Positions 1-64,000 of a stretch of DNA of 64,000 bases are shown here, in pieces. How positions within the stretch are numbered: the stretch's first letter is position 1; each line of letters opens with the position of its first letter. Origin of the DNA: Paenibacillus ferrarius (GTDB lineage Bacteria; Bacillota; Bacilli; Paenibacillales; NBRC-103111); NCBI RefSeq assembly GCF_002027705.1, contig NZ_MBTG01000012.1, positions 310,001 to 374,000 on the forward strand. Reading direction: 5' to 3'. The notes under the pieces were generated by a model. It saw only the letters and a list, made by a program, of their open reading frames with translations, was not told the origin of the DNA and searched no databases. Position numbers and translations under genes: made by a program.

Positions 1-2
1 CT

Positions 3-167
3 GCGCAAATTCTTGATAAGATCACAGAGGCGCTTTCTTCATCTATCGTTCATACCTTTGCATGGGCGATTATCCCAGCTGCCGTTGCTCTGCTTGCGGC
101 ATTGTTCATGAGCAGAGAAAAATTAGACCCGGCTGCCCAGATGGAAGAATACTCGGCCGGCCATTAA
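3..167 (+). CDS. C-terminal end of a membrane transporter, probably an MFS drug exporter (partial)
   Basis: Only the last 54 codons lie in the window; the gene enters from the left edge, reads in the frame of position 3 and stops at TAA 165-167. The visible part has one hydrophobic membrane segment (around FAWAIIPAAVALLAALF) followed by a short charged tail (SREKLDP...EEYSAGH). That layout is typical of the last transmembrane helix of 14-helix MFS exporters of the EmrB/QacA type, but another polytopic transporter is possible. A hairpin terminator follows immediately. The family call is inference from a short fragment. Confidence 0.5.
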   Translation, partial: AQILDKITEALSSSIVHTFAWAIIPAAVALLAALFMSREKLDPAAQMEEYSAGH

Positions 168-179
168 GAAGCAAAGGAA

Positions 180-208
180 GTCCCGCAGCTCAAGCGGGGC
201 TTTTTCTT
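180..208 (+). terminator. Rho-independent terminator after the transporter
   Basis: CCCGC (182-186) pairs with GCGGG (194-198) around a 7-nt loop and is followed by GCTTTTTCTT. It separates the upstream transporter from the two-component operon. Confidence 0.75.
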
Positions 209-329
209 ATTTCACAATACCGCATTCCCATTGCATTTACATAAAATACACACTTCTTTTAACCTTCTGAACATCCCTACAGACTATAATGTGTCATATA
301 AAAGTAGAATGCTCAAGGAGAATGCACAC

Positions 330-2162
330 ATGCTGTACAAAGAAAAAATCAGAAGTCTATTGAGCGGCTGGAAAATGCTGCTTTTTGTTCTTATCTCCTA
401 TAGCGTGCTGTTTCTAATCGCTTTTCAAGGGTTGATTATCAGCAAACAATCCACGACGACGATTCAAAAGCAATACAATCAAATCATATTTGATAAAATG
501 GACTCCCTTTCCGTCAATCTTATTAACTATTTGAATTATATTGATGATTTTGCCCGCACGTTATCGGTAAAGACCGATTTGACGCGTAGAATTCAAGACA
601 ACCATGATGTTCCCAAAGACGTAATCGAAGGTTATTTGAGCTACTTCCGGCTGCGCCTTCCTTTATATATTCAAATTCTTACGGATCAAAACCGCGTGTT
701 TGCCTATCCGCCAATTGATCAAGAAGAAGAGGAGCGGTTCAAATCCACAATGACCTCATTCCCTTGGTACGGGACTCGGTTGTATCTGGACAACAGCTTC
801 ATTCGCTCCGACGTAGCCCCCGATTTTCATTACAGCTCTTTTCCTCAAGCCTTATATGTCAGTAAAAATATGACCCAGGACGACCATTCGCTTGGAACGC
901 TCACGATTAAAATGAATGGGTCCGCGATCGAAACGCTGCTGGATACGGTAAGAATTAACCCTTTGAATGCTGTTTTTATCTTGTCGCCGGAAGGGAAAGT
1001 GCTTTTTGCCAATTCCCAGCCTTCTTCAGAGGTTTCTGCCTATCTCCAAGCCATGGACAGCAAACAGCTGGATGAGTTGATTGGGAAAAATGGGAATGCC
1101 GCAGGCTCGGGCAAATTAAAAATTGCTGGTCAGGACTGTTATTTTATTTACAAGCAGATTCCTTCGACAACATGGGAGGTGCTGTCCATTATTCCTATGG
1201 AGTCGCTGCATGCGGAGAGCATTAGTGTGTGGCAGACGACAGCCATTACGACGGCGTTCTCCGTGCTGCTTATCCTTACATTTGGCTATATTCTTTATAC
1301 GAAACTGCTGCTCCCACTACAGCGAATGTCACGAATTGTGCGAACAGCGGGAGAGGGCGAGTCCCCGGAGAGGTTTGTTTATAAGGGGTTTAAGGAACTT
1401 GAGACGTTGCATGCTGGCATTTATCGGTTCTTCGAGCAAATTCAGCAGCAGATTCAAACGCTTAAAGAGGTAGAGAGCGAGAAGCGAAGATTAGAATTAC
1501 ATGTGCTGCAGGAGCAAATGCGGCCGCATTTCTGGCACAACTCGCTGAACGCACTGCGTTTCATGGCTGTTCTTCATGGAAACGCAACGATGGCTGACGC
1601 GATTCTTGCACTAACCCGCATGCTGGATTACACGTTGAAAAACTCAAACACGCTGTTCAGCAAAGTTGAGGAGGAGAAGGAGTATGCCTTGCAATATATC
1701 CGGTTTCAGGAAATTCGCTCTATGAAGCGGATCGACCTGAATTTGGAGATGGACGAGCAAGTGCTGCATGCACGCATCCCCAAGTTCACACTCCAACCTT
1801 TGCTCGAAAATGCGATTACCCACGGCTTCTGCACGCCATTTGACCGTAAACCGTGGCTTAACCTGCGCATCCATGCGTGTGATGAGGGACTTCGTATTTG
1901 GATCGAAGATAACGGAAATGGCATTGAGCCGGCAACACTGCAGACGCTGCTGGAACCGAAGGAGCCAGATAGGGATGGGATGGGGCCTACTTCGGGCATC
2001 AGTCTGCGTAATTTGCAGCAGAGAATTTCATTGGAATATGGCGGCGCCTATGGCATTCAAGTGCATAGTCGACTTGGCGAAGGTACGCAAATTGAAATCA
2101 TATTGCCGTTGGTCATTATTGAAGAGAAAGCAGGTGGCTATCATGAAGGTCATGATTGTTGA
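330..2162 (+). CDS. YesM/LytS-type sensor histidine kinase
   Basis: Membrane sensor kinase (610 aa) that should detect an extracellular sugar-related signal and phosphorylate the regulator encoded next. An N-terminal membrane segment (about residues 15-38) and a second near residues 305-330 enclose a large extracellular domain; a HAMP-like stretch follows. The His_kinase motif reads QMRPHFWHNSLNALRF, where the family usually has PHFLYNTLNSI. An HATPase domain follows with an N box (LLENAITHGF), DNGNGI and a GISLRNLQQR glycine box. I chose ATG 330 because AAGGAG (315-320) sits 9 nt upstream; in-frame ATGs at 231 and 309 lack a good ribosome site. The 3' end overlaps the regulator by 20 nt. Confidence 0.9.
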   Translation: MLYKEKIRSLLSGWKMLLFVLISYSVLFLIAFQGLIISKQSTTTIQKQYNQIIFDKMDSLSVNLINYLNYIDDFARTLSVKTDLTRRIQDNHDVPKDVIEGYLSYFRLRLPLYIQILTDQNRVFAYPPIDQEEEERFKSTMTSFPWYGTRLYLDNSFIRSDVAPDFHYSSFPQALYVSKNMTQDDHSLGTLTIKMNGSAIETLLDTVRINPLNAVFILSPEGKVLFANSQPSSEVSAYLQAMDSKQLDELIGKNGNAAGSGKLKIAGQDCYFIYKQIPSTTWEVLSIIPMESLHAESISVWQTTAITTAFSVLLILTFGYILYTKLLLPLQRMSRIVRTAGEGESPERFVYKGFKELETLHAGIYRFFEQIQQQIQTLKEVESEKRRLELHVLQEQMRPHFWHNSLNALRFMAVLHGNATMADAILALTRMLDYTLKNSNTLFSKVEEEKEYALQYIRFQEIRSMKRIDLNLEMDEQVLHARIPKFTLQPLLENAITHGFCTPFDRKPWLNLRIHACDEGLRIWIEDNGNGIEPATLQTLLEPKEPDRDGMGPTSGISLRNLQQRISLEYGGAYGIQVHSRLGEGTQIEIILPLVIIEEKAGGYHEGHDC

Positions 2163-3693
2163 GGATGAAGTATTAGTACGTCTGGGTTTAAAAAAGGCAG
2201 TCCCTTGGTCAACGCTGGGCATGGAGCTAGTCTGTGAGGCCAGCGATGGCTCGGAGGCATACGAAATGTTCGTAAGGCATCTACCTGATATCGTGCTGGT
2301 GGACATTGAGCTGCCCAAAATGGACGGCTTGCGGTTTATTCAATTTGCCAAAAAACACCGGGAAGATACCAAATTTATCATTTTAACCTGTCAACAGGAT
2401 ATCAAATATGCACGAAGCGCTATTCAACTGCAAGTGACTGATTTCTTATTGAAATCGACGCTGGATATGAAGGAGTTATGCGATATATTGCAAAATATTT
2501 CCGTCGAATTGCTGCTCAAGCGACATGCAGGCAGCGAATCCGATTCGGCAGATGTGGGCAAAGCACAGCGCAAAAAAAGATTCCTCCAAAGCTGGCTCGA
2601 TGGGGTGCTGCCTAAATCCCAGCCCGAGCGATCAGACGTGCAGCTCCAAGAATTTGCTTCGCTTCTTCAGGCTGCAAACTATCAATCGTGGGTGATTCAA
2701 CCTGAACGGCATACGCCCGCGATGGGGGTCTGGCCGAGCAGTGACACGGACCTGGAGCAGTTGGCTATCCAGCACTTGGGAAGCCGTTATTTAGGCGCAG
2801 TCGAGGATGCAGCCAAATGCAAGCTGCACCTGATCATAGCAGGCAATCCTCCTGCAAGTGAAGCTCAACGGTGGAAGGAAGCGATGCAGGATAGGCTGGG
2901 CATCACGATCACCATTGCGATCAGTTCCACTTTTGACGATCCGTATGATTGGCGTGTTTATGCTCTTCAGGCAGCCGAGCTTCTTCAGCTTGATTTCTAT
3001 CATCACAGTGGCGGCATCGTTAGAGAGAGCGACCGATTGATTCGCGATACACTCACAGAGCCTATTCAAAAGATGAAGAAAGACATCTACGAGCGAATTG
3101 GAGCCCTTCAGTTTGCTGACATCAATCCGCAATTTGAAGCACTTTGCAAGGCGCTCATTGAGCCGCCATTTCTACATCCGCATATTGTCAAAAATATGAT
3201 GACAGAAATGCTCTTCCGTCTATGGTCAGCCTGCGAAGAAATTACGACCGCTTCCATATCAACGAATCATCAGCTAGTGGACCGGATCTATGCGGCCAGC
3301 CGGCTGGAAGAACTGTCAGAGCTGATGCTGGAAGAAGTACACAGTGCGGAGAAGGCTGTGGCGGATTGTTATGCACAAGATGACAAGTCGAAGCTCATTC
3401 TATTAATCAAGCAGTATATCAAGTCCAACATGCACAGAGAATTCTCCCTTCAGGATATAGCGGACACGTTTCATATGAATAATTCGCATTTGAGCCGCAT
3501 GTTCAAAGAAGTGACAGATTCAAGCTTCACCGATTATGTCCTCTATGAGAAGACAGAGGCTGCTATGGCGCTGATGAAGAGCGGTTTGCCGCTTACGCTA
3601 ATTTCCGAGAAGCTTGGCTATCAAAATTTGAGCTCGTTTACCCGCATGTTCAAAAAAGTAAGAGGTGTTTCTCCGTCGCGTTACCAGGATTAG
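2143..3693 (+). CDS. YesN-type response regulator, receiver plus AraC helix-turn-helix
   Basis: Cytoplasmic DNA-binding regulator (516 aa), partner of the upstream kinase. The receiver domain occupies roughly residues 1-120, with acidic pocket E7/D8 and probable phospho-acceptor D54 (VLVDIELPKMDG). A long middle region without clear motifs follows. The C-terminal ~100 residues form an AraC/XylS double helix-turn-helix (FSLQDIADTFHMNNSHLSRM and EKLGYQNLSSFTRMFKK). ATG 2143 is chosen because the receiver starts exactly there (MKVMIVEDEV) with AGGTGG just upstream; the frame is open further upstream, but that is overlap with the kinase. Its likely target is the binding-protein gene at 3917. Confidence 0.92.
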   Translation: MKVMIVEDEVLVRLGLKKAVPWSTLGMELVCEASDGSEAYEMFVRHLPDIVLVDIELPKMDGLRFIQFAKKHREDTKFIILTCQQDIKYARSAIQLQVTDFLLKSTLDMKELCDILQNISVELLLKRHAGSESDSADVGKAQRKKRFLQSWLDGVLPKSQPERSDVQLQEFASLLQAANYQSWVIQPERHTPAMGVWPSSDTDLEQLAIQHLGSRYLGAVEDAAKCKLHLIIAGNPPASEAQRWKEAMQDRLGITITIAISSTFDDPYDWRVYALQAAELLQLDFYHHSGGIVRESDRLIRDTLTEPIQKMKKDIYERIGALQFADINPQFEALCKALIEPPFLHPHIVKNMMTEMLFRLWSACEEITTASISTNHQLVDRIYAASRLEELSELMLEEVHSAEKAVADCYAQDDKSKLILLIKQYIKSNMHREFSLQDIADTFHMNNSHLSRMFKEVTDSSFTDYVLYEKTEAAMALMKSGLPLTLISEKLGYQNLSSFTRMFKKVRGVSPSRYQD

Positions 3694-3732
3694 CTGATAA
3701 ATGTTTGGCAAAAAATGATAAGTCTGTGGGTC

Positions 3733-3760
3733 AAAGCGCGAAGTGTTTTACGTGCGCTTT
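3733..3760. other. Inverted repeat in the regulator-transporter gap
   Basis: AAAGCGC (3733-3739) and GCGCTTT (3754-3760) are perfect inverted repeats around 14 nt, with no T-run, so a terminator is unlikely. It lies 40 nt after the regulator and 157 nt before the binding-protein start, where an operator or mRNA hairpin would fit. The function is unknown. Confidence 0.4.
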
Positions 3761-3916
3761 AACTAAGCGATACAATTCCTCGTCATCAAGTCTCCGATTC
3801 ACAAGTAGATAAATAATCAGTCAAAGCCGGTCATGTCCATCTACCATAACAGCTTCTATACTAAACGAGAAGGGTGCAATCAAGCCTATGTAAAAGAAAA
3901 AGGAGAGAACCAAACC

Positions 3917-5287
3917 ATGCAAAAGCACTTGAAATGGCTGCTGCTGCCAACTGTCGGGATGACACTTCTAGCAGGCTGCGGTCAACCGAGTACCAAAGGC
4001 ACAACAGCTAGTCCCAATCCTTCTTCATCAGCTTCTTCTGCATCAACAACACCAGCTGAGAGCGCCAAGGCGACGAATGAGCCGGTGGAACTGACCTTCT
4101 ATTACCCAGTTAACGTAGGTGGTCCGGTCATGAAGGTGATCGACGGAATGACGAACAAATTCATGGAGTCTCATCCGAACATCAAAGTGAAGCCTGTTTA
4201 TACCGGCAACTATGGAGACAACACAATCAAAATCCAGTCTGGCATTCAAGCGAAGCAGCCGCCGGATGTGGCTGTCATGATGTCAACGGAGCTATATTCC
4301 ATGCTGGACTCTAATGCTATTATTCCGTTGGATGATTTCATTGCGAAAGATCCCAGCATCAATATCAAGGATTTCTACCCTGCGTTTGTTGAAGATACGC
4401 AAACAGGCGGCAAAACCTACAGCATTCCGTTCCAACGCAGTACCATCGTTTTGTACTATAACAAAGAAATGTTCAAAGAAGCCGGACTCGACCCAGAGAA
4501 GCCGCCGAAAACTTGGGATGATCTGATCGAATACGCCAAGAAGCTGAAGAGAGACGGACATGCAGGCTTGGAAATTCCGGGTAATGATGATTCCTACTGG
4601 ATGCTTCAACTATTCGCGCTTCAGAATCACACGGACCCTAAAGTAAACTTGATGTCTTCGGACGGTAAAAAAGTGATGTTCGACCAGCCTGAGAACGTAG
4701 AAGCACTTCAATTCTGGTTGGACCTTTCGCGCAAGCATAAGGTTATGGCAGAAGGCATTATTGATTGGGCTACAGTACCAACGGACTTCATCCAAGGCAA
4801 AACAGCGATGATGGTACATACAAGCGGAAATCTCACCAATGTGAAAAATAATGCAAAATTCGATTTCGGTGTCGCTTTCCCGCCAATGAAGAAACAATTT
4901 GGTTCACCAACTGGCGGCGGCAACATGTATATCTTCAAAGACACGGAGCCGAAGAAACAAGCGGCCGCATGGGAATTCGTCAAATTCATGACAGAACCGG
5001 AGCAAGCTGCACAGTTTAGTGTAGGAACGGGTTATGTCGGTGTTCGCAAATCGGCTTTTGATACCGAAACGATGAAGAAATACGCAGCGAGCTTCCCGCA
5101 GGCGCTCGTAGCTCGCGATCAGCTTGAATATGCCCACGCAGAATTGTCTACGCATAATCACGGTAAAGTATCGACAGCATTGACGAATCAGATTCAAGCT
5201 GTGCTGTCTGGAACCATTGATCCAGCAGGAGCATTGAAGAAAGCACAAGAAGAAGCCGAACGCGCTCTTGCACCTTTCAATAAGTAA
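3917..5287 (+). CDS. Extracellular sugar-binding lipoprotein of an ABC importer
   Basis: Solute-binding lipoprotein (456 aa) of the family that feeds carbohydrate ABC importers of the MalE/UgpB type. The signal peptide ends in a lipobox LLAGC, with C20 the predicted lipidated residue. A Ser/Thr/Pro/Ala linker (about residues 25-55) tethers the domain to the membrane. The body shows family features such as LTFYYPV near the start, VYYNKEMFKEAGL-type text near the middle and a C-terminal EEAERAL helix. Start ATG 3917 has AAAGGAGAG at 3898-3906; the frame is open further upstream to 3833 without a signal peptide. The substrate cannot be read from the sequence. It sits between its regulator and its permeases. 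Confidence 0.92.
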   Translation: MQKHLKWLLLPTVGMTLLAGCGQPSTKGTTASPNPSSSASSASTTPAESAKATNEPVELTFYYPVNVGGPVMKVIDGMTNKFMESHPNIKVKPVYTGNYGDNTIKIQSGIQAKQPPDVAVMMSTELYSMLDSNAIIPLDDFIAKDPSINIKDFYPAFVEDTQTGGKTYSIPFQRSTIVLYYNKEMFKEAGLDPEKPPKTWDDLIEYAKKLKRDGHAGLEIPGNDDSYWMLQLFALQNHTDPKVNLMSSDGKKVMFDQPENVEALQFWLDLSRKHKVMAEGIIDWATVPTDFIQGKTAMMVHTSGNLTNVKNNAKFDFGVAFPPMKKQFGSPTGGGNMYIFKDTEPKKQAAAWEFVKFMTEPEQAAQFSVGTGYVGVRKSAFDTETMKKYAASFPQALVARDQLEYAHAELSTHNHGKVSTALTNQIQAVLSGTIDPAGALKKAQEEAERALAPFNK

Positions 5288-5317
5288 ATAACGAAGGTTT
5301 GCCAATAAGGCAGTCAT

Positions 5318-5346
5318 CGGGCTTGCGAGCTTGCTCGCTTGTCCGG
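5318..5346 (+). other. Intercistronic hairpin between binding protein and permease
   Basis: GCGAGC (5325-5330) and GCTCGC (5333-5338) form a tight GC-rich palindrome, extended by partly paired flanks, without a T-run. Hairpins here often protect the 3' end of binding-protein mRNA so that it is made in excess over the permeases; that role is inference. Confidence 0.5.
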
Positions 5347-5378
5347 TGGGGCTTTATTCACAGAAGGAGAATTATCCT

Positions 5379-6269
5379 ATGAATTCCATTTGGAGTGAAC
5401 GGCTGAAGCGGAACAGCTGGGGTTGGGGATTGCTGCTGCCCTCGCTGCTTATCCTCGGTGTATTCACCTACTATCCGATCTTGAAGACGATATGGCTAAG
5501 TTTGTTCCGGTTGGACTTGGCGACGCCTGTTCCTGTTTTTAACGGGTTTGGCAACTATGCCGGATTGCTGGAAGATCCCGTGTTCGTGAAAGTGTTCATC
5601 AACAATGTCTGGTTTGCTCTTGGAACGGTGCCCACTTCGATGGCACTTGCCTTTGTTATGGCCTTATTCGCCGATAAAGCCATCCGTGGCAAGGGATTTA
5701 TCAGAGTTGCCTATTTTTATCCGAATATGATCCCTATGATTGCCGTAGCAAATATTTGGCTATTCTTATACACGCCTAAATTTGGCTTGCTTGCACACGC
5801 AGCCTCCTGGTTCAGCCAACAAGAGGTAAGCCTACTGGGCCAACCCAAAACGGTAATGGCCGCGCTGATCGTCATGATCATCTGGAAGGAAGCAGGCTAT
5901 TTCATGATTTTCTATTTAGCCGCCTTGCAGCAAATTCCCAAGGATTTGTATGAGTCAGCTTCTGTCGATGGCGTTGGCATGTGGAAAGTGCTTGGACGCA
6001 TCACGATCCCGCTAACGATGCCAACAACACTTTTCGTGGCCGTCGTGGCCGTGACGAATGCCTTCAAGCTGGTCGATCACTTATGGATCATGACCAAAGG
6101 AGGACCTGACAACGCCAGCAGTCTGCTCCTTTATTATATCTATGAAACGGCGTTTAGCTACTACGACCAAGGCATGGGTGCGGCGATGACGATGGTGCTT
6201 GTCGTTCTTCTGCTGATCGTATCCTCACTGCAATTTTTTGGGTGGGATCGCAAAATTCATTATGACTAA
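5379..6269 (+). CDS. Sugar ABC transporter permease, UgpA/MalF type
   Basis: Inner-membrane permease (296 aa) that pairs with the next protein to form the transport channel. It has about six hydrophobic segments and the ATPase-contacting EAA-like loop near residues 200-220 (YESASVDGVGMWKVLGR...IP). ATG 5379 is preceded by AGAAGGAGA at 5362-5370; the frame extends back to 5331 without a better start. No ATP-binding subunit is encoded in the cluster, so a shared MsmX-like ATPase elsewhere in the genome is expected, as is usual for this family in Firmicutes. Confidence 0.92.
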   Translation: MNSIWSERLKRNSWGWGLLLPSLLILGVFTYYPILKTIWLSLFRLDLATPVPVFNGFGNYAGLLEDPVFVKVFINNVWFALGTVPTSMALAFVMALFADKAIRGKGFIRVAYFYPNMIPMIAVANIWLFLYTPKFGLLAHAASWFSQQEVSLLGQPKTVMAALIVMIIWKEAGYFMIFYLAALQQIPKDLYESASVDGVGMWKVLGRITIPLTMPTTLFVAVVAVTNAFKLVDHLWIMTKGGPDNASSLLLYYIYETAFSYYDQGMGAAMTMVLVVLLLIVSSLQFFGWDRKIHYD

Positions 6270-6305
6270 GCTGGTTCTGAACACAGCCTGAATAGGAGGG
6301 ATGGC

Positions 6306-7208
6306 ATGAATCAAATTGAGGTGCAGCTTGGGCATCAAGTTGTAAAAAGCCGCAAGCGAATCCTGCTTGGAATGCAATTCCCTTCAAGCATTAGCCGCTT
6401 AGTGGCACAGTCGCTATGGCATGCTTGTATGTATCTACTTGGCTTGTTATGGCTCATTCCAATGGTGTGGGTGGTGTGGACAGCCTTCCGCCCGAAGGAG
6501 GCTGCGCTAGGCTTCCATTTCACATGGGAATGGACATTGGACAATTTCATTACGGTATGGCAGGGAGCTCCGTTTGGCCATTATTATCTGAATACGATTA
6601 TCCTTACTGGCAGTGTGCTGTGCGTACAGCTGTTCAGTTTAACGCTGGCTGCCTATGCCTTCGCGAGAGTCCGGTTTGCAGGTCGAGATGTCGTATTTAT
6701 GCTCTTCTTGGTGCAGATTATGGTACCGCCAGATGTGCTTATTTTCTCCAATTATCACGTGCTCAAAGAGCTCGGCCTCCTGGATACGAAACTGGGTGTT
6801 GTGCTTCCTTATTTCGCCTCTTCATTTGGGATCTTTTTGCTTCGTCAAGCCTTCAAGCAGCTGCCATATGAGCTGGAGGAAGCAGCTCGTGTAGAAGGAT
6901 GTTCACGTTTGGGGCTGCTGTGGCGCATCTACGTACCGTTGTCTAAGCCCGTTTACTTATCCTTCGCTGTAGTTTCCTTCAGCTATCACTGGAATAATTT
7001 CTTGTGGCCGCTCATTGTGACCAATTCTGTGGAAAATCGCCCGCTTACGGTTGGTTTGGCGCTATTCGCCAAATCCACGGAGTCCGGCGGCCAGTGGACG
7101 GAAGTATGCGCCGCTACACTACTGGTCGTAGCGCCGATTTTTATTGGCTTTCTATTTTTTCAACGACAATTTATTTCCAGTTTCATGCATTCAGGTATTA
7201 AAGGGTAG
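6306..7208 (+). CDS. Sugar ABC transporter permease, UgpE/MalG type
   Basis: Second channel subunit (300 aa). The N terminus is slightly longer than usual (about 35 polar residues before the first membrane segment). The EAA loop is LEEAARVEGCSRLGLLWR followed by IYVPL, which matches the MalG-side consensus. AGGAGG at 6294-6299 supports ATG 6306. It lies 36 nt behind the first permease and 20 nt before the phosphoesterase, so one operon is likely. Confidence 0.92.
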   Translation: MNQIEVQLGHQVVKSRKRILLGMQFPSSISRLVAQSLWHACMYLLGLLWLIPMVWVVWTAFRPKEAALGFHFTWEWTLDNFITVWQGAPFGHYYLNTIILTGSVLCVQLFSLTLAAYAFARVRFAGRDVVFMLFLVQIMVPPDVLIFSNYHVLKELGLLDTKLGVVLPYFASSFGIFLLRQAFKQLPYELEEAARVEGCSRLGLLWRIYVPLSKPVYLSFAVVSFSYHWNNFLWPLIVTNSVENRPLTVGLALFAKSTESGGQWTEVCAATLLVVAPIFIGFLFFQRQFISSFMHSGIKG

Positions 7209-7228
7209 AGGATCGGAGGGTTTTGGTG

Positions 7229-8080
7229 ATGAAAATTGCGATGATCGGAGATTTGCATTATCCGTCCATGGTCATTAACCGCCCTGAGGTGGTGAAAGCA
7301 CGCGACGCTTTTTTTGAACATGTCTTATCTGCATTTTTCGAGACGGAAGCGGATTATCATATCTCTATTGGAGATTTGACCAATGTTGGAGAGTTTGCAG
7401 AATTCGATTATATTTTCAGTAAAGTCAACAGCTATGGGAGCCGTGTTCGATTCATTCATATTATGGGCAATCATGATACTTACACACATGCTAAGGCGGA
7501 TGTCCTAGCGGCAACGGGAAGAGAGCCCTATGGCCTGATTGAGACAGACGAAGCAACAATCGTCATGCTGGATACGGCGCGTGAAACCGTGACAGATTGG
7601 AGCGGGTTTATGGAGGATGATCAGCTGGCATGGCTGGAAGCCGCTCTGCGGCATCATTCCGATAAACCAATGCTCGTATTCGCCCATCATCCGATTTATG
7701 GGACAACGGCTAGATCCAAAGAAGCGATGATGTCGCTGCACGAGACAGTTGAATTGCGGCAAATTCTAAACAAGCATACCGGAATTGGCTTTTATTTCAA
7801 CGGCCATAATCATACCAATTCGATTGTCAATGAGCGCAACTGGTATTTCGTCCAGACGGCCGCGATGCTGGATATTCCTGCGTTCCGTCTAATTACGGTG
7901 GAGAGTGGACATGTTAGCGTAGAACTGATCAGGCTGGAGGACGAAAGTGTGCTCCAATGGGCGTATTTCTTAAGCCGGCATATGCCTTATTTCGAGCCCT
8001 TTCCGTCTGCGGAGGGAGATGAGTTCTCAACCCGCGTTTCCGCTCATTTCCATTCCTCGTTTGGAGGGAGCAAGGGATGA
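7229..8080 (+). CDS. Calcineurin-like metallophosphoesterase
   Basis: Cytoplasmic two-metal phosphoesterase (283 aa). All five family blocks are visible in order: GDLH (D8, H10), GDLTN, GNHDTY, HHPIYG and NGHNHTN. The closest architecture is the CpdA/Icc-like 3',5'-cyclic nucleotide phosphodiesterase group, but many members act on other phosphate esters, and the sugar-operon position suggests a role with a sugar phosphate or phosphodiester. GGAGGG at 7215-7220 favours ATG 7229; GTG 7226 and TTG 7223 are in-frame alternatives. The stop overlaps the next start (ATGA). Confidence 0.85.
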   Translation: MKIAMIGDLHYPSMVINRPEVVKARDAFFEHVLSAFFETEADYHISIGDLTNVGEFAEFDYIFSKVNSYGSRVRFIHIMGNHDTYTHAKADVLAATGREPYGLIETDEATIVMLDTARETVTDWSGFMEDDQLAWLEAALRHHSDKPMLVFAHHPIYGTTARSKEAMMSLHETVELRQILNKHTGIGFYFNGHNHTNSIVNERNWYFVQTAAMLDIPAFRLITVESGHVSVELIRLEDESVLQWAYFLSRHMPYFEPFPSAEGDEFSTRVSAHFHSSFGGSKG

Positions 8081-9285
8081 TAACTTCGCCGCTGCGCCTT
8101 GCAATCGTCGGAGGCAATCGTGGAGGGCGGTTGGAGCGAGCCCTTCAAGTACTAGCTTCAGAAATCCAATTGACAGCGATTTGTGATGTGAACGAAGATG
8201 TCTTATCGGCGTGGAAGCTTCAATATCCAGGTGTTGCGACGTATCGCGACTATCAGCATATGCTTCAAGACGAGCGCATTGAGGCTATTTACATCGCCAG
8301 TCCGATGCCCTTCCATGCGCGGCAATCTGTAGAGGCTTTGCTGGCGGGGAAGCATGTGCTTAGCGAAGTTCCTGCGATTCAGACATTGGATGAAGCTTGG
8401 GAACTAGTGGAGACCGCTCAGCGAACAGGTCTTTGCTACATGATGGCCGAAAATTACTGCTTTTCCCGCTCGGTTTTAACCGTTGGTCATTTAATCAATC
8501 TAGGATGCTTAGGCGAAATTACGTATATGGAAGGCGGGTATCTTCACGATTGTCGTCATCTCACTGCGCAAGCGGACGGCTCGCTTACATGGCGGGGGCA
8601 GCTGAACCGCGATTTCAACGGCATGAATTATCCAACGCATTCCCTTGGCCCGCTCGCACATTGGTTGGGAACGAATAAGCCGGATGGAGATCAGCTGAAA
8701 TGTTTGACGGCTTTCAATTCGCCTTCAAGATCTCTTCGAAATTATTTCCATGAGCAGTTTGGCAGCCAGCATCCTGCCGCGCAGCAAGGCTACTGGCAAC
8801 AAGGGGATTCATCGGTGGTGATTGTCCAGTCAGAGCGCGGGGTCCTAATCACGTTGCGGGTAGACTGGACATCTGCTAGACCTCCCAATCCGACTCATTA
8901 TATCGTGCAGGGAACAGCAGGAGCGTATGCATCCGGCCGTCATGAACGGGAAGAGGATTGGATTTGGCTGGCTAACTTGTCTCCCAAAGAACATGATGAC
9001 CGAACGGACCAGTGGGAGCCGTTGAGCCGTTACCAGCCTCAGTTCGATCACCCGCTCTGGCAGGAGTGGGGCCATGAGGCCGCTAATTTCCGACATGGCG
9101 GGGGTGACTTTCTCGTCTTCGTGGAATTTGCTGCCGCTATTAGGGAGCAGCGGGCTCCAAAAGTCGATGTGTACGATGCGGCGACATGGAGCTCTGTGTT
9201 TGCACTTTCGATGGAGTCGGTGGCAGCAGGCGGGAAAACAATGTTTTTTCCGAATTTCAAGGCGAAAAAGCGAGGAGATGCTTGA
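8077..9285 (+). CDS. Gfo/Idh/MocA-family NAD(P)-dependent sugar oxidoreductase
   Basis: Cytoplasmic oxidoreductase (402 aa) of the glucose-fructose oxidoreductase/inositol dehydrogenase family, which oxidises or reduces sugars and sugar derivatives. An N-terminal Rossmann fold is visible (LAIVGGNRGGRLERAL), followed by IYIASPMPFHARQSVEALLAGKHVLSE-type text; the family EKP motif reads EVP here, an atypical lysine position. A conserved AENYCFSR block follows the Rossmann domain. The start overlaps the phosphoesterase stop by 4 nt, so translation is probably coupled. It is expected to process the sugar brought in by the adjacent importer. Confidence 0.88.
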   Translation: MITSPLRLAIVGGNRGGRLERALQVLASEIQLTAICDVNEDVLSAWKLQYPGVATYRDYQHMLQDERIEAIYIASPMPFHARQSVEALLAGKHVLSEVPAIQTLDEAWELVETAQRTGLCYMMAENYCFSRSVLTVGHLINLGCLGEITYMEGGYLHDCRHLTAQADGSLTWRGQLNRDFNGMNYPTHSLGPLAHWLGTNKPDGDQLKCLTAFNSPSRSLRNYFHEQFGSQHPAAQQGYWQQGDSSVVIVQSERGVLITLRVDWTSARPPNPTHYIVQGTAGAYASGRHEREEDWIWLANLSPKEHDDRTDQWEPLSRYQPQFDHPLWQEWGHEAANFRHGGGDFLVFVEFAAAIREQRAPKVDVYDAATWSSVFALSMESVAAGGKTMFFPNFKAKKRGDA

Positions 9286-9810
9286 ATGCAAGCAACACCT
9301 TCGAAACTAGTTATGGAGAAAGCAAGTTTAGACGCACTGCCAGCGATCGAGCTTCCGCCAGGCTATAGTCTCCGCCATTTCCGCTCAGGCGACGAAGCAG
9401 TCTGGGAGCATATTATTGCGCGTTCTTTTGCAAGAAACGTTCCATTTGAGGCCAAAATTGGCGGATTTCCTTATTTTCAAGAAGAGCGCGTGCAGTTTAT
9501 TTGTCTAGGGAACGAGCCTGTGGCTACGGCAACAGCATGGGAATCCGAAGAATCAGGCGATGACAGAGGGTATTTGCATATGGTGGGAGCGCTCCCCGAG
9601 TATACTGGCCTAGGTCTTGGCTATGCAGCAACCCTCGCTGCTCTGTACCGAATGAGAAGTGAAGGTCGAAGCCGCGCGATTCTCGAAACGGACGATTTCC
9701 GGCTGGCGGCAATTAAAGTCTACTGGCAGCTCGGATTTCGGCCCATCTACCTTGATGAGAGTCATGAGATGAGGTGGACACCCATCCTGAAGCTCATTGG
9801 CGTCCATTGA
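9286..9810 (+). CDS. GNAT-family N-acetyltransferase
   Basis: Acetyl-CoA-dependent acyltransferase (174 aa). The acetyl-CoA-binding motif A is visible as LHMVGALPEYTGLGLGYA, followed by the usual C-terminal block KVYWQLGFRPIYLDES. The ATG directly abuts the TGA of the oxidoreductase (9283-9285), and AGGAG lies at 9273-9277, so it is a co-transcribed member of the cluster. The substrate is unknown; an amino sugar would suit the neighbourhood. Confidence 0.85.
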   Translation: MQATPSKLVMEKASLDALPAIELPPGYSLRHFRSGDEAVWEHIIARSFARNVPFEAKIGGFPYFQEERVQFICLGNEPVATATAWESEESGDDRGYLHMVGALPEYTGLGLGYAATLAALYRMRSEGRSRAILETDDFRLAAIKVYWQLGFRPIYLDESHEMRWTPILKLIGVH

Positions 9811-9834
9811 ATGATCTGAAAATAGGTGATCAAT

Positions 9835-10659
9835 TTGAAGCTTCCTATCATTTCTAGCGAAAAGTTGGGCTGGGACAACGTACGTTTCTTCTATTGGCAA
9901 AGCGTTCCTGCCCATTTCATGGACATGGATGAAGCGAATGCAGAGGCTGACTGCAAGCAAGTCGTGACGATATACGGCTGCTCCGATGGTACGCCTGAAA
10001 GCGGCGAGCTTCATATATGTCCACACGGTTACCCGTCTAGGTTGATACAGCACGGTTTCTCACTCTTCATCATCCAGATTGTTCCTTCCTTCCTCGATAC
10101 CATTGCCTATGAGTCGGGGTACGGTCAAATAGGGGCTGTTGAAATCAAGCACAAAGCCTATGTGCAGGATGCGAAGCTCTGGCAGCTCGGCAGCTGGATG
10201 CTGGAGGAGGTCAGAAATGGGGGTGTCCATGGCACCCTGTATCGCGATTCTTTAGCTACAATGACAGTTCTCCATTTGCTCCAGCATTATGCTTTGATGG
10301 CTCCGCTCGATAATGCTCCTAACCGATCGACGCATCAACAAATAGCAGAAGTCATCCAGTACATGCGCGAGCATCTGGATTCAGATCTCGAACTGACGGA
10401 ATTAGCTTCGGTAGCTAATGTAAGTTCGCCTCATTTGATCCGTCTGTTCAAAAAGCAAACCGGATATACGCCTCATCAATATTTTATCCGGTTGCGGGTG
10501 GAGCGCTCCAAGGTGCTGCTCCAATATGGCAAAGAGAGCTTGAAAGCTATTGCCATTCAGGCCGGGTTTGCCGATCAAGGCCATTTCACAAGGCTGTTTA
10601 AGCGATTGACTGGCATAACGCCCATGCAGTATGCGAATGAGCTCATCTCTAGGCGATGA
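9835..10659 (+). CDS. AraC-family transcriptional regulator
   Basis: DNA-binding regulator (274 aa from TTG 9835). The N-terminal ~165 residues should be the ligand-binding cupin domain. The C-terminal domain has both helix-turn-helix units (ELASVANVSSPHLIRLFKK and IAIQAGFADQGHFTRLFKR) and the TPMQY end motif. Start choice: GTG 9826 gives three more residues but lacks a ribosome site, whereas AGGTGA at 9824-9829 is 5 nt before TTG 9835. It is the last gene of carbohydrate cluster 1 and gives the cluster a second regulator besides the two-component system. Confidence 0.88.
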   Translation: MKLPIISSEKLGWDNVRFFYWQSVPAHFMDMDEANAEADCKQVVTIYGCSDGTPESGELHICPHGYPSRLIQHGFSLFIIQIVPSFLDTIAYESGYGQIGAVEIKHKAYVQDAKLWQLGSWMLEEVRNGGVHGTLYRDSLATMTVLHLLQHYALMAPLDNAPNRSTHQQIAEVIQYMREHLDSDLELTELASVANVSSPHLIRLFKKQTGYTPHQYFIRLRVERSKVLLQYGKESLKAIAIQAGFADQGHFTRLFKRLTGITPMQYANELISRR

Positions 10660-10780
10660 GAGCGGGGGGGATTGGCTCGTTGTGTGAGCTAATTAGGTGG
10701 TAGAAGGGGATGAACGAACTGTTCTGCTCCTTCTATATCGTGTTGGCTTCCTGATTATCCTTCGAGCGATGTACAAGGAT

Positions 10781-10812
10781 CAACCCATGCGCGCGGATCT
10801 TGGGCGCGGGTT
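10781..10812 (+). other. GC-rich hairpin after cluster 1
   Basis: CAACCC-AT-GCGC pairs with GCGC-GGGTTG around a short loop about 120 nt after the araC stop. It lacks a T-run but is the only strong stem at the 3' end of the cluster, so it may end or protect the transcript. Confidence 0.4.
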
Positions 10813-10850
10813 GTGTCGCCACCACATGGAGGCTGTTAAACCCGACTGAG

Positions 10851-11037
10851 AAAACCTGCGAAAGTGCAGGAATTTACGAGTAAAAGGACTGAAAAAGCTA
10901 GAAAACCTGCGATTATGCAGGCTTTTTTAGCTTTTTCTTCTTTTAAACATGAAATGGTTCATAAAAGATGCATTATCGCAGGAATTCAGTGTCAGAGGGC
11001 TAAACCAGCAAGAAAAAGATGCATTATCGCAGGTATT
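10851..11037 (+). repeat. Four-core phased repeat element, copy A1
   Basis: Four short inverted-repeat cores: CCTGC-N6-GCAGG at 10855-10870 and 10906-10921, then TGC-N6-GCA at 10969-10980 and 11020-11031 (both inside ATGCATTATCGCAGG). Core centres are 51, 61 and 51 bp apart. Two further copies lie at 17515-17700 and 25613-25860 in opposite orientation, and other families with the same geometry occur later in the window. Translations contain repeated CIIAGI-like peptides, but I treat this as non-coding. It fills the gap between araC and the secreted protein gene. Confidence 0.8.
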
Positions 11038-11149
11038 TCTGAAATGATCAACTAGTCGGTGAATTTGAAATGATTCGGCGGGTAGCGCCTGAAAGCAATT
11101 GGGTCACAGGTACAGTTGCAGCTACAGTGACTAGATAAAGAAACATGTG

Positions 11150-11503
11150 CAGAACCAGAACCAGAACCAGAATCAGAACCAGAAACAGAAACAGAAACAG
11201 AAACAGAAACAGAAACAGAAACAGAAACAGAAACAGAAACAGAAACATATTCATATTCATATTCAGTCACAACTACAGCTACAGCCAGCTACAGTCACAA
11301 CTACAGCTATATAGCCACAGCCATAACTACAACTACAGCCATAACTATAACTATAACTACAGCTACAGTTACAGCCAGCTACTGTCGCTATAGCCACAGC
11401 TAGAGCTAGAGCTAGAGCTAGAGCTAGAGCTAGAGCTACAGCTACAACGACAACGACAACGACAACGACAACTACAACTACAACTACAACTACAACTACA
11501 ACC
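11150..11503. repeat. Hexanucleotide microsatellite mosaic
   Basis: About 350 bp of simple repeats: AGAACC units, then AGAAAC repeated 11 times without error (11181-11246), ATATTC, irregular ACTACAGCTACAGCC text, about six AGCTAG units, GACAAC units and finally TACAAC units up to 11503. All share a period of six. Open frames on both strands (alternating RN or VS dipeptides) arise from the composition and are not credible genes. The region is a likely slippage hot spot. Confidence 0.9.
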
Positions 11504-11707
11504 AAACAGCTTAGGCAGCCGATCAATCCAAGCATTCAATGGGTTTTAAAAACATTCCTCTTTATGACACCCTTACTATGCGCCTTTAAAAAAGCTACAC
11601 AAATGGCGACGTTTTTGTTCAATGAATTACGCGTTTTGTTCAATAAGGAATGCTGGAAAAGAATTAAGCTATAGAAGAGTTAAGTTTACAATTCTAAGGA
11701 GGAATGA

Positions 11708-12520
11708 ATGATGAAATTGGTAAAGAAAATCTCGATGTTGGCGGCAACTACTCTGCTCTTAGGCTCACTCGCGAGTGTTGCATCGGCTGCGTCCTGGCAC
11801 CAAGTATCCAATCAAACGTATTGGCTGCTCGATGCATTGGAACGTGGACAAGGTGTTACCTCTGATGGGACAGGCTGGATCTTCAATTCGAATACTGGTT
11901 TACTTCGCACAAGCATTGACGGCAAAACGGTTCAAGCTCGCAACGCTTTGGCTATTCCTACGGCAATCTCCAATCAAGGCGGCAATCACATTGGCGATAT
12001 TAGCTATTACAATGGTAAAATCTATGCACCGATTGAAGACGGTTCAAACTATCAGCATCCTTTCATTGCCCTCTTTGACGCACAAACGCTTCAATACACA
12101 GGGACTTCCTACGCACTTCCGTTGAACTTGCATCCAGGCGGTGTCCCTTGGGTCGCGGTTGACGCTCAACGCGGTCAAGTGTACACAGCTCAATGGAGCA
12201 ATGCCAGCAATTTAAATGTGTTTAGCCTTGATGATATGCATTTCATCAAAACTGTTCCTTTGACTCAAAGTATTGATCGTATCCAGGGAGCAGAAGTGTA
12301 CAACGGTCAGCTATATGCTTCTACGGACAACGGCACGCAATCTGTCTATACGATTGATCCAGACAATGGCAGCGTAGCGCTTGCATTCAACCGCAACTTG
12401 TCCAGCGGTACGGAAGCACAAGGCATTGCGGTACTGCCAACTTCGAATGGCGCAGCGCTGCATATTCTTGATGTAGGCTCCAACCGTATCAGTGTCAACT
12501 TCCGCCACTATGCGGAATAA
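11708..12520 (+). CDS. Secreted protein of unknown function, probable beta-propeller
   Basis: Exported protein (270 aa). A signal peptide (KLVKKISMLAATTLLLGSLA) ends at about ASVASA|A. The mature part has repeated beta-rich blocks that fit a small beta-propeller: GTGWIFNSNTGLLRT, GDISYYNGKIYAPIED, VDAQRGQVYTAQW, EVYNGQLYASTDNGTQSVY and a C-terminal VLPTSNGAALHILDVG. The spacing of about 45 residues suggests five or six blades. AAGGAGGA at 11696-11703 serves either ATG 11708 or ATG 11711; 11711 has the better spacing. It stands alone, bounded by the microsatellite region and a two-way terminator. Confidence 0.75.
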   Translation: MMKLVKKISMLAATTLLLGSLASVASAASWHQVSNQTYWLLDALERGQGVTSDGTGWIFNSNTGLLRTSIDGKTVQARNALAIPTAISNQGGNHIGDISYYNGKIYAPIEDGSNYQHPFIALFDAQTLQYTGTSYALPLNLHPGGVPWVAVDAQRGQVYTAQWSNASNLNVFSLDDMHFIKTVPLTQSIDRIQGAEVYNGQLYASTDNGTQSVYTIDPDNGSVALAFNRNLSSGTEAQGIAVLPTSNGAALHILDVGSNRISVNFRHYAE

Positions 12521-12570
12521 GGCCAAATAGGCTGCATGTTGATTAAGAATGAATGATGGCTTAACAGTGA

Positions 12571-12620
12571 AAAAGGACGGTATCCCGAAGTCTTTCGACT
12601 TTTGGGATATCGTCCTTTTA
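12571..12620. terminator. Bidirectional terminator between convergent genes
   Basis: A long stem AAAAGGACG-TATCCC-AAGTC pairs with GACTT-GGGATA-CGTCCTTTT around a TTTC loop. A-tract on the left and T-tract on the right let it work for both the secreted-protein gene (+) and the MarR gene (-). Confidence 0.85.
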
Positions 12621-12630
12621 TGTAGGCAGC

Positions 12631-13125
12631 TCAGGTTGTAGCTTTTTTGTTTCTCGACGTGTTGAGGTGTTCAATCTGCTCTTCTAAGACTGTGCTTGCT
12701 TTCCCTAAGAATTGGGTGATGAGCTCAAGCTCTTCCGCTGAATAGGTGGAAGCTAACTTCATCATTGCTGTGTGAAGCGGGAGGTACGTATTGCTGACTT
12801 CCTCTTTTTGCTCATACACAGGGACAATGATCACTTTGCGTCGGTCTTTCGGGTCATTTTGCCTGCGAACGTATCCGATTTTCTCAAGTCGATCAATTAA
12901 TGCGGTCACGCTGCCCGTAGCAAGTCCGGTTAATTTGGACAGCTCCCCGGCCGTAATTGGACCTTTCTCGTGCAGGATATCCACCGAAATGAAATCATGA
13001 TTGTACAGACCGAGAGAGGCGGCGACACTTTCCTGGTACAACACAGTACGGGTTCCTAGACCGCGCATGAACGAGACAAAATGCTCCTTGGGATCTGAAG
13101 TTGGATCTTGTTGATGGCTAGACAG
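12631..13125 (-). CDS. MarR-family transcriptional regulator, possible CTG start
   Basis: Winged-helix regulator (145 aa from ATG 13068, 164 aa from CTG 13125). The recognition region reads ITAGELSKLTGLATGSVTALIDRLEKIGYVRR and the wing reads NDPKDRRKVIIV, typical of MarR. ATG 13068 has no ribosome site and cuts off the usual first helix. The frame continues upstream as DPKEHFVSFMRGLGTRTVL, which looks like real MarR N-terminal helix, to a perfect AAGGAGG at 13134-13140. The only start-like codon at proper spacing is CTG 13125; no ATG, GTG or TTG is in frame there. A frameshift near the start is the alternative. Confidence 0.8.
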   Translation of the reverse strand: MSSHQQDPTSDPKEHFVSFMRGLGTRTVLYQESVAASLGLYNHDFISVDILHEKGPITAGELSKLTGLATGSVTALIDRLEKIGYVRRQNDPKDRRKVIIVPVYEQKEEVSNTYLPLHTAMMKLASTYSAEELELITQFLGKASTVLEEQIEHLNTSRNKKATT

Positions 13126-13294
13126 AAGACAAACCTCCTTGAATAATACCTCGGGTGGTAATTTATATGTTTACGAGCCGCGTAAGGCATCGCTTTGGTT
13201 GCAGTCATTGTAAGAATGATATGGGTAAAGCATAACACAAAGCCTAATAAGATGTACAACGAATGGAGTAGTGATAGGCTCCCGTGACATGCAA

Positions 13295-13327
13295 AAAAGC
13301 AGCACAAGGATAGCCCTTATGCTGCTT
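13295..13327 (-). terminator. Minus-strand terminator-like hairpin without a gene
   Basis: Read on the minus strand, AAGCAGCAtAAGGg pairs with cCTTgTGCTGCTT and is followed by TTTTTTG. No minus-strand gene ends just upstream of it (13328-13600), so it may mark a small minus-strand RNA or a lost gene. Confidence 0.55.
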
Positions 13328-13583
13328 CATCCTGCCAGTTAATTGGGTATTTACCAAGCAAATGCGACTGAAATGAATTCCAAAAGGATAAAGAGAACCA
13401 ATTTATTCAAAAATTTATTAAATGTCTGGACTCAGCTTATTTTGAGCAGGGAAAAGGATGCATGAAGCGGCGGTTATTTGGTGGTGCCGCTGGTCAATAT
13501 GTGCTGCAAGCCGCGCTTAGCTGCCCGTACATATTGAAACCAAAAATTGCGTAAAATAAACTTGGTAACTCATTTTCGATATA

Positions 13584-13626
13584 AACGAACACAGTTCTTT
13601 ACGAACAGTGTTCGTTGTGGTATAAA
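13584..13626 (+). promoter_or_regulatory. Promoter and palindromic operator of the monooxygenase gene
   Basis: A perfect palindrome ACGAACAgTGTTCGT (13601-13615) lies between a -35-like TTTACG (13598-13603) and a -10 TATAAA (13621-13626), 17 bp apart. An extra half site ACGAACA lies at 13585-13591. This is the usual layout for a TetR-type repressor that blocks RNA polymerase; the TetR gene at 14888 is the natural candidate to bind it. Confidence 0.7.
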
Positions 13627-13667
13627 TAGAGCAAGTCATTTCAAATCTAATTCCGAAGGTGGTTATC

Positions 13668-14852
13668 ATGATGACAAACGCAAAAGCAAAAAAAGAACAA
13701 GGCATCGCAATCGTAGGGGCAGGTCCTGGAGGTCTGACATTGGCGCGGATTTTGCAGCAGCATGGGGTGAAAACAGTTGTCTATGAACGCGAAACATCCC
13801 CCGATAGCCGCAAGCAAGGCGGGTCATTGGATATCCATCACGATTCTGGGCAAAAGGCGCTAAGAGAAGCAGGTTTAATTGATCAATTCGAGACACTCGC
13901 TCGATATGAAGGGCAAGAATTCCGACTTATGGATAAAACCGGCAAAGTCTATTTGGACGAGGGAGCTGAGTCAAGTGAAGGAGATCGTCCAGAAATCGAT
14001 CGCGGCACTCTGCGTGAACTGCTTTTAAGCTCAATCGACCCTGCATTCATCCACTGGGGACACAATTTAATCAAGGCGATTCCGCTGGATAATGGCCAGC
14101 ATGAACTTCATTTTGAGAATGGACATGTGGATACCGTTGATCTTGTTGTGGCGGCAGATGGCGCTTTCTCCCGCATACGTCCGCTTCTTACGGATTCAGT
14201 GCCTGCATATAGCGGTCTGAGCATGGTTGAAATGTATATTGAAAATGCTGCTATCGCTCATCCAGAGATCATCGCTCTCAATAGTCGCGGGAAAATGTTT
14301 GCCCTTGCCGATCATAAAGGAATATTAGGTCAGCTGAATGGAGACGGCCGCATCTGTGTTTATTTGTCTTTTGAAATTGAAAAAGAGTGGTTGGACACTT
14401 GTGGCATACCGTTTGATCAGACTGAGGCGGCTAAACAGCAGCTGCTGGAACATTTTGCGGATTGGGATGAATCATTAAAGAATTATATCCGTTATGCGGA
14501 TGGTCCCCTGCTTCCAAGACGTATCTATATGCTGCCTGTCGGTCTCCAATGGACGCATAAACCGGGTGTCACATTAATCGGGGATGCCGCGCATCTCATG
14601 TCTCCATTTGCCGGAGAAGGCGTGAACTTAGCAATGTTGGACGCTGCGGAGCTAGCATTATCTATCATTCAACATGATGATGTCAACCAGGCTATTGAAG
14701 CTTACGAGAAAAAAATGTACGTCTATTCATCCCAATCCGCAGGGGAATCCGAAGCGAATCTTAAGCTGATCTTCTCCGATGATGCCGCGGCTAAATTGAA
14801 GGATCTGATGAACCAGTATCAGGCACATTTTAATGAAACATCGAACCAGTGA
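13668..14852 (+). CDS. FAD-dependent monooxygenase, Tet(X)/PHBH-like
   Basis: Flavoprotein monooxygenase (394 aa). The N-terminal FAD site is GIAIVGAGPGGLTLARILQQ, the DG-type motif lies around LVVAADGAFSRIRP, and the GD motif is GDAAHLMSPFAGEGVNLAMLDAAEL. DRGTLRELLL matches the substrate-domain text of Tet(X)-type enzymes, which hydroxylate tetracyclines, but most relatives act on other aromatic compounds, so resistance is not implied. GAAGGTGG at 13655-13662 supports ATG 13668 or 13671. The palindromic promoter upstream and the TetR gene downstream suggest induction by the substrate. Confidence 0.85.
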   Translation: MMTNAKAKKEQGIAIVGAGPGGLTLARILQQHGVKTVVYERETSPDSRKQGGSLDIHHDSGQKALREAGLIDQFETLARYEGQEFRLMDKTGKVYLDEGAESSEGDRPEIDRGTLRELLLSSIDPAFIHWGHNLIKAIPLDNGQHELHFENGHVDTVDLVVAADGAFSRIRPLLTDSVPAYSGLSMVEMYIENAAIAHPEIIALNSRGKMFALADHKGILGQLNGDGRICVYLSFEIEKEWLDTCGIPFDQTEAAKQQLLEHFADWDESLKNYIRYADGPLLPRRIYMLPVGLQWTHKPGVTLIGDAAHLMSPFAGEGVNLAMLDAAELALSIIQHDDVNQAIEAYEKKMYVYSSQSAGESEANLKLIFSDDAAAKLKDLMNQYQAHFNETSNQ

Positions 14853-14887
14853 TTTACTAATTCTTGCTAGCATGATATAAGGGAATT

Positions 14888-15571
14888 ATGAATAATCCAA
14901 CTCGAACCATTATTAGTCGTCGTTCGCGGCCTGCCAAGGAACCGCTAAGCAAAGATATCATTGTGAAGACCGCCCTGGAATTATTGAAGAGCGAAGGCTC
15001 TTCTGGGCTGAGCATGCGTAAAATCGCCAAAGCTTTGGATACCGGCCCCTCATCACTATACGTATATGTCACCAATCATCAGGAATTAAGCGCTTTTGTA
15101 TTGGACGCGGGTATGGAGAGTGTCGTGTTATCGAATGAGGAAGGAGTATCCTGGGAGATTAGACTTTATGAGACCCTACACTCTTATCTAACTGTTCTTA
15201 TGGAATTCCCAGGTGTCGCGGGACTTGCGCTGAACACGATACCAATCGGTCCCCATTCCCTAGCGCTGACGGAGTATATTCTTGAACGTTTGCATGAAGC
15301 CGGAATTCACTCAACTTCCGCGGCGTGGGGGCTAGATCTATTAATGCTCTATGCTTCTTCCGTTGCCTTTGAACAAGCTTCACGTGCTGAGAATGGAACA
15401 ACACTTCAGGCTATCTCAGCTTCTTACCGATCGCTTAACGATAAGCAATATCCGATGATAGCGAGTTTGCAATCGGAGTTGATTACTTCCGATGGAGAAG
15501 AACGCTTCCGTTGGGGGCTCGAAGCGATCCTTCAAGGGATTTTACAAAGGCAAAGTAAATTCGGGATATAA
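14888..15571 (+). CDS. TetR-family transcriptional regulator
   Basis: Repressor-type regulator (227 aa). The N-terminal helix-turn-helix is LSMRKIAKALDTGPSSLYVYV; the ligand domain follows with no recognisable motif. The N terminus carries a basic arm (TIISRRSRPAKEP). It starts 35 nt after the monooxygenase and reads the same way, so both are probably one transcript that it controls through the palindrome at 13601-13615. The ribosome site upstream (AAGGGAA) is moderate. Confidence 0.88.
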   Translation: MNNPTRTIISRRSRPAKEPLSKDIIVKTALELLKSEGSSGLSMRKIAKALDTGPSSLYVYVTNHQELSAFVLDAGMESVVLSNEEGVSWEIRLYETLHSYLTVLMEFPGVAGLALNTIPIGPHSLALTEYILERLHEAGIHSTSAAWGLDLLMLYASSVAFEQASRAENGTTLQAISASYRSLNDKQYPMIASLQSELITSDGEERFRWGLEAILQGILQRQSKFGI

Positions 15572-15655
15572 GTCGGAAAGAAGGGCAGACGAGGAAGCGG
15601 GCATTTCTCAGTGGAAATTGATTCTCAATCCGCTTCCTGGCAGAGGTGTTTACCA

Positions 15656-16363
15656 ATGAAAACGATTGGCCTATTAGGTGGCATGAGCTGGGAGTCCTCC
15701 TTGCTTTATTACCAAATCATCAATCAGCGGGTAAAAGAGAAATTAGGCGGGCACCATTCTGCCAAAAGTCTGATGTATTCGGTAGATTTCCACGAGATCA
15801 AGACGCTTCAACAGGAAGGGAAATGGGATGAAGCCACCAGCATAATGATTGATTCTGCTCAAAAGCTGGCATCTGGCGGCTCAGATTTCATTGTCATCTG
15901 CACAAATACGATGCACAAAATGGCAAAAGAAGTAGAAGAAGCGGTATCGATACCCTTGCTTCATATCGCTGATGCTACAGCAACTGAGATTGTTCAAAGT
16001 GGAATCCAAAAAGTCGCATTGCTCGGCACCGCTTTTACGATGGAACAGGATTTCTACAAAGGCAGACTTATGGATAAATTTGGACTTACGGTTATCGTTC
16101 CGAACGAAGCAGCAAGGAAGACAGTCCATGATGTTATCTACGAGGAACTTTGTCTTGGGATTCAAAAAGAAAGTTCTAAACAGTCCTTTTTAGCGATTAT
16201 TCAAAGTCTTGTCGAGGATGGAGCAGAAGCCGTTATCCTTGGCTGCACTGAAATCACCCTTTTAATCTCTCAACAGGATTGCCGCGTGCCGCTATTCGAT
16301 ACAACGCGAATCCATGCTGAATATGCCGTGGATTTTGCGCTAAGAACAGACAATTGTATTTGA
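15656..16363 (+). CDS. Aspartate/glutamate racemase family protein
   Basis: Cofactor-independent amino-acid racemase family (235 aa). The start MKTIGLLGGMSWESS is diagnostic, and both catalytic cysteines are present: FIVICTNTMHK in the first half and LGCTEITLL in the second. Length matches aspartate racemases (about 230 aa). ATG 15656 has AGAGGTG upstream; a GTG at 15611 in the same frame would add 15 residues with no family similarity. The product is expected to interconvert L- and D-aspartate or a related acidic amino acid. It is followed by its own terminator. Confidence 0.9.
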   Translation: MKTIGLLGGMSWESSLLYYQIINQRVKEKLGGHHSAKSLMYSVDFHEIKTLQQEGKWDEATSIMIDSAQKLASGGSDFIVICTNTMHKMAKEVEEAVSIPLLHIADATATEIVQSGIQKVALLGTAFTMEQDFYKGRLMDKFGLTVIVPNEAARKTVHDVIYEELCLGIQKESSKQSFLAIIQSLVEDGAEAVILGCTEITLLISQQDCRVPLFDTTRIHAEYAVDFALRTDNCI

Positions 16364-16376
16364 TCCTGCACAACTT

Positions 16377-16409
16377 AGATTCGCAGCTTGGAGCTGTGGA
16401 TCTTTTTTA
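16377..16409 (+). terminator. Rho-independent terminator after the racemase
   Basis: AGATtCgCAGCT pairs with AGCTGtGgATCT around TGG, followed by TTTTTTAC. Confidence 0.8.
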
Positions 16410-16454
16410 CCTTTAAAAGCCGTTTCTCATAAGACTGATGAAAGGATACTTACT

Positions 16455-17345
16455 ATGACAATTACATATCGAAAATTAAGCGAGCTTTCCATTGAGGACA
16501 TTGTCCGCATTTGGAACTTAGGATTTGAAGGTTATTTTATACGGATGGAAATGACGATTGATGTATTAATGACAAGGACAGTGAATGAGGGGATATCTTT
16601 AGAAAATTCGCTTGTCATTATGGTCGATGGGGAGCCGGCAGGGTTCGTTATGAATGGATTTCGCGATATAGCCGGAAAGAAACTGGCATGGAATGGAGGG
16701 ACAGGTATTGCCCCAGCCTTCAGAGGGAAGGGGATTGGTAAAGCGCTCATGGCCAGAAATTTAGAGCTGTATCGCGAGCAAGGGGTGGGAATTGCAACAC
16801 TCGAAGCATTAGTTCAGAATGAACCGGCGATTCGATTATATCAACAAGCAGGATATGAAATTTCGGATCATTTGCTTCTTTTGCAGCACTCGGGATCCAT
16901 GACTGATACGATTTTGGCGCAAACTCATGCACACCCTTTCACCATTTCGAGAGAATTGGCTCGTGATGCAGCCGGGCTGGATTTTTCTCGTGGAATATCG
17001 GCTTGGCAAACACAGTGGCCCAGTATCAAAGATGGTGAATCTTTAATTATTAAACAAGGGAGCCAGCCGGTAGGCTACGCCTTGTTTAAGCGTAGTTTTG
17101 ATAAAGAGGGCAACATGTCCGCGATTACGCTCTATCAATGTGAAGCGCATCCTGAGCGGGAAGATGCTGAGCAGATTTACAAAGCTGCACTTAGTGAACT
17201 GTTTGCGCCGCTAGATTATGTTGGCAAACGGACAACACTCAACCTTCGCAAATCGAATCTGCTGCTGATAGAGATGATGGAGAAACTGGGTTTCACAACT
17301 AATTTTGAACAAGTGCTGATGATACGAAATATGCAGGATGCGTGA
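16455..17345 (+). CDS. GNAT-family N-acetyltransferase with C-terminal second domain
   Basis: Acetyltransferase (296 aa), about twice the length of a single GNAT domain. Motif A is in the N-terminal half (GIAPAFRGKGIGKALMARNLE), followed by VQNEPAIRLYQQAGYE. The C-terminal half (from about residue 150) is a second, weaker GNAT-like fold ending in LRKSNLLLIEMMEKLGF. The ribosome site GAAAGGA precedes ATG 16455. The substrate is unknown and it is a single-gene unit. Confidence 0.82.
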   Translation: MTITYRKLSELSIEDIVRIWNLGFEGYFIRMEMTIDVLMTRTVNEGISLENSLVIMVDGEPAGFVMNGFRDIAGKKLAWNGGTGIAPAFRGKGIGKALMARNLELYREQGVGIATLEALVQNEPAIRLYQQAGYEISDHLLLLQHSGSMTDTILAQTHAHPFTISRELARDAAGLDFSRGISAWQTQWPSIKDGESLIIKQGSQPVGYALFKRSFDKEGNMSAITLYQCEAHPEREDAEQIYKAALSELFAPLDYVGKRTTLNLRKSNLLLIEMMEKLGFTTNFEQVLMIRNMQDA

Positions 17346-17441
17346 GCTGGGGATTTGAACTTAGCGCGGGGATGATGTACTGGAGAGGTTGTTTCACAAG
17401 TAGAAGCTAGTGTTCTATAAGTAGAAAGTTAGTAGAAAGCT

Positions 17442-17474
17442 AGTAGAAAGCTACTTGAGGTTAGCCTCTTTTTT
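17442..17474 (+). terminator. Candidate terminator after the acetyltransferase
   Basis: AGTAGaaagCTACT is followed by GAGG-ttag-CCTC and TTTTTT. The second stem is only 4 bp, so confidence is moderate. Confidence 0.45.
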
Positions 17475-17514
17475 GTGCTTTGGTGGGGGGCTCGGTTGGG
17501 ACTCATACTTTGCA

Positions 17515-17700
17515 AATTCCTGCGATTATGCATCTCTTTGTTCTTCGGATGGCCAGAAACATAAAATTCCTGCGATAATGCATGCTTTTATGGTCTTTTT
17601 TGGATTTTAAGATGGAAAAGCTTAGAAAGCCTGCATAATTGCAGGCTTTCTTGCTTTTCACGCGATTTCGAGGAAAAAGCCTGTACTTTTGCAGGCTTTG
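17515..17700 (-). repeat. Four-core phased repeat element, copy A2
   Basis: Same family as copy A1 in opposite orientation. Core sequences on the plus strand are TGCGATTATGCA (17521-17532), TGCGATAATGCA (17571-17582), CCTGCATAATTGCAGG (17630-17645) and CCTGTACTTTTGCAGG (17680-17695). Centre distances are 50, 61 and 50 bp. The two outer-paired strong cores and the two weak cores appear in the reverse order of A1. It lies downstream of the acetyltransferase gene. Confidence 0.8.
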
Positions 17701-18280
17701 GGTAGTGTGAGCCATATGGATTGCTTATTGGATACACAAGATTTGGTAATCAATTGAATTTACTAACGTGAAAATGGTGGAAACATCTGAGCTTAAATAA
17801 TCGATCCGATTAAAGGTTTAGTGGGAGGTGTTAAAAGCTAGGTCACAATACCCAGATTAACCGTCATAGCCAGAAATGGCTAGGAGCCTTGACAAAGTAA
17901 TAGAGAGCACAATCCACGCGGAGAAGCTATACCTAGGGCGCGTCAGATTTTTTTGTAGGTGATACGGATACCTTACATGCTCATTTAATATGATTAATTA
18001 AACTATATAAAAATACTAGTCCGCCTCTGTATAATCTCAAGTTTTGGTGTGGTGTTGCGCGGCCAAGTGGAGTTTTATTGACGAATCAACATACAACAAA
18101 AAAGGAATTACTGTACCGATAAATTATGAATATGCCATAAACACCAATTCGACATCGGCTCTATGAAATTCCAGTATATGGTATAATTAGATGAAAGTAT
18201 CTGTGTGTTGGAACAACTTTTACCGCAACTAAGGTAACACTGGAATTCCGATTCATATCATTTGGGGAGGAGATTATCAA

Positions 18281-18358
18281 GTGCTTCAAATAATTCTTCA
18301 AAAAGTTCTTAGTGCACTAGATGATGTTTTATTCGTAGACTTTGACACCTTCTTTTAA
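18281..18358 (+). CDS. Possible 25-residue peptide with strong ribosome site
   Basis: GGGGAGGAG (18264-18272) is 8 nt before GTG 18281, which opens a 25-codon frame ending at TAA 18358. The peptide is amphipathic (LQIILQKVLSALDDVLF then VDFDTFF). It lies 72 nt before the NADAR gene. The quality of the ribosome site is the only evidence; it could be a leader peptide, a small toxin-like peptide or a remnant. Confidence 0.35.
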   Translation: MLQIILQKVLSALDDVLFVDFDTFF

Positions 18359-18430
18359 TGAACTTCAAATTAGTTCATTGAGTTTTATCATGAAGTGAAA
18401 TTACTTTAAGGTATAGAAAGGTCGGATATT

Positions 18431-19180
18431 TTGATAATTCCAGATAAAATAAAAAAAATGATTGAAGAAAATAGAAAGAAAATGAAAGAACTCAAGCCCG
18501 AGGAACGGTTTATTAGGTTTTACGAAACAAATAAGCCATATGGTTGTTTTTCGAACTTTGCAAAGTATCCGATAATGCTAAATAACAAAGAGTGGGTAAC
18601 TACAGAGCACTATGTTCAAGCCCAAAAATTTGTAGGAACTAAATATGAGGAAGAGGTTCGACTCGCTAGCACGCCTTTGGACGCTTTAAGATTAGGGCAG
18701 TATAGAAATAAACATCTTCGCAAAGATTGGGAAAATTGCAAGGTTCAAATCATGCAAGAAGCACTAACTGCTAAAGTTGAACAACATCCCTGTATAAAAT
18801 CGATCCTTCTGTCTACAGGAGATTGTACAATTGTTGAACATACGACCAATGATGCCTACTGGGGAGACGGTGGTAACGGTCAAGGTCAAAACATGCTAGG
18901 AAAATTGCTAATGGAAATAAGAAACAGCTTAGAAGGATATGTGCCTGAATTTTTCCTTCCCCAATGGATTGCTTTTCCCGATATTCATCCGTTCAGCATT
19001 GGCTGGAGAATGGGAGCAGGTGAAGATTATTTAATGTACTTATGGGAATGGAGAATAAAACAGTCGCCAGAAGCTTTAAAAGAATATGATGAATACTTTA
19101 CACCGCCAGGAGAGTGGGCTGAGGCTAGCAGAGTTAGAGAGGCACTAAAAAATAGAATTCAAGATAGAAATAACAATTGA
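18431..19180 (+). CDS. NADAR-family protein (YbiA-like)
   Basis: NADAR fold (249 aa), a family of N-glycosidases linked to riboflavin-intermediate salvage and, in some members, to ADP-ribose chemistry. Core motifs are present: FYETNKPYGCFSNFAKYPI, WVTTEHYVQAQKF, RLGQYRNKHLRKDWE, and NDAYWGDGGNGQGQNMLGKLL. The core ends near residue 165; about 80 further residues rich in Trp and acidic residues (ending SRVREALKNRIQ) are an unrecognised extension. TTG 18431 is preceded by AAAGG at 18417-18421. No partner gene that would define a defence or toxin system is visible. Confidence 0.88.
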   Translation: MIIPDKIKKMIEENRKKMKELKPEERFIRFYETNKPYGCFSNFAKYPIMLNNKEWVTTEHYVQAQKFVGTKYEEEVRLASTPLDALRLGQYRNKHLRKDWENCKVQIMQEALTAKVEQHPCIKSILLSTGDCTIVEHTTNDAYWGDGGNGQGQNMLGKLLMEIRNSLEGYVPEFFLPQWIAFPDIHPFSIGWRMGAGEDYLMYLWEWRIKQSPEALKEYDEYFTPPGEWAEASRVREALKNRIQDRNNN

Positions 19181-19462
19181 TACATAACTGGTCTGGCGTT
19201 AGGTAATGAGCGGTTATCTGACGAAACGTAAACCTTTATTCATACACAACCTAGTGGCGATGATGAAATAATACCCAACCAGAATTACATGATATTTTTG
19301 CGATTATTTCACGGTTGGAATAAAAGTCGCATGATGAAGAATTCAATATATTTTATAAAAAAGTATCTTATAAAAATAAAGTGGTTTCTGATATCAGCAG
19401 AACAATATCCTGAATTTGTAAATTGATGCTATAATAAATAGCAGCTAATAGTAATCTATTTA

Positions 19463-19480
19463 GGTTTCAAATTTGAAACC
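19463..19480. other. Perfect palindrome covering a start codon
   Basis: GGTTTCAAATTTGAAACC is an 18-bp perfect palindrome that includes the TTG start of the next gene (19473). It could be an operator or an mRNA hairpin hiding the start. Confidence 0.6.
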
Positions 19481-19838
19481 AGCAAAAGATAAGGTTTTGA
19501 TATTTGGATTGAATTATGAGAGAGATGATTTCGTGAAAGAACTGAAGGGGAAATTTTATAAAACATCAAAAGGGTACGATTCATACGAAATATTTGATGT
19601 AGAAGCTTCATTTATCTTCAAGATAGCTATTGTTGTAGTGGAGGTATTTCAGTTTACTCATGCCGATCCATTGATAGGATTTGAACAAGTATTCATGGAT
19701 TTAGTTAAAGACGAAGTAACGATTACTATAGGCTGGGATATTTGGAGTGGCTGTTTTGTGACAGCAAATGATCCCAAAGGTGGAGCTTGGATACTGCAAA
19801 TAGGGAACTACTTAGACGGACAACTAAACTCACTCTAG
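19473..19838 (+). CDS. Hypothetical protein, 121 aa
   Basis: I do not recognise a family. The protein starts MKPAKDKVLIFGLNY, is mixed alpha/beta with a hydrophobic middle (FIFKIAIVVVEVFQF) and an aromatic C-terminal half (ITIGWDIWSGCFVTA, GGAWILQIGNYLDGQL). The size and composition resemble small immunity-type proteins, but this is only an impression. The start is TTG inside a palindrome with a weak ribosome site (TTTAGG), so the coding call itself is moderately sure. AT-richer than the metabolic genes around it. Confidence 0.55.
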   Translation: MKPAKDKVLIFGLNYERDDFVKELKGKFYKTSKGYDSYEIFDVEASFIFKIAIVVVEVFQFTHADPLIGFEQVFMDLVKDEVTITIGWDIWSGCFVTANDPKGGAWILQIGNYLDGQLNSL

Positions 19839-19902
19839 GTGTTCGCAGTTCTGCAGCATCATCAAATCATTGACCAGTATTCAACTGAAAGGAAGAAAAC
19901 TC

Positions 19903-20781
19903 TTGGTAAATCCTCTTACGAATGTGGACTGGGTAGAGAAACATGAAATGATGGATGTTTTATTAAATCAACAAACCATGTTAACGCTTCAGCCGATAGA
20001 GCAAGGATTTGAGGCAGAAGTCGTGAAGATAAATTCAGAGAATGAGAGTTTTGTATTAAAAGTTTGGAGTAAGAGTTCTAAACCGGATATAAGGTTTCAA
20101 TTTCATTTATTGAATGCTCTTCATGACCGAGGGGTACCCGTTTCTATGCCAATTGGGTGGGGGATAAATCCAAACGCAGATCAGGTGTTGGCAACATCTT
20201 TTAATGGAATGCCTGTTCTTAAAGTGAATGCAAAGAAAATGGCGGTCATTGCGAAAATACTGTCCCAAATACATAAAATTGATATTGTAGAAATTGAGAA
20301 GATACAGGTTCCAAAATATGATTTCCAGGCGTATTTTTATCCTCGGATCGAAGATCATTCAGATCTATATCAGTTATTAGTTCATCTAATTCAGATGGCG
20401 AATATTAGACATGATACAATTATTCATGGTGATTTCCATTTAAGAAACATTGTAGAGGAAAACGAGCGGTACACCGTAATAGATTGGACGAATGGACAAT
20501 TAGGGGACCGAAGATATGATTTTGCTTGGTCGTTTATTCTTAAGATGATATATGTGACAGAGCGTTATGCCGTTGCGTTTAGAAATGCTTATTTATTAGA
20601 AAATAATATTAAACTGGAGGAGCTTGAAATTTTTGAAGCTCTGGCATACCTCAGATGGCTCTTATTGAATCGAATTGGCGGTACGCCTATGGGACCAAAT
20701 ACGATGAAAAGGGTCAAAGGTTTACTTGCAAAAAATGACTATCTAAAGGATTGGAATTTGCTCACGAAAAAGCAAGGATGA
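19903..20781 (+). CDS. Aminoglycoside phosphotransferase-family (APH) kinase
   Basis: Small-molecule kinase of the APH/choline kinase fold (292 aa). The Brenner motif is IIHGDFHLRNIV and the metal-binding aspartate lies in YTVIDWTNGQLGDRRYDFAW; the N lobe has SFVLKVWSKS with the expected lysine. The substrate is unknown; chromosomal members are mostly not resistance enzymes. TTG 19903 is selected because AAAGGAAG (19888-19895) precedes it by 7 nt; TTG 19870 would add 11 residues without a ribosome site. Confidence 0.82.
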   Translation: MVNPLTNVDWVEKHEMMDVLLNQQTMLTLQPIEQGFEAEVVKINSENESFVLKVWSKSSKPDIRFQFHLLNALHDRGVPVSMPIGWGINPNADQVLATSFNGMPVLKVNAKKMAVIAKILSQIHKIDIVEIEKIQVPKYDFQAYFYPRIEDHSDLYQLLVHLIQMANIRHDTIIHGDFHLRNIVEENERYTVIDWTNGQLGDRRYDFAWSFILKMIYVTERYAVAFRNAYLLENNIKLEELEIFEALAYLRWLLLNRIGGTPMGPNTMKRVKGLLAKNDYLKDWNLLTKKQG

Positions 20782-20912
20782 ATATGGGGGGAAGGTTTTA
20801 GTAAAACGGTTTCAAAACTTGCTTTACGCCCTCAATACCCAAGGATATAATGGCTTATACGGGAGGCATCGGCAATTTGAGATGGTCATATGAGTAGGAG
20901 ATCTTAGGTGGT

Positions 20913-21374
20913 ATGATCAAAATTACACTTCGATTTTTAGCGTATTTTCTTGTTACGGTGATAATGGGGTGCAGCGTTACCCACACCGTCCATACGAAAT
21001 CAACCCAATCGTTAACAAAAGAATTGAAACAAATTTCCAAAACAATTGAAAATGTTAAGTTTACGTTTACTCGCCCTGATCTGTTTATTGAAATTAACTT
21101 GAAAGAAGTACCTAGTAATGAAATACTCGACTCTATTTTGTTACAAGTAAAAGCGTTCACTACCATTGACAATATGAATGAAATAGCCAAATCCGTTAAA
21201 TGGGGGTTAGAGGTATCCGAAATTCATCTAATTGTCACTAGTGATACAGGCGATCAACCAGAGAAACATGCTTATTTTGCCAGATACTTCAAAACGTCCG
21301 ATGCCTCTGATAAGTCTCAAGAGAATATGGATGCGTACCAGACTTGGTTTAAAGAAGAACTGAAAAATCCATAG
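20913..21374 (+). CDS. Small lipoprotein of unknown function
   Basis: Secreted lipoprotein (153 aa). The hydrophobic leader IKITLRFLAYFLVTVI ends in a lipobox VIMGC, with lipidation expected near residue 20. The rest has an alternating pattern (IENVKFTFTRPDLFIEINL, WGLEVSEIHLIVTSDTG) suggesting a small beta-sheet domain. I do not recognise a family. TAGGAG is 12 nt upstream of ATG 20913 and AGGTGG directly abuts it. It stands before a GNAT gene with a 17 nt gap and may be co-transcribed. Confidence 0.7.
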   Translation: MIKITLRFLAYFLVTVIMGCSVTHTVHTKSTQSLTKELKQISKTIENVKFTFTRPDLFIEINLKEVPSNEILDSILLQVKAFTTIDNMNEIAKSVKWGLEVSEIHLIVTSDTGDQPEKHAYFARYFKTSDASDKSQENMDAYQTWFKEELKNP

Positions 21375-21391
21375 ATTAGGAGAAGTGAACA

Positions 21392-21889
21392 ATGATTCGT
21401 TTGTGTGAAAAGAAGGATGAGGAATCTATTTATCAGATTATTAACGATGCGGCAACGGCTTATCAGGGGATTATTCCGGAAGATCGGTATCATGAGCCTT
21501 ATATGAGCAAAGATAAACTCGTTCAAGAAATTGAGGACGGAGTCATCTTTTGGGGATTTGAGGATCAGGGAGAGCTGTGTGGGGTTATGGGAATTCAGGA
21601 TAAAGGTGAAGTAGCTTTGATTCGACATGCCTATATCCGAACAGCTCAGCGGCAAGGCGGTATTGGATCCAAATTGTTGACTCATATTACGAAGCATACG
21701 GATAAGCCTATCCTTATTGGCACTTGGGAAGCCGCATCTTGGGCAATCTCGTTTTATGTTAAGAATGGCTTTGAACTTGTACGTGCGGACGAGAAGAAAA
21801 GCTTGCTTCAGAAATATTGGGACGTACCGGAGAGACAGATCGAGACATCTGTCGTACTTGCGTCTCCAGGCTTTTCAGAGGGTATCTAG
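21392..21889 (+). CDS. GNAT-family N-acetyltransferase
   Basis: Acetyltransferase (165 aa). Motif A is visible as LIRHAYIRTAQRQGGIGSKLL, followed by a characteristic PILIGTWEAASWAISFYVKNGFELV. The N terminus IRLCEKKDEESIYQIINDAATAYQGIIPEDRYHEPYM is typical of a GNAT subgroup found in Bacilli. ATG 21392 has TTAGGAGAAG upstream. Substrate unknown. Confidence 0.85.
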   Translation: MIRLCEKKDEESIYQIINDAATAYQGIIPEDRYHEPYMSKDKLVQEIEDGVIFWGFEDQGELCGVMGIQDKGEVALIRHAYIRTAQRQGGIGSKLLTHITKHTDKPILIGTWEAASWAISFYVKNGFELVRADEKKSLLQKYWDVPERQIETSVVLASPGFSEGI

Positions 21890-21964
21890 TCTTAGTGGTT
21901 CTATAGAAAAAAGAACAAGCATAAGAGAGTGCCATCTATCTTAGGTAAAATAGGAGGGAGAATA

Positions 21965-22606
21965 ATGCGGAAGAAATCACTGCTGATCTTCATGTGTGTT
22001 CTATACATTTTATCAATAACAGAGATAGAGGTTCATGCTGGTATGATCAAAACCTCAGTGGATTTCACAGATCTTAAAGATATGGATGTTAAAACAAAAT
22101 TGAAAATAGACAAATGGTTATCTGCAGGTTTAATACAGGGGGTGTCGGAAAATTGGTTCGGTCTAAATGAAACGATCACCCGTGCTGAATTTGCCAAAAT
22201 AGTGGCTCTTTCAATAGGAGTAGAAATCGACCCAGAAGTGAAAACTTCTAGCTACAAAGATGTGAAAGCTGATGATTTAATTTATGGGTATAGTCTGCCT
22301 TACATTGAAGCGCTTCGCCAAGCAGGAGTTACCAACGGCACAGATATTGATCGGTTCGACCCTGCTGGAGAGGTGACCAAGGAGCAGTTTGCTGTTTTTT
22401 TAGTTCGTAGTCTCGGTATAGAGGCAGAGGCCAAACAAACGCAGGATGTGACCGATCAAACGGTATCCGCCTATGCAAAAGGGTATGTGGCATTGGCTTT
22501 GCAGCTTTTTCCATATCTACGTTCTGAGGGGGCCTACCACGGTTCGCTTCCAATTACACGTCAAATGGTCCTTCTCGGATTGAATGATTTTACGGTTAGA
22601 TATTGA
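21965..22606 (+). CDS. S-layer homology (SLH) domain protein, SLH only
   Basis: Exported protein (213 aa) with signal peptide (RKKSLLIFMCVLYILSI, cleavage near VHA). The mature part consists of SLH repeats only: one around residues 35-85 (WLSAGLIQGVSENWFGLNE..ITRAEFAKIVA), a second at about 95-145 (YIEALRQAGVTNGTD..FDPAGEVTKEQFAVFLV), and a third, degenerate one ending ITRQMVLLGLND. SLH domains bind pyruvylated cell-wall polymer. No catalytic cargo is attached, which is unusual but seen in small surface proteins. ATG 21965 has GGAGGGAG just upstream; the frame extends upstream to 21929. Confidence 0.85.
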   Translation: MRKKSLLIFMCVLYILSITEIEVHAGMIKTSVDFTDLKDMDVKTKLKIDKWLSAGLIQGVSENWFGLNETITRAEFAKIVALSIGVEIDPEVKTSSYKDVKADDLIYGYSLPYIEALRQAGVTNGTDIDRFDPAGEVTKEQFAVFLVRSLGIEAEAKQTQDVTDQTVSAYAKGYVALALQLFPYLRSEGAYHGSLPITRQMVLLGLNDFTVRY

Positions 22607-22670
22607 TATTAAGTAGATTCATTATGAGTGAAATGAGAAATGTATTTTTAGATGAATTGGTGGTACTAGG

Positions 22671-23684
22671 ATGCAATTACCAGTTGGTGCGTCGAATAAC
22701 GCATTTAACGAATTAAATGAGTATGTCCTAAAGATAAGAAATATGATTTCTGCATCAGCTGCATCCACGTATATCATTCAAGATGATTGTGTTGTTAATG
22801 AATGGTATTCGGGGTTTCACGACAAAACAATAGACAGTCGAAAGATTGATATCCAATCTAGATTTAATATTGCATCAATCCGTAAAACATTTTTAGGTTT
22901 CGCAGTGAGCGTTGCACTTTACGAGGGAAGAATTGAAAGTTTAGATGAATATGTAATTGATTATTTAGAAGATTTGGATGAACTTTTACTAAAGGATACT
23001 AAGATACGTCATTTGCTAACACATACCCATGGTCTTCAAGGAAGTGATCATCCGTTAATAAGGATTTTTCCTCCAGGAACAGGCTGGAAGTATAACAACA
23101 CAGGTGTTAATTTACTTATAAAGATTGTAAATAAGGTTTTTGCACAAACGCTTGCTGAGGTAATAGAGGAAAGACTGTTTAAACCTTACGGATTTACGGA
23201 ATCAGGTTGGGTGCAAGAGAAATCGGATAAATTAGTATGGCTGGATGAAGTCTATAAGGATAATCAAGGCAATGATGCGAATTTGTTTGTAAGTACGAAA
23301 GAACTAGCTTATTGGGGTTATATTCTTTTGGCAAAAGGTAAAGTTAATGGTAGGCAAATTATTCCCAGCGCAATTTTCGAGCAGGTTAGTTCGATTGTTT
23401 CACCTGCAGAACTTAGCGAGACATTACCTCGGAATGGATATTTTTGGTGGATACAGGATAAACCTCAATCATTCTCTGAACTAGGACATCAACTCCCCAA
23501 GAATGCTTATCAGTCACTTGGGTTATATGGCAACACTGTCTTGGTTATTCCTGAGTACAAGGTTGTGGCAGTAAAAATGTTGAATCAGGTGGAGCGTAAT
23601 CCTCCCGAATATGACTATATAAAAGACATACAAACCTTTGGCAACCTTGTTTGCAAATGTATTTCCAACAACTCGAAACACTGA
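22671..23684 (+). CDS. Serine hydrolase of the beta-lactamase/penicillin-binding class C fold
   Basis: Serine hydrolase (337 aa). The nucleophile motif SxxK is SIRK (in NIASIRKTFLGF), and the YxN-type motif is YNNTG (GWKYNNTGVNLL). The third block is less clear, near GLYGNTVLVIPEYKVVAVKM. No signal peptide is seen, so it is probably cytoplasmic, like EstB-type esterases and D-aminopeptidase relatives. Beta-lactam hydrolysis should not be assumed. The ribosome site before ATG 22671 is GGTGG. It is followed by a DinB-like relic in the next 170 nt. Confidence 0.82.
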   Translation: MQLPVGASNNAFNELNEYVLKIRNMISASAASTYIIQDDCVVNEWYSGFHDKTIDSRKIDIQSRFNIASIRKTFLGFAVSVALYEGRIESLDEYVIDYLEDLDELLLKDTKIRHLLTHTHGLQGSDHPLIRIFPPGTGWKYNNTGVNLLIKIVNKVFAQTLAEVIEERLFKPYGFTESGWVQEKSDKLVWLDEVYKDNQGNDANLFVSTKELAYWGYILLAKGKVNGRQIIPSAIFEQVSSIVSPAELSETLPRNGYFWWIQDKPQSFSELGHQLPKNAYQSLGLYGNTVLVIPEYKVVAVKMLNQVERNPPEYDYIKDIQTFGNLVCKCISNNSKH

Positions 23685-23705
23685 TACATATTCTCCCCAT
23701 AGTGC

Positions 23706-23850
23706 CAATGCAACTACAAGAAAGTTATTATCGATTATTTGCAAAAGGTACCAAACCAGCAGCGGCGAATTCTTAAGTTATTCCTTATATCATGAGGGGA
23801 TGCATTATAATACGATTACGATCCTCAAACGATTCGCCGATAAAAAGTAA
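23706..23850 (+). pseudogene. Relic of a DinB/DUF664-like gene end
   Basis: After the hydrolase stop, two overlapping frames join into one family-like C terminus. The first gives LQESYYRLFAKGTKPAA up to about 23760; the second, one frame away, gives EFLSYSLYHEGMHYNTITIL and ends in KRFADKK at 23850. The YHEGMH...ITILKR text resembles the last helix of DinB-like metal proteins (HExxH-type spacing). No start, ribosome site or remaining helices are present. Probably a 3' remnant broken by a frameshift; the family call is tentative. Confidence 0.4.
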
Positions 23851-23913
23851 CTAGATAATCGAACATCAAGCTGTCATGCCTAGCGATGAGTGTACATAAG
23901 GAGCTGAAACCCC

Positions 23914-25563
23914 ATGAAAGATGAACATAAATTCGAAACACGCCTTTTAAGCTCGTTGTCTAAAGTATTTCCAGATGAAAATCTAGCAGATTCGCCGTTA
24001 GCGAGTGGTTCGATACTCAGGAATGAGACGTTTTCCTTCCAGATGGCTTTTCGTTCGGAGAAGCTTTTGAAACAAGTCAAAGTACATACAACGGTTGATA
24101 GTAGTTTGAAAGTAGAGGTACGAAGTGTTGGGGTCGTTCCGTCGGAATTGCCTGTTTATCCTGATCATGATGAGCATGTCATTCGATCAACTCCAGGGCT
24201 GTATCCAGACCCGTTATATCCTATCACAGAAGAAGGATTAACGGCATTCCCAGGACAGTGGCGCAGTGTTTGGATCACTATCGATTCGGAAGGGCAGCCA
24301 GGCCAATATCCAATCGGAATCAGATTGGAGTCCGAAACAGGTCTCGTACTTGGAGAAGAGCAATTAGAGCTGGAAGTAATGTCTCAATCCCTTCCAGATC
24401 AAACACTCATTCATACGGAGTGGTTCCATGTGGATTGCCTCGCTAGTCATTACAAGGAAGAGATCTTTAGTGAACGCCACTGGGAGCTCATCCGCAGTTA
24501 TGTACAAACAGCCGTCAACAACGGCATGAATATGCTCCTCACACCACTCTTCACACCGCCTCTTGATACACAGGTTGGCGGGGAGAGACCGACTGTTCAA
24601 TTGGTTGACGTTGAGGTAATTGCGCCAGACACGTATGCCTTCGGTTTCGATAAGCTGAGCCGCTGGGTTGATATGTGTAACGAGGAAGGCGTCGCTTATT
24701 TCGAGTTCTCGCATTTATTCACCCAATGGGGTGCGCAGCATGCTCCCAAAATTGTAGCCTTGGCAAATGGGGAAATGACACCCATTTTCGGCTGGGAAAC
24801 AGAAGCTTCAAGTGATGAATATCGTTCGTTCCTCCAGCAATTTTTACCTGCGTTAAGGGAATGGATCGAATTCAAAGGGATCAAAGATCGCAGCTATTTC
24901 CATATCTCTGACGAACCATCTCTGGATCAGCTGGAATCCTATCGAAAGGCCAGTGAGATGGTGGGCAGCTTGTTAAACGATTTTCCAATTACAGACGCTC
25001 TCTCGAATTACGATTTCTATGTCAATGGACTGGTCAAAACGCCAATTGCTGCGACGGATCATTTAGACAAATTCCTAGAGCATGAAGTAAGCCCGCTATG
25101 GGCGTACTATTGCTGCGCCCAATATAAAGAGGTTGCGAATCGTTTCTTCAGCATGCCGTCGGCTCGTAATCGAATCTTAGGTATTCAACTGTACAAGTAT
25201 CAGATTACTGGATTTTTACATTGGGGATATAACTTCTGGTATTCCCAGTATGCTCGGAAGGAAATTGATCCCTACCGTACAACGGATGCAGAAGCAGCAT
25301 TTCCTTCTGGGGATGCCTTCATAGTCTATCCGGGTGAGCATGGCCCGATCGAGTCAATTAGGCTCAAGGTTATGCAAGAGGCTTTGCAGGATCTCAGGGC
25401 TCTGCAGCTGCTAGAAAGTCTTATTGGCCGGGAACGGGTCATTAGCGGTTTGGAAGAAGGGCTTGACGAGCCCATCACGTTCAAATGTTATCCGCGTGAA
25501 GCGGATTGGCTTCTAGCCAAAAGAGCTTGGATTAACCAGACGATTCACTCGTACAGCAGTTAA
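23914..25563 (+). CDS. DUF4091 domain protein (glycoside-hydrolase-like)
   Basis: Large cytoplasmic-looking protein (549 aa) without signal peptide. An N-terminal beta-sandwich (about 1-170: SFQMAFRSEKLL, GQWRSVWITID, GQYPIGIRL) is followed by a TIM-barrel-like part with HTEWFHVDCLASHY, YFEFSHLFTQWG, YFHISDEPS (likely catalytic acid region) and the DUF4091 signature GFLHWGYNFWYSQYARKEIDPY. Family members are putative glycosidases in Bacilli and Bacteroidetes, with little direct biochemistry. It is a single gene; ATG 23914 follows AAGGAG. Confidence 0.85.
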   Translation: MKDEHKFETRLLSSLSKVFPDENLADSPLASGSILRNETFSFQMAFRSEKLLKQVKVHTTVDSSLKVEVRSVGVVPSELPVYPDHDEHVIRSTPGLYPDPLYPITEEGLTAFPGQWRSVWITIDSEGQPGQYPIGIRLESETGLVLGEEQLELEVMSQSLPDQTLIHTEWFHVDCLASHYKEEIFSERHWELIRSYVQTAVNNGMNMLLTPLFTPPLDTQVGGERPTVQLVDVEVIAPDTYAFGFDKLSRWVDMCNEEGVAYFEFSHLFTQWGAQHAPKIVALANGEMTPIFGWETEASSDEYRSFLQQFLPALREWIEFKGIKDRSYFHISDEPSLDQLESYRKASEMVGSLLNDFPITDALSNYDFYVNGLVKTPIAATDHLDKFLEHEVSPLWAYYCCAQYKEVANRFFSMPSARNRILGIQLYKYQITGFLHWGYNFWYSQYARKEIDPYRTTDAEAAFPSGDAFIVYPGEHGPIESIRLKVMQEALQDLRALQLLESLIGRERVISGLEEGLDEPITFKCYPREADWLLAKRAWINQTIHSYSS

Positions 25564-25612
25564 TAACTAAGACCAAATCTGAGGGTTATCCTTTTCCTGA
25601 GGTCCACATATT

Positions 25613-25860
25613 TCGCAAAATTCCTGCGAATATGCATCCTTTTCGTCTCTGGTAGAAGCAAAATGCTGAAAAGCCTGCGATTATGCATCCTTTCGACACC
25701 TTTTCTCGATTTCAGGAGGGAAAAGCTCAAAAAGCCTGCATAATCGCAGGCTTTCTCTGTTTTCACACGATTTGATCGAAAAAGCCTGCATAATCGCAGG
25801 CTTTCTCTGTTTTCACACGATTTGATCGAAAAAGCCTGCATACTCGCAGGTTTATACGAA
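25613..25860 (-). repeat. Phased repeat element, copy A3, with an extra duplicated core
   Basis: Same family and orientation as A2. Five cores on the plus strand: TGCGAATATGCA (25625-25636), TGCGATTATGCA (25676-25687), and three AGCCTGC-N6-GCAGG(CT) cores centred at 25742.5, 25792.5 and 25842.5. Centre distances are 51, 61, 50 and 50 bp. The fifth core arose from an exact 50-bp tandem duplication (from about 25733 and again from about 25783). It fills the gap between the convergent DUF4091 and tatA genes, and could also act as their shared terminator. Confidence 0.82.
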
Positions 25861-25865
25861 ATCGG

Positions 25866-26063
25866 TCACAGCCTTTTTTTATCTTCACTTTCGATCAGGT
25901 GATCACGTTCACTCTCATCCATGATATTGCGGGTCGAGTTGCGGAATTCACGCAAGGTATCTCCGAAGGCTCTTCCAAGCTGTGGCAGCTTGGAAGGTCC
26001 AAAAACAATTAAAGCAATGGCCAGAATTAAGATCAAACCGGATACACCAATATTGTTGAACAT
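25866..26063 (-). CDS. tatA: Sec-independent translocase subunit TatA/TatE
   Basis: Single-span membrane protein (65 aa). One N-terminal membrane helix (VSGLILILAIALIVF) is followed by the FGPSKLPQLGRAFG hinge and an amphipathic helix, the standard TatA layout. AAAGGAGG lies 7 nt before ATG 26063. It is the last gene of the operon with tatC and the dehydrogenase genes, 32 nt behind tatC. It should form the protein-conducting pore for the twin-arginine substrate at 28618-29385. Confidence 0.93.
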   Translation of the reverse strand: MFNNIGVSGLILILAIALIVFGPSKLPQLGRAFGDTLREFRNSTRNIMDESERDHLIESEDKKRL

Positions 26064-26095
26064 TCAATTATCCTCCTTTCCTTTGTAGGTGACAG

Positions 26096-26824
26096 TCAGC
26101 TATTTGCAAGCCGTTGCTGCATCGCCCGCCATTGCCACCCAGCTACCAGTGCACTAATTTCAAACAACAGAATCAGGGGCACCGTAACGGAGAGATGGGA
26201 AACCATATCGGGGGGAGAGATGCACGAGCCTATAATCGTCAAACCGAGATAGGCGTATTTCCTTGACATTTTTAACCGCTGCGGGGTCAATAGACCGATT
26301 TTGGTTAAGAACAGCAGAACAACGGGTAATTCGAAGGCAATCGCCATGGGAAACACGATATGGAACAGAAAGGCGAAATATCGGTCGATCCCGTAAGTTT
26401 CGACTGCACCTATTTGGTGATTCATGCGCATCATGAAGCGAATCATCATGGGGAAGACCACCCAGTAGCTGAACGCTACGCCGATGATAAACAGCGCGAA
26501 CGCCGTAGGTATGTAGGGAAGGGCGCTCCTAGACTCCGCCTCGGTGAGACCAGGTCGAACGAATGCCCACAATTGGTAGAGAATCACCGGCATCGTGAAC
26601 AATAGAGCAAAGAGGAAAGCACATTTCATATAGATCATAAGCCCATCGGTAAATGAAAATACATTCCACTGTATCCCGCCGATCAATGGCTGCGATTTCA
26701 TATACAAGAGGATCCCTGGCGAAAGATACAACCCCGCGCTTAGTGTTATCACAAACCATATGGCAACGATCAGCAATCGCTTGCGAACTTCGGTTAAATG
26801 AAAGATCCAGTCTTCCTGCTCCAT
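26096..26824 (-). CDS. tatC: Twin-arginine translocase subunit TatC
   Basis: Polytopic membrane protein (242 aa) with about six helices, the signal-peptide receptor of the Tat system. The conserved N-terminal HLTEVRKRLL is visible at residues 9-18, followed by FSFTDGLMIYMKCAFLFAL and the loop YQLWAFVRPGLTEAESR, diagnostic for TatC. The ribosome site GGGAGGG is 5 nt before ATG. It is encoded directly behind the dehydrogenase flavoprotein, which argues for a dedicated exporter of that enzyme. Confidence 0.95.
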   Translation of the reverse strand: MEQEDWIFHLTEVRKRLLIVAIWFVITLSAGLYLSPGILLYMKSQPLIGGIQWNVFSFTDGLMIYMKCAFLFALLFTMPVILYQLWAFVRPGLTEAESRSALPYIPTAFALFIIGVAFSYWVVFPMMIRFMMRMNHQIGAVETYGIDRYFAFLFHIVFPMAIAFELPVVLLFLTKIGLLTPQRLKMSRKYAYLGLTIIGSCISPPDMVSHLSVTVPLILLFEISALVAGWQWRAMQQRLANS

Positions 26825-26863
26825 GCCTTCCCTCCCTGTATGTGAGACATGTGTAATCCTCTC

Positions 26864-28585
26864 TTACCCAATCATGCCGCCTTGTTTTAAATATTTGGCG
26901 ATCCCTTCGACGGCTCTATACGCCAGTGCTCCCACGGTGCCGGTAGGATTATAACCGCTGTTATGAGCGAAAGCCGATGCTCCAACAACGAATACATTTT
27001 CGGCATCCCACATCTGCATGTACGAATTCACAGCTGAAGTCGCAGGATCTGCCCCCATAATGACGCCGCCGGTATTGTGTGTCGATTGATACGGCACAAT
27101 ATTGTAAGGTCCTAATTGATCGGAAGACCCGATGGAAGTCGGATTCATTTCCTTCATAATCTCGGCAGCTTTCCCGCTCACGAATTTGATCATTTGCCGA
27201 TCCTGCTCTTCAAAGTCGAACGTAATTCGCGGTAGAGGAAGTCCGTAAGCATCTTTGTAAGTTGGATCCAGATCCACATAATGATGTTTCCATGGCATAC
27301 TGCTGCCTTGCGGAGAAACGGCCAGGACACTGTTCGCATATTTAAGCGATTTTTGCTTGAAATCCTTCCCCCATGCTGGTGTGCCCTTTGGAACTGAATT
27401 GGTCGCAATAGGGCGCTGCCCGGTCTGGGATATACGGATTCCTGCGCCGTGTATGAAGTTAAGGCTGCTATGGTCAAAATTGTCACCGTTGAAATCGGGA
27501 ATCTCCATGCCTAGCGAGCCTGCGCCCGCATACAGATTGAATTCCTTTTCATCAAAGAATCCGGTAGCCGAGCCGCCGTTAGTCTGATAGCAATAATTTT
27601 TGCCGATTACCCCTTTTCCAGAAGCCGGATCGTACGGCTTGCCGAGCTTGGAAGTAAGCAGGAGCTTAATATTATTGAAAACGTAGCTGGCCATGATGAC
27701 GACGTCAGCCGGCTGCTCGAATTGTTCTCCTGTCACTGTGTTCACGTATACGACGCCGCTGGCCTTCTTGCCGTCATTCAGAATTTGGATCACATTGGAG
27801 TAGGAACGCAGCTCGAAATTTCCTGACTTCTGTGCGACTGGAAGGACGGTGACAACGGCATCAGCCTTCGCGCCATATTCACAGCCAAAGCGTTCACAAT
27901 AGCCGCAGTATTGGCAAGCAGCTCGAGTGATGCCATCCGGATTCGTATATTGTTCCGACAGATTGGCAGACGGCATCATATACGGGTGATATCCCAGCTT
28001 TTTCGTTGCATCTTCAAACAATTTCAAAATAGGAGTTTTCACCATTGGCTTGGTCGGGAAGGGGGCTGAACGTTTGCCAACCATAGGGTTCTGATCAGGG
28101 TCACCAGAGATCCCGGCCAACTTTTCAAATTTATCAAAATAAGGTTCTAACTGATCATAGGTAATGCCCCAATCTTGGATGGTCATCCCTTCGGGTATTT
28201 TCTGCTTTCCGTATCTTTCCACCGTTTTGCTGTAAATTTCGAAATCATAGGGAAGGAAGCGGTACGTTTGCCCGTTCCAGTGAATACTTGAACCGCCAAG
28301 ACCTTCTCCGAGAAGGAAGGAGCCATACTCACGCATAGGAACTGCTGCAACTTTCTCTGTGTTTCGAAACGTCACGGTTTCCTTAGAAAGATCCTGCATG
28401 AGGTCGTATCTTGAGGCATAACGAAGCTCATCATGGACCATATAATAGTCTTGGGTACTCCGCGGCTTTCCTCGTTCTAATCCAACGGTTTTTACTCCTT
28501 GTTTGGACAACTCGGCGGCAATGATGCCCCCGACCCATCCCATCCCAACAATAACAACGGGAACTTTCGGCATTGTAGTAGCCAT
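26864..28585 (-). CDS. GMC-family dehydrogenase, FAD subunit (gluconate 2-dehydrogenase type)
   Basis: Flavoprotein dehydrogenase subunit (573 aa). The FAD dinucleotide site is VVIVGMGWVGGIIAAELS near the N terminus; the C-terminal GMC block includes TGGVIMGADPATSAVN and the catalytic AHNSGYNPTGTVGAL region. A cluster CQYCGYCERFGCEYG near residues 219-233 supplies four cysteines, as in FAD sugar/sugar-acid dehydrogenases that carry an iron-sulfur centre. It has no signal peptide and would travel with the Tat-signal subunit 3. The substrate could be gluconate, glucose, sorbitol or another polyol. Confidence 0.9.
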   Translation of the reverse strand: MATTMPKVPVVIVGMGWVGGIIAAELSKQGVKTVGLERGKPRSTQDYYMVHDELRYASRYDLMQDLSKETVTFRNTEKVAAVPMREYGSFLLGEGLGGSSIHWNGQTYRFLPYDFEIYSKTVERYGKQKIPEGMTIQDWGITYDQLEPYFDKFEKLAGISGDPDQNPMVGKRSAPFPTKPMVKTPILKLFEDATKKLGYHPYMMPSANLSEQYTNPDGITRAACQYCGYCERFGCEYGAKADAVVTVLPVAQKSGNFELRSYSNVIQILNDGKKASGVVYVNTVTGEQFEQPADVVIMASYVFNNIKLLLTSKLGKPYDPASGKGVIGKNYCYQTNGGSATGFFDEKEFNLYAGAGSLGMEIPDFNGDNFDHSSLNFIHGAGIRISQTGQRPIATNSVPKGTPAWGKDFKQKSLKYANSVLAVSPQGSSMPWKHHYVDLDPTYKDAYGLPLPRITFDFEEQDRQMIKFVSGKAAEIMKEMNPTSIGSSDQLGPYNIVPYQSTHNTGGVIMGADPATSAVNSYMQMWDAENVFVVGASAFAHNSGYNPTGTVGALAYRAVEGIAKYLKQGGMIG

Positions 28586-28617
28586 AAGCTATTTTCCTTT
28601 CCAAATAGGGTTGTTCC

Positions 28618-29385
28618 TTAATGTACGAAGTGATCGTGCAAGCTGCGCGGCTCCATCGCGATGAACTGATCTTTATCCATAATGCTCGTGTAGCTCATTT
28701 GATTACCTGGATATTTGCGCATCTTCCAGCCCTGCATATTGCTGTTGCCGCCATAGAGCGGATCGGAATACACACCTTCCATAACCATTGTGCGGAATAA
28801 ATTGAAGAAGGTTTTGCCTGTTATGCCGTTGACAACTTGAATCTCGCCTTTTTCCATGGAGGTAAGAATCGCATCCATCTCCTCGGGAGCCAAGTCGACA
28901 AAGGATTTGGAATATTTGCTCTTGCTCGTTTCTTCCATACTGTGCAGACCCATCGTAATCAGTTCGTGGCGCTGGATACTTAGGTAATCCCCCTGAGTGA
29001 CTTCGCCTTTGACAAAAGGACCTGTCCGATAAGTGCGAGCGTTCACACCCCAAGGACTAGCCAATTGATGATCAATATAAAAGGCAACGCCCAATTCCGA
29101 TGCTCCTGGACCGCTGTCGTCTTTGGGGAAAATACGCTCAGACGCAGCTTCTGTCATTTGCAGTTGCGTTTGGTTGAAAAACATTGGAGCCCGATTATAG
29201 TCTCCAGCAGGTTGAGCTTGAGGTGAGGCGGATGGCGAAGGGACCGCTGACTTTTTGGTAAAACCACCTGACACAGCGCTTCCGATAACGCCTCCCACGA
29301 CCACTCCACCAATGGCGGTGCCTGTATACTTCAGGAAACGTCGCCGCGAATGGTCTGGTGAACTGTCCATTTTTTTCTCAGCCAA
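28618..29385 (-). CDS. Dehydrogenase small subunit with twin-arginine signal (gluconate 2-dehydrogenase subunit 3 type)
   Basis: Small subunit (255 aa) that partners the FAD subunit and carries the export signal. SRRRFLKYTGTAIGGVVVGG is a textbook Tat signal, followed by a Ser/Pro linker and the subunit 3 domain (TQLQMTEAASERIFPKDDSGPGASELGVA). Start choice: TTG 29385 has AAGGAGGA 8 nt upstream and gives a 13-residue n-region before the arginines; ATG 29442 lacks a ribosome site. It is first in the operon, 32 nt before the flavoprotein, and diverges from the cytochrome c gene. Confidence 0.88.
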   Translation of the reverse strand: MAEKKMDSSPDHSRRRFLKYTGTAIGGVVVGGVIGSAVSGGFTKKSAVPSPSASPQAQPAGDYNRAPMFFNQTQLQMTEAASERIFPKDDSGPGASELGVAFYIDHQLASPWGVNARTYRTGPFVKGEVTQGDYLSIQRHELITMGLHSMEETSKSKYSKSFVDLAPEEMDAILTSMEKGEIQVVNGITGKTFFNLFRTMVMEGVYSDPLYGGNSNMQGWKMRKYPGNQMSYTSIMDKDQFIAMEPRSLHDHFVH

Positions 29386-29593
29386 CTCTTCATTCCTCCT
29401 TGGAATTTCATGTATTGGGTTGTTGTGGATATCATTATCCATGGCTGTTTTTCTTATTCATTCCTTGCATGAAAATTTGGATTCACGGGCATTGTAGAAA
29501 TAGCAAAGGTTCACGCAGCGATCTTCCATGAAGAGCTTTGTGACTGCCGCGTCATCGTGCAATTACCTTATTAGGCTAAGGAGAAATGGGCTC

Positions 29594-29953
29594 ATGAACA
29601 AAAAAGTCGTCATTCTCGCTTTACTGCTCGTCAGTTCTTTAACCGCTTGTGGTAAAAGCAATTCAACACCAACGCCAAGCTCATCCAGTTCAGCGGCACC
29701 AACAGCGACTAGCTCGGGAGCTACAACCAAAGTTGACGCCCAAGCTGTTTTCAAAGCCAATTGTGTCAGCTGCCATGGGGCTAATCTCGAAGGGATGGTC
29801 GGACCCAGTCTTCAAAAAGTGGGCGGTAAGCTGACCAAAGAACAAATCGTGACTACGATTTCGAATGGCAAAGGGGCAATGCCCAGCTTCAAAGGAACGC
29901 TTTCATCTGATGACGTCAATGCATTGTCTGCGTGGCTTGCTGACAAAAAGTAG
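29594..29953 (+). CDS. Cytochrome c lipoprotein, class I
   Basis: Membrane-anchored mono-haem cytochrome (119 aa). The leader KKVVILALLLVSSLTAC has a lipobox LTAC (lipidation at about C18), then a Ser/Thr/Pro linker, and a haem site CVSCH (CXXCH) near residue 58. MPSFKGTLS supplies the distal methionine. The family resembles Bacillus cytochrome c-550/551 lipoproteins. ATG 29594 has AAGGAG about 10 nt upstream. Divergent to the Tat-exported dehydrogenase, it is the likely electron acceptor of that enzyme. Confidence 0.9.
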   Translation: MNKKVVILALLLVSSLTACGKSNSTPTPSSSSSAAPTATSSGATTKVDAQAVFKANCVSCHGANLEGMVGPSLQKVGGKLTKEQIVTTISNGKGAMPSFKGTLSSDDVNALSAWLADKK

Positions 29954-29970
29954 GTATGCATAACGACATA

Positions 29971-30012
29971 AAGTCCCACCCTTCCTCGAAGAGAGGAGGG
30001 GTGGGACTTTTC
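29971..30012 (+). terminator. Rho-independent terminator after cytochrome c
   Basis: AAGTCCCACCC-TCCTC pairs with GAGGA-GGGTGGGACTT around GAAGA, followed by TTCAT. The A/T flanks allow function in both directions. Confidence 0.85.
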
Positions 30013-30200
30013 ATACATTAATTCCCTACCGAATGAATGAGAATTCTATGTTAAACTACAACTAAATATCGAAATTTGTCTATTTTTGAACTCGATTCCT
30101 GTGAAAATTTATTTTATAATAGCGAGATACCCGACATACCTTTCATATAACAACATGCTTCGACAAATAAGTGTTTACTGTTCCGTAAAGGAGGTTAAAT

Positions 30201-31325
30201 ATGAGTAAAAGACGCAGCATTCTGCTTAGCAGTATGGCTTTGTTGATGTTCCTAACCGCTTGTGAAGCGGATGATTCAACAGCCAAGCAATGGGACGCTT
30301 ATCAAGTCAAGCATTCCTTCGGCGAGCAGCTGCATGTGACGGGAAATCGTGACATTTTGTATCAATTTATAACGAACAATCTATCAAGCAATGATGGGAT
30401 TTACACGAATTTACTAGAAACTGATCAAATAGGCGAGGCAGCTTCAGGTCATGAAGTGTTGAGTGAATCTGCTGGCCTTATGCTGAGATACTACGCTTTG
30501 ACCGGACAGAAGCAGCAATTTGATGCACAGTGGCAGCGTGTGAAGCTAACCTTCGATTTGAAGACGGGATTTAGCTACCGGTTCAGTCCGAAACAACAGA
30601 AGAAGTATACGCTTAATGCTGCTATTGATGATCTCCGGATTCTTCGTGCCTTGGCTGAGGCCTCCGTTGTTTTTCGGACTTCGGACTATAAGACGGACTT
30701 GGATACGTACGGGAATCGATTCTATCAATATAATGTCGCAGATGATCATTTGTATGATTTCTACGACGAAATCTACAAAATGAGAAATACGTTCGTTACC
30801 TTGTGCTACATAGATAATCTATCTTTGAAGCTTCTTCCGGTACCGGAATCCAAGAAAGCTGCGCTAGAAACGGGAATGCTTCAAATCGCCCAAAAAGGCT
30901 ATTTGTCGGACGAATTTCCTTTCTACCAAACGCGATATGATTACAATGCGAAAGTTTACCAATCTGATAATATCAACACGGTTGAGTCTTTATTGACGAT
31001 TTTGAATTTGGCTGAAGCAGGCAAACAGCGAGAAGCGAGCATTCATTTTATTAAGGAGCATGTCCAAGCAGGCACTTTGGTCGGTCAATATACGAAGGAA
31101 GGCAAACCGTTGAATGAGGTGAGGTCTACGGCTATTTATGCCATTACGGCTCAGATCGCTTCTGTCATCGGAGATAAAGAGCTGTACGAAGACAGTATCC
31201 GCAGGATGAATGAATTTCAAATTCTAGATGCTCAGAACCCTTTATATGGTGGATACGGAGATACGAATGCGAAGCAGGCGTACTCCTTTGATAATCTGAT
31301 GGCTTTAATCGCACTAGTTCATTAA
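30201..31325 (+). CDS. YdaJ-like lipoprotein, glycoside hydrolase family 8-type
   Basis: Secreted lipoprotein (374 aa) expected to trim the exopolysaccharide made by the following genes. The leader ends in a lipobox LTAC (lipidation near C21). The body fits the GH8 (alpha/alpha)6 barrel: the acid motif VLSESAGLMLRYYALTG corresponds to the GH8 general acid region and AAIDDLRILRALAEA to the aspartate region. In Bacillus subtilis, the homologous operon ydaJKLMN begins with a similar protein. AAAGGAGG precedes ATG 30201. It opens a six-gene operon, 14 nt before the next gene. Confidence 0.8.
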   Translation: MSKRRSILLSSMALLMFLTACEADDSTAKQWDAYQVKHSFGEQLHVTGNRDILYQFITNNLSSNDGIYTNLLETDQIGEAASGHEVLSESAGLMLRYYALTGQKQQFDAQWQRVKLTFDLKTGFSYRFSPKQQKKYTLNAAIDDLRILRALAEASVVFRTSDYKTDLDTYGNRFYQYNVADDHLYDFYDEIYKMRNTFVTLCYIDNLSLKLLPVPESKKAALETGMLQIAQKGYLSDEFPFYQTRYDYNAKVYQSDNINTVESLLTILNLAEAGKQREASIHFIKEHVQAGTLVGQYTKEGKPLNEVRSTAIYAITAQIASVIGDKELYEDSIRRMNEFQILDAQNPLYGGYGDTNAKQAYSFDNLMALIALVH

Positions 31326-31339
31326 TAGGAAAGGGGTGC

Positions 31340-32815
31340 ATGATGTTCAGTAGCGTTATGCGAATGTTACCTCGTTATCTATCACCTGCTGCTTTCGCCG
31401 CTGCTGGCGTGCTGCTGATTACAGCTGCCGCGCTTTTTCTACAACCTTATATCGGAATGGCCGATAACGGAGACTTTTTCCGAATTTTATACAGCAACGG
31501 CCTTTATTTCAATGATCCGAATTATAACAGCCAATATCTGGGCTTTTTTGTGAAAAACTATGGAATCTTTCAATACTATAACGAGAACGGTGCAACTTTA
31601 TTTTCATCACAATCGTTGTTTATCAAAGTAGCGATATTCTTCAATCAAATATTCCATGATTCGCAAAATTTTGATATCCGTTATCAAGCCTGGATGTACC
31701 TGATCTTGTATGTGGCTGCTGTTTATTTGCTGGTAGAGGCTATTACTTGGAAAATGTCTAAAAAAGCAGGATACCTCGTCGCGGCTATCGCGATTTTCAT
31801 ATTAGGGGATACCGGTTATACGGCATACTTCAATTCTTTTTATAGTGAAAGTATCGTACTCATCATGACGGTCTTCATGTTCGCCTCAGGACTATTGCTA
31901 TATCGGAAAAAATATAACGATTATGTCATGTTATCCCTATTTATTGTAAGTGCAATCGCCTTGACGACAAGCAAGCAGCAAAATGCGCCGGTAGGCATCA
32001 TTATCGCGGTTCTTGGCTTTTTTCTTATTTATATTCGTAAAAAAAGAACGTACCGGATCGTCACGTTGCTATCTTTGATCATTATGCTTGGTGTGGGTGT
32101 TGGTACTTACGTACTCATTCCGAAAGAGTTTGTAAATATAAATAAATACCACGCAATGACGCGAGGGGTGCTTCTGGATTCAACGAACCCGGAGAAGACG
32201 CTGGAATCCTTCGGAATTGATAAGCAATACGCGATGTTAAACGGCAGTCTGTATTACGATCCCTATGCCTCTGTTGATGTCGATTCCGAGTTGCTCGAAA
32301 AGAGTTTCTACAGCAAATATGGCTTTGGTTCTATCTTCACTTATTATGCAGCTCATCCCGATCAAGCCGGGAAAATGCTCAACCAAGCGGCTCATGACGG
32401 ATTTACCATACGGCCGAAAGCGATGGGGAATTACGAACAATCCAGCGGTAAACCTTTTGGAGCCCAAACGGTCTTTTTCTCAGGATACAGTCTTTTGAAA
32501 GATGCGCTTTCTCCCAAAACATTCGGATTCATCATTCTTTGGATGCTGATTGTCGTTGGGTTGTACATGCCATCGTTTGTTTCTGCGATGCGGACTTGGC
32601 GATGGAGAGTGGCGCTGAGACTCCCGCTGATTATGATGATGATCCTTATGGGGTTATCAGGGATATTCGTATCCATTATTGGTGCTGGTGACGCGGATTT
32701 GTCCAAGCATGAATTTCTATTTACGTTGACCTTTGACTTGGTATCGTTGTTGACGGTCGGTGATTTATTGGGTAAACGCTTATGGAGCAATGAAGCTGTT
32801 GAGGCTGACGAATAA
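31340..32815 (+). CDS. Polytopic membrane protein of the exopolysaccharide operon, GT-C-like
   Basis: Membrane protein (491 aa) with about ten hydrophobic segments. A first extracellular loop carries an acidic motif ADNGDFFR just after membrane helix 1, the position where GT-C glycosyltransferases (PMT/GT39 type) hold their catalytic aspartate. A soluble stretch (about 260-350) lies between later helices. It lacks a counterpart in the B. subtilis ydaJKLMN order as I know it, so it may add a side group or act in lipid-linked sugar supply. AAGGGG is upstream of ATG 31340/31343. The enzyme role is inference from topology. Confidence 0.65.
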   Translation: MMFSSVMRMLPRYLSPAAFAAAGVLLITAAALFLQPYIGMADNGDFFRILYSNGLYFNDPNYNSQYLGFFVKNYGIFQYYNENGATLFSSQSLFIKVAIFFNQIFHDSQNFDIRYQAWMYLILYVAAVYLLVEAITWKMSKKAGYLVAAIAIFILGDTGYTAYFNSFYSESIVLIMTVFMFASGLLLYRKKYNDYVMLSLFIVSAIALTTSKQQNAPVGIIIAVLGFFLIYIRKKRTYRIVTLLSLIIMLGVGVGTYVLIPKEFVNINKYHAMTRGVLLDSTNPEKTLESFGIDKQYAMLNGSLYYDPYASVDVDSELLEKSFYSKYGFGSIFTYYAAHPDQAGKMLNQAAHDGFTIRPKAMGNYEQSSGKPFGAQTVFFSGYSLLKDALSPKTFGFIILWMLIVVGLYMPSFVSAMRTWRWRVALRLPLIMMMILMGLSGIFVSIIGAGDADLSKHEFLFTLTFDLVSLLTVGDLLGKRLWSNEAVEADE

Positions 32816-32846
32816 ATGAAAGACGACAGATAAGGAAGTGGACATC

Positions 32847-34409
32847 ATGCTGAATCGGCGAATCTACATGGCGGGGCTTCTGATCCTCTATTTGCTAGCC
32901 GGGCTTTCATTTCCAAAAGGGATGGAGGCCAGTACATCGAAGACTGCCTCCGTTCTGCTTATTTATGACAGCGCAGCAATAAGTACGCCAAAAGAGGGCA
33001 ATATTGAAGCTCTTGAACGAGTTCTTGCTTCTTTCGGAACACAAGTGACCGTAATGAATTATGATCACTATGAAGCTGGCATGTTGAATAAGTTCAACAA
33101 GGTCATTTCCGTTCGAAATGCGGATGATTTATTTCAATTGCCTGACAGTTATGTGAAGGATTCGGCTAACTATGCGGGGGACTATTTACACATTGGGAAT
33201 CAAGTTCCCGAGAACATTCGGCAAGCGTTGCAGTTGGAAAGTGTAAGTGCTGATCAAGATACGGCCAAATTGGAAATAGGCCAGCTCCAACAAACCGCTA
33301 TGACAGTAAAGGGAATTTCCTATTTGACCAAATTCAAAGGCAAGACGTACGGCAGCTTAAGCTCGGAGAAATTGAAAATAAACTCTCCATTTGCTGTAAT
33401 GGACGGGAAATATGCGTACATTCCTTATCTGGTGAAAGGCAACTTAAGCGAGCTTGCAGCAGCTTATTTGCTGAAAGACTGGCTAACAGTGACAACGAGC
33501 AGTCATACGTACATGGTGCTGGATCAGATCTATCCTTTCTCCAATTTGGACTTGCTTAATGAGATGGCTGATCGATTATATGATGCAGGTATTCCCTTTA
33601 TCGCCAGTGTACAGCCAGTTCTTAGCAATCTCGATTATCCTGCTGTCCAGCGATACCTCGAGACGTTAAAACATGTGCAGTCCCGCAACGGGAGCATTAT
33701 TGTCCAAGCTCCCGTTGTCGCTTCTACGATTAGTCAAGACATCACGGTATTGAAATCGGAGATGCTTGCGTTTCTAGACGCTTTGGGGGGATATGGCATT
33801 GTTCCACTCGGCGTCGGGTCGGAAATGTATTGGACGTATGATCAGCATTATGCTGCGAACGGCTTGGCTTATTTTGATTCAAGCGTCATTTTCCCGAATG
33901 AGCGTGTTTTGTATCGTTCCCAAACCGCAACGTCCAAAGCATTTCAATCCGCGGTTTATACGATCCCAAATGCTGAATTAAGCCAATATGTGGCTCCTGG
34001 GGAGATTCTGGAACCATTGCCGATGGATACTGCACTTGTGTATGCATTCCCGGAAGACCGTCAGAAGTCAGAAGCTTTGATAACGAAGCTGCTTGCGGAC
34101 TGGACAACGTTCTCGGATTACAAAAATGAGGTGCACACAGTTCGAACTGAAGTGAATGAAATGGGGTCACGCAACGGTCAGCTTCGTTTCAATGGGCAAA
34201 CCATTTTGCTCAATAGCAATAAGCAGGATGTTAATTCGGAGCATGCTTATGTACAAGAAGGCAAGAAAAGTTTAGCAAACTTATTTTCGGTGCAAAATAA
34301 AGTATTCATTATTCTAATCGTAACAACCCTGCTGCTTTTTACGGCGTTCCTGATTATCGGATACCGGCTATACAAACGCAAATACACACATATGGGGAGA
34401 CAATTATGA
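32847..34409 (+). CDS. YdaL-like DUF2334 membrane-anchored protein
   Basis: Exported, membrane-anchored protein (520 aa from ATG 32847; an in-frame ATG at 32838 adds 3). A signal segment (about 5-25) starts the protein and a membrane helix (FIILIVTTLLLFTAFLII) near the C terminus ends it, so the bulk is outside. The middle (PFSNLDLLNEMADRLYDAGIPF, ILEPLPMDTALVYAFP) resembles DUF2334, a polysaccharide-deacetylase-like fold found in YdaL. AAGGAAG precedes it. Its last bases overlap the glycosyltransferase start (ATGA). Confidence 0.78.
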   Translation: MLNRRIYMAGLLILYLLAGLSFPKGMEASTSKTASVLLIYDSAAISTPKEGNIEALERVLASFGTQVTVMNYDHYEAGMLNKFNKVISVRNADDLFQLPDSYVKDSANYAGDYLHIGNQVPENIRQALQLESVSADQDTAKLEIGQLQQTAMTVKGISYLTKFKGKTYGSLSSEKLKINSPFAVMDGKYAYIPYLVKGNLSELAAAYLLKDWLTVTTSSHTYMVLDQIYPFSNLDLLNEMADRLYDAGIPFIASVQPVLSNLDYPAVQRYLETLKHVQSRNGSIIVQAPVVASTISQDITVLKSEMLAFLDALGGYGIVPLGVGSEMYWTYDQHYAANGLAYFDSSVIFPNERVLYRSQTATSKAFQSAVYTIPNAELSQYVAPGEILEPLPMDTALVYAFPEDRQKSEALITKLLADWTTFSDYKNEVHTVRTEVNEMGSRNGQLRFNGQTILLNSNKQDVNSEHAYVQEGKKSLANLFSVQNKVFIILIVTTLLLFTAFLIIGYRLYKRKYTHMGRQL

Positions 34410-35656
34410 CGCTTGCAGACATTCTTATGTTAATCTCAGTCATTTGTATTTGGTCTCTCTTGCTTGTGAACATCGTTCTCATTGTGGCTGGATACTTGTA
34501 CTATATTCAAATCGAGAACAAGCCGCTTCCACCGCTGAAAGGAGAGGCGCCATTCGTATCCATCATGGTGCCCGCCCACAATGAAGGGAAAGTGATTACG
34601 AAAACCGTCGAATCGCTGCTCGCTTTGGAATATCCGCATGACCGATACGAAATTATCGTCATTAACGACAATTCTTCCGACAACAGCAGCGAATTGCTGG
34701 GTCAACTTCAATTGAAATTCCCAGGAAGAAACCTGACGATTATTAATACAGATGGTGTTACTGGAGGAAAAGGCAAGTCTAATGCTTTGAATATCGGTTT
34801 TCAGAAGAGCAAAGGGGAGTATATTGCGATTTATGACGCGGATAATACGCCGGAGAAGAAAGCGCTGCTCTACCTGGTTTCGGAGATTACGAACGATCCT
34901 ACGCTCGGCGCAGTGATTGGGAAGTTCCGAACGCGTAATCGGGATGCCAACCTGTTAACACGATTTATTAATATTGAGACTTTATCCTTTCAATGGATGG
35001 CGCAAGCCGGCAGATGGAAATTGTTTAAGCTCTGCACCATTCCTGGAACGAATTTCATTATGCGCCGTGAAATCGTTGATCGTATCGGTGGTTGGGATGT
35101 GAAAGCGATCGCGGAGGATACCGAAATCAGCTTTCGCATTTATATGATGGGGTATCGGATCAAGTTTCAGCCCAAAGCCGTAACATGGGAGCAGGAGCCG
35201 CAAACCGTTCAAGTATGGTTTAAGCAGCGTACAAGGTGGGCCAAGGGGAATATTTATGTCATTGTCAAAAATATTCCGATGCTGTTCAAACGCGAAGCCC
35301 GAAATATTCGTTTCGATATTATCTATTTTTTGTCTATCTATTTTTTGCTGCTGAGTTCATTAATCTTATCTGATTTGCTGCTTGTTCTTCATGCACTTGG
35401 GTATGTCTCCACGACAATCGCCGGATTCAGCTCCTTTTTGTGGGTTCTGGCCATTACCTTGTTTGTAGTTGGGACATTCATCACTTTGGTCACTGAAAAA
35501 GGTGAAATGAGATTATCTAATATATGGATTATCTTGCTGATGTACGTCTCCTATTGCCAGATGTGGATGGTCGTCGCGGCGTATGGAATGTACACATTCC
35601 TGAAGGATTTGGTCTTTAAAAGAGAAGCTAAATGGTACAAAACAGAAAGGTTCTAA
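34406..35656 (+). CDS. Family 2 glycosyltransferase, YdaM/BcsA-like synthase
   Basis: Processive polysaccharide synthase (416 aa). The GT2 domain is bracketed by an N-terminal membrane helix and three C-terminal ones. Catalytic motifs are clear: PAHNEGKVI near residue 52, VINDNSSD, DAD in IAIYDADNTPEK, AEDTE (general base) and QRTRW in FKQRTRWAKGN. There is no PilZ domain, so c-di-GMP control must come from a partner. In B. subtilis YdaM is the equivalent. Its start overlaps the previous stop by 4 nt. Confidence 0.9.
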   Translation: MTLADILMLISVICIWSLLLVNIVLIVAGYLYYIQIENKPLPPLKGEAPFVSIMVPAHNEGKVITKTVESLLALEYPHDRYEIIVINDNSSDNSSELLGQLQLKFPGRNLTIINTDGVTGGKGKSNALNIGFQKSKGEYIAIYDADNTPEKKALLYLVSEITNDPTLGAVIGKFRTRNRDANLLTRFINIETLSFQWMAQAGRWKLFKLCTIPGTNFIMRREIVDRIGGWDVKAIAEDTEISFRIYMMGYRIKFQPKAVTWEQEPQTVQVWFKQRTRWAKGNIYVIVKNIPMLFKREARNIRFDIIYFLSIYFLLLSSLILSDLLLVLHALGYVSTTIAGFSSFLWVLAITLFVVGTFITLVTEKGEMRLSNIWIILLMYVSYCQMWMVVAAYGMYTFLKDLVFKREAKWYKTERF

Positions 35657-35672
35657 ATTAGGGGTGATCGTT

Positions 35673-37763
35673 GTGAAAAAAAGAATGGTAGGGCTCGCAG
35701 TTATGTTCACGATGATCATACTGCAATTGATCTCAGGCATTAGTGCTTCGGCTGAAGAGTTAGCAACGGCTGGAACGAAGCACTACCAGACGAATTTTAC
35801 AGAAACTTCGTTATCCGGCCGGGATACATATATGGAACAATTTTTTCAAGTAGAAAGTTATTGGCAAGAGGAGAGCGTTGAGGTTCATCTTGATTATGCA
35901 ATCTCACAATTGACTCAAAATGAACGTTCCAGTATCACACTTTCTATTAATGGGACACCGTTCCATTCCTTTCGTCCCGTTGCGCAGGAGACAGGAAAGC
36001 AGCAGCTGTCGGTTCAGATTCCCGTAGAACTGATTGTGAAGGGTGTTAACACTTTGATGGTTCAAGGTCACCTGGAATCAACAGCTCCACTCGTGGCGAA
36101 TGTTTGTCTACCGACAGAAACGAGAGAGAACTGGCTGCAAATCGCCAAGTCTTCCCGGGTCGCAGTAAACTATTCAGCGGAACCTATTCAAAACAGCATT
36201 CGTGATTTTAATCAGCATTTTATTGGGCTAGGGACGATTAAAGATGCTCAAAATGCGATAGCAGTTCCGAAAGCGAACATGGCCGCTGAGTTAGAAGCAG
36301 CAACTTATGCTTTGTCCGGCTTCGCTAAAGCAAACCCAACGACAGAAAAGCCTATCCCATTAGTGGAATATAATTCAGACAATATGAAGGGAAAGCAGGC
36401 TGTCGTATTGGTCTCACTCTTCGAGAATCTTCCTGAAGAAATAAAACCGCTTGTTCAGTCGGATAATCTAGAAAATAAAGCAACCCTGCAATTGATCAAG
36501 CAAGCTGATCGCTCGGTTCTGGTCATCACCTCAAGAAATGCTGATTTATTGGTCAAGGCTGGTCGATTAGCTGCGAACCAAACGTTATTAAACCAAATTG
36601 ATGCCGATCACAAAGACGTGGATAACACGACAGAAGTGGATACCCCCACTGTCAATATCAGCCGCAATCTCACTTTAACGGAAACTGGCGATAAACTGGT
36701 GGGAGACAGACATCGGGAGAAATCCTATTTCATCTCGCTCCCGGGCAACCGTTCAATCGCGGATGCCAGCAAGCTGAACATCAAGTTCCGGTATGCCAGA
36801 AATTTGGATTTTGACAGGTCCATGGTTACCGTTCTGATTAATGACACGCCGATCGGCAGCAAAAGGCTTTCAACTGAACTTGCCGATGGCGATCATATGG
36901 AATTTACCATTCCCAAAACGCTGAACATCAGCGGTAATTTCACGGTGAAAGTAGCTTTTGATTTGGAGCTTAAGAACGCGTGGTGCATTGAGAATCAGGG
37001 GCAGATGCCTTGGGCTTTCATTGACAAGGATACGATGCTTCAGCTCAATACCAAAGACAGAGCAGACCTCTTGTTTAATAATTACCCTTATCCTTTCCTG
37101 CGGGATGGAAGCTACAATAAGGTAGCCGTTGTACTCCCGAAAGAAAGAGACGGCTACATCTATCAGACTCTTACCAATTTGTTTAATCTATTAGGCCGTT
37201 ATGCACAAACGAACACAGGAGAGATCCAATTTTATCAAGACAATGTCAGTGCGCAGCAATTAAAAGATCGAGAAGTCATTGCCATCGGCAGCTACCAAGA
37301 CAATCAAGTCATACGTGATACGAATAAAAATTTATATTTCCGTTATGACGCGAGTGGCCGCGGCTTTGTATCCAATGAGAAAATGAGCATCGACGCCAGT
37401 TATGGGACACGTATCGGTACCCTTCAGTTGATCGACTCGCCATACGGCAATGGATTTGGTCTTCTGGCTGTTACAGGGAGTGAATCAAAGTATACCTACC
37501 TGGCATCCAAGCTTATCGGTTCGGAAGGTACGCTATGGAAAGTATTTGGCGATGGGGCTGTGACGGACATTGACGGCAACATCAAAGCTTTCCGTTTCAA
37601 AAAAGAAACGACAGCAGAATCCAACAATGTACTGAACCAAGTGATTGAGCGCCGCGACGTTCTTGGTTTTATGATTGCTTCCATGCTAATCGTATTGTTG
37701 GTTCTTCTATCGCTAATTCTAATGATTCGTAAATACAACAAGAAACGGGGCGGTCGTCGATGA
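35673..37763 (+). CDS. BcsB/YdaN-like exported polysaccharide synthase subunit
   Basis: Large exported protein (696 aa) with signal peptide (about 1-27, ending SASA) and a C-terminal membrane anchor (VLGFMIASMLIVLLVLLSL). The body has BcsB-type carbohydrate-binding and flavodoxin-like modules (RSSITLSINGTPFHSF, ARNLDFDRSMVTVLINDTP). BcsB helps guide the polymer out of the membrane synthase. GTG 35673 is selected: AGGGGTG at 35660-35666 is 6 nt upstream; the GTG 35664 that opens the frame overlaps that ribosome site. It overlaps the next gene by 4 nt. Confidence 0.85.
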   Translation: MKKRMVGLAVMFTMIILQLISGISASAEELATAGTKHYQTNFTETSLSGRDTYMEQFFQVESYWQEESVEVHLDYAISQLTQNERSSITLSINGTPFHSFRPVAQETGKQQLSVQIPVELIVKGVNTLMVQGHLESTAPLVANVCLPTETRENWLQIAKSSRVAVNYSAEPIQNSIRDFNQHFIGLGTIKDAQNAIAVPKANMAAELEAATYALSGFAKANPTTEKPIPLVEYNSDNMKGKQAVVLVSLFENLPEEIKPLVQSDNLENKATLQLIKQADRSVLVITSRNADLLVKAGRLAANQTLLNQIDADHKDVDNTTEVDTPTVNISRNLTLTETGDKLVGDRHREKSYFISLPGNRSIADASKLNIKFRYARNLDFDRSMVTVLINDTPIGSKRLSTELADGDHMEFTIPKTLNISGNFTVKVAFDLELKNAWCIENQGQMPWAFIDKDTMLQLNTKDRADLLFNNYPYPFLRDGSYNKVAVVLPKERDGYIYQTLTNLFNLLGRYAQTNTGEIQFYQDNVSAQQLKDREVIAIGSYQDNQVIRDTNKNLYFRYDASGRGFVSNEKMSIDASYGTRIGTLQLIDSPYGNGFGLLAVTGSESKYTYLASKLIGSEGTLWKVFGDGAVTDIDGNIKAFRFKKETTAESNNVLNQVIERRDVLGFMIASMLIVLLVLLSLILMIRKYNKKRGGRR

Positions 37764-38614
37764 AACGCTCTCGAAGCAGTGTCGTATCGGATAGCGCGTT
37801 CTTGCTGCTGATTCTTGCTTGTTTCATCAGCATCGTATTCACGTCTGGAAATCCGAATCTGTATATCCAAAACATCATCTTTCTGAATCTAGCTTTTCTA
37901 ATCGCTGTAGTGACGTACTTTACTACAGTGACAACGGGGCTGATTCTGAATATTTTATTCATTTTCGGCTATGGAACGTTTACGCTGTATCAGACCGTAG
38001 TTGACGGTGGCCTGATTGGGACACAGAACTATTTCTGGCTCATTATGACACCTTTGTTTACGGTAGCAACTTGGTTGTTAACCTTGGGGAATAGGCAGCT
38101 GCAGCAGGAAAATGACCAATTGATAAAAGCAAATGAGTCACTTGCGACTGTCGATGCCAGAACTAGCCTAAAGAACACGTTGTCCTTTCAAAGCGATGCT
38201 TCGGTGTTCATGGCTCTATCGGTTAGATACCATATACCTTTAACTCTTATGGTTATCAGCGTAAAGTATTGGGATGAGCTCCGGCGTATGATCGGGGAGG
38301 AACAACTATTGGAAGCTATCCAAGATCTGTCCAAAATGAGTCAGGTCAGCATTCGTACGAACGATTCACTTTATTTGTTAAATAAAGAAAATCCGATGTG
38401 GGGTATGCTTTTGTTCACGGATCTCCCTGGCGCTATGATCGTCATTGAGAGGTTGAGAAGCAGGGTAGATGAACGAAATCGAGACGAATTCGCGAATAAA
38501 TATCGGGTGGAGCTTGTTCTGAAGATGGGCGCTGTGGCGTATGATGCCGAGCAAATTTCGAATCCTTTGGAATTCATTGCTCAGGCGAAGAAACAAGTAG
38601 AGTATGATGTATAA
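37760..38614 (+). CDS. YdaK-like membrane protein with degenerate GGDEF domain (c-di-GMP receptor)
   Basis: Membrane protein (284 aa) that probably senses cyclic di-GMP and switches the synthase. Four membrane helices (about 12-105) lead to a coiled linker (RQLQQENDQLIKANESL) and a GGDEF-type domain from residue 132. The active-site GGDEF is replaced by NKENP (208-212), so it cannot make c-di-GMP. An I-site RxxD is kept as R199-T-N-D202, exactly five residues before the lost GGDEF, the canonical spacing. In B. subtilis YdaK is reported to bind c-di-GMP in the same operon. Last gene of the operon. Confidence 0.85.
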   Translation: MKRSRSSVVSDSAFLLLILACFISIVFTSGNPNLYIQNIIFLNLAFLIAVVTYFTTVTTGLILNILFIFGYGTFTLYQTVVDGGLIGTQNYFWLIMTPLFTVATWLLTLGNRQLQQENDQLIKANESLATVDARTSLKNTLSFQSDASVFMALSVRYHIPLTLMVISVKYWDELRRMIGEEQLLEAIQDLSKMSQVSIRTNDSLYLLNKENPMWGMLLFTDLPGAMIVIERLRSRVDERNRDEFANKYRVELVLKMGAVAYDAEQISNPLEFIAQAKKQVEYDV

Positions 38615-38926
38615 GCGCAGTTTTGCAAAGATATCGTCCTTCGAATCCATTTGCACAACTAGTTGACCTACATAAGAAACCTCATCTTTGAGTTTAATGG
38701 TTGCTCGACACTTCCATTTACCAAGGTTTGGTTTCTTTTTTGTTTATGAAGGATTACAAGAGATTAATGTCTTATTATGCACGGTTCCTATTTTGCTCCA
38801 ATCGCGTTGCGAACAGCTTGAGTGCAGTTGTATACTAACTTTAATTTATTTGTTAGTCACAATAACTTACTTGTTACCTAGGGAAATGTTGCACGGGTCA
38901 AATAGACATAGAAGGAGAGAACCAGT
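38615..38926. other. Intergenic region before the Rieske gene
   Basis: It holds a possible terminator (AAGAAACC 38674-38681 pairing with GGTTTCTT 38730-38737, then TTTTT), separated by about 48 nt, and an AT-rich promoter region with GTTAGT...ACTTAC near 38855. No gene is supported here. Confidence 0.5.
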
Positions 38927-39973
38927 ATGATTTCAAATGTTAAAAGCCACAATGAGGAAGCTCAACTGCCACGCGATTGTACATTTTCTCCACAGGATTG
39001 GCACGTGTTATCGCAATATTGGTACCCTGTGGCGCAAGCAAGCGAGATTTTAGACAAACCAGTAGCTGTGAAGCTGCTTGACGTGAAGCTAGTCTGCTAC
39101 CGCAGTAACGGAAAGATTGTCATTGCCCGTGACTTGTGCTTCCATCGCGGTGCGCCGCTGAGTAAAGGATGGGTCGAAAACGGAGAAATCGTTTGTCCTT
39201 ACCATGGATTCCGCTATAGCTGCGAAGGAAAGTGTACGGCTGTTCCTGCTCATCCTGATACCAAAATATCCCCCAAACTTAAACTGATTATTTATCCTGC
39301 TGTTGAACGCTATGGCCTGATATGGACATCTTTGGGATCCTCGGAGGAAAATATTCCTGCATTTGCAGGTTGGGATGATCCTGATTTCCTGAATGTATTG
39401 CCGCCAGCTTTTGACATTGCCGGTTCGGCTGGGCGTCAAATGGAAGGGTTTCTTGATGTATCGCACTTCGCTTTTGTGCATACAGAAACTTTTGGAGATC
39501 GCAGTAATACGGATGTTCCCCAATACGAAGTCAAACGAATAGGCAATGAATTAATAGCTGAATACTGGAGTACGGTTAGCAACTATGGGAAAGGGCAAGA
39601 CAATCTTGCACCAGAGGGTTTTAGATGGCTTCGTGAGTTCCGTGTGTTTCCGCCTTTTGCGGCTTCGCTCACCGTATACTTTCCCAATAATGGAAAGCTG
39701 ATGATCCTAAATTGTGCATCGCCAGCATCGGCTCGTTATACAAGGTTGTTTAGTCCTATTTCGCGAAATTTCGATAAAGATGCTTCGATTGAAGACACCA
39801 TTTCTTTTAATCTTCAGGTATTTCATGAGGACCGGGAGATGGTGGAAGCTCAGACACCGGAAGACTTGCCGCTCGATTTGCATGCGGAAGCCCATATCCC
39901 TGCAGACCGCACATCGATAGCTTATCGCCAACTGCTAAGTGAGATAGGGCTTGGAAGAATTTATACGTCATAA
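38927..39973 (+). CDS. Rieske-type aromatic ring oxygenase/demethylase, oxygenase subunit
   Basis: Non-haem iron oxygenase (348 aa), of the kind that hydroxylates or demethylates aromatic acids (vanillate demethylase/chlorophyllide-type group). The Rieske cluster ligands are C71, H73 (CFHRG) and C90, H93 (CPYHGF). The mononuclear iron site is LDVSHFAFVH with D177, H180 and H185; the second acid ligand is less clear. No reductase or ferredoxin partner is nearby, so electrons must come from elsewhere. GAAGGAGAG precedes ATG 38927. A terminator follows. Confidence 0.88.
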   Translation: MISNVKSHNEEAQLPRDCTFSPQDWHVLSQYWYPVAQASEILDKPVAVKLLDVKLVCYRSNGKIVIARDLCFHRGAPLSKGWVENGEIVCPYHGFRYSCEGKCTAVPAHPDTKISPKLKLIIYPAVERYGLIWTSLGSSEENIPAFAGWDDPDFLNVLPPAFDIAGSAGRQMEGFLDVSHFAFVHTETFGDRSNTDVPQYEVKRIGNELIAEYWSTVSNYGKGQDNLAPEGFRWLREFRVFPPFAASLTVYFPNNGKLMILNCASPASARYTRLFSPISRNFDKDASIEDTISFNLQVFHEDREMVEAQTPEDLPLDLHAEAHIPADRTSIAYRQLLSEIGLGRIYTS

Positions 39974-39986
39974 GTGAAAGTCTATA

Positions 39987-40034
39987 ACAAAAAAACAGAT
40001 GAGATCAATCATTGATCTCTCTGTTTTTTTTGTT
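39987..40034 (+). terminator. Strong bidirectional terminator after the Rieske gene
   Basis: AACAAAAAAACAGA-GAGATCA pairs with TGATCTC-CTGTTTTTTTTGTT around ATCAT. A- and T-tracts on both sides. Confidence 0.88.
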
Positions 40035-40039
40035 ATAAA

Positions 40040-40255
40040 ATGATCTGTAGGAAACTTTTGGAAGCGGATCAACTCACTAAGCGTATTATAGGCTTCAACA
40101 TACAGGTAACGCACTTTGAAGCTGCTTGGAAGCTTCATCAGGACTACTCGATCGAAACACAAAAGGGAGTCGTTACATTTCTTGAACATCGTGAAGATGA
40201 CAACTCCAAGAAGATCGCAGAAATGATGAGAGATGCAAATGGATTGGAATTATAA
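40040..40255 (+). pseudogene. 3' fragment of a PaiB-like FMN-binding regulator gene
   Basis: The 71-residue product reads RIIGFNIQVTHFEAAWKLHQ followed by DNSKKIAEMM, matching the C-terminal segment of PaiB-type FMN-binding negative regulators (about 200 aa, with ..GIVGFEI...WKLSQN..). About two thirds are missing. The frame begins directly after the Rieske terminator stem with no ribosome site, so the 5' part was lost, probably with the insertion of the upstream gene block. An independent small gene is unlikely. Confidence 0.7.
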
Positions 40256-40274
40256 TCGCGTCTTAACATACGGA

Positions 40275-42431
40275 CTAGGTGTAACGGCTCAGTGAAACGG
40301 CACAGAATTTGAATTCAGGCTGAAAAGAGATGGGATCGACTGCATCACTAGTCACGTCGTTTATCGCAAGATTCTCACCGTAAATGTCGTTCCAGTGAAA
40401 AGGGGCGAAGCAATTGCCTTGACGGACTCTGTCGCTAATAACGGCAGGGAGTACGGCATGACCACGGCGTGACCTAACTTCGACGAGATCCTTCTCGCGG
40501 ATGCCAATCATTAAGGCATCTTCAGGGTGAATTTCGATAAAAGGACCTGGATTCAGTTTGTTCAGCATCGCAATCTTGCCTGTTTTGGTCAGTGTGTGCC
40601 ACTGATGCTGCAAACGGCCTGTGTTCAGCACAAACGAGAATTCACTGTCCGGCATTTCGGAAGGCGGTAAAAAAGGACGCGCAAGGAAAATGCCTTTGCC
40701 GCTTTCCGTTGCAAAAACGAGACGCGGATGGGTGCCGTCGGCATATTCTTTTCGATTTTGGCTGATGCCATTGTTCAAATAACGGATAGGATTACGGTCA
40801 TCCTTACTATCTGGCGCACAAGGCCATTGTATAGATGTTTCACGCAGTCGCTCGTAGGTTGCGCCGCGAATGTCGTAGCCTGTTTTGGGATTCCATGCTT
40901 TTTGAATTTCGAGATATACATCAGCGGAAGTGCTATATGTAAATTCAGCCGCAAAGCCCATTTCACAAGCGACACGGGCAATAATCTGCCAATCAGGCAT
41001 TGCTTCTCCTGGTGGATTGACGGCTTCTTGCATGAAGGTTAGGTTGCGTTCAGAGTTGATCATTACCCCCTCAGCTTCAGACCATAGTGCGCCGGGAAGC
41101 ATGATATCGGCATACCGATTGGTCTCTGTTTCCAAGAAAGCATCTTGTGTGATAACCAATTCGGCGGCCTGCAGCCCTGCGATGACGTTCTTGCGGTTGG
41201 GGACAGTGGTAACCGGGTTGGTACAAATGATCCAGCATGCTTTGATATCTCCAGCTTGCATACTTTGGAACAGAGAAATGGTGCCTGTACCTACCTCGGT
41301 GCGCAGTGACCCGCGTGGGATGCTCCACATATCTTCAATAAAATGCCTGTCGTCTTCGACAAGCACGCTCCTCTGCCCAGGCAAGCCGGGCCCCATGTAG
41401 CCCATCTCGCGGCCGCCCATGGCATTCGGTTGTCCGGTGAGCGAGAAGGGACCGCTGCCGGGACGGCATATAGCGCCTGTAGCTAAATGCAGATTGCAGA
41501 TGGCATTGGTATGCCATGTCCCATGTGTGCTTTGGTTGAGTCCCATCGTCCAGCAGCTCATCCATTCACGGGACTCACCGATCCACTGCGCCACTTGGCG
41601 GATATCTGCTTCTGGAATCCCTGTGATTTCGGAAACTTGGTCAGGTGGATAGTCCTCGAGAAAGCTCGGCATAGCTTCCCAGCCTGACGTGAACTCGGCG
41701 ATGAATGCCGGGTCGGTGTGACCATTCTTGACGAGTAGATGAAGCAGTCCATTAAGCAGTGCAAGGTCGGTGCCTGGTTTGATCTGCATAAAAAGCGAAG
41801 CTTTATCTGCGGTAGCATTGCGCCGCGGGTCGACTACGATCAGCTTGGCGCCTGCTTTGACCCGGTCCAGCACGCGCTGAAACAAGATCGGATGACAGTC
41901 GGCCATATTGGCTCCGATGACGAAAAACAGGTCCGTACGATCCATATCCTGATAGGAACCAGGGGGACCGTCGGCTCCGAGAGATAGCTTATAACCGCTG
42001 CCGGCACTGGCCATGCATAAGCGGGAATTGGATTCGATGTTGTTGGTTCGAACGAAGCCTTTGGCCAATTTATTAATAAGGTACTGTGCCTCCAGCGACA
42101 TTTGTCCCGAAACGTAGAAGGAAATTGCATCGGGGCCATGCTCGTCGAGGATCGCACGCAGCCGCTTTGCAGTCTCCCGTATCGCTTCATCGATACCGAA
42201 TTGACTTGGTTCAACGCCTCGAGCAGAACGTATGTAAGCATGTTCCATTCTTCCTGATTCAGCTATGGCTTGTGCGCAAGTAATGCCTTTGGTGCAAAGC
42301 CTGCCGAAATTAGTCGGGTGTTCTTTATCGCCTGTAACTTTAAGAACCCGGTTCTCGGACACTTCAAGCACAATCCCGCACCCTACTCCGCAATAGGGAC
42401 AAACACTTTTCACTTTATGAGTTGTCATCAT
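40275..42431 (-). CDS. nasC: Assimilatory nitrate reductase catalytic subunit (molybdopterin family)
   Basis: Molybdopterin oxidoreductase (718 aa), expected to reduce nitrate to nitrite in the cytoplasm. The N-terminal 4Fe-4S cluster is CPYCGVGCG with C11, C14, C18 and C46 (NFGRLCTKG). The molybdenum-ligand cysteine is C139 in SNSRLCMASAG, where formate dehydrogenases often have selenocysteine. Length fits NasC/NarB (about 710 aa) without an extra C-terminal cluster domain. GGAG lies 4 nt before ATG 42431 and 7 nt before ATG 42428. No NasB, nitrite reductase or nitrate transporter gene is nearby. Confidence 0.88.
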   Translation of the reverse strand: MMTTHKVKSVCPYCGVGCGIVLEVSENRVLKVTGDKEHPTNFGRLCTKGITCAQAIAESGRMEHAYIRSARGVEPSQFGIDEAIRETAKRLRAILDEHGPDAISFYVSGQMSLEAQYLINKLAKGFVRTNNIESNSRLCMASAGSGYKLSLGADGPPGSYQDMDRTDLFFVIGANMADCHPILFQRVLDRVKAGAKLIVVDPRRNATADKASLFMQIKPGTDLALLNGLLHLLVKNGHTDPAFIAEFTSGWEAMPSFLEDYPPDQVSEITGIPEADIRQVAQWIGESREWMSCWTMGLNQSTHGTWHTNAICNLHLATGAICRPGSGPFSLTGQPNAMGGREMGYMGPGLPGQRSVLVEDDRHFIEDMWSIPRGSLRTEVGTGTISLFQSMQAGDIKACWIICTNPVTTVPNRKNVIAGLQAAELVITQDAFLETETNRYADIMLPGALWSEAEGVMINSERNLTFMQEAVNPPGEAMPDWQIIARVACEMGFAAEFTYSTSADVYLEIQKAWNPKTGYDIRGATYERLRETSIQWPCAPDSKDDRNPIRYLNNGISQNRKEYADGTHPRLVFATESGKGIFLARPFLPPSEMPDSEFSFVLNTGRLQHQWHTLTKTGKIAMLNKLNPGPFIEIHPEDALMIGIREKDLVEVRSRRGHAVLPAVISDRVRQGNCFAPFHWNDIYGENLAINDVTSDAVDPISFQPEFKFCAVSLSRYT

Positions 42432-42442
42432 TTATCTCCAGC

Positions 42443-42465
42443 GTTAACGTGTACAGCACGTTACC
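42443..42465. promoter_or_regulatory. Palindrome just upstream of the nitrate reductase start
   Basis: TAACGTG (42445-42451) and CACGTTA (42457-42463) are a perfect 7-bp inverted repeat 5 bp apart, nearly continued by one more base on each side. It lies 14-34 nt before the minus-strand start codon. It does not match the TnrA consensus I know (TGTNAN7TNACA), so the binding factor is unknown. Confidence 0.55.
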
Positions 42466-42599
42466 TATTATGTTCTATCGATGTAATATAGCATATTTAT
42501 CGGATTTTCTATAATTGAAATTTAAAACAATAAAGAGGGCTTGCATCGCAGTGACTCTTACCAGATCCAGAAGCCAATGCTATGTTGATAGGGAGCGGG

Positions 42600-43362
42600 T
42601 TCATCCGAGCCTGCTTTTTTGGCAGTCTCGGAGTAGATTCCCGGGGATGTAGGCAGCATTTGGAGTTGAGCCTGCCTTTTTGGCAGGCTCGGGGTGGGTG
42701 AGCTGCATTTTGCCTCCTGAGCCTGCTTTTTTGGCAGTCTCGGGGTGGATTCGCGGGGATGTAGGCAGCATTTGGGGTTGAGCCTGCCTTTTTGGCAGGC
42801 TCGGAGAGCGTGAGCTGCATTTTGCCTTCCGAGCCTGCTTTTTTGGCAGTCTCGTGGTGGATTCGCGGGGATGTAGGCAGCATTTGGGGTTGAGCCTGCC
42901 TTTTTGGCAGGCTCAGGGTGCGTGAGTAGGTTTTGCCTCCTGAGCCTGCTTTTTTGGTAGTCTCGTGGTGGATTTCCGGGGATGGAGGCGGTATTTGGAG
43001 TTGAGCCTGCCTTTTTGGTAGTCTCGGAGAGCGTGAGCTGCATTTTGCCTTCCGAGCCTGCTTTTTTGGCAGTCTCGGAGTGGATTCCCGGGGATGTAGG
43101 CAGCATTTGGAGTTGAGCCTGCCTTTTTGGCAGGCTCAGGGTGGGTGAGCTGCATTTTGCCTCCTGAGCCTGCTTTTTTGGCAGTCTCGGAGTGGATTCG
43201 CGGGGAAGGAGGCAGCAATTGGAGTTGAGCCTGCCTTTTTGGCAGGCTCAGGGTGGGTGAGCTGCATTTAGCCTCCTGAGCCTGCTTTTTTGGCAGCCTC
43301 GGAGTGGATTTCCGGTGATGGAGGCAGCATTTGGTGTTGAGCCTGCCTTTTTGGCAGGCTCG
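42600..43362. repeat. Seven-unit 112-bp hairpin array (phased core family C)
   Basis: Two hairpin types alternate. Type a (GAGCCTGC-N7-GGCAGTCTC) starts at 42607, 42719, 42831, 42942, 43054, 43166 and 43278. Type b (GAGCCTGCC-N5-GGCAGGCTC) starts at 42668, 42780, 42892, 43003, 43115, 43227 and 43339. Distances alternate 61 and 51 bp (one is 50), giving a 112-bp unit. Units differ by a few bases. The arms share AGCCTGC/GCAGGCT with family A. The array fills the gap between the divergent nasC and nrtR-like genes. Minus-strand frames through it are composition artefacts: 112 is not a multiple of 3. Confidence 0.9.
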
Positions 43363-43540
43363 GAGGGCATTCCCGGGGATAGGGGGCAGCATTGTTTCAA
43401 AAGAGCACCTATCACACCCATTGGGGGATGTAGTCGGAACAAGAGCGGTTTTTTTGTTTAGATGCTCAAAATGAAATCAAACAAAAGAAAAAGTATTGAC
43501 ACAGATTGGAAATAAGGATTAAATGATTATAACAAAGTGA

Positions 43541-43722
43541 TAATAACAATTTGTTATTAACATTGCATTGTTATCAGAGATCAATTTGTTATTAACATTG
43601 TATTATTATCAAAGATCAATTTGTTTGTAACATCGTATTATTATCAATGATCAATTTGTTCGTAACATTACATTATTATCAAAAGATAACTTGTTGTTAT
43701 CATCGCATTAATATCAAAGAAT
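43541..43722. repeat. Five iterated 35-bp repeats upstream of the NrtR-like gene
   Basis: CAATTTGTTATTAACATTG-type units begin at 43547, 43582, 43617, 43652 and (degenerate) 43688; four intervals of 35-36 bp. The first overlaps a perfect palindrome TAATAACAAtTTGTTATTA (43541-43559), and the last contains GATAAC-ttgtt-GTTATC (43685-43701). The last unit ends at the ribosome site of the regulator. This is a plausible multi-site operator for the NrtR-like protein; iterons are the other pattern it resembles. Confidence 0.8.
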
Positions 43723-43733
43723 AGGTGGTTTTC

Positions 43734-44639
43734 ATGGATATCGAGCAGCTTAGAGACAAACAAGGACTGACTGAAGCTGAGTTTTTAGAGCGTTATGATG
43801 CGAGTATATACGAAAGACCATCTGTTACGGTTGATATGTTAATTTTCACCGTCATGGATGAGGTTAAGGAAAATTATAGAAAGCTTCCGGAGAAATCACT
43901 GAAACTGCTCTTAGTTAAAAGAGGTGTTCATCCTTATCTTGGTCAATGGGCTTTACCGGGGGGCTTTGTCACGCAGACCGAGAGTTTGGATGAAGCCGCA
44001 TTGCGCGAGCTGAAAACGGAGACGAATGTTGATGAAGTATATATGGAGCAGCTCTATACATGGGGGGATGTAAGCAGAGATCCACGTACACGGGTTATCA
44101 GCTGTTCCTATATGGCATTGGTTGATGGCAGCTTGCTTGAAGTGAAGGCAGGAGATGATGCGGATGAAGCAAGGTGGTTCAATGTTAGCTACAGTGTGCT
44201 TGAGGAGAAGAAAACGTTGCTAGGGAAAGACTTTGTATTTGAAAAAGTGGTGAAAATAACGCTTTCTAACGATACGGATACGCTTGAGGCTGTCGTCAAA
44301 GTCATTGAAAAATATGTAGGGAAAGCCTTCGTGGTCGAAAGAGAGATTATGGTTTCGAATGGAATTGCTTTTGATCATGCAGAAATGATCCAATGTGCCG
44401 TTGAAAGACTTAGGAATAAAATTGAATACACAGATATTGCTTTTAACTTGATGCCGGAGTTTTTTACCTTATCGGAGCTTCAGCAGGTGTATGAGGTGAC
44501 TTTGGGAAAAGAACTTCTTTCGGCTGCCTTTCGAAGAAAGATCGCGAACATGGTTGCGGAAACCAATCAGTTTACAAAGGATGCAGGGCATAGGCCGGCC
44601 AAATTGTTCAGGTTTAATCCGAATTGGCGATATTTGTGA
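43734..44639 (+). CDS. NrtR-type Nudix-domain transcriptional regulator
   Basis: Fusion (301 aa) of an N-terminal Nudix domain and a C-terminal winged helix, as in NrtR, which senses ADP-ribose and controls NAD genes. The Nudix box GGFVTQTESLDEAALREL then KTETNV is degenerate at the second-last Glu and at Gly, as in regulatory members without hydrolase activity. The helix-turn-helix lies around FTLSELQQVYEVTLGKELLS. ATG 43734 is preceded by AGGTGG at 43723-43728. No NAD-synthesis gene is adjacent, so its targets lie elsewhere or include itself through the 35-bp repeats. Confidence 0.86.
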   Translation: MDIEQLRDKQGLTEAEFLERYDASIYERPSVTVDMLIFTVMDEVKENYRKLPEKSLKLLLVKRGVHPYLGQWALPGGFVTQTESLDEAALRELKTETNVDEVYMEQLYTWGDVSRDPRTRVISCSYMALVDGSLLEVKAGDDADEARWFNVSYSVLEEKKTLLGKDFVFEKVVKITLSNDTDTLEAVVKVIEKYVGKAFVVEREIMVSNGIAFDHAEMIQCAVERLRNKIEYTDIAFNLMPEFFTLSELQQVYEVTLGKELLSAAFRRKIANMVAETNQFTKDAGHRPAKLFRFNPNWRYL

Positions 44640-44716
44640 ATGGAGTGTCAAGGGGAACCCTCGATTTATATGACTCATTTGGTGATTGAGCGCATAAAAA
44701 TAATGGAGGTAAGCAA

Positions 44717-45379
44717 ATGAATTCAACCATAAAGTCTGCTAGAATTGCGGGTATATTGTTTCTAATTGCAACGGTTACCTATATGTTAGGCAATGGACTC
44801 ATTGAAGCCATTCTCAATAACCCAGACTATCTTCTTCATGTTTATCCTCATAAAACCCAAGTGAGTATAGGGGTGCTCTTAGAGTTTATAAACTCAACCG
44901 CAGCTGTGGGTATCGCCATCGCGCTTTTTCCAATCCTAAAGAAACATAATGAACAGATTGCTCTTGGTTATGTTGCTTTCAGGATTATTGAAGCCGTAAT
45001 TCTCATTGTTGGCGCAATCTGCCCATTATTACTAATTCATGCAAGCAAGGAATATATAGCGGTTGGTGCACCGGCTGCCTCCTATTTTCAAACGATAGGA
45101 TCCTTAGCTATACAAGGTAAATTTTTGAGCTTTCAGTTGGCTATGATTGTTCTTGGCTTATACAGCCTGTTGTTATGTTATTTATTGTATCGATCCAAGC
45201 TCATTCCGCGGTTTCTATCCATCTTTGGGTTTATAGGCTATGCCTCGTTGTTAACAAGCGCATTGTTAGAGATTTTCGGGCATAGTACAGGGATGCTGTT
45301 ATTTATCCCAGGTGCTTTATTTGAAATTCTTTTTCCGATATGGCTGATTGTCAAAGGATTTAACAAACCCAGTTCATAA
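44717..45379 (+). CDS. DUF4386 family integral membrane protein
   Basis: Membrane protein (220 aa) with about six helices. The start AGILFLIATVTYMLGNGLIEAIL and the block SIGVLLEFINSTAAVGIAIALFPILKKHNE identify the DUF4386 family, whose function is unknown. GGAGGT precedes ATG 44717 at a normal distance. It follows the NrtR-like gene in the same direction with a 77 nt gap and precedes a broken oxidoreductase; co-transcription is possible. Confidence 0.82.
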   Translation: MNSTIKSARIAGILFLIATVTYMLGNGLIEAILNNPDYLLHVYPHKTQVSIGVLLEFINSTAAVGIAIALFPILKKHNEQIALGYVAFRIIEAVILIVGAICPLLLIHASKEYIAVGAPAASYFQTIGSLAIQGKFLSFQLAMIVLGLYSLLLCYLLYRSKLIPRFLSIFGFIGYASLLTSALLEIFGHSTGMLLFIPGALFEILFPIWLIVKGFNKPSS

Positions 45380-45418
45380 GAACCACCAGACAAAAAGGTG
45401 TTAGAGAGGAAACTTTTC

Positions 45419-46401
45419 ATGAAGGCAATTGTCTATACCAAATACGGAACTCCAGATGTTCTGAAGCTCGAAGAGGTAGAAACACCTGCCCCTAAGGACA
45501 ATGAAGTGCTGGTGAAAATACATGCGGCATCCGTGAATTCATGGGATTGGGACCTCCTGAGAGGTACACCTTTTATCGTTCGTATCGGGGGACTTTTCAA
45601 GCCCAAATGCCAAATTCTTGGAGCTGACATTGCAGGACGGGTTGAAACAGTCGGCAGAAACGTTAAGAAGTTCCTTCCGGGTGATGAGGTTTTTGGAGAT
45701 ATTTCCGGATGCGGCTGGGGCGGCTTTGCGGAGTATGTCTGCGCTTGTGAAGAAGCATTAACGTTGAAACCAGCCAGTATGACACATGAGCAAGCTGCGT
45801 CTATCCCTCAAGCTGGGGTCCTGGCATTGCAGGGAGTTCGTCATAAAGGGCAGATTCAGCCAAAACAAAAGGTTCTAATTAATGGTGCGGGTGGCGGAGT
45901 GGGTACATTTGCGGTGCAATTGATCAAATCCTACGGAGCAGAAGTAACAGCCGTGGACAGTACGAAGAAATTAGAGATGTTGAAATCGCTTGGTGCCGAT
46001 CACGTCTTAGACTATACCAAAGATGATTACACTCAAAATAGACAGCGATATGACCTGATACTCGATGTGGTGGGAAATAGGTCGATTTTTGATAATAAAC
46101 GAGCACTAAATCGCAATGGGACGTATGTTATGGTCGGAGGCTCCCTAGCTCGAATCTTCCAAGTCATGCTCTTAGGACCATGGATCTCAAGGACTGGGAA
46201 TAAGAAAATGGGTATCCTAGTCACAAGCCAAACAACAATGATCAACAATATATGATGGATTTTTTTGAAACGGGCAAAGTAGCGCCTGTTTTGGATAGAC
46301 GTTATCCGCTAAGTCAGGTTGAGGATGCTGTTCGCTATTTTGCAGATGGGCAGCACAAAGGAAAAATCATTATCCATGTGGAACATAGTAATAATACCTA
46401 A
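45419..46401 (+). pseudogene. NAD(P)H quinone oxidoreductase-like MDR gene, frameshifted
   Basis: Medium-chain zinc-independent dehydrogenase/quinone oxidoreductase (about 327 codons if intact). The first frame starts at ATG 45419 (MKAIVYTKYGTPDVLKLEEV), has the NADPH site VLINGAGGGVGTFAVQL and stops at TGA 46253-46255 after TSQTTMINN. The adjacent frame continues without a gap as MDFFETGKVAPVLDRRYPLS, then QVEDAVRYFADGQHKGKI, and ends at TAA 46399-46401. This is the family's usual C terminus, so one base is missing near 46243-46252. Either a real recent inactivation or a sequencing error. Confidence 0.85.
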
Positions 46402-46444
46402 TCAGAACTAAGCAAACTTAGATCTACTTGAGGGAGGGTTGAAC

Positions 46445-46726
46445 TTGACTATGCTTTGGTTGATATTAGCAGTCATTGTGATTGCCGGTGCTATTCTTGT
46501 GATCTATCAAATCGTTGCCAAGAAGAAAAACAAGAAAGAAACGAACAAAGTTATCAATGTCTCATTTGGCGGTAAAAAGACGTTAAAGGGTGGCAAGCAG
46601 GTATGTTCCTTTTGTCGTAAGAAGGCTAATAAACTGTCTTTTTACTCGGATGAGCAGGGGAAAGTTGTAGGCGTTTGCCAAGTATGCAAACCGCATGCAG
46701 AACGAAGAGCGTTAATGAGGATTTAA
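46445..46726 (+). CDS. Small membrane-anchored zinc-ribbon-like protein
   Basis: Protein of about 93 aa. One N-terminal membrane helix (LWLILAVIVIAGAILVIYQIV), a lysine-rich stretch, then four cysteines spaced as CSFC and, after 19-20 residues, CQVC, which fits a zinc ribbon. The family is not known to me. Start: AGGGAGGG (46431-46438) is 6 nt before TTG 46445 and 12 before ATG 46451; TTG 46439 directly abuts it and is too close. The stop TAA overlaps the ATG of a following small frame (TAATG). Confidence 0.6.
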   Translation: MTMLWLILAVIVIAGAILVIYQIVAKKKNKKETNKVINVSFGGKKTLKGGKQVCSFCRKKANKLSFYSDEQGKVVGVCQVCKPHAERRALMRI

Positions 46727-46908
46727 TGATCCTCTGCAGTTTGTACCAAGAAAATCATCAAGTTTCTCCATTGCTAAGAAAGATAAACAATAGTTTCCGG
46801 CAGCTTCGTTTGATAGCGACAGTCGTGGGGAAGAGTGCAAAAGCTGAGAAGTGGATCAAGGATTATAAGACAAAGGCCAAAGCATTATGCGTAAGGGAAC
46901 TTATGTAA
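46726..46908 (+). CDS. Small hypothetical protein coupled to the zinc-ribbon gene
   Basis: A 60-codon frame whose ATG shares an A with the upstream stop codon (TAATG), the arrangement of translational coupling. The product is basic and helical (PLLRKINNSFRQLRLIATVV, KAEKWIKDYKTKAK) with no recognised family. There is no separate ribosome site. A further 28-codon frame (MRKGTYVKLSLARIAG...) overlaps its end at about 46888. It may be real or a decayed fragment. Confidence 0.35.
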   Translation: MILCSLYQENHQVSPLLRKINNSFRQLRLIATVVGKSAKAEKWIKDYKTKAKALCVRELM

Positions 46909-47006
46909 AGCTCTCTTTGGCACGAATTGCTGGAGCGGCTGCTCATGGCATTGCCGGGCATTTTGACGAATAAGTGGTCAAGTAGTTTCTAATAAAGTTC
47001 AGAAGA

Positions 47007-47039
47007 AAAACCGTATGCCCATGTGGCTCATACGGTTTT
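47007..47039. terminator. Terminator at the end of the stalk-domain protein gene
   Basis: AAAACCGTATG pairs with CATACGGTTTT around an 11-nt loop. It ends the minus-strand gene at 47056 and can work in both directions. Confidence 0.75.
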
Positions 47040-47055
47040 CATGTTTCTAGCTACG

Positions 47056-48234
47056 TTATTTTTCAATTGGACCCGTATCAACGACCTCGAAATCGCTGCC
47101 TTTAAGCTTGCTCAGTTTATGCAAATCATCGTCATCCCATTTCGGGTCAGGCGCGCCGCTGACATAAAGATCACTGCCGTTGTCAGCAACAATCATGCCG
47201 TATTTCTTCATCGCTCGGAGAATCGCTTGATTCGTGGACGAATAAGCAGATATATCAAAATCGTCACGCAGTCGGAGCCGGAGTCCCATCGGTGGAAGGT
47301 TGGGATCTGTACTGCTAGAGGCGTAGTGGGTGGCAGGGGCGATGAATCCGCGTTGTGTCTTCCGCACAGTGAATCTCAGCGCATGATTAATTTCACCCGT
47401 TGAGGCTTCTTCATAGCGGACGAGTCCGGGGAAGATGGGCAAACCGGCAGCGTCAGCGGATGTCCAGTACTTCGGTCGCAGTGCGTTTGATTTTAGATCC
47501 CACTTAGCGCCGTTCGAAGCTTGCCAACCATTGGCTGTAAGCTGTGCGTTGTACAATTCATAAAGCAAGTGGTTGTCTTTATCGACGACGATGACATGAC
47601 GGTCCCCGTCACTATTCGGACCACCTTCTATCGAAGCATTCGCTGGTATCGGGTAGGGTCCCGGATCGCTCTCATCCCCGTAGTCCGTGAACGTAACGTT
47701 AACCTTCGGTTGATCGCCGCTTACAATCGAGTATGGAATCCCGATCGGGGCTCCTTGCCAAACAGTACCGAAATCTGCATGTACACTTGTATTAAAGCCA
47801 ATAGAAGAGATGAATTGCTTTGAATTCTGGTGAACCGGATATTTAGAGATGTCTGTATTCCAAGGATTATCTTTAGGAAATACTTGCAAAGCCGCAGTTC
47901 CTGGTGTTGGATTGTCTTTACCAGCTGTTGGCGTAATTTGTTGTATCGGCTTGTCTCCGACATAAATCGAGCTTGTAGCATCATCCCAACTTACCGGCTT
48001 CCCCAATGATTCAGACAGAAATCGAAGAGGCACATATGTGGTATCATTGTAGATGAATCCTTTTAGATTTTGCGGTGGCTGCTTGTTCGCTCCGTCGAAA
48101 TAATACTGGAGATTACGAAAATAAACGTCAATTTTGACCGCATCCGTCGCCGCATAGGTAAGGCCTGAGAAAAATATAGCACCGCACACGAATCCAATTG
48201 TTCCCGTTTTCCATTTACTCAAAGTAGAACACAC
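47056..48234 (-). CDS. Secreted protein with copper-amine-oxidase-N stalk domain
   Basis: Exported protein (392 aa). The signal peptide GTIGFVCGAIFFSGLTYA ends near residue 28. Residues about 30-95 form a copper amine oxidase N-terminal (stalk) domain: FIYNDTTYVPLRFLSESLGKPVSWDD. The larger C-terminal part (GTVWQGAPIGIPYSIVSGDQ, DRHVIVVDKDNHLLYELYNA, WTSADAAGLPIFPGLVRYEE, GEINHALRFTV) is a beta-rich extracellular domain seen in secreted proteins, with no established role I can name. It is a single gene, divergent from the ATPase gene at 48332. Confidence 0.75.
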   Translation of the reverse strand: MCSTLSKWKTGTIGFVCGAIFFSGLTYAATDAVKIDVYFRNLQYYFDGANKQPPQNLKGFIYNDTTYVPLRFLSESLGKPVSWDDATSSIYVGDKPIQQITPTAGKDNPTPGTAALQVFPKDNPWNTDISKYPVHQNSKQFISSIGFNTSVHADFGTVWQGAPIGIPYSIVSGDQPKVNVTFTDYGDESDPGPYPIPANASIEGGPNSDGDRHVIVVDKDNHLLYELYNAQLTANGWQASNGAKWDLKSNALRPKYWTSADAAGLPIFPGLVRYEEASTGEINHALRFTVRKTQRGFIAPATHYASSSTDPNLPPMGLRLRLRDDFDISAYSSTNQAILRAMKKYGMIVADNGSDLYVSGAPDPKWDDDDLHKLSKLKGSDFEVVDTGPIEK

Positions 48235-48331
48235 TCCAATCAGTAGTCATTAGATTATTCGAAGGATAGTCTACTATTTATGTCTTTTGCTTTTATTTTA
48301 TGAATCCAAGTAATGTTTGGAGTTGAAATGA

Positions 48332-49066
48332 ATGTACTTGCGCAGCCTAGAAATTCTGCGGGGAACAGATACGGATCCGATGAGCTATCCGTTTTCAATA
48401 CCTGCTGTGAAATCTTTAAAAAAGCTTGCGTTCCGATCCAATGTCACCTTTCTTGTTGGGGAAAATGGTTCGGGCAAATCAACACTTCTTGAAGCCATTG
48501 CCTATCAAAGCGGGTTTAACACGGCAGGAGGAGGGAAGAACAATTATTATGACGTAGACGCTTCCCATTCCATTCTGGGGGAACACGTTCGTCTTTCATG
48601 GCTGCCGAAGATTACGAATGGCTTCTTTCTAAGGGCAGAAACATTCTATCATTTTGCTTCCCATTTGGACACATTGCCTGAAAGCCTTAAATATTACGGT
48701 GGCCGTTCGCTCCATGAACAGTCGCATGGCGAGGCATTTCTTTCCCTTTTTAAACATCGTTTTGGGAAAAAAGCGATCTACTTGCTCGACGAGCCAGAGG
48801 CCGCTTTATCCCCTGCACGGCAATTGGCCTTAATGCGGGTCATCAAGGATCTAGAACATGAAGCCCAGTTCATCATTGCAACGCATTCTCCCATCCTTCT
48901 CGGATTTCCAGATGCTCAAATTATTAACTTTGATGTTCAACCTGTAGAGGAAATTCAGTATGAGGATACGCTGCACTATATTATTACAAGACGGTTCCTC
49001 GAAAACAGAAAGGCGGTCCTTAAGGACTTGTTTGACGATTCAGATGAGCGTGTGATGGACGAATAG
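48332..49066 (+). CDS. ABC-type AAA ATPase (AAA_21-like), stand-alone
   Basis: Cytoplasmic ATPase (244 aa). Walker A is GENGSGKST (near residue 44), the signature-like helix is SHGEAFLSLF, Walker B is AIYLLDEPEAALS and the H-loop is ATHSP. There is no transporter partner and no toxin or nuclease domain, so it belongs with the stand-alone predicted ATPases of uncertain job; a defence role cannot be supported from this context. ATG 48332 follows weak ribosome text; an ATG lies 4 nt upstream in another frame. Confidence 0.85.
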   Translation: MYLRSLEILRGTDTDPMSYPFSIPAVKSLKKLAFRSNVTFLVGENGSGKSTLLEAIAYQSGFNTAGGGKNNYYDVDASHSILGEHVRLSWLPKITNGFFLRAETFYHFASHLDTLPESLKYYGGRSLHEQSHGEAFLSLFKHRFGKKAIYLLDEPEAALSPARQLALMRVIKDLEHEAQFIIATHSPILLGFPDAQIINFDVQPVEEIQYEDTLHYIITRRFLENRKAVLKDLFDDSDERVMDE

Positions 49067-49132
49067 CAAAAGAGAAGGAGCAGCCGTGCTAAATACTAGT
49101 GAATATTTCTGAATAATCCAAAGGTGGTCCAT

Positions 49133-49465
49133 ATGAAGCTATCCAAGATTAAAATCGTATTCCTAAGCTTTGTTCTGTTCATTTTAATTGTTTATTCTGT
49201 GAATTATATCAAATTATTTTTAGATACAAGACATATAGACACTAGTCCAGAAGCAAGCATTGAACAGTATTTAAAATCCAATACCAACGATTATCAAATC
49301 AAAAGTATAAATATAAAAGAGCAGGAATTTAGAAATCGGATTTATACGGTTGAATGTGATTGCAGCTTTAAAAACGAACAGAACCGTGGTAACCAAAGAT
49401 ATTACTTTTATTTAATAGATGATTTAGGTTGGATTGTAGCTAAACATGAGCGGATAGCGGAATAA
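49133..49465 (+). CDS. Small membrane-anchored hypothetical protein
   Basis: Protein of 110 aa with one N-terminal membrane helix (KIVFLSFVLFILIVYSV) and an extracellular remainder (SIEQYLKSNTNDYQIKSINI and YTVECDC then YYFYLIDDLGWIVAKHE). It resembles DUF4829/YqhG-type small exported domains in shape only. ATG 49133 has AAGGTGG at 49121-49127; the GTG at 49124 overlaps that site. It lies 66 nt behind the ATPase gene. Confidence 0.6.
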   Translation: MKLSKIKIVFLSFVLFILIVYSVNYIKLFLDTRHIDTSPEASIEQYLKSNTNDYQIKSINIKEQEFRNRIYTVECDCSFKNEQNRGNQRYYFYLIDDLGWIVAKHERIAE

Positions 49466-49899
49466 TAGGTGACATTATGATGCAAGAGGATATCGTTATG
49501 TTTAGGTAGAGGGAGAAGCTGTGGATCATTCAATGCTAAAGGCTTATTGGAACTATTTAAAAATAAACATCATTGGGAATATTTCATTGGATTTATTCCA
49601 ATGAAAGCAAGTTTGAAGAGTTTGAAGGTCGGTTTCAGTGGATAAACTCCAATGGATAATCTAAAAAGCAGACCATTTTCGAGGTTTTATGGATTATCAT
49701 TGGACTAATTCCAGTACAAGCTTGCAATAAGCCCTTTGATGGCTGATTTCATTGGACAAATTGCAATGGGAAGAATTAATACCTGCTTCTCGTAGTCCGC
49801 GTGCGTAATGAAAAGCACAGAATGGATCCCTTTTCTTAATTAAGTTTTGACAAAGGCAGAGGAGATATCTTGTTTTGTTGAATTGGAAGGAGTGAAACT
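49466..49899. other. Intergenic region with a phased repeat element
   Basis: The central part holds family B cores (49581-49770). The rest is plain AT-rich sequence and the start region of the broken acetyltransferase gene. No gene is supported. Confidence 0.6.
49581..49770 (+). repeat. Four-core phased repeat element, family B
   Basis: Four 19-nt cores: CATTGGATTTATTCCAATG (49585-49603), CAGTGGATAAACTCCAATG (49636-49654), CATTGGACTAATTCCAGTA (49698-49716) and CATTGGACAAATTGCAATG (49750-49768). Centres at 49594, 49645, 49707 and 49759 give distances of 51, 62 and 52 bp. This is the geometry of family A and of the 112-bp array, but the core sequence is unrelated to theirs. Confidence 0.8.
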
Positions 49900-50360
49900 A
49901 TGCACCCATATGATTTTAATAGAGAAATACAAAGTGAGCGACTCCTTTTAAGAAAGCTGTCTCTAGACGATGCAGTTGATATTTTCGATTATGCGTCAGA
50001 TGTGCAGGTTTCCAAGTTCACCAGCTGGGACAATCATAAGAATATCGAGGATGCAATTACTTTTTTGAAAATAATTATGCAGAAATACGAAAACAATCAG
50101 CCAAGTGATTGGGGAATTGTTCATATTGGAATCAAGGCATTATCACCGAATCTATGAAACAGGTCCTAAATTTGGGATTCAATGAGCTGGACCTGAATAG
50201 GATTGAAGCTAGATGTATGACAGGGAATTCTGGTTCAGAGCGCGTCATGCTCAAGCTTGGAATGCAGTTCGAAGGGATCATCAGGGAGCAGATGTTTGTG
50301 AAAGGAAGCTATGTGAATGTAAAGATGTATGCCATCTTAAAGAACGAATGGATACAGTAA
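49900..50360 (+). pseudogene. RimJ/RimL-type acetyltransferase with internal deletion and frameshift
   Basis: The first frame (49900-50157) gives a normal GNAT start (IQSERLLLRKLSLDDAVDIF ... FLKIIMQKYENNQPSDWGIV). The second frame (from about 50130) gives the other half: WNQGIITESMKQVLNLGF and NRIEARCMTGNSGSERVMLK up to LKNEWIQ. The central strand and the first part of the acetyl-CoA motif, roughly 35 residues, are missing at the junction near 50115-50135. The gene cannot encode a working enzyme. Confidence 0.85.
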
Positions 50361-50456
50361 TGTTTCCATAACTGATTAGTGAATAACTACATAACGAGGC
50401 TACCATAGACACTTGCTAATATGATGGCTAAACTTGAGCAGGAAGGGAGAACTAGC

Positions 50457-51407
50457 GTGCTAGATAAAGGTCTGCTAGAGGACGGACTAATCATTATTTC
50501 CCAATGTAAAAAGGAAACCGGAGATATTTGGCATGCACATTTTGGTGCCGCTGCGATTGCGAGTTATTTTTTTATAAAAGAAAACAATTTGCCTCCTGAC
50601 GTAGAACGAAAAGTAATCGCTCAAGCTAGTAAGATGGTTAAGAAACACACTTTACCTTATAGTAAGAACGAGCAAAAACGCAGTGATATTAACCATGCAG
50701 AGCGTATTATTCTAGAATCGCTAGATCGCACAATCGATCAGCTTCACTGGGTCGGTCATAATGTTATTTACGCCGCATTGAGTTTATTGGCTATACATGA
50801 GCTTCGCTGTTGTGTAACCGAGGAGGATATTAGAGGAATCTCCGAGCTAATAGTTTCCTTCGACAAAACCATTCCAGGACGCTCTTGGTTAGGTTATTCC
50901 GCCTCCGAAGTGAAAAAGTTGGACATTGCGGTCTCTGACAACATCTCGGAAATAAATAGTGCTGAACAGCTTTCTGAGTTTGTTCTTAAGGAGGTTGCTG
51001 CATTTAACGTTATTTATAGAGCGGAGTCACACCATGATCTAATCGCTCATATGCTTACTTTTTCACATGCACTGAACATTTTATATGATCTCGGACATGT
51101 CACGTATTTCAAAAGAGGAATTTATCCACTTCTTAAATTAGTCAAAGTTCTTCGAGCCAGCCGTGACATTGAGGCAGATAGCCCTATCCAATTATTCTCG
51201 CCAGTTGATCGCAAACCGTTAGAGAAATCAACCCGGAACCCCCATCTGCCAATCGAGCTAGGATTTTGGATCAATGAAAATGATGATCATGATTGGGATT
51301 TTGGTCATCAATTTAAATTTCCGTATAGCTTTTACAATCACATGAACCGAGTAAAAGAGGTAGATGAATTAAGCGTTGAAAAATTTCGCTATTTAGTAAA
51401 AGGGTAG
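50457..51407 (+). CDS. Hypothetical helical protein, 316 aa
   Basis: I do not recognise the family. The protein is mostly helical and rich in histidines in helices: DIWHAHFGAAAIASYFF near the start, LHWVGHNVIYAALSLLAIHEL in the middle, and AESHHDLIAHMLTFSHALNIL then YDLGHV. The pattern suggests a metal- or cofactor-binding helical fold, with some resemblance to questin-oxidase-like proteins. GTG 50457 is chosen because AGGAAGGGAGA (50440-50450) precedes it by 6 nt; ATG 50421 lacks a ribosome site. It is a single gene after the broken acetyltransferase. Confidence 0.6.
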   Translation: MLDKGLLEDGLIIISQCKKETGDIWHAHFGAAAIASYFFIKENNLPPDVERKVIAQASKMVKKHTLPYSKNEQKRSDINHAERIILESLDRTIDQLHWVGHNVIYAALSLLAIHELRCCVTEEDIRGISELIVSFDKTIPGRSWLGYSASEVKKLDIAVSDNISEINSAEQLSEFVLKEVAAFNVIYRAESHHDLIAHMLTFSHALNILYDLGHVTYFKRGIYPLLKLVKVLRASRDIEADSPIQLFSPVDRKPLEKSTRNPHLPIELGFWINENDDHDWDFGHQFKFPYSFYNHMNRVKEVDELSVEKFRYLVKG

Positions 51408-51590
51408 GTGCATTATATGAGCATTTGGTGTAATGATCGATGTTATAATTGGTGATTGTAAGGCTGAAAAACAGGCTTATCGGGGGAGAAAGGTATGGAT
51501 TCTCCATAGAAGAACCTAGTGAGACTTTTTTATTAAGTAAATAGAAATCATCAAACTGGGACGGGGATTCATCTCGCAGGAGGTGTAAAT

Positions 51591-52034
51591 ATGAAGTTTA
51601 TAAGCATCATTAGTCTAATCATACTCTCTATGCTGACACAAGGATGCTCAACGAGATCCGATCCCGACTATGGTAGCAATCCTGAAATTGCTTTGCGCTC
51701 ATATCTCCTAGGATGCAAAAACAAAGACATCGCAACGACAATGAAGTTATACGGGGGGGACTACTCCATTCTCGATAATTGGATGAATGAAAAAAACCAC
51801 AAAAAAGCTTTCGCAGCATATTTAGAGGAGTCATGCCCAAATCTAAACCAAATCAAAGAAATGAAGAAAATTAGTGATGATAAATATGAAGCGACTGTTA
51901 CTTTTAAAAATGATGATGGTACGCCTTTTCAGGTTAGTCGTAGTGATGCATCTTGGGAAGAGTTTACATATAACTTGAATAAAAAAGAAGGAATATTTAA
52001 AGTTGATGAGTTACCTAGGCCATACCAACCATAA
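51591..52034 (+). CDS. Small lipoprotein of unknown function
   Basis: Secreted lipoprotein (147 aa). The leader KFISIISLIILSMLTQGC ends in a lipobox LTQGC (C19). The rest fits a small alpha+beta domain of the NTF2/DUF4878 type: PEIALRSYLLGCKNKDIATT, KYEATVTFKNDDGTPF. AGGAGG is 8 nt before ATG 51591. A strong terminator follows, so it is its own transcription unit. Confidence 0.7.
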   Translation: MKFISIISLIILSMLTQGCSTRSDPDYGSNPEIALRSYLLGCKNKDIATTMKLYGGDYSILDNWMNEKNHKKAFAAYLEESCPNLNQIKEMKKISDDKYEATVTFKNDDGTPFQVSRSDASWEEFTYNLNKKEGIFKVDELPRPYQP

Positions 52035-52061
52035 CAACATGTCGGTTGATAAAATTTAAAT

Positions 52062-52100
52062 AAAAAACCATGATACTGAGAATTAGTATCGTGGTTTTTT
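52062..52100. terminator. Terminator after the lipoprotein gene
   Basis: AAAAAACCAtGATACT pairs with AGTATCgTGGTTTTTT around GAGAATT. Confidence 0.85.
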
Positions 52101-52338
52101 GTGTTTAATTCCCGAAATGTGCGGATAGTCTCAACAATGATGTAAGCATGGCTTGATAAATTAACATTTCTAGATATATTTTCGCAGTAAGTGTGACGCC
52201 ACACAAGCGGAAGTCGTTTTCATTTGCAAAGTTATCCATCATTGAATACGTTTCCATGCACAAGTCATTATGCTAGAATCATCAGTAACGACCACTAGTT
52301 CCCCAGAAAGCAGAAAGCCAAGGATCGAGGGATCATCC

Positions 52339-54060
52339 ATGTTCAAAGCCAAATTGCCCAATTTCCTCCGCTGGGGGAGAATTCGAATGCCTTACAAACT
52401 GCTGCTTGTTTATATGCCGCTCATTTTGCTTCCGGCATTAGCCGGTACCTACTTGCTGACCAGCAGTTATACAGATTCGTCCAAAGCGCAAACTTCGGAA
52501 TATGCCACGGATCTGCTTAGTTTAATGGGCCAAAAGATGGATGACCGTTTGATCAGCTACGAGAAGCTAAGCAAACAGATTATGACAGACGACGGACTGC
52601 TTTCGTTGATATCGCTTAAACCAAGCTCGAATTATGAGAAGTTTCAGATTCAGAATGCGATTAATGAGAAATTGAACGTTTTTTGGCTCGGTGCCGATCA
52701 AAATGTTTATATTCGAGCGATAAAGATTGAGACACCGGATGCCCAGTATACCTACGGCAAGAATGCAGTTGATGATTTCGCTGTCGGGAATGCAGATTAT
52801 AAGCAGCAAATAGAGGATATGAAAGGCAGTGCGCTCTGGTTCATGCCACACCTGTATAGTGACGGGTATGAGAAGTTCGAGGCGTTTCGTTTGGGTCGTT
52901 CTGTGCGAGATAAAAATCTGAATGTGCTGGGGACGCTGACTATCATTATTGGCACCAATACGATTACCGATTTTTTCTCCAATTCAAAATTTCAAGAAGG
53001 TGTCGCGATCAAGCTGCTGTCACCCGACAACGCGCTCATTCTTAGCAATGGCGTCAAAATCAATGAAGATGAGCGCCAACTGCTCACCTACTCGCAGAAT
53101 CAGCTGCACAACAATTGGCATCTATCTGCACAGCTTTCGCTGAATAAGCTCTATGAGCCCATCTATCGCATAGTTCGATTAGCCATCTTCATCGTGCTTG
53201 TCTGTATTGTCATTGGTCTTGTCGTCACCCAGCTGTTAGCGATGGATTTGGTCATCCCCATTAGACGTTTGATGATTAATATGAAGCATGGCATCAAAGG
53301 CGTACGCCCTGGTAAACTGAAACAATTTGGCGGGGCCATTGAGATTGTGGAGATGAATGATACGTTCATTTCTGTGATGTATGAAATCGAGCAGCTCGTC
53401 GATGAGGTATCCAAGCAGGAAGCCAAGAAAAAGGATGCAGAAATCCGAGTTTTGCAGAATCAGATGTCTCCTCATTTTTTATACAATACGCTGAATTCTA
53501 TCCGCTGGATGGCCATGATACAGAAACAGGACAATATTAAGGAAATGGTGGATTCCCTGAACCAAATGCTCACCTATGCGCTGCGCGGCAAAGGGGACCC
53601 GGTCAGACTGGCGACGGAGATCGCGATGCTGCGGAATTATGTCACGATACAAAAGGTTCGCTTCCAACACTTTCAATTCATCACAGATATTCCGCAAGAG
53701 CTGGAGGATATGAGGGTACCGAAGTTTTTGCTGCAGCCATTGATGGAGAACGCGCTAATTCATGGGTTGGCCCAAGCGGATCGGCCAGGGGAAATCACCA
53801 TATGGGTTAGAGCGGAAGACCACGTGCTTCTGCTGACCGTGGAGGACAACGGTATTGGTATCGAGCCAGACCAAATGCTCGAGATCGTTGGGAGTTTCAA
53901 GAAGTCGGATGATCACTTCGGTCTGCACAGTGTTCATGAGAGAATCCAGCTCCATTATGGCAGTACCTTCGGCTTGTCTATGAAGAGCGTGCCAGGCCAA
54001 GGAACTGAAGTTACCGTAACATTGCCACTACAGCTTCAACCTAGAGAGGAGGACGAGTAA
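52339..54060 (+). CDS. YesM-type sensor histidine kinase of cluster 2
   Basis: Membrane sensor kinase (573 aa). The first membrane segment is KLLLVYMPLILLPALAGTYLL (about 17-37) and the second lies near residue 275-300 (LAIFIVLVCIVIGLVVTQLL); between them is an extracellular sensor domain. HAMP and His_kinase follow, with the canonical QNQMSPHFLYNTLNSIRWM. ATPase boxes are LLQPLMENALIHGL, VEDNGIGIEP and FGLHSVHERIQLHYG. ATG 52339 has GAGGGA just upstream; the frame is open back to 52270. The next gene starts 1 nt after its stop. Confidence 0.93.
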   Translation: MFKAKLPNFLRWGRIRMPYKLLLVYMPLILLPALAGTYLLTSSYTDSSKAQTSEYATDLLSLMGQKMDDRLISYEKLSKQIMTDDGLLSLISLKPSSNYEKFQIQNAINEKLNVFWLGADQNVYIRAIKIETPDAQYTYGKNAVDDFAVGNADYKQQIEDMKGSALWFMPHLYSDGYEKFEAFRLGRSVRDKNLNVLGTLTIIIGTNTITDFFSNSKFQEGVAIKLLSPDNALILSNGVKINEDERQLLTYSQNQLHNNWHLSAQLSLNKLYEPIYRIVRLAIFIVLVCIVIGLVVTQLLAMDLVIPIRRLMINMKHGIKGVRPGKLKQFGGAIEIVEMNDTFISVMYEIEQLVDEVSKQEAKKKDAEIRVLQNQMSPHFLYNTLNSIRWMAMIQKQDNIKEMVDSLNQMLTYALRGKGDPVRLATEIAMLRNYVTIQKVRFQHFQFITDIPQELEDMRVPKFLLQPLMENALIHGLAQADRPGEITIWVRAEDHVLLLTVEDNGIGIEPDQMLEIVGSFKKSDDHFGLHSVHERIQLHYGSTFGLSMKSVPGQGTEVTVTLPLQLQPREEDE

Positions 54061-54061
54061 C

Positions 54062-55654
54062 ATGCGCAATGTCATGATCGTAGACGACGAGTCTCTTGTA
54101 CGCATTGGGCTCCAATCCATCATCGCTTGGGAGCAGCATGGTTTTCATATTACCGGCGTGTTCAAGAACGGTGAGGAGGCGCTAGCAGCAGCATCGCAGC
54201 AGCATTTTGACGTTGTACTTACGGATATTCGGATGCCCGGCATGGACGGTTTTGAACTGGTTCGTGAATTGAAGCGGCTAGCACCGAACCTTCATGTTAT
54301 TGTGCTTAGCAGCTACAATGATTTTGAATATACGAGACAGGCAATCCGGCTTGGCGTGAATGACTATATTTCCAAATTCGAAATGGAGCCTGACGAATTG
54401 CTGCGTGTACTGGCGTCGCTGCCTTTTGCAGACCAATTAGAAGCAGGCAAAGTAGTTGGAGATGGCGCTGCACATATGTCCGATGCTCCACTATTGGCAG
54501 AAGTGAAACAACTGCTCGATAACAGCAAGTCGGAAGAAAGTACGTCACTTGCGGCGAAGTATCCACTGCTTGCGAAGAAGCTGGCTGATAACGGAGATGG
54601 ATTTCGCTGGGTGTCTCTGCTGCCTTGCCCGCGGGAAGCCGGCTATTCTTCAACGGAGCGAAAAGCTATGCTGTTATTAGCAGAAGAAATGTTTTCTCGG
54701 CTCCGTAACCCCATCCTGTTCGGTGAAAGCGGCGGATATTTGCATGGCGGCTACGCTTGCGAACTGGGAAGTGGAGCGCTTGTGAGCCAGGAAGAAAGTC
54801 TCCGAATGGCGGAGGAGTGGACTTCTGCGTTCTCTCAGAAGCTGAACGTTTCATTGGCTGTTGGCTTCGGGAGCATGTTCGCTTGGAGCGGGAGCTGCGA
54901 GGAGGCGCGTCGTGAAGCTGAAGCAGCAGCGGAGCTGTCGCTGTTCAACAGCAGCATTCAGTTCTCTGAAACTTCAGGAGAACGGAGAGCGTTCACGGAA
55001 GAGGAATGGTTAAACTTATACAAGCAAATCAAGCAGCGTATTCGGTATATGCAATTTCGCCCGTTGGCGGACGATTTGACGCTTTATATGGATGAGAGAT
55101 CTGACCTTCACAAGCCATCGGAATGGATTCGACTTGGTGTTGCAGCGGTATCGCAGCTGGCCGATTTCCTGATAGAGCGGTATGACCCTGATACGGTTGA
55201 ACTGCGCGAAAAGTTTGGTTCCCTTTGGCCGTTTGCCGAGACAGCAGGAGCAGTTCGCACGGCTATTGCATGGCGGCAAATGCTGCAGGACATAACAGCA
55301 CGCATCCAGCAAATGGTTGCTCATCGGCAAGCAAGGGGAGGCTGGATCGAACGCGTGAAGGATTATTTGAAGGTTCATTATAGCGAGCAAATCCGGCTCG
55401 AGGACATGGCTCAATTAGCTAACTTCAGTGAGAATCACTTCAGCCAGCGGTTTAATCAAGAGACAGGTCAGGCTTTCTCGGATTACTTGACTGATTTGCG
55501 GATCCAAGAAGCCGTCAGGCTGTTCCGCGACACAGAGCTGTCAACGGAAGAAATAGCTGAACGTGTTGGCTATTCAAGTCCGAATTATTTTATCAAAGTG
55601 TTCAAAAAGAAAACAGGCCAAACCGTCAAACATTTCAAAAGTACGCAAAGATAG
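54062..55654 (+). CDS. YesN-type response regulator of cluster 2
   Basis: Regulator (530 aa) paired with the upstream kinase. The receiver has acidic residues D8/D9 and probable phospho-acceptor D55 (VVLTDIRMPGMDG), then a helix with SSYNDFEYTRQAI, typical of YesN regulators. The C-terminal AraC-type domain shows LEDMAQLANFSENHFSQRF and IAERVGYSSPNYFIKVFKKK. It is expected to activate the binding-protein operon that starts 194 nt downstream. Confidence 0.93.
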   Translation: MRNVMIVDDESLVRIGLQSIIAWEQHGFHITGVFKNGEEALAAASQQHFDVVLTDIRMPGMDGFELVRELKRLAPNLHVIVLSSYNDFEYTRQAIRLGVNDYISKFEMEPDELLRVLASLPFADQLEAGKVVGDGAAHMSDAPLLAEVKQLLDNSKSEESTSLAAKYPLLAKKLADNGDGFRWVSLLPCPREAGYSSTERKAMLLLAEEMFSRLRNPILFGESGGYLHGGYACELGSGALVSQEESLRMAEEWTSAFSQKLNVSLAVGFGSMFAWSGSCEEARREAEAAAELSLFNSSIQFSETSGERRAFTEEEWLNLYKQIKQRIRYMQFRPLADDLTLYMDERSDLHKPSEWIRLGVAAVSQLADFLIERYDPDTVELREKFGSLWPFAETAGAVRTAIAWRQMLQDITARIQQMVAHRQARGGWIERVKDYLKVHYSEQIRLEDMAQLANFSENHFSQRFNQETGQAFSDYLTDLRIQEAVRLFRDTELSTEEIAERVGYSSPNYFIKVFKKKTGQTVKHFKSTQR

Positions 55655-55847
55655 GTTTAGTTGGCATCAAAATCGAGAAATATAGAACATACTGCAGCCG
55701 GAGCCAAGTGGGTTCCGGTTCGTTTGGCATGAGAACAGAGAGAGCGCACATGGAATGAGTACTTGTTACCGTTTACAATAAGAATAGATCGCGATCCGTA
55801 CGATAATAAGCTTTAGCAATGAAAAATAGACATGGGAGGGGTTCATT

Positions 55848-57164
55848 TTGACAAAGAACAAAACAGTTATGCTCCTGACGGTTACTGTCATGAGTGTGCT
55901 TCTGCTTCAAGCTTGTGGAGGCAACAGCAGCACCCCGGGAAGCTCATCCGCACCAAGCTCATCCAATCCGAAGTCGAGCTCATCGCCAAGCGGGGATAAA
56001 GTTACGCTTAAGGTTTGGGGGGATCTTGGCAATCAGGCCGTTCTGGAAGAGCCGTTCAAGAAGATCAACGCTGCCTTCGAAGCCAAAAATCCCAATATAA
56101 AGATTAAGTACGACTTTGCGCAGAACGATCAAAGCTTGAACGTGGCGCTGCAGGCTAACGAACTGCCTGATTTATTTTGGGTGCAAGGAGACAAAACGTC
56201 CAAGATGAGCGAGATGGTCAAAAATGGCTTCCTGCTCGACCTTACCTCAGCGAACATGGATTTGACAAGGTTCAAAGCGCCAGAGAAAGACTACTGTACG
56301 GTGAATGGCAAGCTGTATTGTTCGCTGCCTTCATTCTTCGATACGAATGTGGTCTATTACAACAAAGATATCTTTAATAAAAATGGACTTGGCGTGCCTA
56401 AAAATTGGGACGAATTTGTCCAAGGCCTCGACAAGCTGAAAACCGCAGGTGTGACACCAATCGCCTTAGCTGGCAAAAGCGAATGGGATCGCGCTTGGCC
56501 GGTCTTTGCTTTAGCTCCCGCTTTTGCAAACAATGCTATCCAGGCCGCGCAGCTCGGCAAAGGCAAGCTCACCGATCCAGCCTTCGCGCAAACGCTGCAA
56601 GCGTTCCGTGATTTTGCGGAGAAAGGCTATTTCGGCAAAGATTTCTTAGCGCAAGACATGGCAGGGGCGCAGTTCTCCTTCACGAACGGCAAGTCGGCAG
56701 CCATTATCGACGGTACGTGGAATAATGCGACGTATGTCGCCTCAGGCATCAATCTGGGACGCTTCCCGATTCCGAACAAAGAGGGTAAACGCGTCGTACA
56801 ATCCAGTTACAGTAATTTCATGACCTATGCGATATCAGCGCAGACGAAGCATTCTCCAGAAGCGATCAAATATTTAAGCTTTTTGAGCGGACAGGAGGCC
56901 CAGCAAATCATGGAGGACTCCACAGGTCTTGTACCGACCATCAAGGACATTAAGCCAAAAGATGATGGTGTCAAGGAGATGGCAGTTTTTGACGAAGCGG
57001 GGCTCAACATTTATTCCGTGCTGACCGTGTTGTCAACGCCGAAATCGAATGTGGCCGACACTTTAATGAAGGAAGTCATTCCGAAGTTGATGACGTCTGC
57101 CATCACGGGTGAGCAGGGAGCTGCGATCCTCGATAAAATCGCGACGTACCCAGCACAGAAATAA
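55848..57164 (+). CDS. Extracellular sugar-binding lipoprotein of cluster 2
   Basis: Solute-binding lipoprotein (438 aa) of the sugar ABC family. The leader ends in LLLQAC with C23 the likely lipidated residue, followed by a Ser/Pro linker (about 27-48). Family features include LKVWGDLGNQ, PDLFWVQGDK, VVYYNKDIFNKNG and SAAIIDGTWNN. TTG 55848 has GGGAGGGG 6 nt upstream and is the only reasonable start. It is followed by a hairpin and two permeases, and by a GH78 rhamnosidase, so rhamnose-containing oligosaccharides are a reasonable guess for the ligand. Confidence 0.93.
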   Translation: MTKNKTVMLLTVTVMSVLLLQACGGNSSTPGSSSAPSSSNPKSSSSPSGDKVTLKVWGDLGNQAVLEEPFKKINAAFEAKNPNIKIKYDFAQNDQSLNVALQANELPDLFWVQGDKTSKMSEMVKNGFLLDLTSANMDLTRFKAPEKDYCTVNGKLYCSLPSFFDTNVVYYNKDIFNKNGLGVPKNWDEFVQGLDKLKTAGVTPIALAGKSEWDRAWPVFALAPAFANNAIQAAQLGKGKLTDPAFAQTLQAFRDFAEKGYFGKDFLAQDMAGAQFSFTNGKSAAIIDGTWNNATYVASGINLGRFPIPNKEGKRVVQSSYSNFMTYAISAQTKHSPEAIKYLSFLSGQEAQQIMEDSTGLVPTIKDIKPKDDGVKEMAVFDEAGLNIYSVLTVLSTPKSNVADTLMKEVIPKLMTSAITGEQGAAILDKIATYPAQK

Positions 57165-57187
57165 CGTTAGAAATCCGCAGGACGGTC

Positions 57188-57213
57188 AAGCGGCGCGAGA
57201 AGAAACGCCGCTT
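57188..57213 (+). other. Intercistronic hairpin between binding protein and permease of cluster 2
   Basis: AAGCGGCG (57188-57195) pairs perfectly with CGCCGCTT (57206-57213) around a 10-nt loop, without a T-run. Its position matches the hairpin at 5318-5346 of cluster 1. Confidence 0.55.
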
Positions 57214-57246
57214 TGGCCTGCTTCTGCATGAAAGCAGGTGGTCCCC

Positions 57247-58167
57247 TTGGCATGGATTCGCAGGAAACCTTATCTCTGGTTCATTTTTCCAGGTTTTGCT
57301 CTTTATACGTTATTCTCTGTATATCCGATTGTTTCAGCTATTCAGATCAGCTTGAACACGTGGGATGGTATTGGGGCAAAAACGTTCGTTGGAATCGACA
57401 ATTATGTGGAATTGTTCTCGAATCCGGAGCTTTTTACTCAGCTTAAGAACGCGTTGTCTCACAGTTTTACGATCTTTGCCCTTAACGCACTTGTGGTGCT
57501 TCCAGTTCAGTTGTATTTGGCTTATGTTTTATATGGGCAAATCAGAGGGCACCGTTTTTTTCAAGCTATGATCTTTTCCCCGCAATTTATTGCAACCCCC
57601 GTTATTGCCTTCATGGGCGTCATGGTCTTCGATGGCAATATCGGCGTGTTCAACAAGCTGCTTGAAGTCGTTGGTCTTGGCGATTGGACGAGGCCTTGGA
57701 TGGGACTTCCTGAGCTTGGCATTTACATTGTTTGGGTATTGGTTGCTTGGTCAGGCATCGGGGTCGGCATGATCTTTTTCCTAGGCGCTATGAAAATGAT
57801 TTCTGTGGAAACGATTGAAGCTGCACTGCTCGATGGCGCCACCTATTGGGGAAGGTTCTTCCGTATCGTCGTACCTCAAATCAAAACGACCATACTGAAT
57901 ATGCTCATTTTGACCTACATTTTCGCTTTAACCTTATTCGACTTCAGCTTCATTCTAGGCGGTGCTTCGGGGGGAATTAACCGCAGTGTCGATGTGATGG
58001 CTTTATTCTTCTACCGGATATCGTTTGGTGACAACAGCTCCGTCGGAGGCTCATCCAATATTAATGCGATGGGCATGGGTACGACCATTGCCTGTGTGAT
58101 GTTCATGATCGTCTTCCTCGTTTCGCTGCTGCAATTATTCCTTATCTATCGTAGATCGGAGGATTAA
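57247..58167 (+). CDS. Sugar ABC transporter permease, UgpA/MalF type, cluster 2
   Basis: Permease (306 aa) with six membrane segments (first: LWFIFPGFALYTLFSVYPIV). The EAA loop is IEAALLDGATYWGRFFRIVVP. The start is uncertain: AGGTGG (57236-57241) is 5 nt before TTG 57247, whereas GTG 57238 lies inside that site. The next permease starts 1 nt after its stop. No ATPase gene is nearby. Confidence 0.9.
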   Translation: MAWIRRKPYLWFIFPGFALYTLFSVYPIVSAIQISLNTWDGIGAKTFVGIDNYVELFSNPELFTQLKNALSHSFTIFALNALVVLPVQLYLAYVLYGQIRGHRFFQAMIFSPQFIATPVIAFMGVMVFDGNIGVFNKLLEVVGLGDWTRPWMGLPELGIYIVWVLVAWSGIGVGMIFFLGAMKMISVETIEAALLDGATYWGRFFRIVVPQIKTTILNMLILTYIFALTLFDFSFILGGASGGINRSVDVMALFFYRISFGDNSSVGGSSNINAMGMGTTIACVMFMIVFLVSLLQLFLIYRRSED

Positions 58168-58168
58168 G

Positions 58169-58993
58169 ATGAATCTGAGACCGAAAAAAATGCCGATCAG
58201 CGCAGCCATTCTGTGGGTTTACTCGCTTTTTACGTTGTTCGTGCTTGTCTATATGACTTACCAATCGTTCCGTCCCAAGAAGGATCTGTTGTCAGCAACC
58301 TTCGCGTTCCCCAAGCATTTGGACTTCGGAAATTATCGTAAATTGTTCATGGAACAGGGCTTTTTCACTTATTTGCTCAATAGTTTATTGATCGTAGCGG
58401 CCGCTTTATTCCTTGTGGTCATGTTATCGACAATGGTGGCTTACGGCATAGGGAAATTTAAGTTTAGATTTAAAAAAGGCGTGCTGCTCTATTTTCTAAT
58501 CGGTTTAATGTTCCCCGTGCAGCTTGGCATTGTACCGATCTTTCTGCTTATTCGTCAGATGGGTCTGCTGGATAGCCAATTCTCTGTTATTCTCGTTCTG
58601 GCGTCAGGGCTTTCCATGCCTGTTTTTTTGCTGACGACTTTCTTCGCCAATCTGCCAAACGATCTCTATGAATCTGCCAAAATCGATGGGGCTGGTGAAT
58701 GGACCACGTTTATCCGTGTCATGTTTCCACTAGCCAGCCCGATTACGTTCAGCATCTGCATCATTATGTCGATGCAAATCTGGAACCAATTTTTTGTACC
58801 GCTTATATTTCTGCACAGCGAGTCGAAGAAAACGATACCACTCATGATAATGAAATTCACCAACAATGCCATTTACAATATGGATATGGCTATGGTGGGC
58901 TCTGTTATGGCGACGGTGCCGCTGCTCATCCTGCTTTTTTTATTCTCGCGCAGAATCATCGAAGGTGTTGCATCTGGCGGTGTAAAAGGATAA
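58169..58993 (+). CDS. Sugar ABC transporter permease, UgpE/MalG type, cluster 2
   Basis: Permease (274 aa). After a short basic N terminus (NLRPKKMPIS) six membrane segments follow; the EAA loop is YESAKIDGAGEWTTFIRVMFP. GGAGG lies directly upstream within the preceding gene end. It forms the channel with the 57247 product. A gap of 49 nt with AAGGAGGAAAAGG leads to the rhamnosidase gene. Confidence 0.93.
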   Translation: MNLRPKKMPISAAILWVYSLFTLFVLVYMTYQSFRPKKDLLSATFAFPKHLDFGNYRKLFMEQGFFTYLLNSLLIVAAALFLVVMLSTMVAYGIGKFKFRFKKGVLLYFLIGLMFPVQLGIVPIFLLIRQMGLLDSQFSVILVLASGLSMPVFLLTTFFANLPNDLYESAKIDGAGEWTTFIRVMFPLASPITFSICIIMSMQIWNQFFVPLIFLHSESKKTIPLMIMKFTNNAIYNMDMAMVGSVMATVPLLILLFLFSRRIIEGVASGGVKG

Positions 58994-59042
58994 ACCTCCA
59001 ACTAACGCCAATCTTGATTATACAAATAAGGAGGAAAAGGAC

Positions 59043-61802
59043 ATGGATCAAACAACGATTATCAAGCTTCGCACGGAATATCTGGATTGTCCGCTAGGGA
59101 TTGATACGACGGCTCCGAAGCTCGGCTGGATTATGCAATCCAAGCGGCGAAGCGCGAGCCAGAGCGCTTATCGCATCATTGCAGCTTCTTCCCAGCAAGT
59201 TTTGGATCAAGATGAGGGGGATCTGTGGGACAGCGGCGTTGTTGTCAGCTCCCAATCCCAGCATATTGTCTATTCCGGCAGCCCGCTGCAATCCGAACAG
59301 AGAGTTCACTGGAAGGTGCGCGTCTGGGATGAACAAGGGGAGGCCTTGGCTTGGAGCGAAACGGCGTCATGGACGATGGGGCTGCTCAGCCGCTCGGAAT
59401 GGAAAGGCTGCTGGATTGGCCGTGCAAGCGGACGCAAGCCTTCCCGCGAAGAGCCGCTGCCTGTCGTTTATTTGCGCCGCTCGTTCCGCTCGGAAGGCGC
59501 AGTTCGGAGAGCGACTGTTTACACTACAGCGCTGGGTGTGTATCGGCTTCACCTAAATGGAGTGCGTATTGGAAACGACGCGCTCACGCCGGAATGGACC
59601 GACTATCATGTACGTACGCAATATCAAACCTACGATATTACCTCCTGCATTCAAAGTGGAGATAACGTGATTGCGACGATGCTGGGACACGGCTGGTATA
59701 CCGGTTATATCGGGATGTACGGGTATCAGCGATATGGCATGGAACCTTCGTTTCTGCTTCAAATGAACATTGAGTACGAAGATGGAACGCGCCAAAGCCT
59801 CTCTACAGACGATGATTGGAAGGCTGGTTTTGGACAGATCGTCGGTTCTGATTTGCAAATGGGAGAGAATTGGGACGCACGGCTAGAACCCCATGGTTGG
59901 CAAGAGCGCAGCTTTGATGATGCCAGATGGGCTCCCGCCTCACGAATGCATGATTATCGAGGGAAACTCGTTGCCCAAATGTCTCCGCCCATTCGGGCTC
60001 TTCAATCCAGAACCCCAAGCGATATTCGAAGATTAGCGGAAGACACCCTATTGGTGGACATGGGACAGATGACGAGCGGCTATCTTAGCATCGTTGTGCA
60101 AGCAAGCGAGGGCACTCGTTATACGCTGCGCTATGCAGAAGCTTTGGATGAAGAAGGCCGTCTGTATACGGAGAATCTCCGTTATGCCAGACAGACCGAT
60201 ACTTACATCTGCCATGGCAGCGGACGTGAGACTTTTGAGCCTGTTTTCACTTATCATGGCTATCGATATGTGGAAATTAGTGGTGGACCAGCACTTCTAG
60301 CTGAGGATATCGAGGGAATTGTCGTTTACTCCAGCCTACCGGAGGTAGGGACACTGGAGACTTCGAATCCGCTTGTGAACAAGCTGATCGACAACATCCG
60401 CTGGACGCAGCGAGCCAACTATATGAGCGTTCCGACGGATTGTCCGCAGCGTGACGAGCGGCATGGCTGGACCGGCGATGCGCAGATTTTTGCCCCGACG
60501 GCTGCTTACAACATGGACGTCTCGGCTTTTCTGGCCAAATGGCTGAACGACATGGAGGATGGGCAGAGGCAGACGGGCGCTTTCACTGATTTTGCGCCTT
60601 TCATCTTCGGTCCTAAGACAGAGTTTGACAATGATTTCACGTACACTCACACCGCCTCTGCGGGATGGGCGGATGCGCCGCCGATCATTGCTTGGCTGCT
60701 GTTCGAGAGATATGGAGACAGCCAATTATTGCGCAAGCATTATGCCTCCATGAAACGTTGGATGGACTACAATGAAGCCTTGTACCCTAGCGGAATCCGC
60801 CGTGACGCTCCGCAGTACGGCGACTGGCTGTCGATCGACGAAAGACCGTTCGCGGAGACAAAGGCGGAATTCGGTTGGCAAGTGGATACTCACTCGACAA
60901 CCCCTTATGACGTATTTGCGACCGCTTATTGGGCGAATGGCGTCAAGCTGATGTCCAACATTGCACGCGTCATCGGCGAGGAAGCGGACGCCGCTTATTA
61001 CGATAAGCTATACGAGTTCGTACGAGAAGCTTTTATCCGTGAATTCATCAGTGATGCGGGTGAAATCAGGGGCGATACGCAAACGGTTTACGCGCTTGCT
61101 TTGGCTTGGAGCTTGGTGCCGGATCAGCTTAGAGATGCCGCGTTGACGCGGCTTGTCGGGAAGATCGAAGCGGCTGGCGATTTAGCGGCAACGGGCTTTC
61201 ATGGTACGAAGCATCTTATGGAAGTTCTTTCAGAGAATGGTCATGAATCGCTTGCTTTCCGTTTGCTGCTCAGAGAACAATATCCTTCATGGCTGTATTC
61301 GGTTCTTCAAGGGGCGACAACAATCTGGGAGCGTTGGGATGGATGGACGGTGGCGAATGGTTTTCAGGACCCAGGGATGAACTCCCTCTGTCATTATGCA
61401 TTCGGCTCGGTTGGCGAATGGCTCTACCGTCATGTAGGGGGGATTCGTCCCGACCCTTCCACACCTGGTTTTAGTCGATCAGTGATTCGTCCACGACCAT
61501 TAGGCGGTATTAGTTCAGCCAAGTGTGAGTATGACTCGATTCAAGGTCTTATTTCAACGCAGTGGACGCTGCAAGACGACGTATTCGAGCTCATGCTGAC
61601 TGTGCCTGCCAACGGAACTGCCTTTGTTCATATGCCTTCGGAGGAAGGAACACCTGTGACAGAAGGAGGGCTCCCTGCGGCGAGTGTGCCTGGAGTTAGG
61701 GTTATCGGCAGGGAAGGGGACTGCGAGGTTTTACTCGTTGAATCGGGAAGCTACCAATTCAAATCCTTTTATGAGACTTCGCGACATAAACAAGCTGAAT
61801 AA
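59043..61802 (+). CDS. Alpha-L-rhamnosidase, glycoside hydrolase family 78
   Basis: Cytoplasmic glycosidase (919 aa; no signal peptide) that removes terminal alpha-L-rhamnose, presumably from imported oligosaccharides. N-terminal beta-sandwich domains (to about 400) lead into the (alpha/alpha)6 barrel. The signature NYMSVPTDCPQRDERHGWTG includes the general-acid glutamate (E of DERHGW); the barrel end has GATTIWERWDG with the second acidic residue. The C-terminal beta domain ends near VLLVESGSYQFKS. It is the last gene of cluster 2 and followed by a strong terminator. Confidence 0.93.
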   Translation: MDQTTIIKLRTEYLDCPLGIDTTAPKLGWIMQSKRRSASQSAYRIIAASSQQVLDQDEGDLWDSGVVVSSQSQHIVYSGSPLQSEQRVHWKVRVWDEQGEALAWSETASWTMGLLSRSEWKGCWIGRASGRKPSREEPLPVVYLRRSFRSEGAVRRATVYTTALGVYRLHLNGVRIGNDALTPEWTDYHVRTQYQTYDITSCIQSGDNVIATMLGHGWYTGYIGMYGYQRYGMEPSFLLQMNIEYEDGTRQSLSTDDDWKAGFGQIVGSDLQMGENWDARLEPHGWQERSFDDARWAPASRMHDYRGKLVAQMSPPIRALQSRTPSDIRRLAEDTLLVDMGQMTSGYLSIVVQASEGTRYTLRYAEALDEEGRLYTENLRYARQTDTYICHGSGRETFEPVFTYHGYRYVEISGGPALLAEDIEGIVVYSSLPEVGTLETSNPLVNKLIDNIRWTQRANYMSVPTDCPQRDERHGWTGDAQIFAPTAAYNMDVSAFLAKWLNDMEDGQRQTGAFTDFAPFIFGPKTEFDNDFTYTHTASAGWADAPPIIAWLLFERYGDSQLLRKHYASMKRWMDYNEALYPSGIRRDAPQYGDWLSIDERPFAETKAEFGWQVDTHSTTPYDVFATAYWANGVKLMSNIARVIGEEADAAYYDKLYEFVREAFIREFISDAGEIRGDTQTVYALALAWSLVPDQLRDAALTRLVGKIEAAGDLAATGFHGTKHLMEVLSENGHESLAFRLLLREQYPSWLYSVLQGATTIWERWDGWTVANGFQDPGMNSLCHYAFGSVGEWLYRHVGGIRPDPSTPGFSRSVIRPRPLGGISSAKCEYDSIQGLISTQWTLQDDVFELMLTVPANGTAFVHMPSEEGTPVTEGGLPAASVPGVRVIGREGDCEVLLVESGSYQFKSFYETSRHKQAE

Positions 61803-61810
61803 AGACCCCA

Positions 61811-61862
61811 AAAGGGCTGTCCATCAAGGTCTTGTCATGACCTCTCGGACAGCCCTTTATTT
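61811..61862. terminator. Bidirectional terminator between convergent genes
   Basis: AAAGGGCTGTCC (61811-61822) pairs with GGACAGCCCTTT (61847-61858), with a further inner pair GGTC/GACC. It ends the rhamnosidase operon and the minus-strand propeller gene. Confidence 0.85.
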
Positions 61863-61886
61863 ACTGCTCAACAAAGGAGATCTCGT

Positions 61887-62804
61887 TTATAAGTACGTCA
61901 TTTGCCATTTCGTTATTCTTCCGCGCGGCACCCATTCGACGACAAGCAGATTTCCTTGGTTGTCGAGGCATAACGCGTGCGGGGAGATGAAATGATCATC
62001 CTTCCACTCTGACTCGGGAATGTTAGGCCAACGTTCATCCTCCCATTGGTTAGGGTTCTCACCGATATGCGTGATCACCCGAAACTGGGCATCCGTTATC
62101 GTCACGCGACTATTCAAATCGGGAATATAGTAGTGGTTTCCATCACCAACCAGATCACAGGGCAGCAGGAAATCACCGACATAGGTGCGCAGCAGCTCAC
62201 CGTCTAAGGTGAAACAAGGAAAGCGTTGATTTCTTCGATCGGCCACGTACAATAGCGGCTCTGAGCCACTTGTATCGATCCATATGCCATGGGGTTCTTG
62301 GAATTGCCCGTCACAGCTGCCCCGACCGCCCCAAGAGCTGAGCCATGTTCCAGCATTATCATAACGGTGAATGTAGTACTCCCCATAGCCATCGACCACA
62401 TAGATATCTCCATTCGGAGCAACGCTCACATCCGTTGGCTTGAATTGCTCTGAAGAAGGATATGCGGTTGGGAGAGGGGGAGCGCTGATGGTCAGCAGCT
62501 CCCGTCCATCCAATGTGTATTTGGCAACCAGATGCCTGGCAATGTCAGTCAAATACAAGAATTCTTCGCCGTTAGCTTCGCGGCTCAGATGCAGGCCATG
62601 GGCACCGCGGGCGAATGCCTCGCCCCAAGAGTACAGATAGTTTCCTTCAGGGTCGAGAACAACAACAGCATGATGGCTCATGTTGAAGATAAAGATTCGG
62701 TCCTGAGAATCAACGGCGATGCCGTGCGTATAGCCCAGCTCCATGCCGCTTGGCAGACGAGGCCAGCTAATGACCGGCTTGGCGATCAAGCGCGGCTCAG
62801 ACAT
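61887..62804 (-). CDS. NHL-repeat/six-bladed beta-propeller protein
   Basis: Soluble beta-propeller (305 aa) without signal peptide. Repeated NHL/SMP-30-type strands are seen: THGIAVDSQDRIFIFNMSHHAVVVLD, PTDVSVAPNGDIYVVDGYGE, EPHGIWIDTSGSEPLLYVADRR and SPHALCLDNQGNLLVVEWV. The blades repeat about every 45-50 residues. Such proteins are often lyases, lactonases or binding modules; this one cannot be assigned. Its start overlaps the PhyH stop by 8 nt, so the two are coupled. Confidence 0.82.
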   Translation of the reverse strand: MSEPRLIAKPVISWPRLPSGMELGYTHGIAVDSQDRIFIFNMSHHAVVVLDPEGNYLYSWGEAFARGAHGLHLSREANGEEFLYLTDIARHLVAKYTLDGRELLTISAPPLPTAYPSSEQFKPTDVSVAPNGDIYVVDGYGEYYIHRYDNAGTWLSSWGGRGSCDGQFQEPHGIWIDTSGSEPLLYVADRRNQRFPCFTLDGELLRTYVGDFLLPCDLVGDGNHYYIPDLNSRVTITDAQFRVITHIGENPNQWEDERWPNIPESEWKDDHFISPHALCLDNQGNLLVVEWVPRGRITKWQMTYL

Positions 62805-63606
62805 TGGCTTTCACCAGCAGCGGGAAACGTGGTCCTGCAATCGGCTCGCCTGCCTTCAAGCCCAGTCCGTTTGTCACGGGATGTTCCTTGCCATCGAACG
62901 TGACGCCGTCCGGCGTGAAGATGATAGCCAGTACACGGCGAGGTTTATCCGTGGAATTCGCATGGGCATAGTGGAAGGTCAGGCCGTTATGAAACGTGCA
63001 GCTTCCCGCTTTTAACGGAACAATAACGGGCTTCTGACCCTCGGCTTGACCTCCTTCGATATAGTCGAATATATTTTGCGGGTTGAGGAAATCGATGCCT
63101 GTCAGTTTGCCGAGTTTGTGGGATTTGGGCACGAAAGCCATGCAGCCATTGTCCTCGTTCACGTCGTCAAGCGTTATCCAGATTGACATCATGCCCGCTT
63201 CGGATTCCTGAATGGGCCAGTAGGGGGTGTCCTGATGCCAAGGCGTCGCTTTGGAATCACCTGGCATTTTCCAAAGTCCATGATCGTGGAAAAATCGCAT
63301 ACCCGAGGCGCCGGACAGCTCGAGTGCCGATTGGGCGAAACGGGGGTGGAAACTGTAGGATCCCATTCCTGCATGGTCGCGCCAAAGGTTGATTTTTTGG
63401 TTCAATACGCGGTAATAGGAACCGCCTTTTTGATCCGCTGCTAAAGATCGGTCGCTTTCCGTTTGCATAGCTTCTTCCAGATAGACACGCAGCTCCGCCA
63501 GTTCTTCCGAAGTCAGCATGTTGTCCACCTGCACAAATCCATTTTCCCTATAAAAGTCGATATGGTCTTGCGTAATCGGGGTTTGTATTTTTGAATGTAA
63601 GTTCAT
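62797..63606 (-). CDS. Phytanoyl-CoA dioxygenase (PhyH) family protein
   Basis: Fe(II)/2-oxoglutarate-dependent dioxygenase family (269 aa). The iron-binding HxD is in TPWHQDTPYWP, and the distal His is in FHYAHANSTDKPRRVLAIIF, where the Arg (PRR) would bind 2-oxoglutarate. Bacterial members hydroxylate varied small molecules. AAGGAGGA is 8 nt before ATG 63606. It starts the two-gene minus-strand unit with the propeller gene, divergent from the AraC gene, which may control it. Confidence 0.87.
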   Translation of the reverse strand: MNLHSKIQTPITQDHIDFYRENGFVQVDNMLTSEELAELRVYLEEAMQTESDRSLAADQKGGSYYRVLNQKINLWRDHAGMGSYSFHPRFAQSALELSGASGMRFFHDHGLWKMPGDSKATPWHQDTPYWPIQESEAGMMSIWITLDDVNEDNGCMAFVPKSHKLGKLTGIDFLNPQNIFDYIEGGQAEGQKPVIVPLKAGSCTFHNGLTFHYAHANSTDKPRRVLAIIFTPDGVTFDGKEHPVTNGLGLKAGEPIAGPRFPLLVKANV

Positions 63607-63724
63607 AGTTTAAATCCTCCTTGTGTCTGGGTTTAAAGCAATTATAATAGGAGGAGAGCAGAAGGACGATGGAGAAATTTCCTCATTATTTGTAAAAAAG
63701 TCGAATCAATATAAGGTGAAATAG

Positions 63725-64000
63725 ATGAGTGAAACATTAAGAGTTGATTACCGAACACTGTCTCCTTATGTCCGCTATGTGCATGAGGTTGAGCTTCCTG
63801 CAGGAAGCCGATTGCCGAAGCGGCATATTTACGATTATGAGTTTATTTATGTTCTCAAAGGCAGCGGTACAATCTGGATCGAAGAACGGTCCTATGCGAT
63901 TCGGAGTGGCGATCTTGTGCATATCAGGCCCCATTTGGCTAATGAGATGCATATTGCGGATGAGGGGCCAATGCTTTGTTTTGCGGTACATTTTGATTAT
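63725..64000 (+). CDS. AraC-family regulator, N-terminal part (runs off the window)
   Basis: The first 92 codons are visible. They form a cupin-type sensor domain: ELPAGSRLPKRHIYDYEFIYVLKGSG, WIEERSYAIRSGDLVHIRPH, typical of AraC regulators in sugar clusters; the helix-turn-helix lies beyond the edge. AAGGTG lies just before ATG 63725. Divergent from the PhyH gene with a 118 nt shared promoter region, so it likely regulates that unit. If the rest lacked an AraC domain, it would be a plain cupin. Confidence 0.75.
   Translation, partial: MSETLRVDYRTLSPYVRYVHEVELPAGSRLPKRHIYDYEFIYVLKGSGTIWIEERSYAIRSGDLVHIRPHLANEMHIADEGPMLCFAVHFDY

Follow-up and report, generated by a model that had tools for sequence, protein, structure and literature searches.

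A fourteen-core palindromic array between divergent nasC-like and nrtR-like genes of Paenibacillus ferrarius and related four-core elements of Paenibacillales

The intergenic region between the nasC-like and nrtR-like genes of Paenibacillus ferrarius carries a tandem array of palindromic cores, and there is good support for its origin from a four-core element by expansion. The array was analyzed within a 64-kb stretch of DNA (hereafter called the window, to which unprefixed positions refer) of a 9.18-Mb draft genome consisting of 73 contigs. It belongs to a family of repeats designated B, distinguished here from a second family, A. The basic form of these repeats is four palindromic cores separated by approximately 51-61-51 bp, and they make up a class of non-coding elements of Paenibacillales. 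According to the reading that we prefer, and to which we assign a probability of roughly 0.6, the array is an expanded non-coding palindromic element of BIME-like character, which would have been spread by TIR-bounded transposons, would be subject to turnover of 112-bp units and would be recognized by a putative dimeric DNA-binding protein.

The array and its orthologue in Paenibacillus alba

The positions of the array, its cores and the neighboring genes, as well as of two A elements of the window, are presented in Table 1. The start letters of all 14 cores are GAGCCTGC, and each core is a 23-bp palindrome of the general form GAGNCTGCC, five bases and GGCAGNCTC. An earlier note on this DNA had described fourteen hairpins alternating at 61 and 51 bp; all fourteen were recovered, with consecutive steps of 61, 51, 61, 51, 61, 50, 61, 51, 61, 51, 61, 51 and 61 bp, i.e., with one step deviating from the announced rhythm. 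TRF delimited the repeat at 42607-43363, with a period of 112, 6.8 copies and 89% matches, and for units about 89% alike the former description "near-identical" was too strong. The existence of two alternating hairpin types was confirmed, as six of the seven cores heading a 61-bp step have a C.T mismatch at arm position 4 (3' arm ...AGTCTC) and six of the seven remaining ones pair perfectly (3' arm ...AGGCTC). The arms reported for the hairpins, AGCCTGC/GCAGGCT, are indeed present as a perfect pair, but only in one of these types. In two cores of the array, GGTAG was found instead of GGCAG.

Table 1. Positions of the array, its cores, flanking genes and A-family elements within the window
Feature	Position	Strand	Remarks
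A-family four-core element	17514..17698	+	two degenerate and two hairpin cores
A-family five-core element	25617..25854	+	duplicated 50-bp unit; P. alba orthologue has four cores
Molybdopterin oxidoreductase (nasC-like), left neighbor	40275..42431	-	
B-family array	42607..43361	.	14 cores, 61/51 rhythm, ~6.8 units of 112 bp
Core 1	42607..42629	+	heads 61-bp step
Core 2	42668..42690	+	heads 51-bp step
Core 3	42719..42741	+	heads 61-bp step
Core 4	42780..42802	+	heads 51-bp step
Core 5	42831..42853	+	heads 61-bp step
Core 6	42892..42914	+	heads 50-bp step, the sole exception in the array
Core 7	42942..42964	+	heads 61-bp step
Core 8	43003..43025	+	heads 51-bp step
Core 9	43054..43076	+	heads 61-bp step
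Core 10	43115..43137	+	heads 51-bp step
Core 11	43166..43188	+	heads 61-bp step
Core 12	43227..43249	+	heads 51-bp step
Core 13	43278..43300	+	heads 61-bp step
Core 14	43339..43361	+	last core
NUDIX and NrtR_WHD regulator, right neighbor	43725..44639	+	

The array is not a product of chance, because its fold was far more stable than expected (z = -7.0 for the plus strand and -8.5 for the minus strand, versus 20 dinucleotide shuffles each), and because a strict scan of contig C12 revealed 30 B cores, 14 of them in the array, against 2 in one mononucleotide shuffle. Its location between divergent nasC-like and nrtR-like genes, indicated earlier, was upheld. Two other repeats were observed in the window, i.e., an AT-rich 35-bp tandem repeat of about five copies immediately upstream of nrtR (43547-43720), mostly missing in P. 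alba (43581-43687 has no counterpart by blastn), and a row of hexanucleotide repeats (CAGAAA, ACAGCT) at 11150-11500.

Paenibacillus alba is the nearest of the genus members compared (nrtR identity of 95%, versus at most 83% for the others). At its orthologous locus (95% identity for nasC and 94% for the nrtR stretch), the array has exactly four cores, with steps of 51/61/51, which bears out the previously proposed tandem expansion of a four-core element. Further four-core B elements exist in the P. ferrarius genome, e.g., C12:90843-91027 (found by the strict scan) and L053. The locus is, as judged between species only, a tandem repeat of variable copy number (14 cores here versus 4 in P. alba), i.e., a VNTR. 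The P. alba locus also contains, between the array and nrtR, a 592-aa ORF (L105:1790-3568) with a lipoprotein-like start (by eye), which is absent in P. ferrarius.

Nine pairs of orthologous arrays were identified by flank comparison, and their cores were counted with a lenient scan, on the P. alba side on contig C57 and ten further regions. The core counts (P. alba/P. ferrarius) were 9/6, 16/7 (the 7 includes three weak, irregularly spaced cores, the strict count being 4), 7/7, 6/8 (a rearranged pair, L202/L025), at least 9/13 (the P. alba array reaches the contig end, L203 running off its contig), 10/12 (the 10 includes one weak match at 88 bp), 11/2, 4/14 and 4/10. The numbers thus differ in eight of the nine pairs from the two species compared, with the rhythm kept, in line with what the earlier note had predicted for sister strains; the outcome which it had named as refuting, a constant copy number together with a lack of four-core elements elsewhere, did not occur. 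Since the arrays are found at orthologous loci, they are older than the species split and their length has been altered since. At one locus (L054), a CTCA microsatellite was seen next to a two-core remnant, the P. alba counterpart of which is an 11-core array with 61-bp steps.

Families A and B and related modules in other genomes

A DNA search of the P. ferrarius genome with the array yielded 106 matches, distributed over about 39 places, and inspection of the flanks revealed the 61/51 alternation, with different linkers, at most of them. Arrays with 61-bp steps only were found at L040 and L044 in P. ferrarius and at L207 in P. alba. Strict B cores lying within 140 bp of each other formed 232 neighbor pairs (L039 not included), 223 of which are spaced by 50-52, 60-62 or 111-112 bp, the last value corresponding to one weak core skipped; it should be stressed that the P. 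ferrarius loci were retrieved by similarity to 176 bp of the array, which biases this count toward like spacing. The nine non-standard spacings were 59, 63, 68, 95, 101, 106 (twice), 117 and 122 bp. In P. alba, the regions were selected by the core only, or a contig was taken in full, irrespective of spacing, and 69 of 71 strict pairs were at standard spacings there.

Units of exactly 112 bp were 91.8% identical when taken from one locus (100 pairs) and 62.8% identical when taken from different loci (630 pairs), the latter value being distributed unevenly between cores (83%) and linkers (47.5%; 609 pairs). Linker identity between loci is nevertheless above chance (48.7% versus 29.2% for shuffled sequences; 630 pairs); the B units therefore share descent, and their constant length may in part simply reflect this. 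Half of the B linker bases have changed, with the distance between the cores unchanged.

All 43 classified arrays (32 of P. ferrarius and 11 of P. alba) are intergenic, i.e., located between called genes. The P. ferrarius arrays, three of which are parts of one interrupted array (L040), occupy 15 convergent, 15 tandem and 2 divergent gaps, whereas the 151 gaps on contig C12 with a length of 150 bp or more comprise 26 convergent, 90 tandem and 35 divergent ones. This corresponds to a convergent excess (15/32 versus 26/151, p = 7e-4) and a divergent deficit (2/32 versus 35/151, p = 0.03), as determined with a crude longest-ORF gene caller, and makes the 14-core array an exception to the usual position in P. 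ferrarius. The P. alba arrays (3 convergent, 6 tandem and 2 divergent) showed no clear convergent excess. The orientation count was made without the contig-edge arrays L030, L039 and L203 and without loci with at most one standard step (L043, L045, L046, L050, L054, L056 and L057), L040 was entered as three arrays, and L035, L036 and L055 were omitted as already covered by contig C12. Two contig ends of the P. ferrarius draft (L030 and L039) fall inside one B array, since both carry the same array with identical first units, and the assembly breaks there. B arrays could be usable as typing markers.

The B-core pattern (strand 1/strand 2) matched 131/127 times in P. ferrarius and 176/177 times in P. 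alba (G003), while the other 102 of the 104 family genomes had 0-5 matches. Among these 104 genomes, family B is thus amplified only in P. ferrarius and its sister species P. alba LMG 31323. Concordantly, a two-core pattern with the 51-bp step, applied to 84,980 species genomes (a set that may omit the P. ferrarius genome itself), hit ten stretches, all of them of P. alba LMG 31323.

Family A, pointed to earlier as the possible source of the array, was set aside in this role: the A core pairs are inverted about the element center, and the linkers of the P. alba B element are in direct repeat (both by inspection), and the array is therefore not an expanded A element. Common descent of the two families, considered on the basis of the core motif and the rhythm, is only suggested. 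A-type matches number 103 in P. ferrarius, 84 in P. alba and 1-7 in four of 28 other genus genomes; counts of A elements, scored on 40 first-look candidates per genome, are lower bounds. On two whole contigs, all 30 pairs of exact A-type cores lying within 140 bp are spaced by 49-51 or 61 bp, and so, at standard spacing, are 50 of 51 pairs with one mismatch allowed; the figure rests on these contigs, as another set (86/86) was discarded because its loci were mostly spacing-selected. Some A-type elements acquired a fifth core by a duplicated 50-51-bp unit (window 25731-25850, G029 and G106). The 5' flank of A elements in G006, G021 and G004 is conserved, and no TIR was seen at the element ends among the output listed. 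P. alba carries an A element within a segment of about 885 bp (L172, G003:C57 ~385929-386814) that is absent at window position 192-198; this segment sits at a terminator-like hairpin and is flanked by the 7-bp direct repeat AAGCGGG (by eye).

Related modules were searched for with the pattern CCTGC-N6-GCAG occurring twice at 49-62 bp. At least one match was found in 62 of 392 order genomes, representing 18 of 49 genera, although single pairs may be chance matches; a reversed control pattern matched in 4 of the 392. Five or more module pairs on a strand are present in 29 order genomes. The pair spacing is bimodal: with each place counted once, 54 of 55 listed pairs outside the genus of P. ferrarius, and in a second listing of pairs from other genera 116 of 116 among the matches listed, fall at 49-52 or 60-62 bp. 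For viral contigs, searched with this same relaxed pattern as a control (108 stretches, 80 of them listed, with 82 matches), the respective proportion among listed matches was 39/82, about half, which equals an even spread.

Transposon carriers and possible roles of the cores

Four-core modules were also found inside transposon-like elements. In G377, twenty copies were aligned as an element some 400 bp long, with cores at 50/62/51 and the ends AAG[AG]GGCTGTCCCAAAAGT, both of which were located in 11 of the 20 copies. At its 3' end, this element has sequence in common (by eye) with the terminus of a PF13751 transposase gene of the same genome, which we take to be of the IS1182 type. In G022, four complete copies of a 349-bp element have 20-bp TIRs CTATATAAGTTGAATTAATG and cores at 51/61/50, and the TIR resembles both ends of a DDE_3 (PF13358) transposase element of G004, presumably of the IS630 type. 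Both elements are thus MITEs in the sense of sharing their TIRs with insertion sequences; no clear target-site duplication longer than 2-4 bp was recognized in their copies by eye.

In P. ferrarius, an inward IS1182-like TIR occurs within 400 bp of 8 of the 21 A elements on contig C12, against a mean of 0.58 and a maximum of 5 over 2000 random trials, and an outward one at none. On contig C57 of P. alba, inward TIRs accompany 4 of 12 A elements (random mean 0.31, maximum 3) and outward ones 2. One of the four B arrays on contig C12 has an IS1182-like TIR within 400 bp; the 14-core array has no inward one within this distance and, as no TIRs were found, was rejected as a MITE. The IS630-type end, used as a pattern, occurs at 1 place of the P. 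ferrarius genome, on contig C17. An autonomous B element was not found. A composite at C12:301338-302652 consists of a TIR, an A element, a B array, a transposase fragment and a second TIR, and another copy (L422) is without the B array; an attempt to delimit the B-array ends from this empty site was abandoned, as the copy junctions differ and there is no clean target duplication.

In G377, the IS end of PF13751-transposase copies directly adjoins the right half of a core at L415, L430 and L431, i.e., in three of the five copies with the same readable end (by eye). This insertion sequence behaves as if it targeted core palindromes. PMC1525189 deals with REPs as targets of insertion sequences.

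Turning to the preferred reading, the modules would spread with or inside TIR-bounded transposons, and some of them, the 14-core array included, would now be without visible TIRs. Units of 112 bp might be gained or lost when like cores recombine unequally or slip during replication, and might be homogenized within each locus. A putative dimeric DNA-binding protein (a transposase, a host nucleoid protein or a topoisomerase) would occupy each palindrome, and its bound copies would need a fixed mutual orientation, by which core sequence and spacing would be retained. The array may then act as a BIME-like, length-variable protein-docking and DNA-topology element, placed in P. ferrarius mostly downstream of genes.

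The DNA-level constraint assumed in this reading is consistent with the way in which the stems vary. In 208 distinct B cores, the eight arm positions considered (position 4 was omitted) showed 286 one-sided changes versus 15 compensated double changes, counted with a core scan that tolerates no more than 4 misses among the 14 arm letters and therefore favors conserved arms. Position 4 itself is not Watson-Crick paired in 266 of 370 B cores. The cores conserve sequence rather than pairing. As palindrome and distance are common to A and B, and compensatory changes are few, we infer a DNA-binding dimer. No protein binding the cores was found. Assuming 10.5 bp per turn, 51 bp corresponds to 4.86 and 61 bp to 5.81 turns, the difference being about one helical turn; helical phasing of the cores would be conceivable, but the nine non-standard strict B spacings did not form a clean helical series.

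A more specific version of the preferred reading, tentative and in our opinion possible rather than probable, assumes that four cores at about 51/61/51, each bound by the candidate protein, form one nucleoprotein complex, with selection acting on geometry much more than on the linkers; the above-chance identity of the linkers makes this version slightly less likely. Unrelated transposons would have adopted this module, and in the P. alba lineage it would have turned into a tandem array growing and shrinking by 112-bp units. With the spacing kept to about one base and about half of the linker bases changed, selection on geometry becomes separable from selection on sequence. The docking model predicts that some protein recognizes pairs of palindromes at a distance of 51 or 61 bp.

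An explanation at the RNA level, in which the hairpins are transcription terminators or stabilizers of mRNA 3' ends and the array is a row of these, seems unlikely, yet it survives better than the other rivals. The P. ferrarius arrays are enriched in convergent gaps, the RNA folds are stable, arrays at L049/L203 and L054/L207 lie behind a terminator-like hairpin (by eye), and A-type cores form hairpins that have an A-tract on one side and a T-tract on the other, with at least three T within 6 nt after the core in 59 of 63 cases. However, at least three T within 5 nt follow only 3 of 370 B cores, the frequent lack of pairing at position 4 and the paucity of compensatory changes do not fit a selected stem, base-exact spacing is not required for termination, and the 14-core array is located upstream of both neighbors. 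In addition, an Rfam scan of the window gave 0 matches at gathering score, those with E up to 1 being far below the gathering scores. Termination may fit A, not B; since the T-run is found at A but not at B cores, it is unlikely as a role common to both families.

Quite unlikely is also that the array is a set of operators regulating nasC and nrtR. It is placed between divergent genes, and its palindromes resemble operators of dimeric regulators, but similar arrays adjoin many other genes, in P. alba an extra gene separates the array from nrtR, and the nrtR loci compared from seven other members of the genus gave no blastn match to the array (L109 among them stops at the contig edge just past nrtR, and none has a nasC match).

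Mobilization as a classical REP/BIME by a RAYT (Y1 tyrosine transposase) is to be regarded as very improbable. Short imperfect extragenic palindromes, two alternating linker lengths and tandem arrays would all agree with it, and Y1_Tnp is present in three of the eight genomes of the genus having five or more module pairs on a strand (G004, G006 and G022) versus two of 22 others. Nevertheless, Y1_Tnp (PF01797) gave 0 matches in P. ferrarius and P. alba (drafts of at least 99% completeness) and also in the module-bearing G011, G021 and G029, and there is no constant tag, as GTAG occurs near 17 and CGTC near 15 of 370 B cores (within 8 bp, on either strand). Due to the absence of PF01797 from both amplified genomes, a RAYT/Y1 mobilizer was disfavored.

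Very improbable as well is a plain slippage minisatellite unrelated to any element: a 112-bp tandem repeat with a copy number differing between species would look like one, but not with an identical rhythm at 32 P. ferrarius and 11 P. alba arrays, a discrete four-core orthologue and related pairs in 62 of 392 order genomes. A repetitive protein-coding gene, to which the minus-strand ORFs of 124, 182 and 159 aa running through the array might point, was rejected as extremely improbable, since the period of 112 is not a multiple of three and rotates the frame, the two ORFs tested had no Pfam match and the linkers are less than 50% alike between loci. As regards a phage or plasmid origin, which was rejected as well, the array had no blastn match in plasmid or phage collections.

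Comparison with known systems

We rate the array as an extragenic palindromic repeat whose geometry is not described in the literature found; in the open-licence papers searched, no report on this family in Paenibacillus was encountered. Its closest likeness is to BIMEs, with which it shares arrays of short imperfect palindromes at regular spacing in extragenic regions, and like REPs it belongs to a family of many short palindromic extragenic copies, as the pattern matches given above indicate. BIME-2 elements have two alternating linker lengths, a 3'-end position and gyrase binding, and GTAG/CGTC REPs are as a rule linked to RAYT transposases or treated together with them. According to PMC2817692, BIMEs are regularly spaced, alternate in orientation and are bound by proteins. 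In the available part of PMC3733652, GTAG repeats are attributed to Proteobacteria, Cyanobacteria, Chloroflexi and the PVC group, and CGTC repeats to Proteobacteria, Chlorobi, Bacteroidetes, Spirochaetes and Thermotogae, Firmicutes not being among the groups named there. REP counts for Bacillota, e.g., Bacillus subtilis, are given in PMC12306157, and Paenibacillus is absent from the part of it that is available.

In contrast to BIMEs, the B linkers are in direct order, the four-core module of 51/61/51 is kept to about a base, and the two amplified genomes have neither Y1/RAYT nor a constant GTAG/CGTC tag at the cores. As Y1/RAYT is absent and GTAG/CGTC is rare near the cores, the array was not filed as a REP/BIME.

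Similarity to MITEs (IS1182, IS630) consists in the short TIR-bounded elements of G377 and G022 carrying the four-core module, but this module is common to MITEs with unrelated TIRs, and the 14-core array is without a TIR. The array resembles VNTRs/minisatellites in being a 112-bp tandem repeat whose unit number differs between species, and differs from them in that it derives from an element which is dispersed and has a two-step rhythm of its own. Bidirectional intrinsic terminators resemble the A-type hairpins with their A- and T-tracts, whereas B cores have no T-tract and frequently a stem mismatch. What sets the family apart from these systems is the occurrence, in an order of Firmicutes, of a dispersed palindromic module for which the two genomes with the strongest amplification have no Y1 transposase and which is found inside MITEs whose ends are unrelated.
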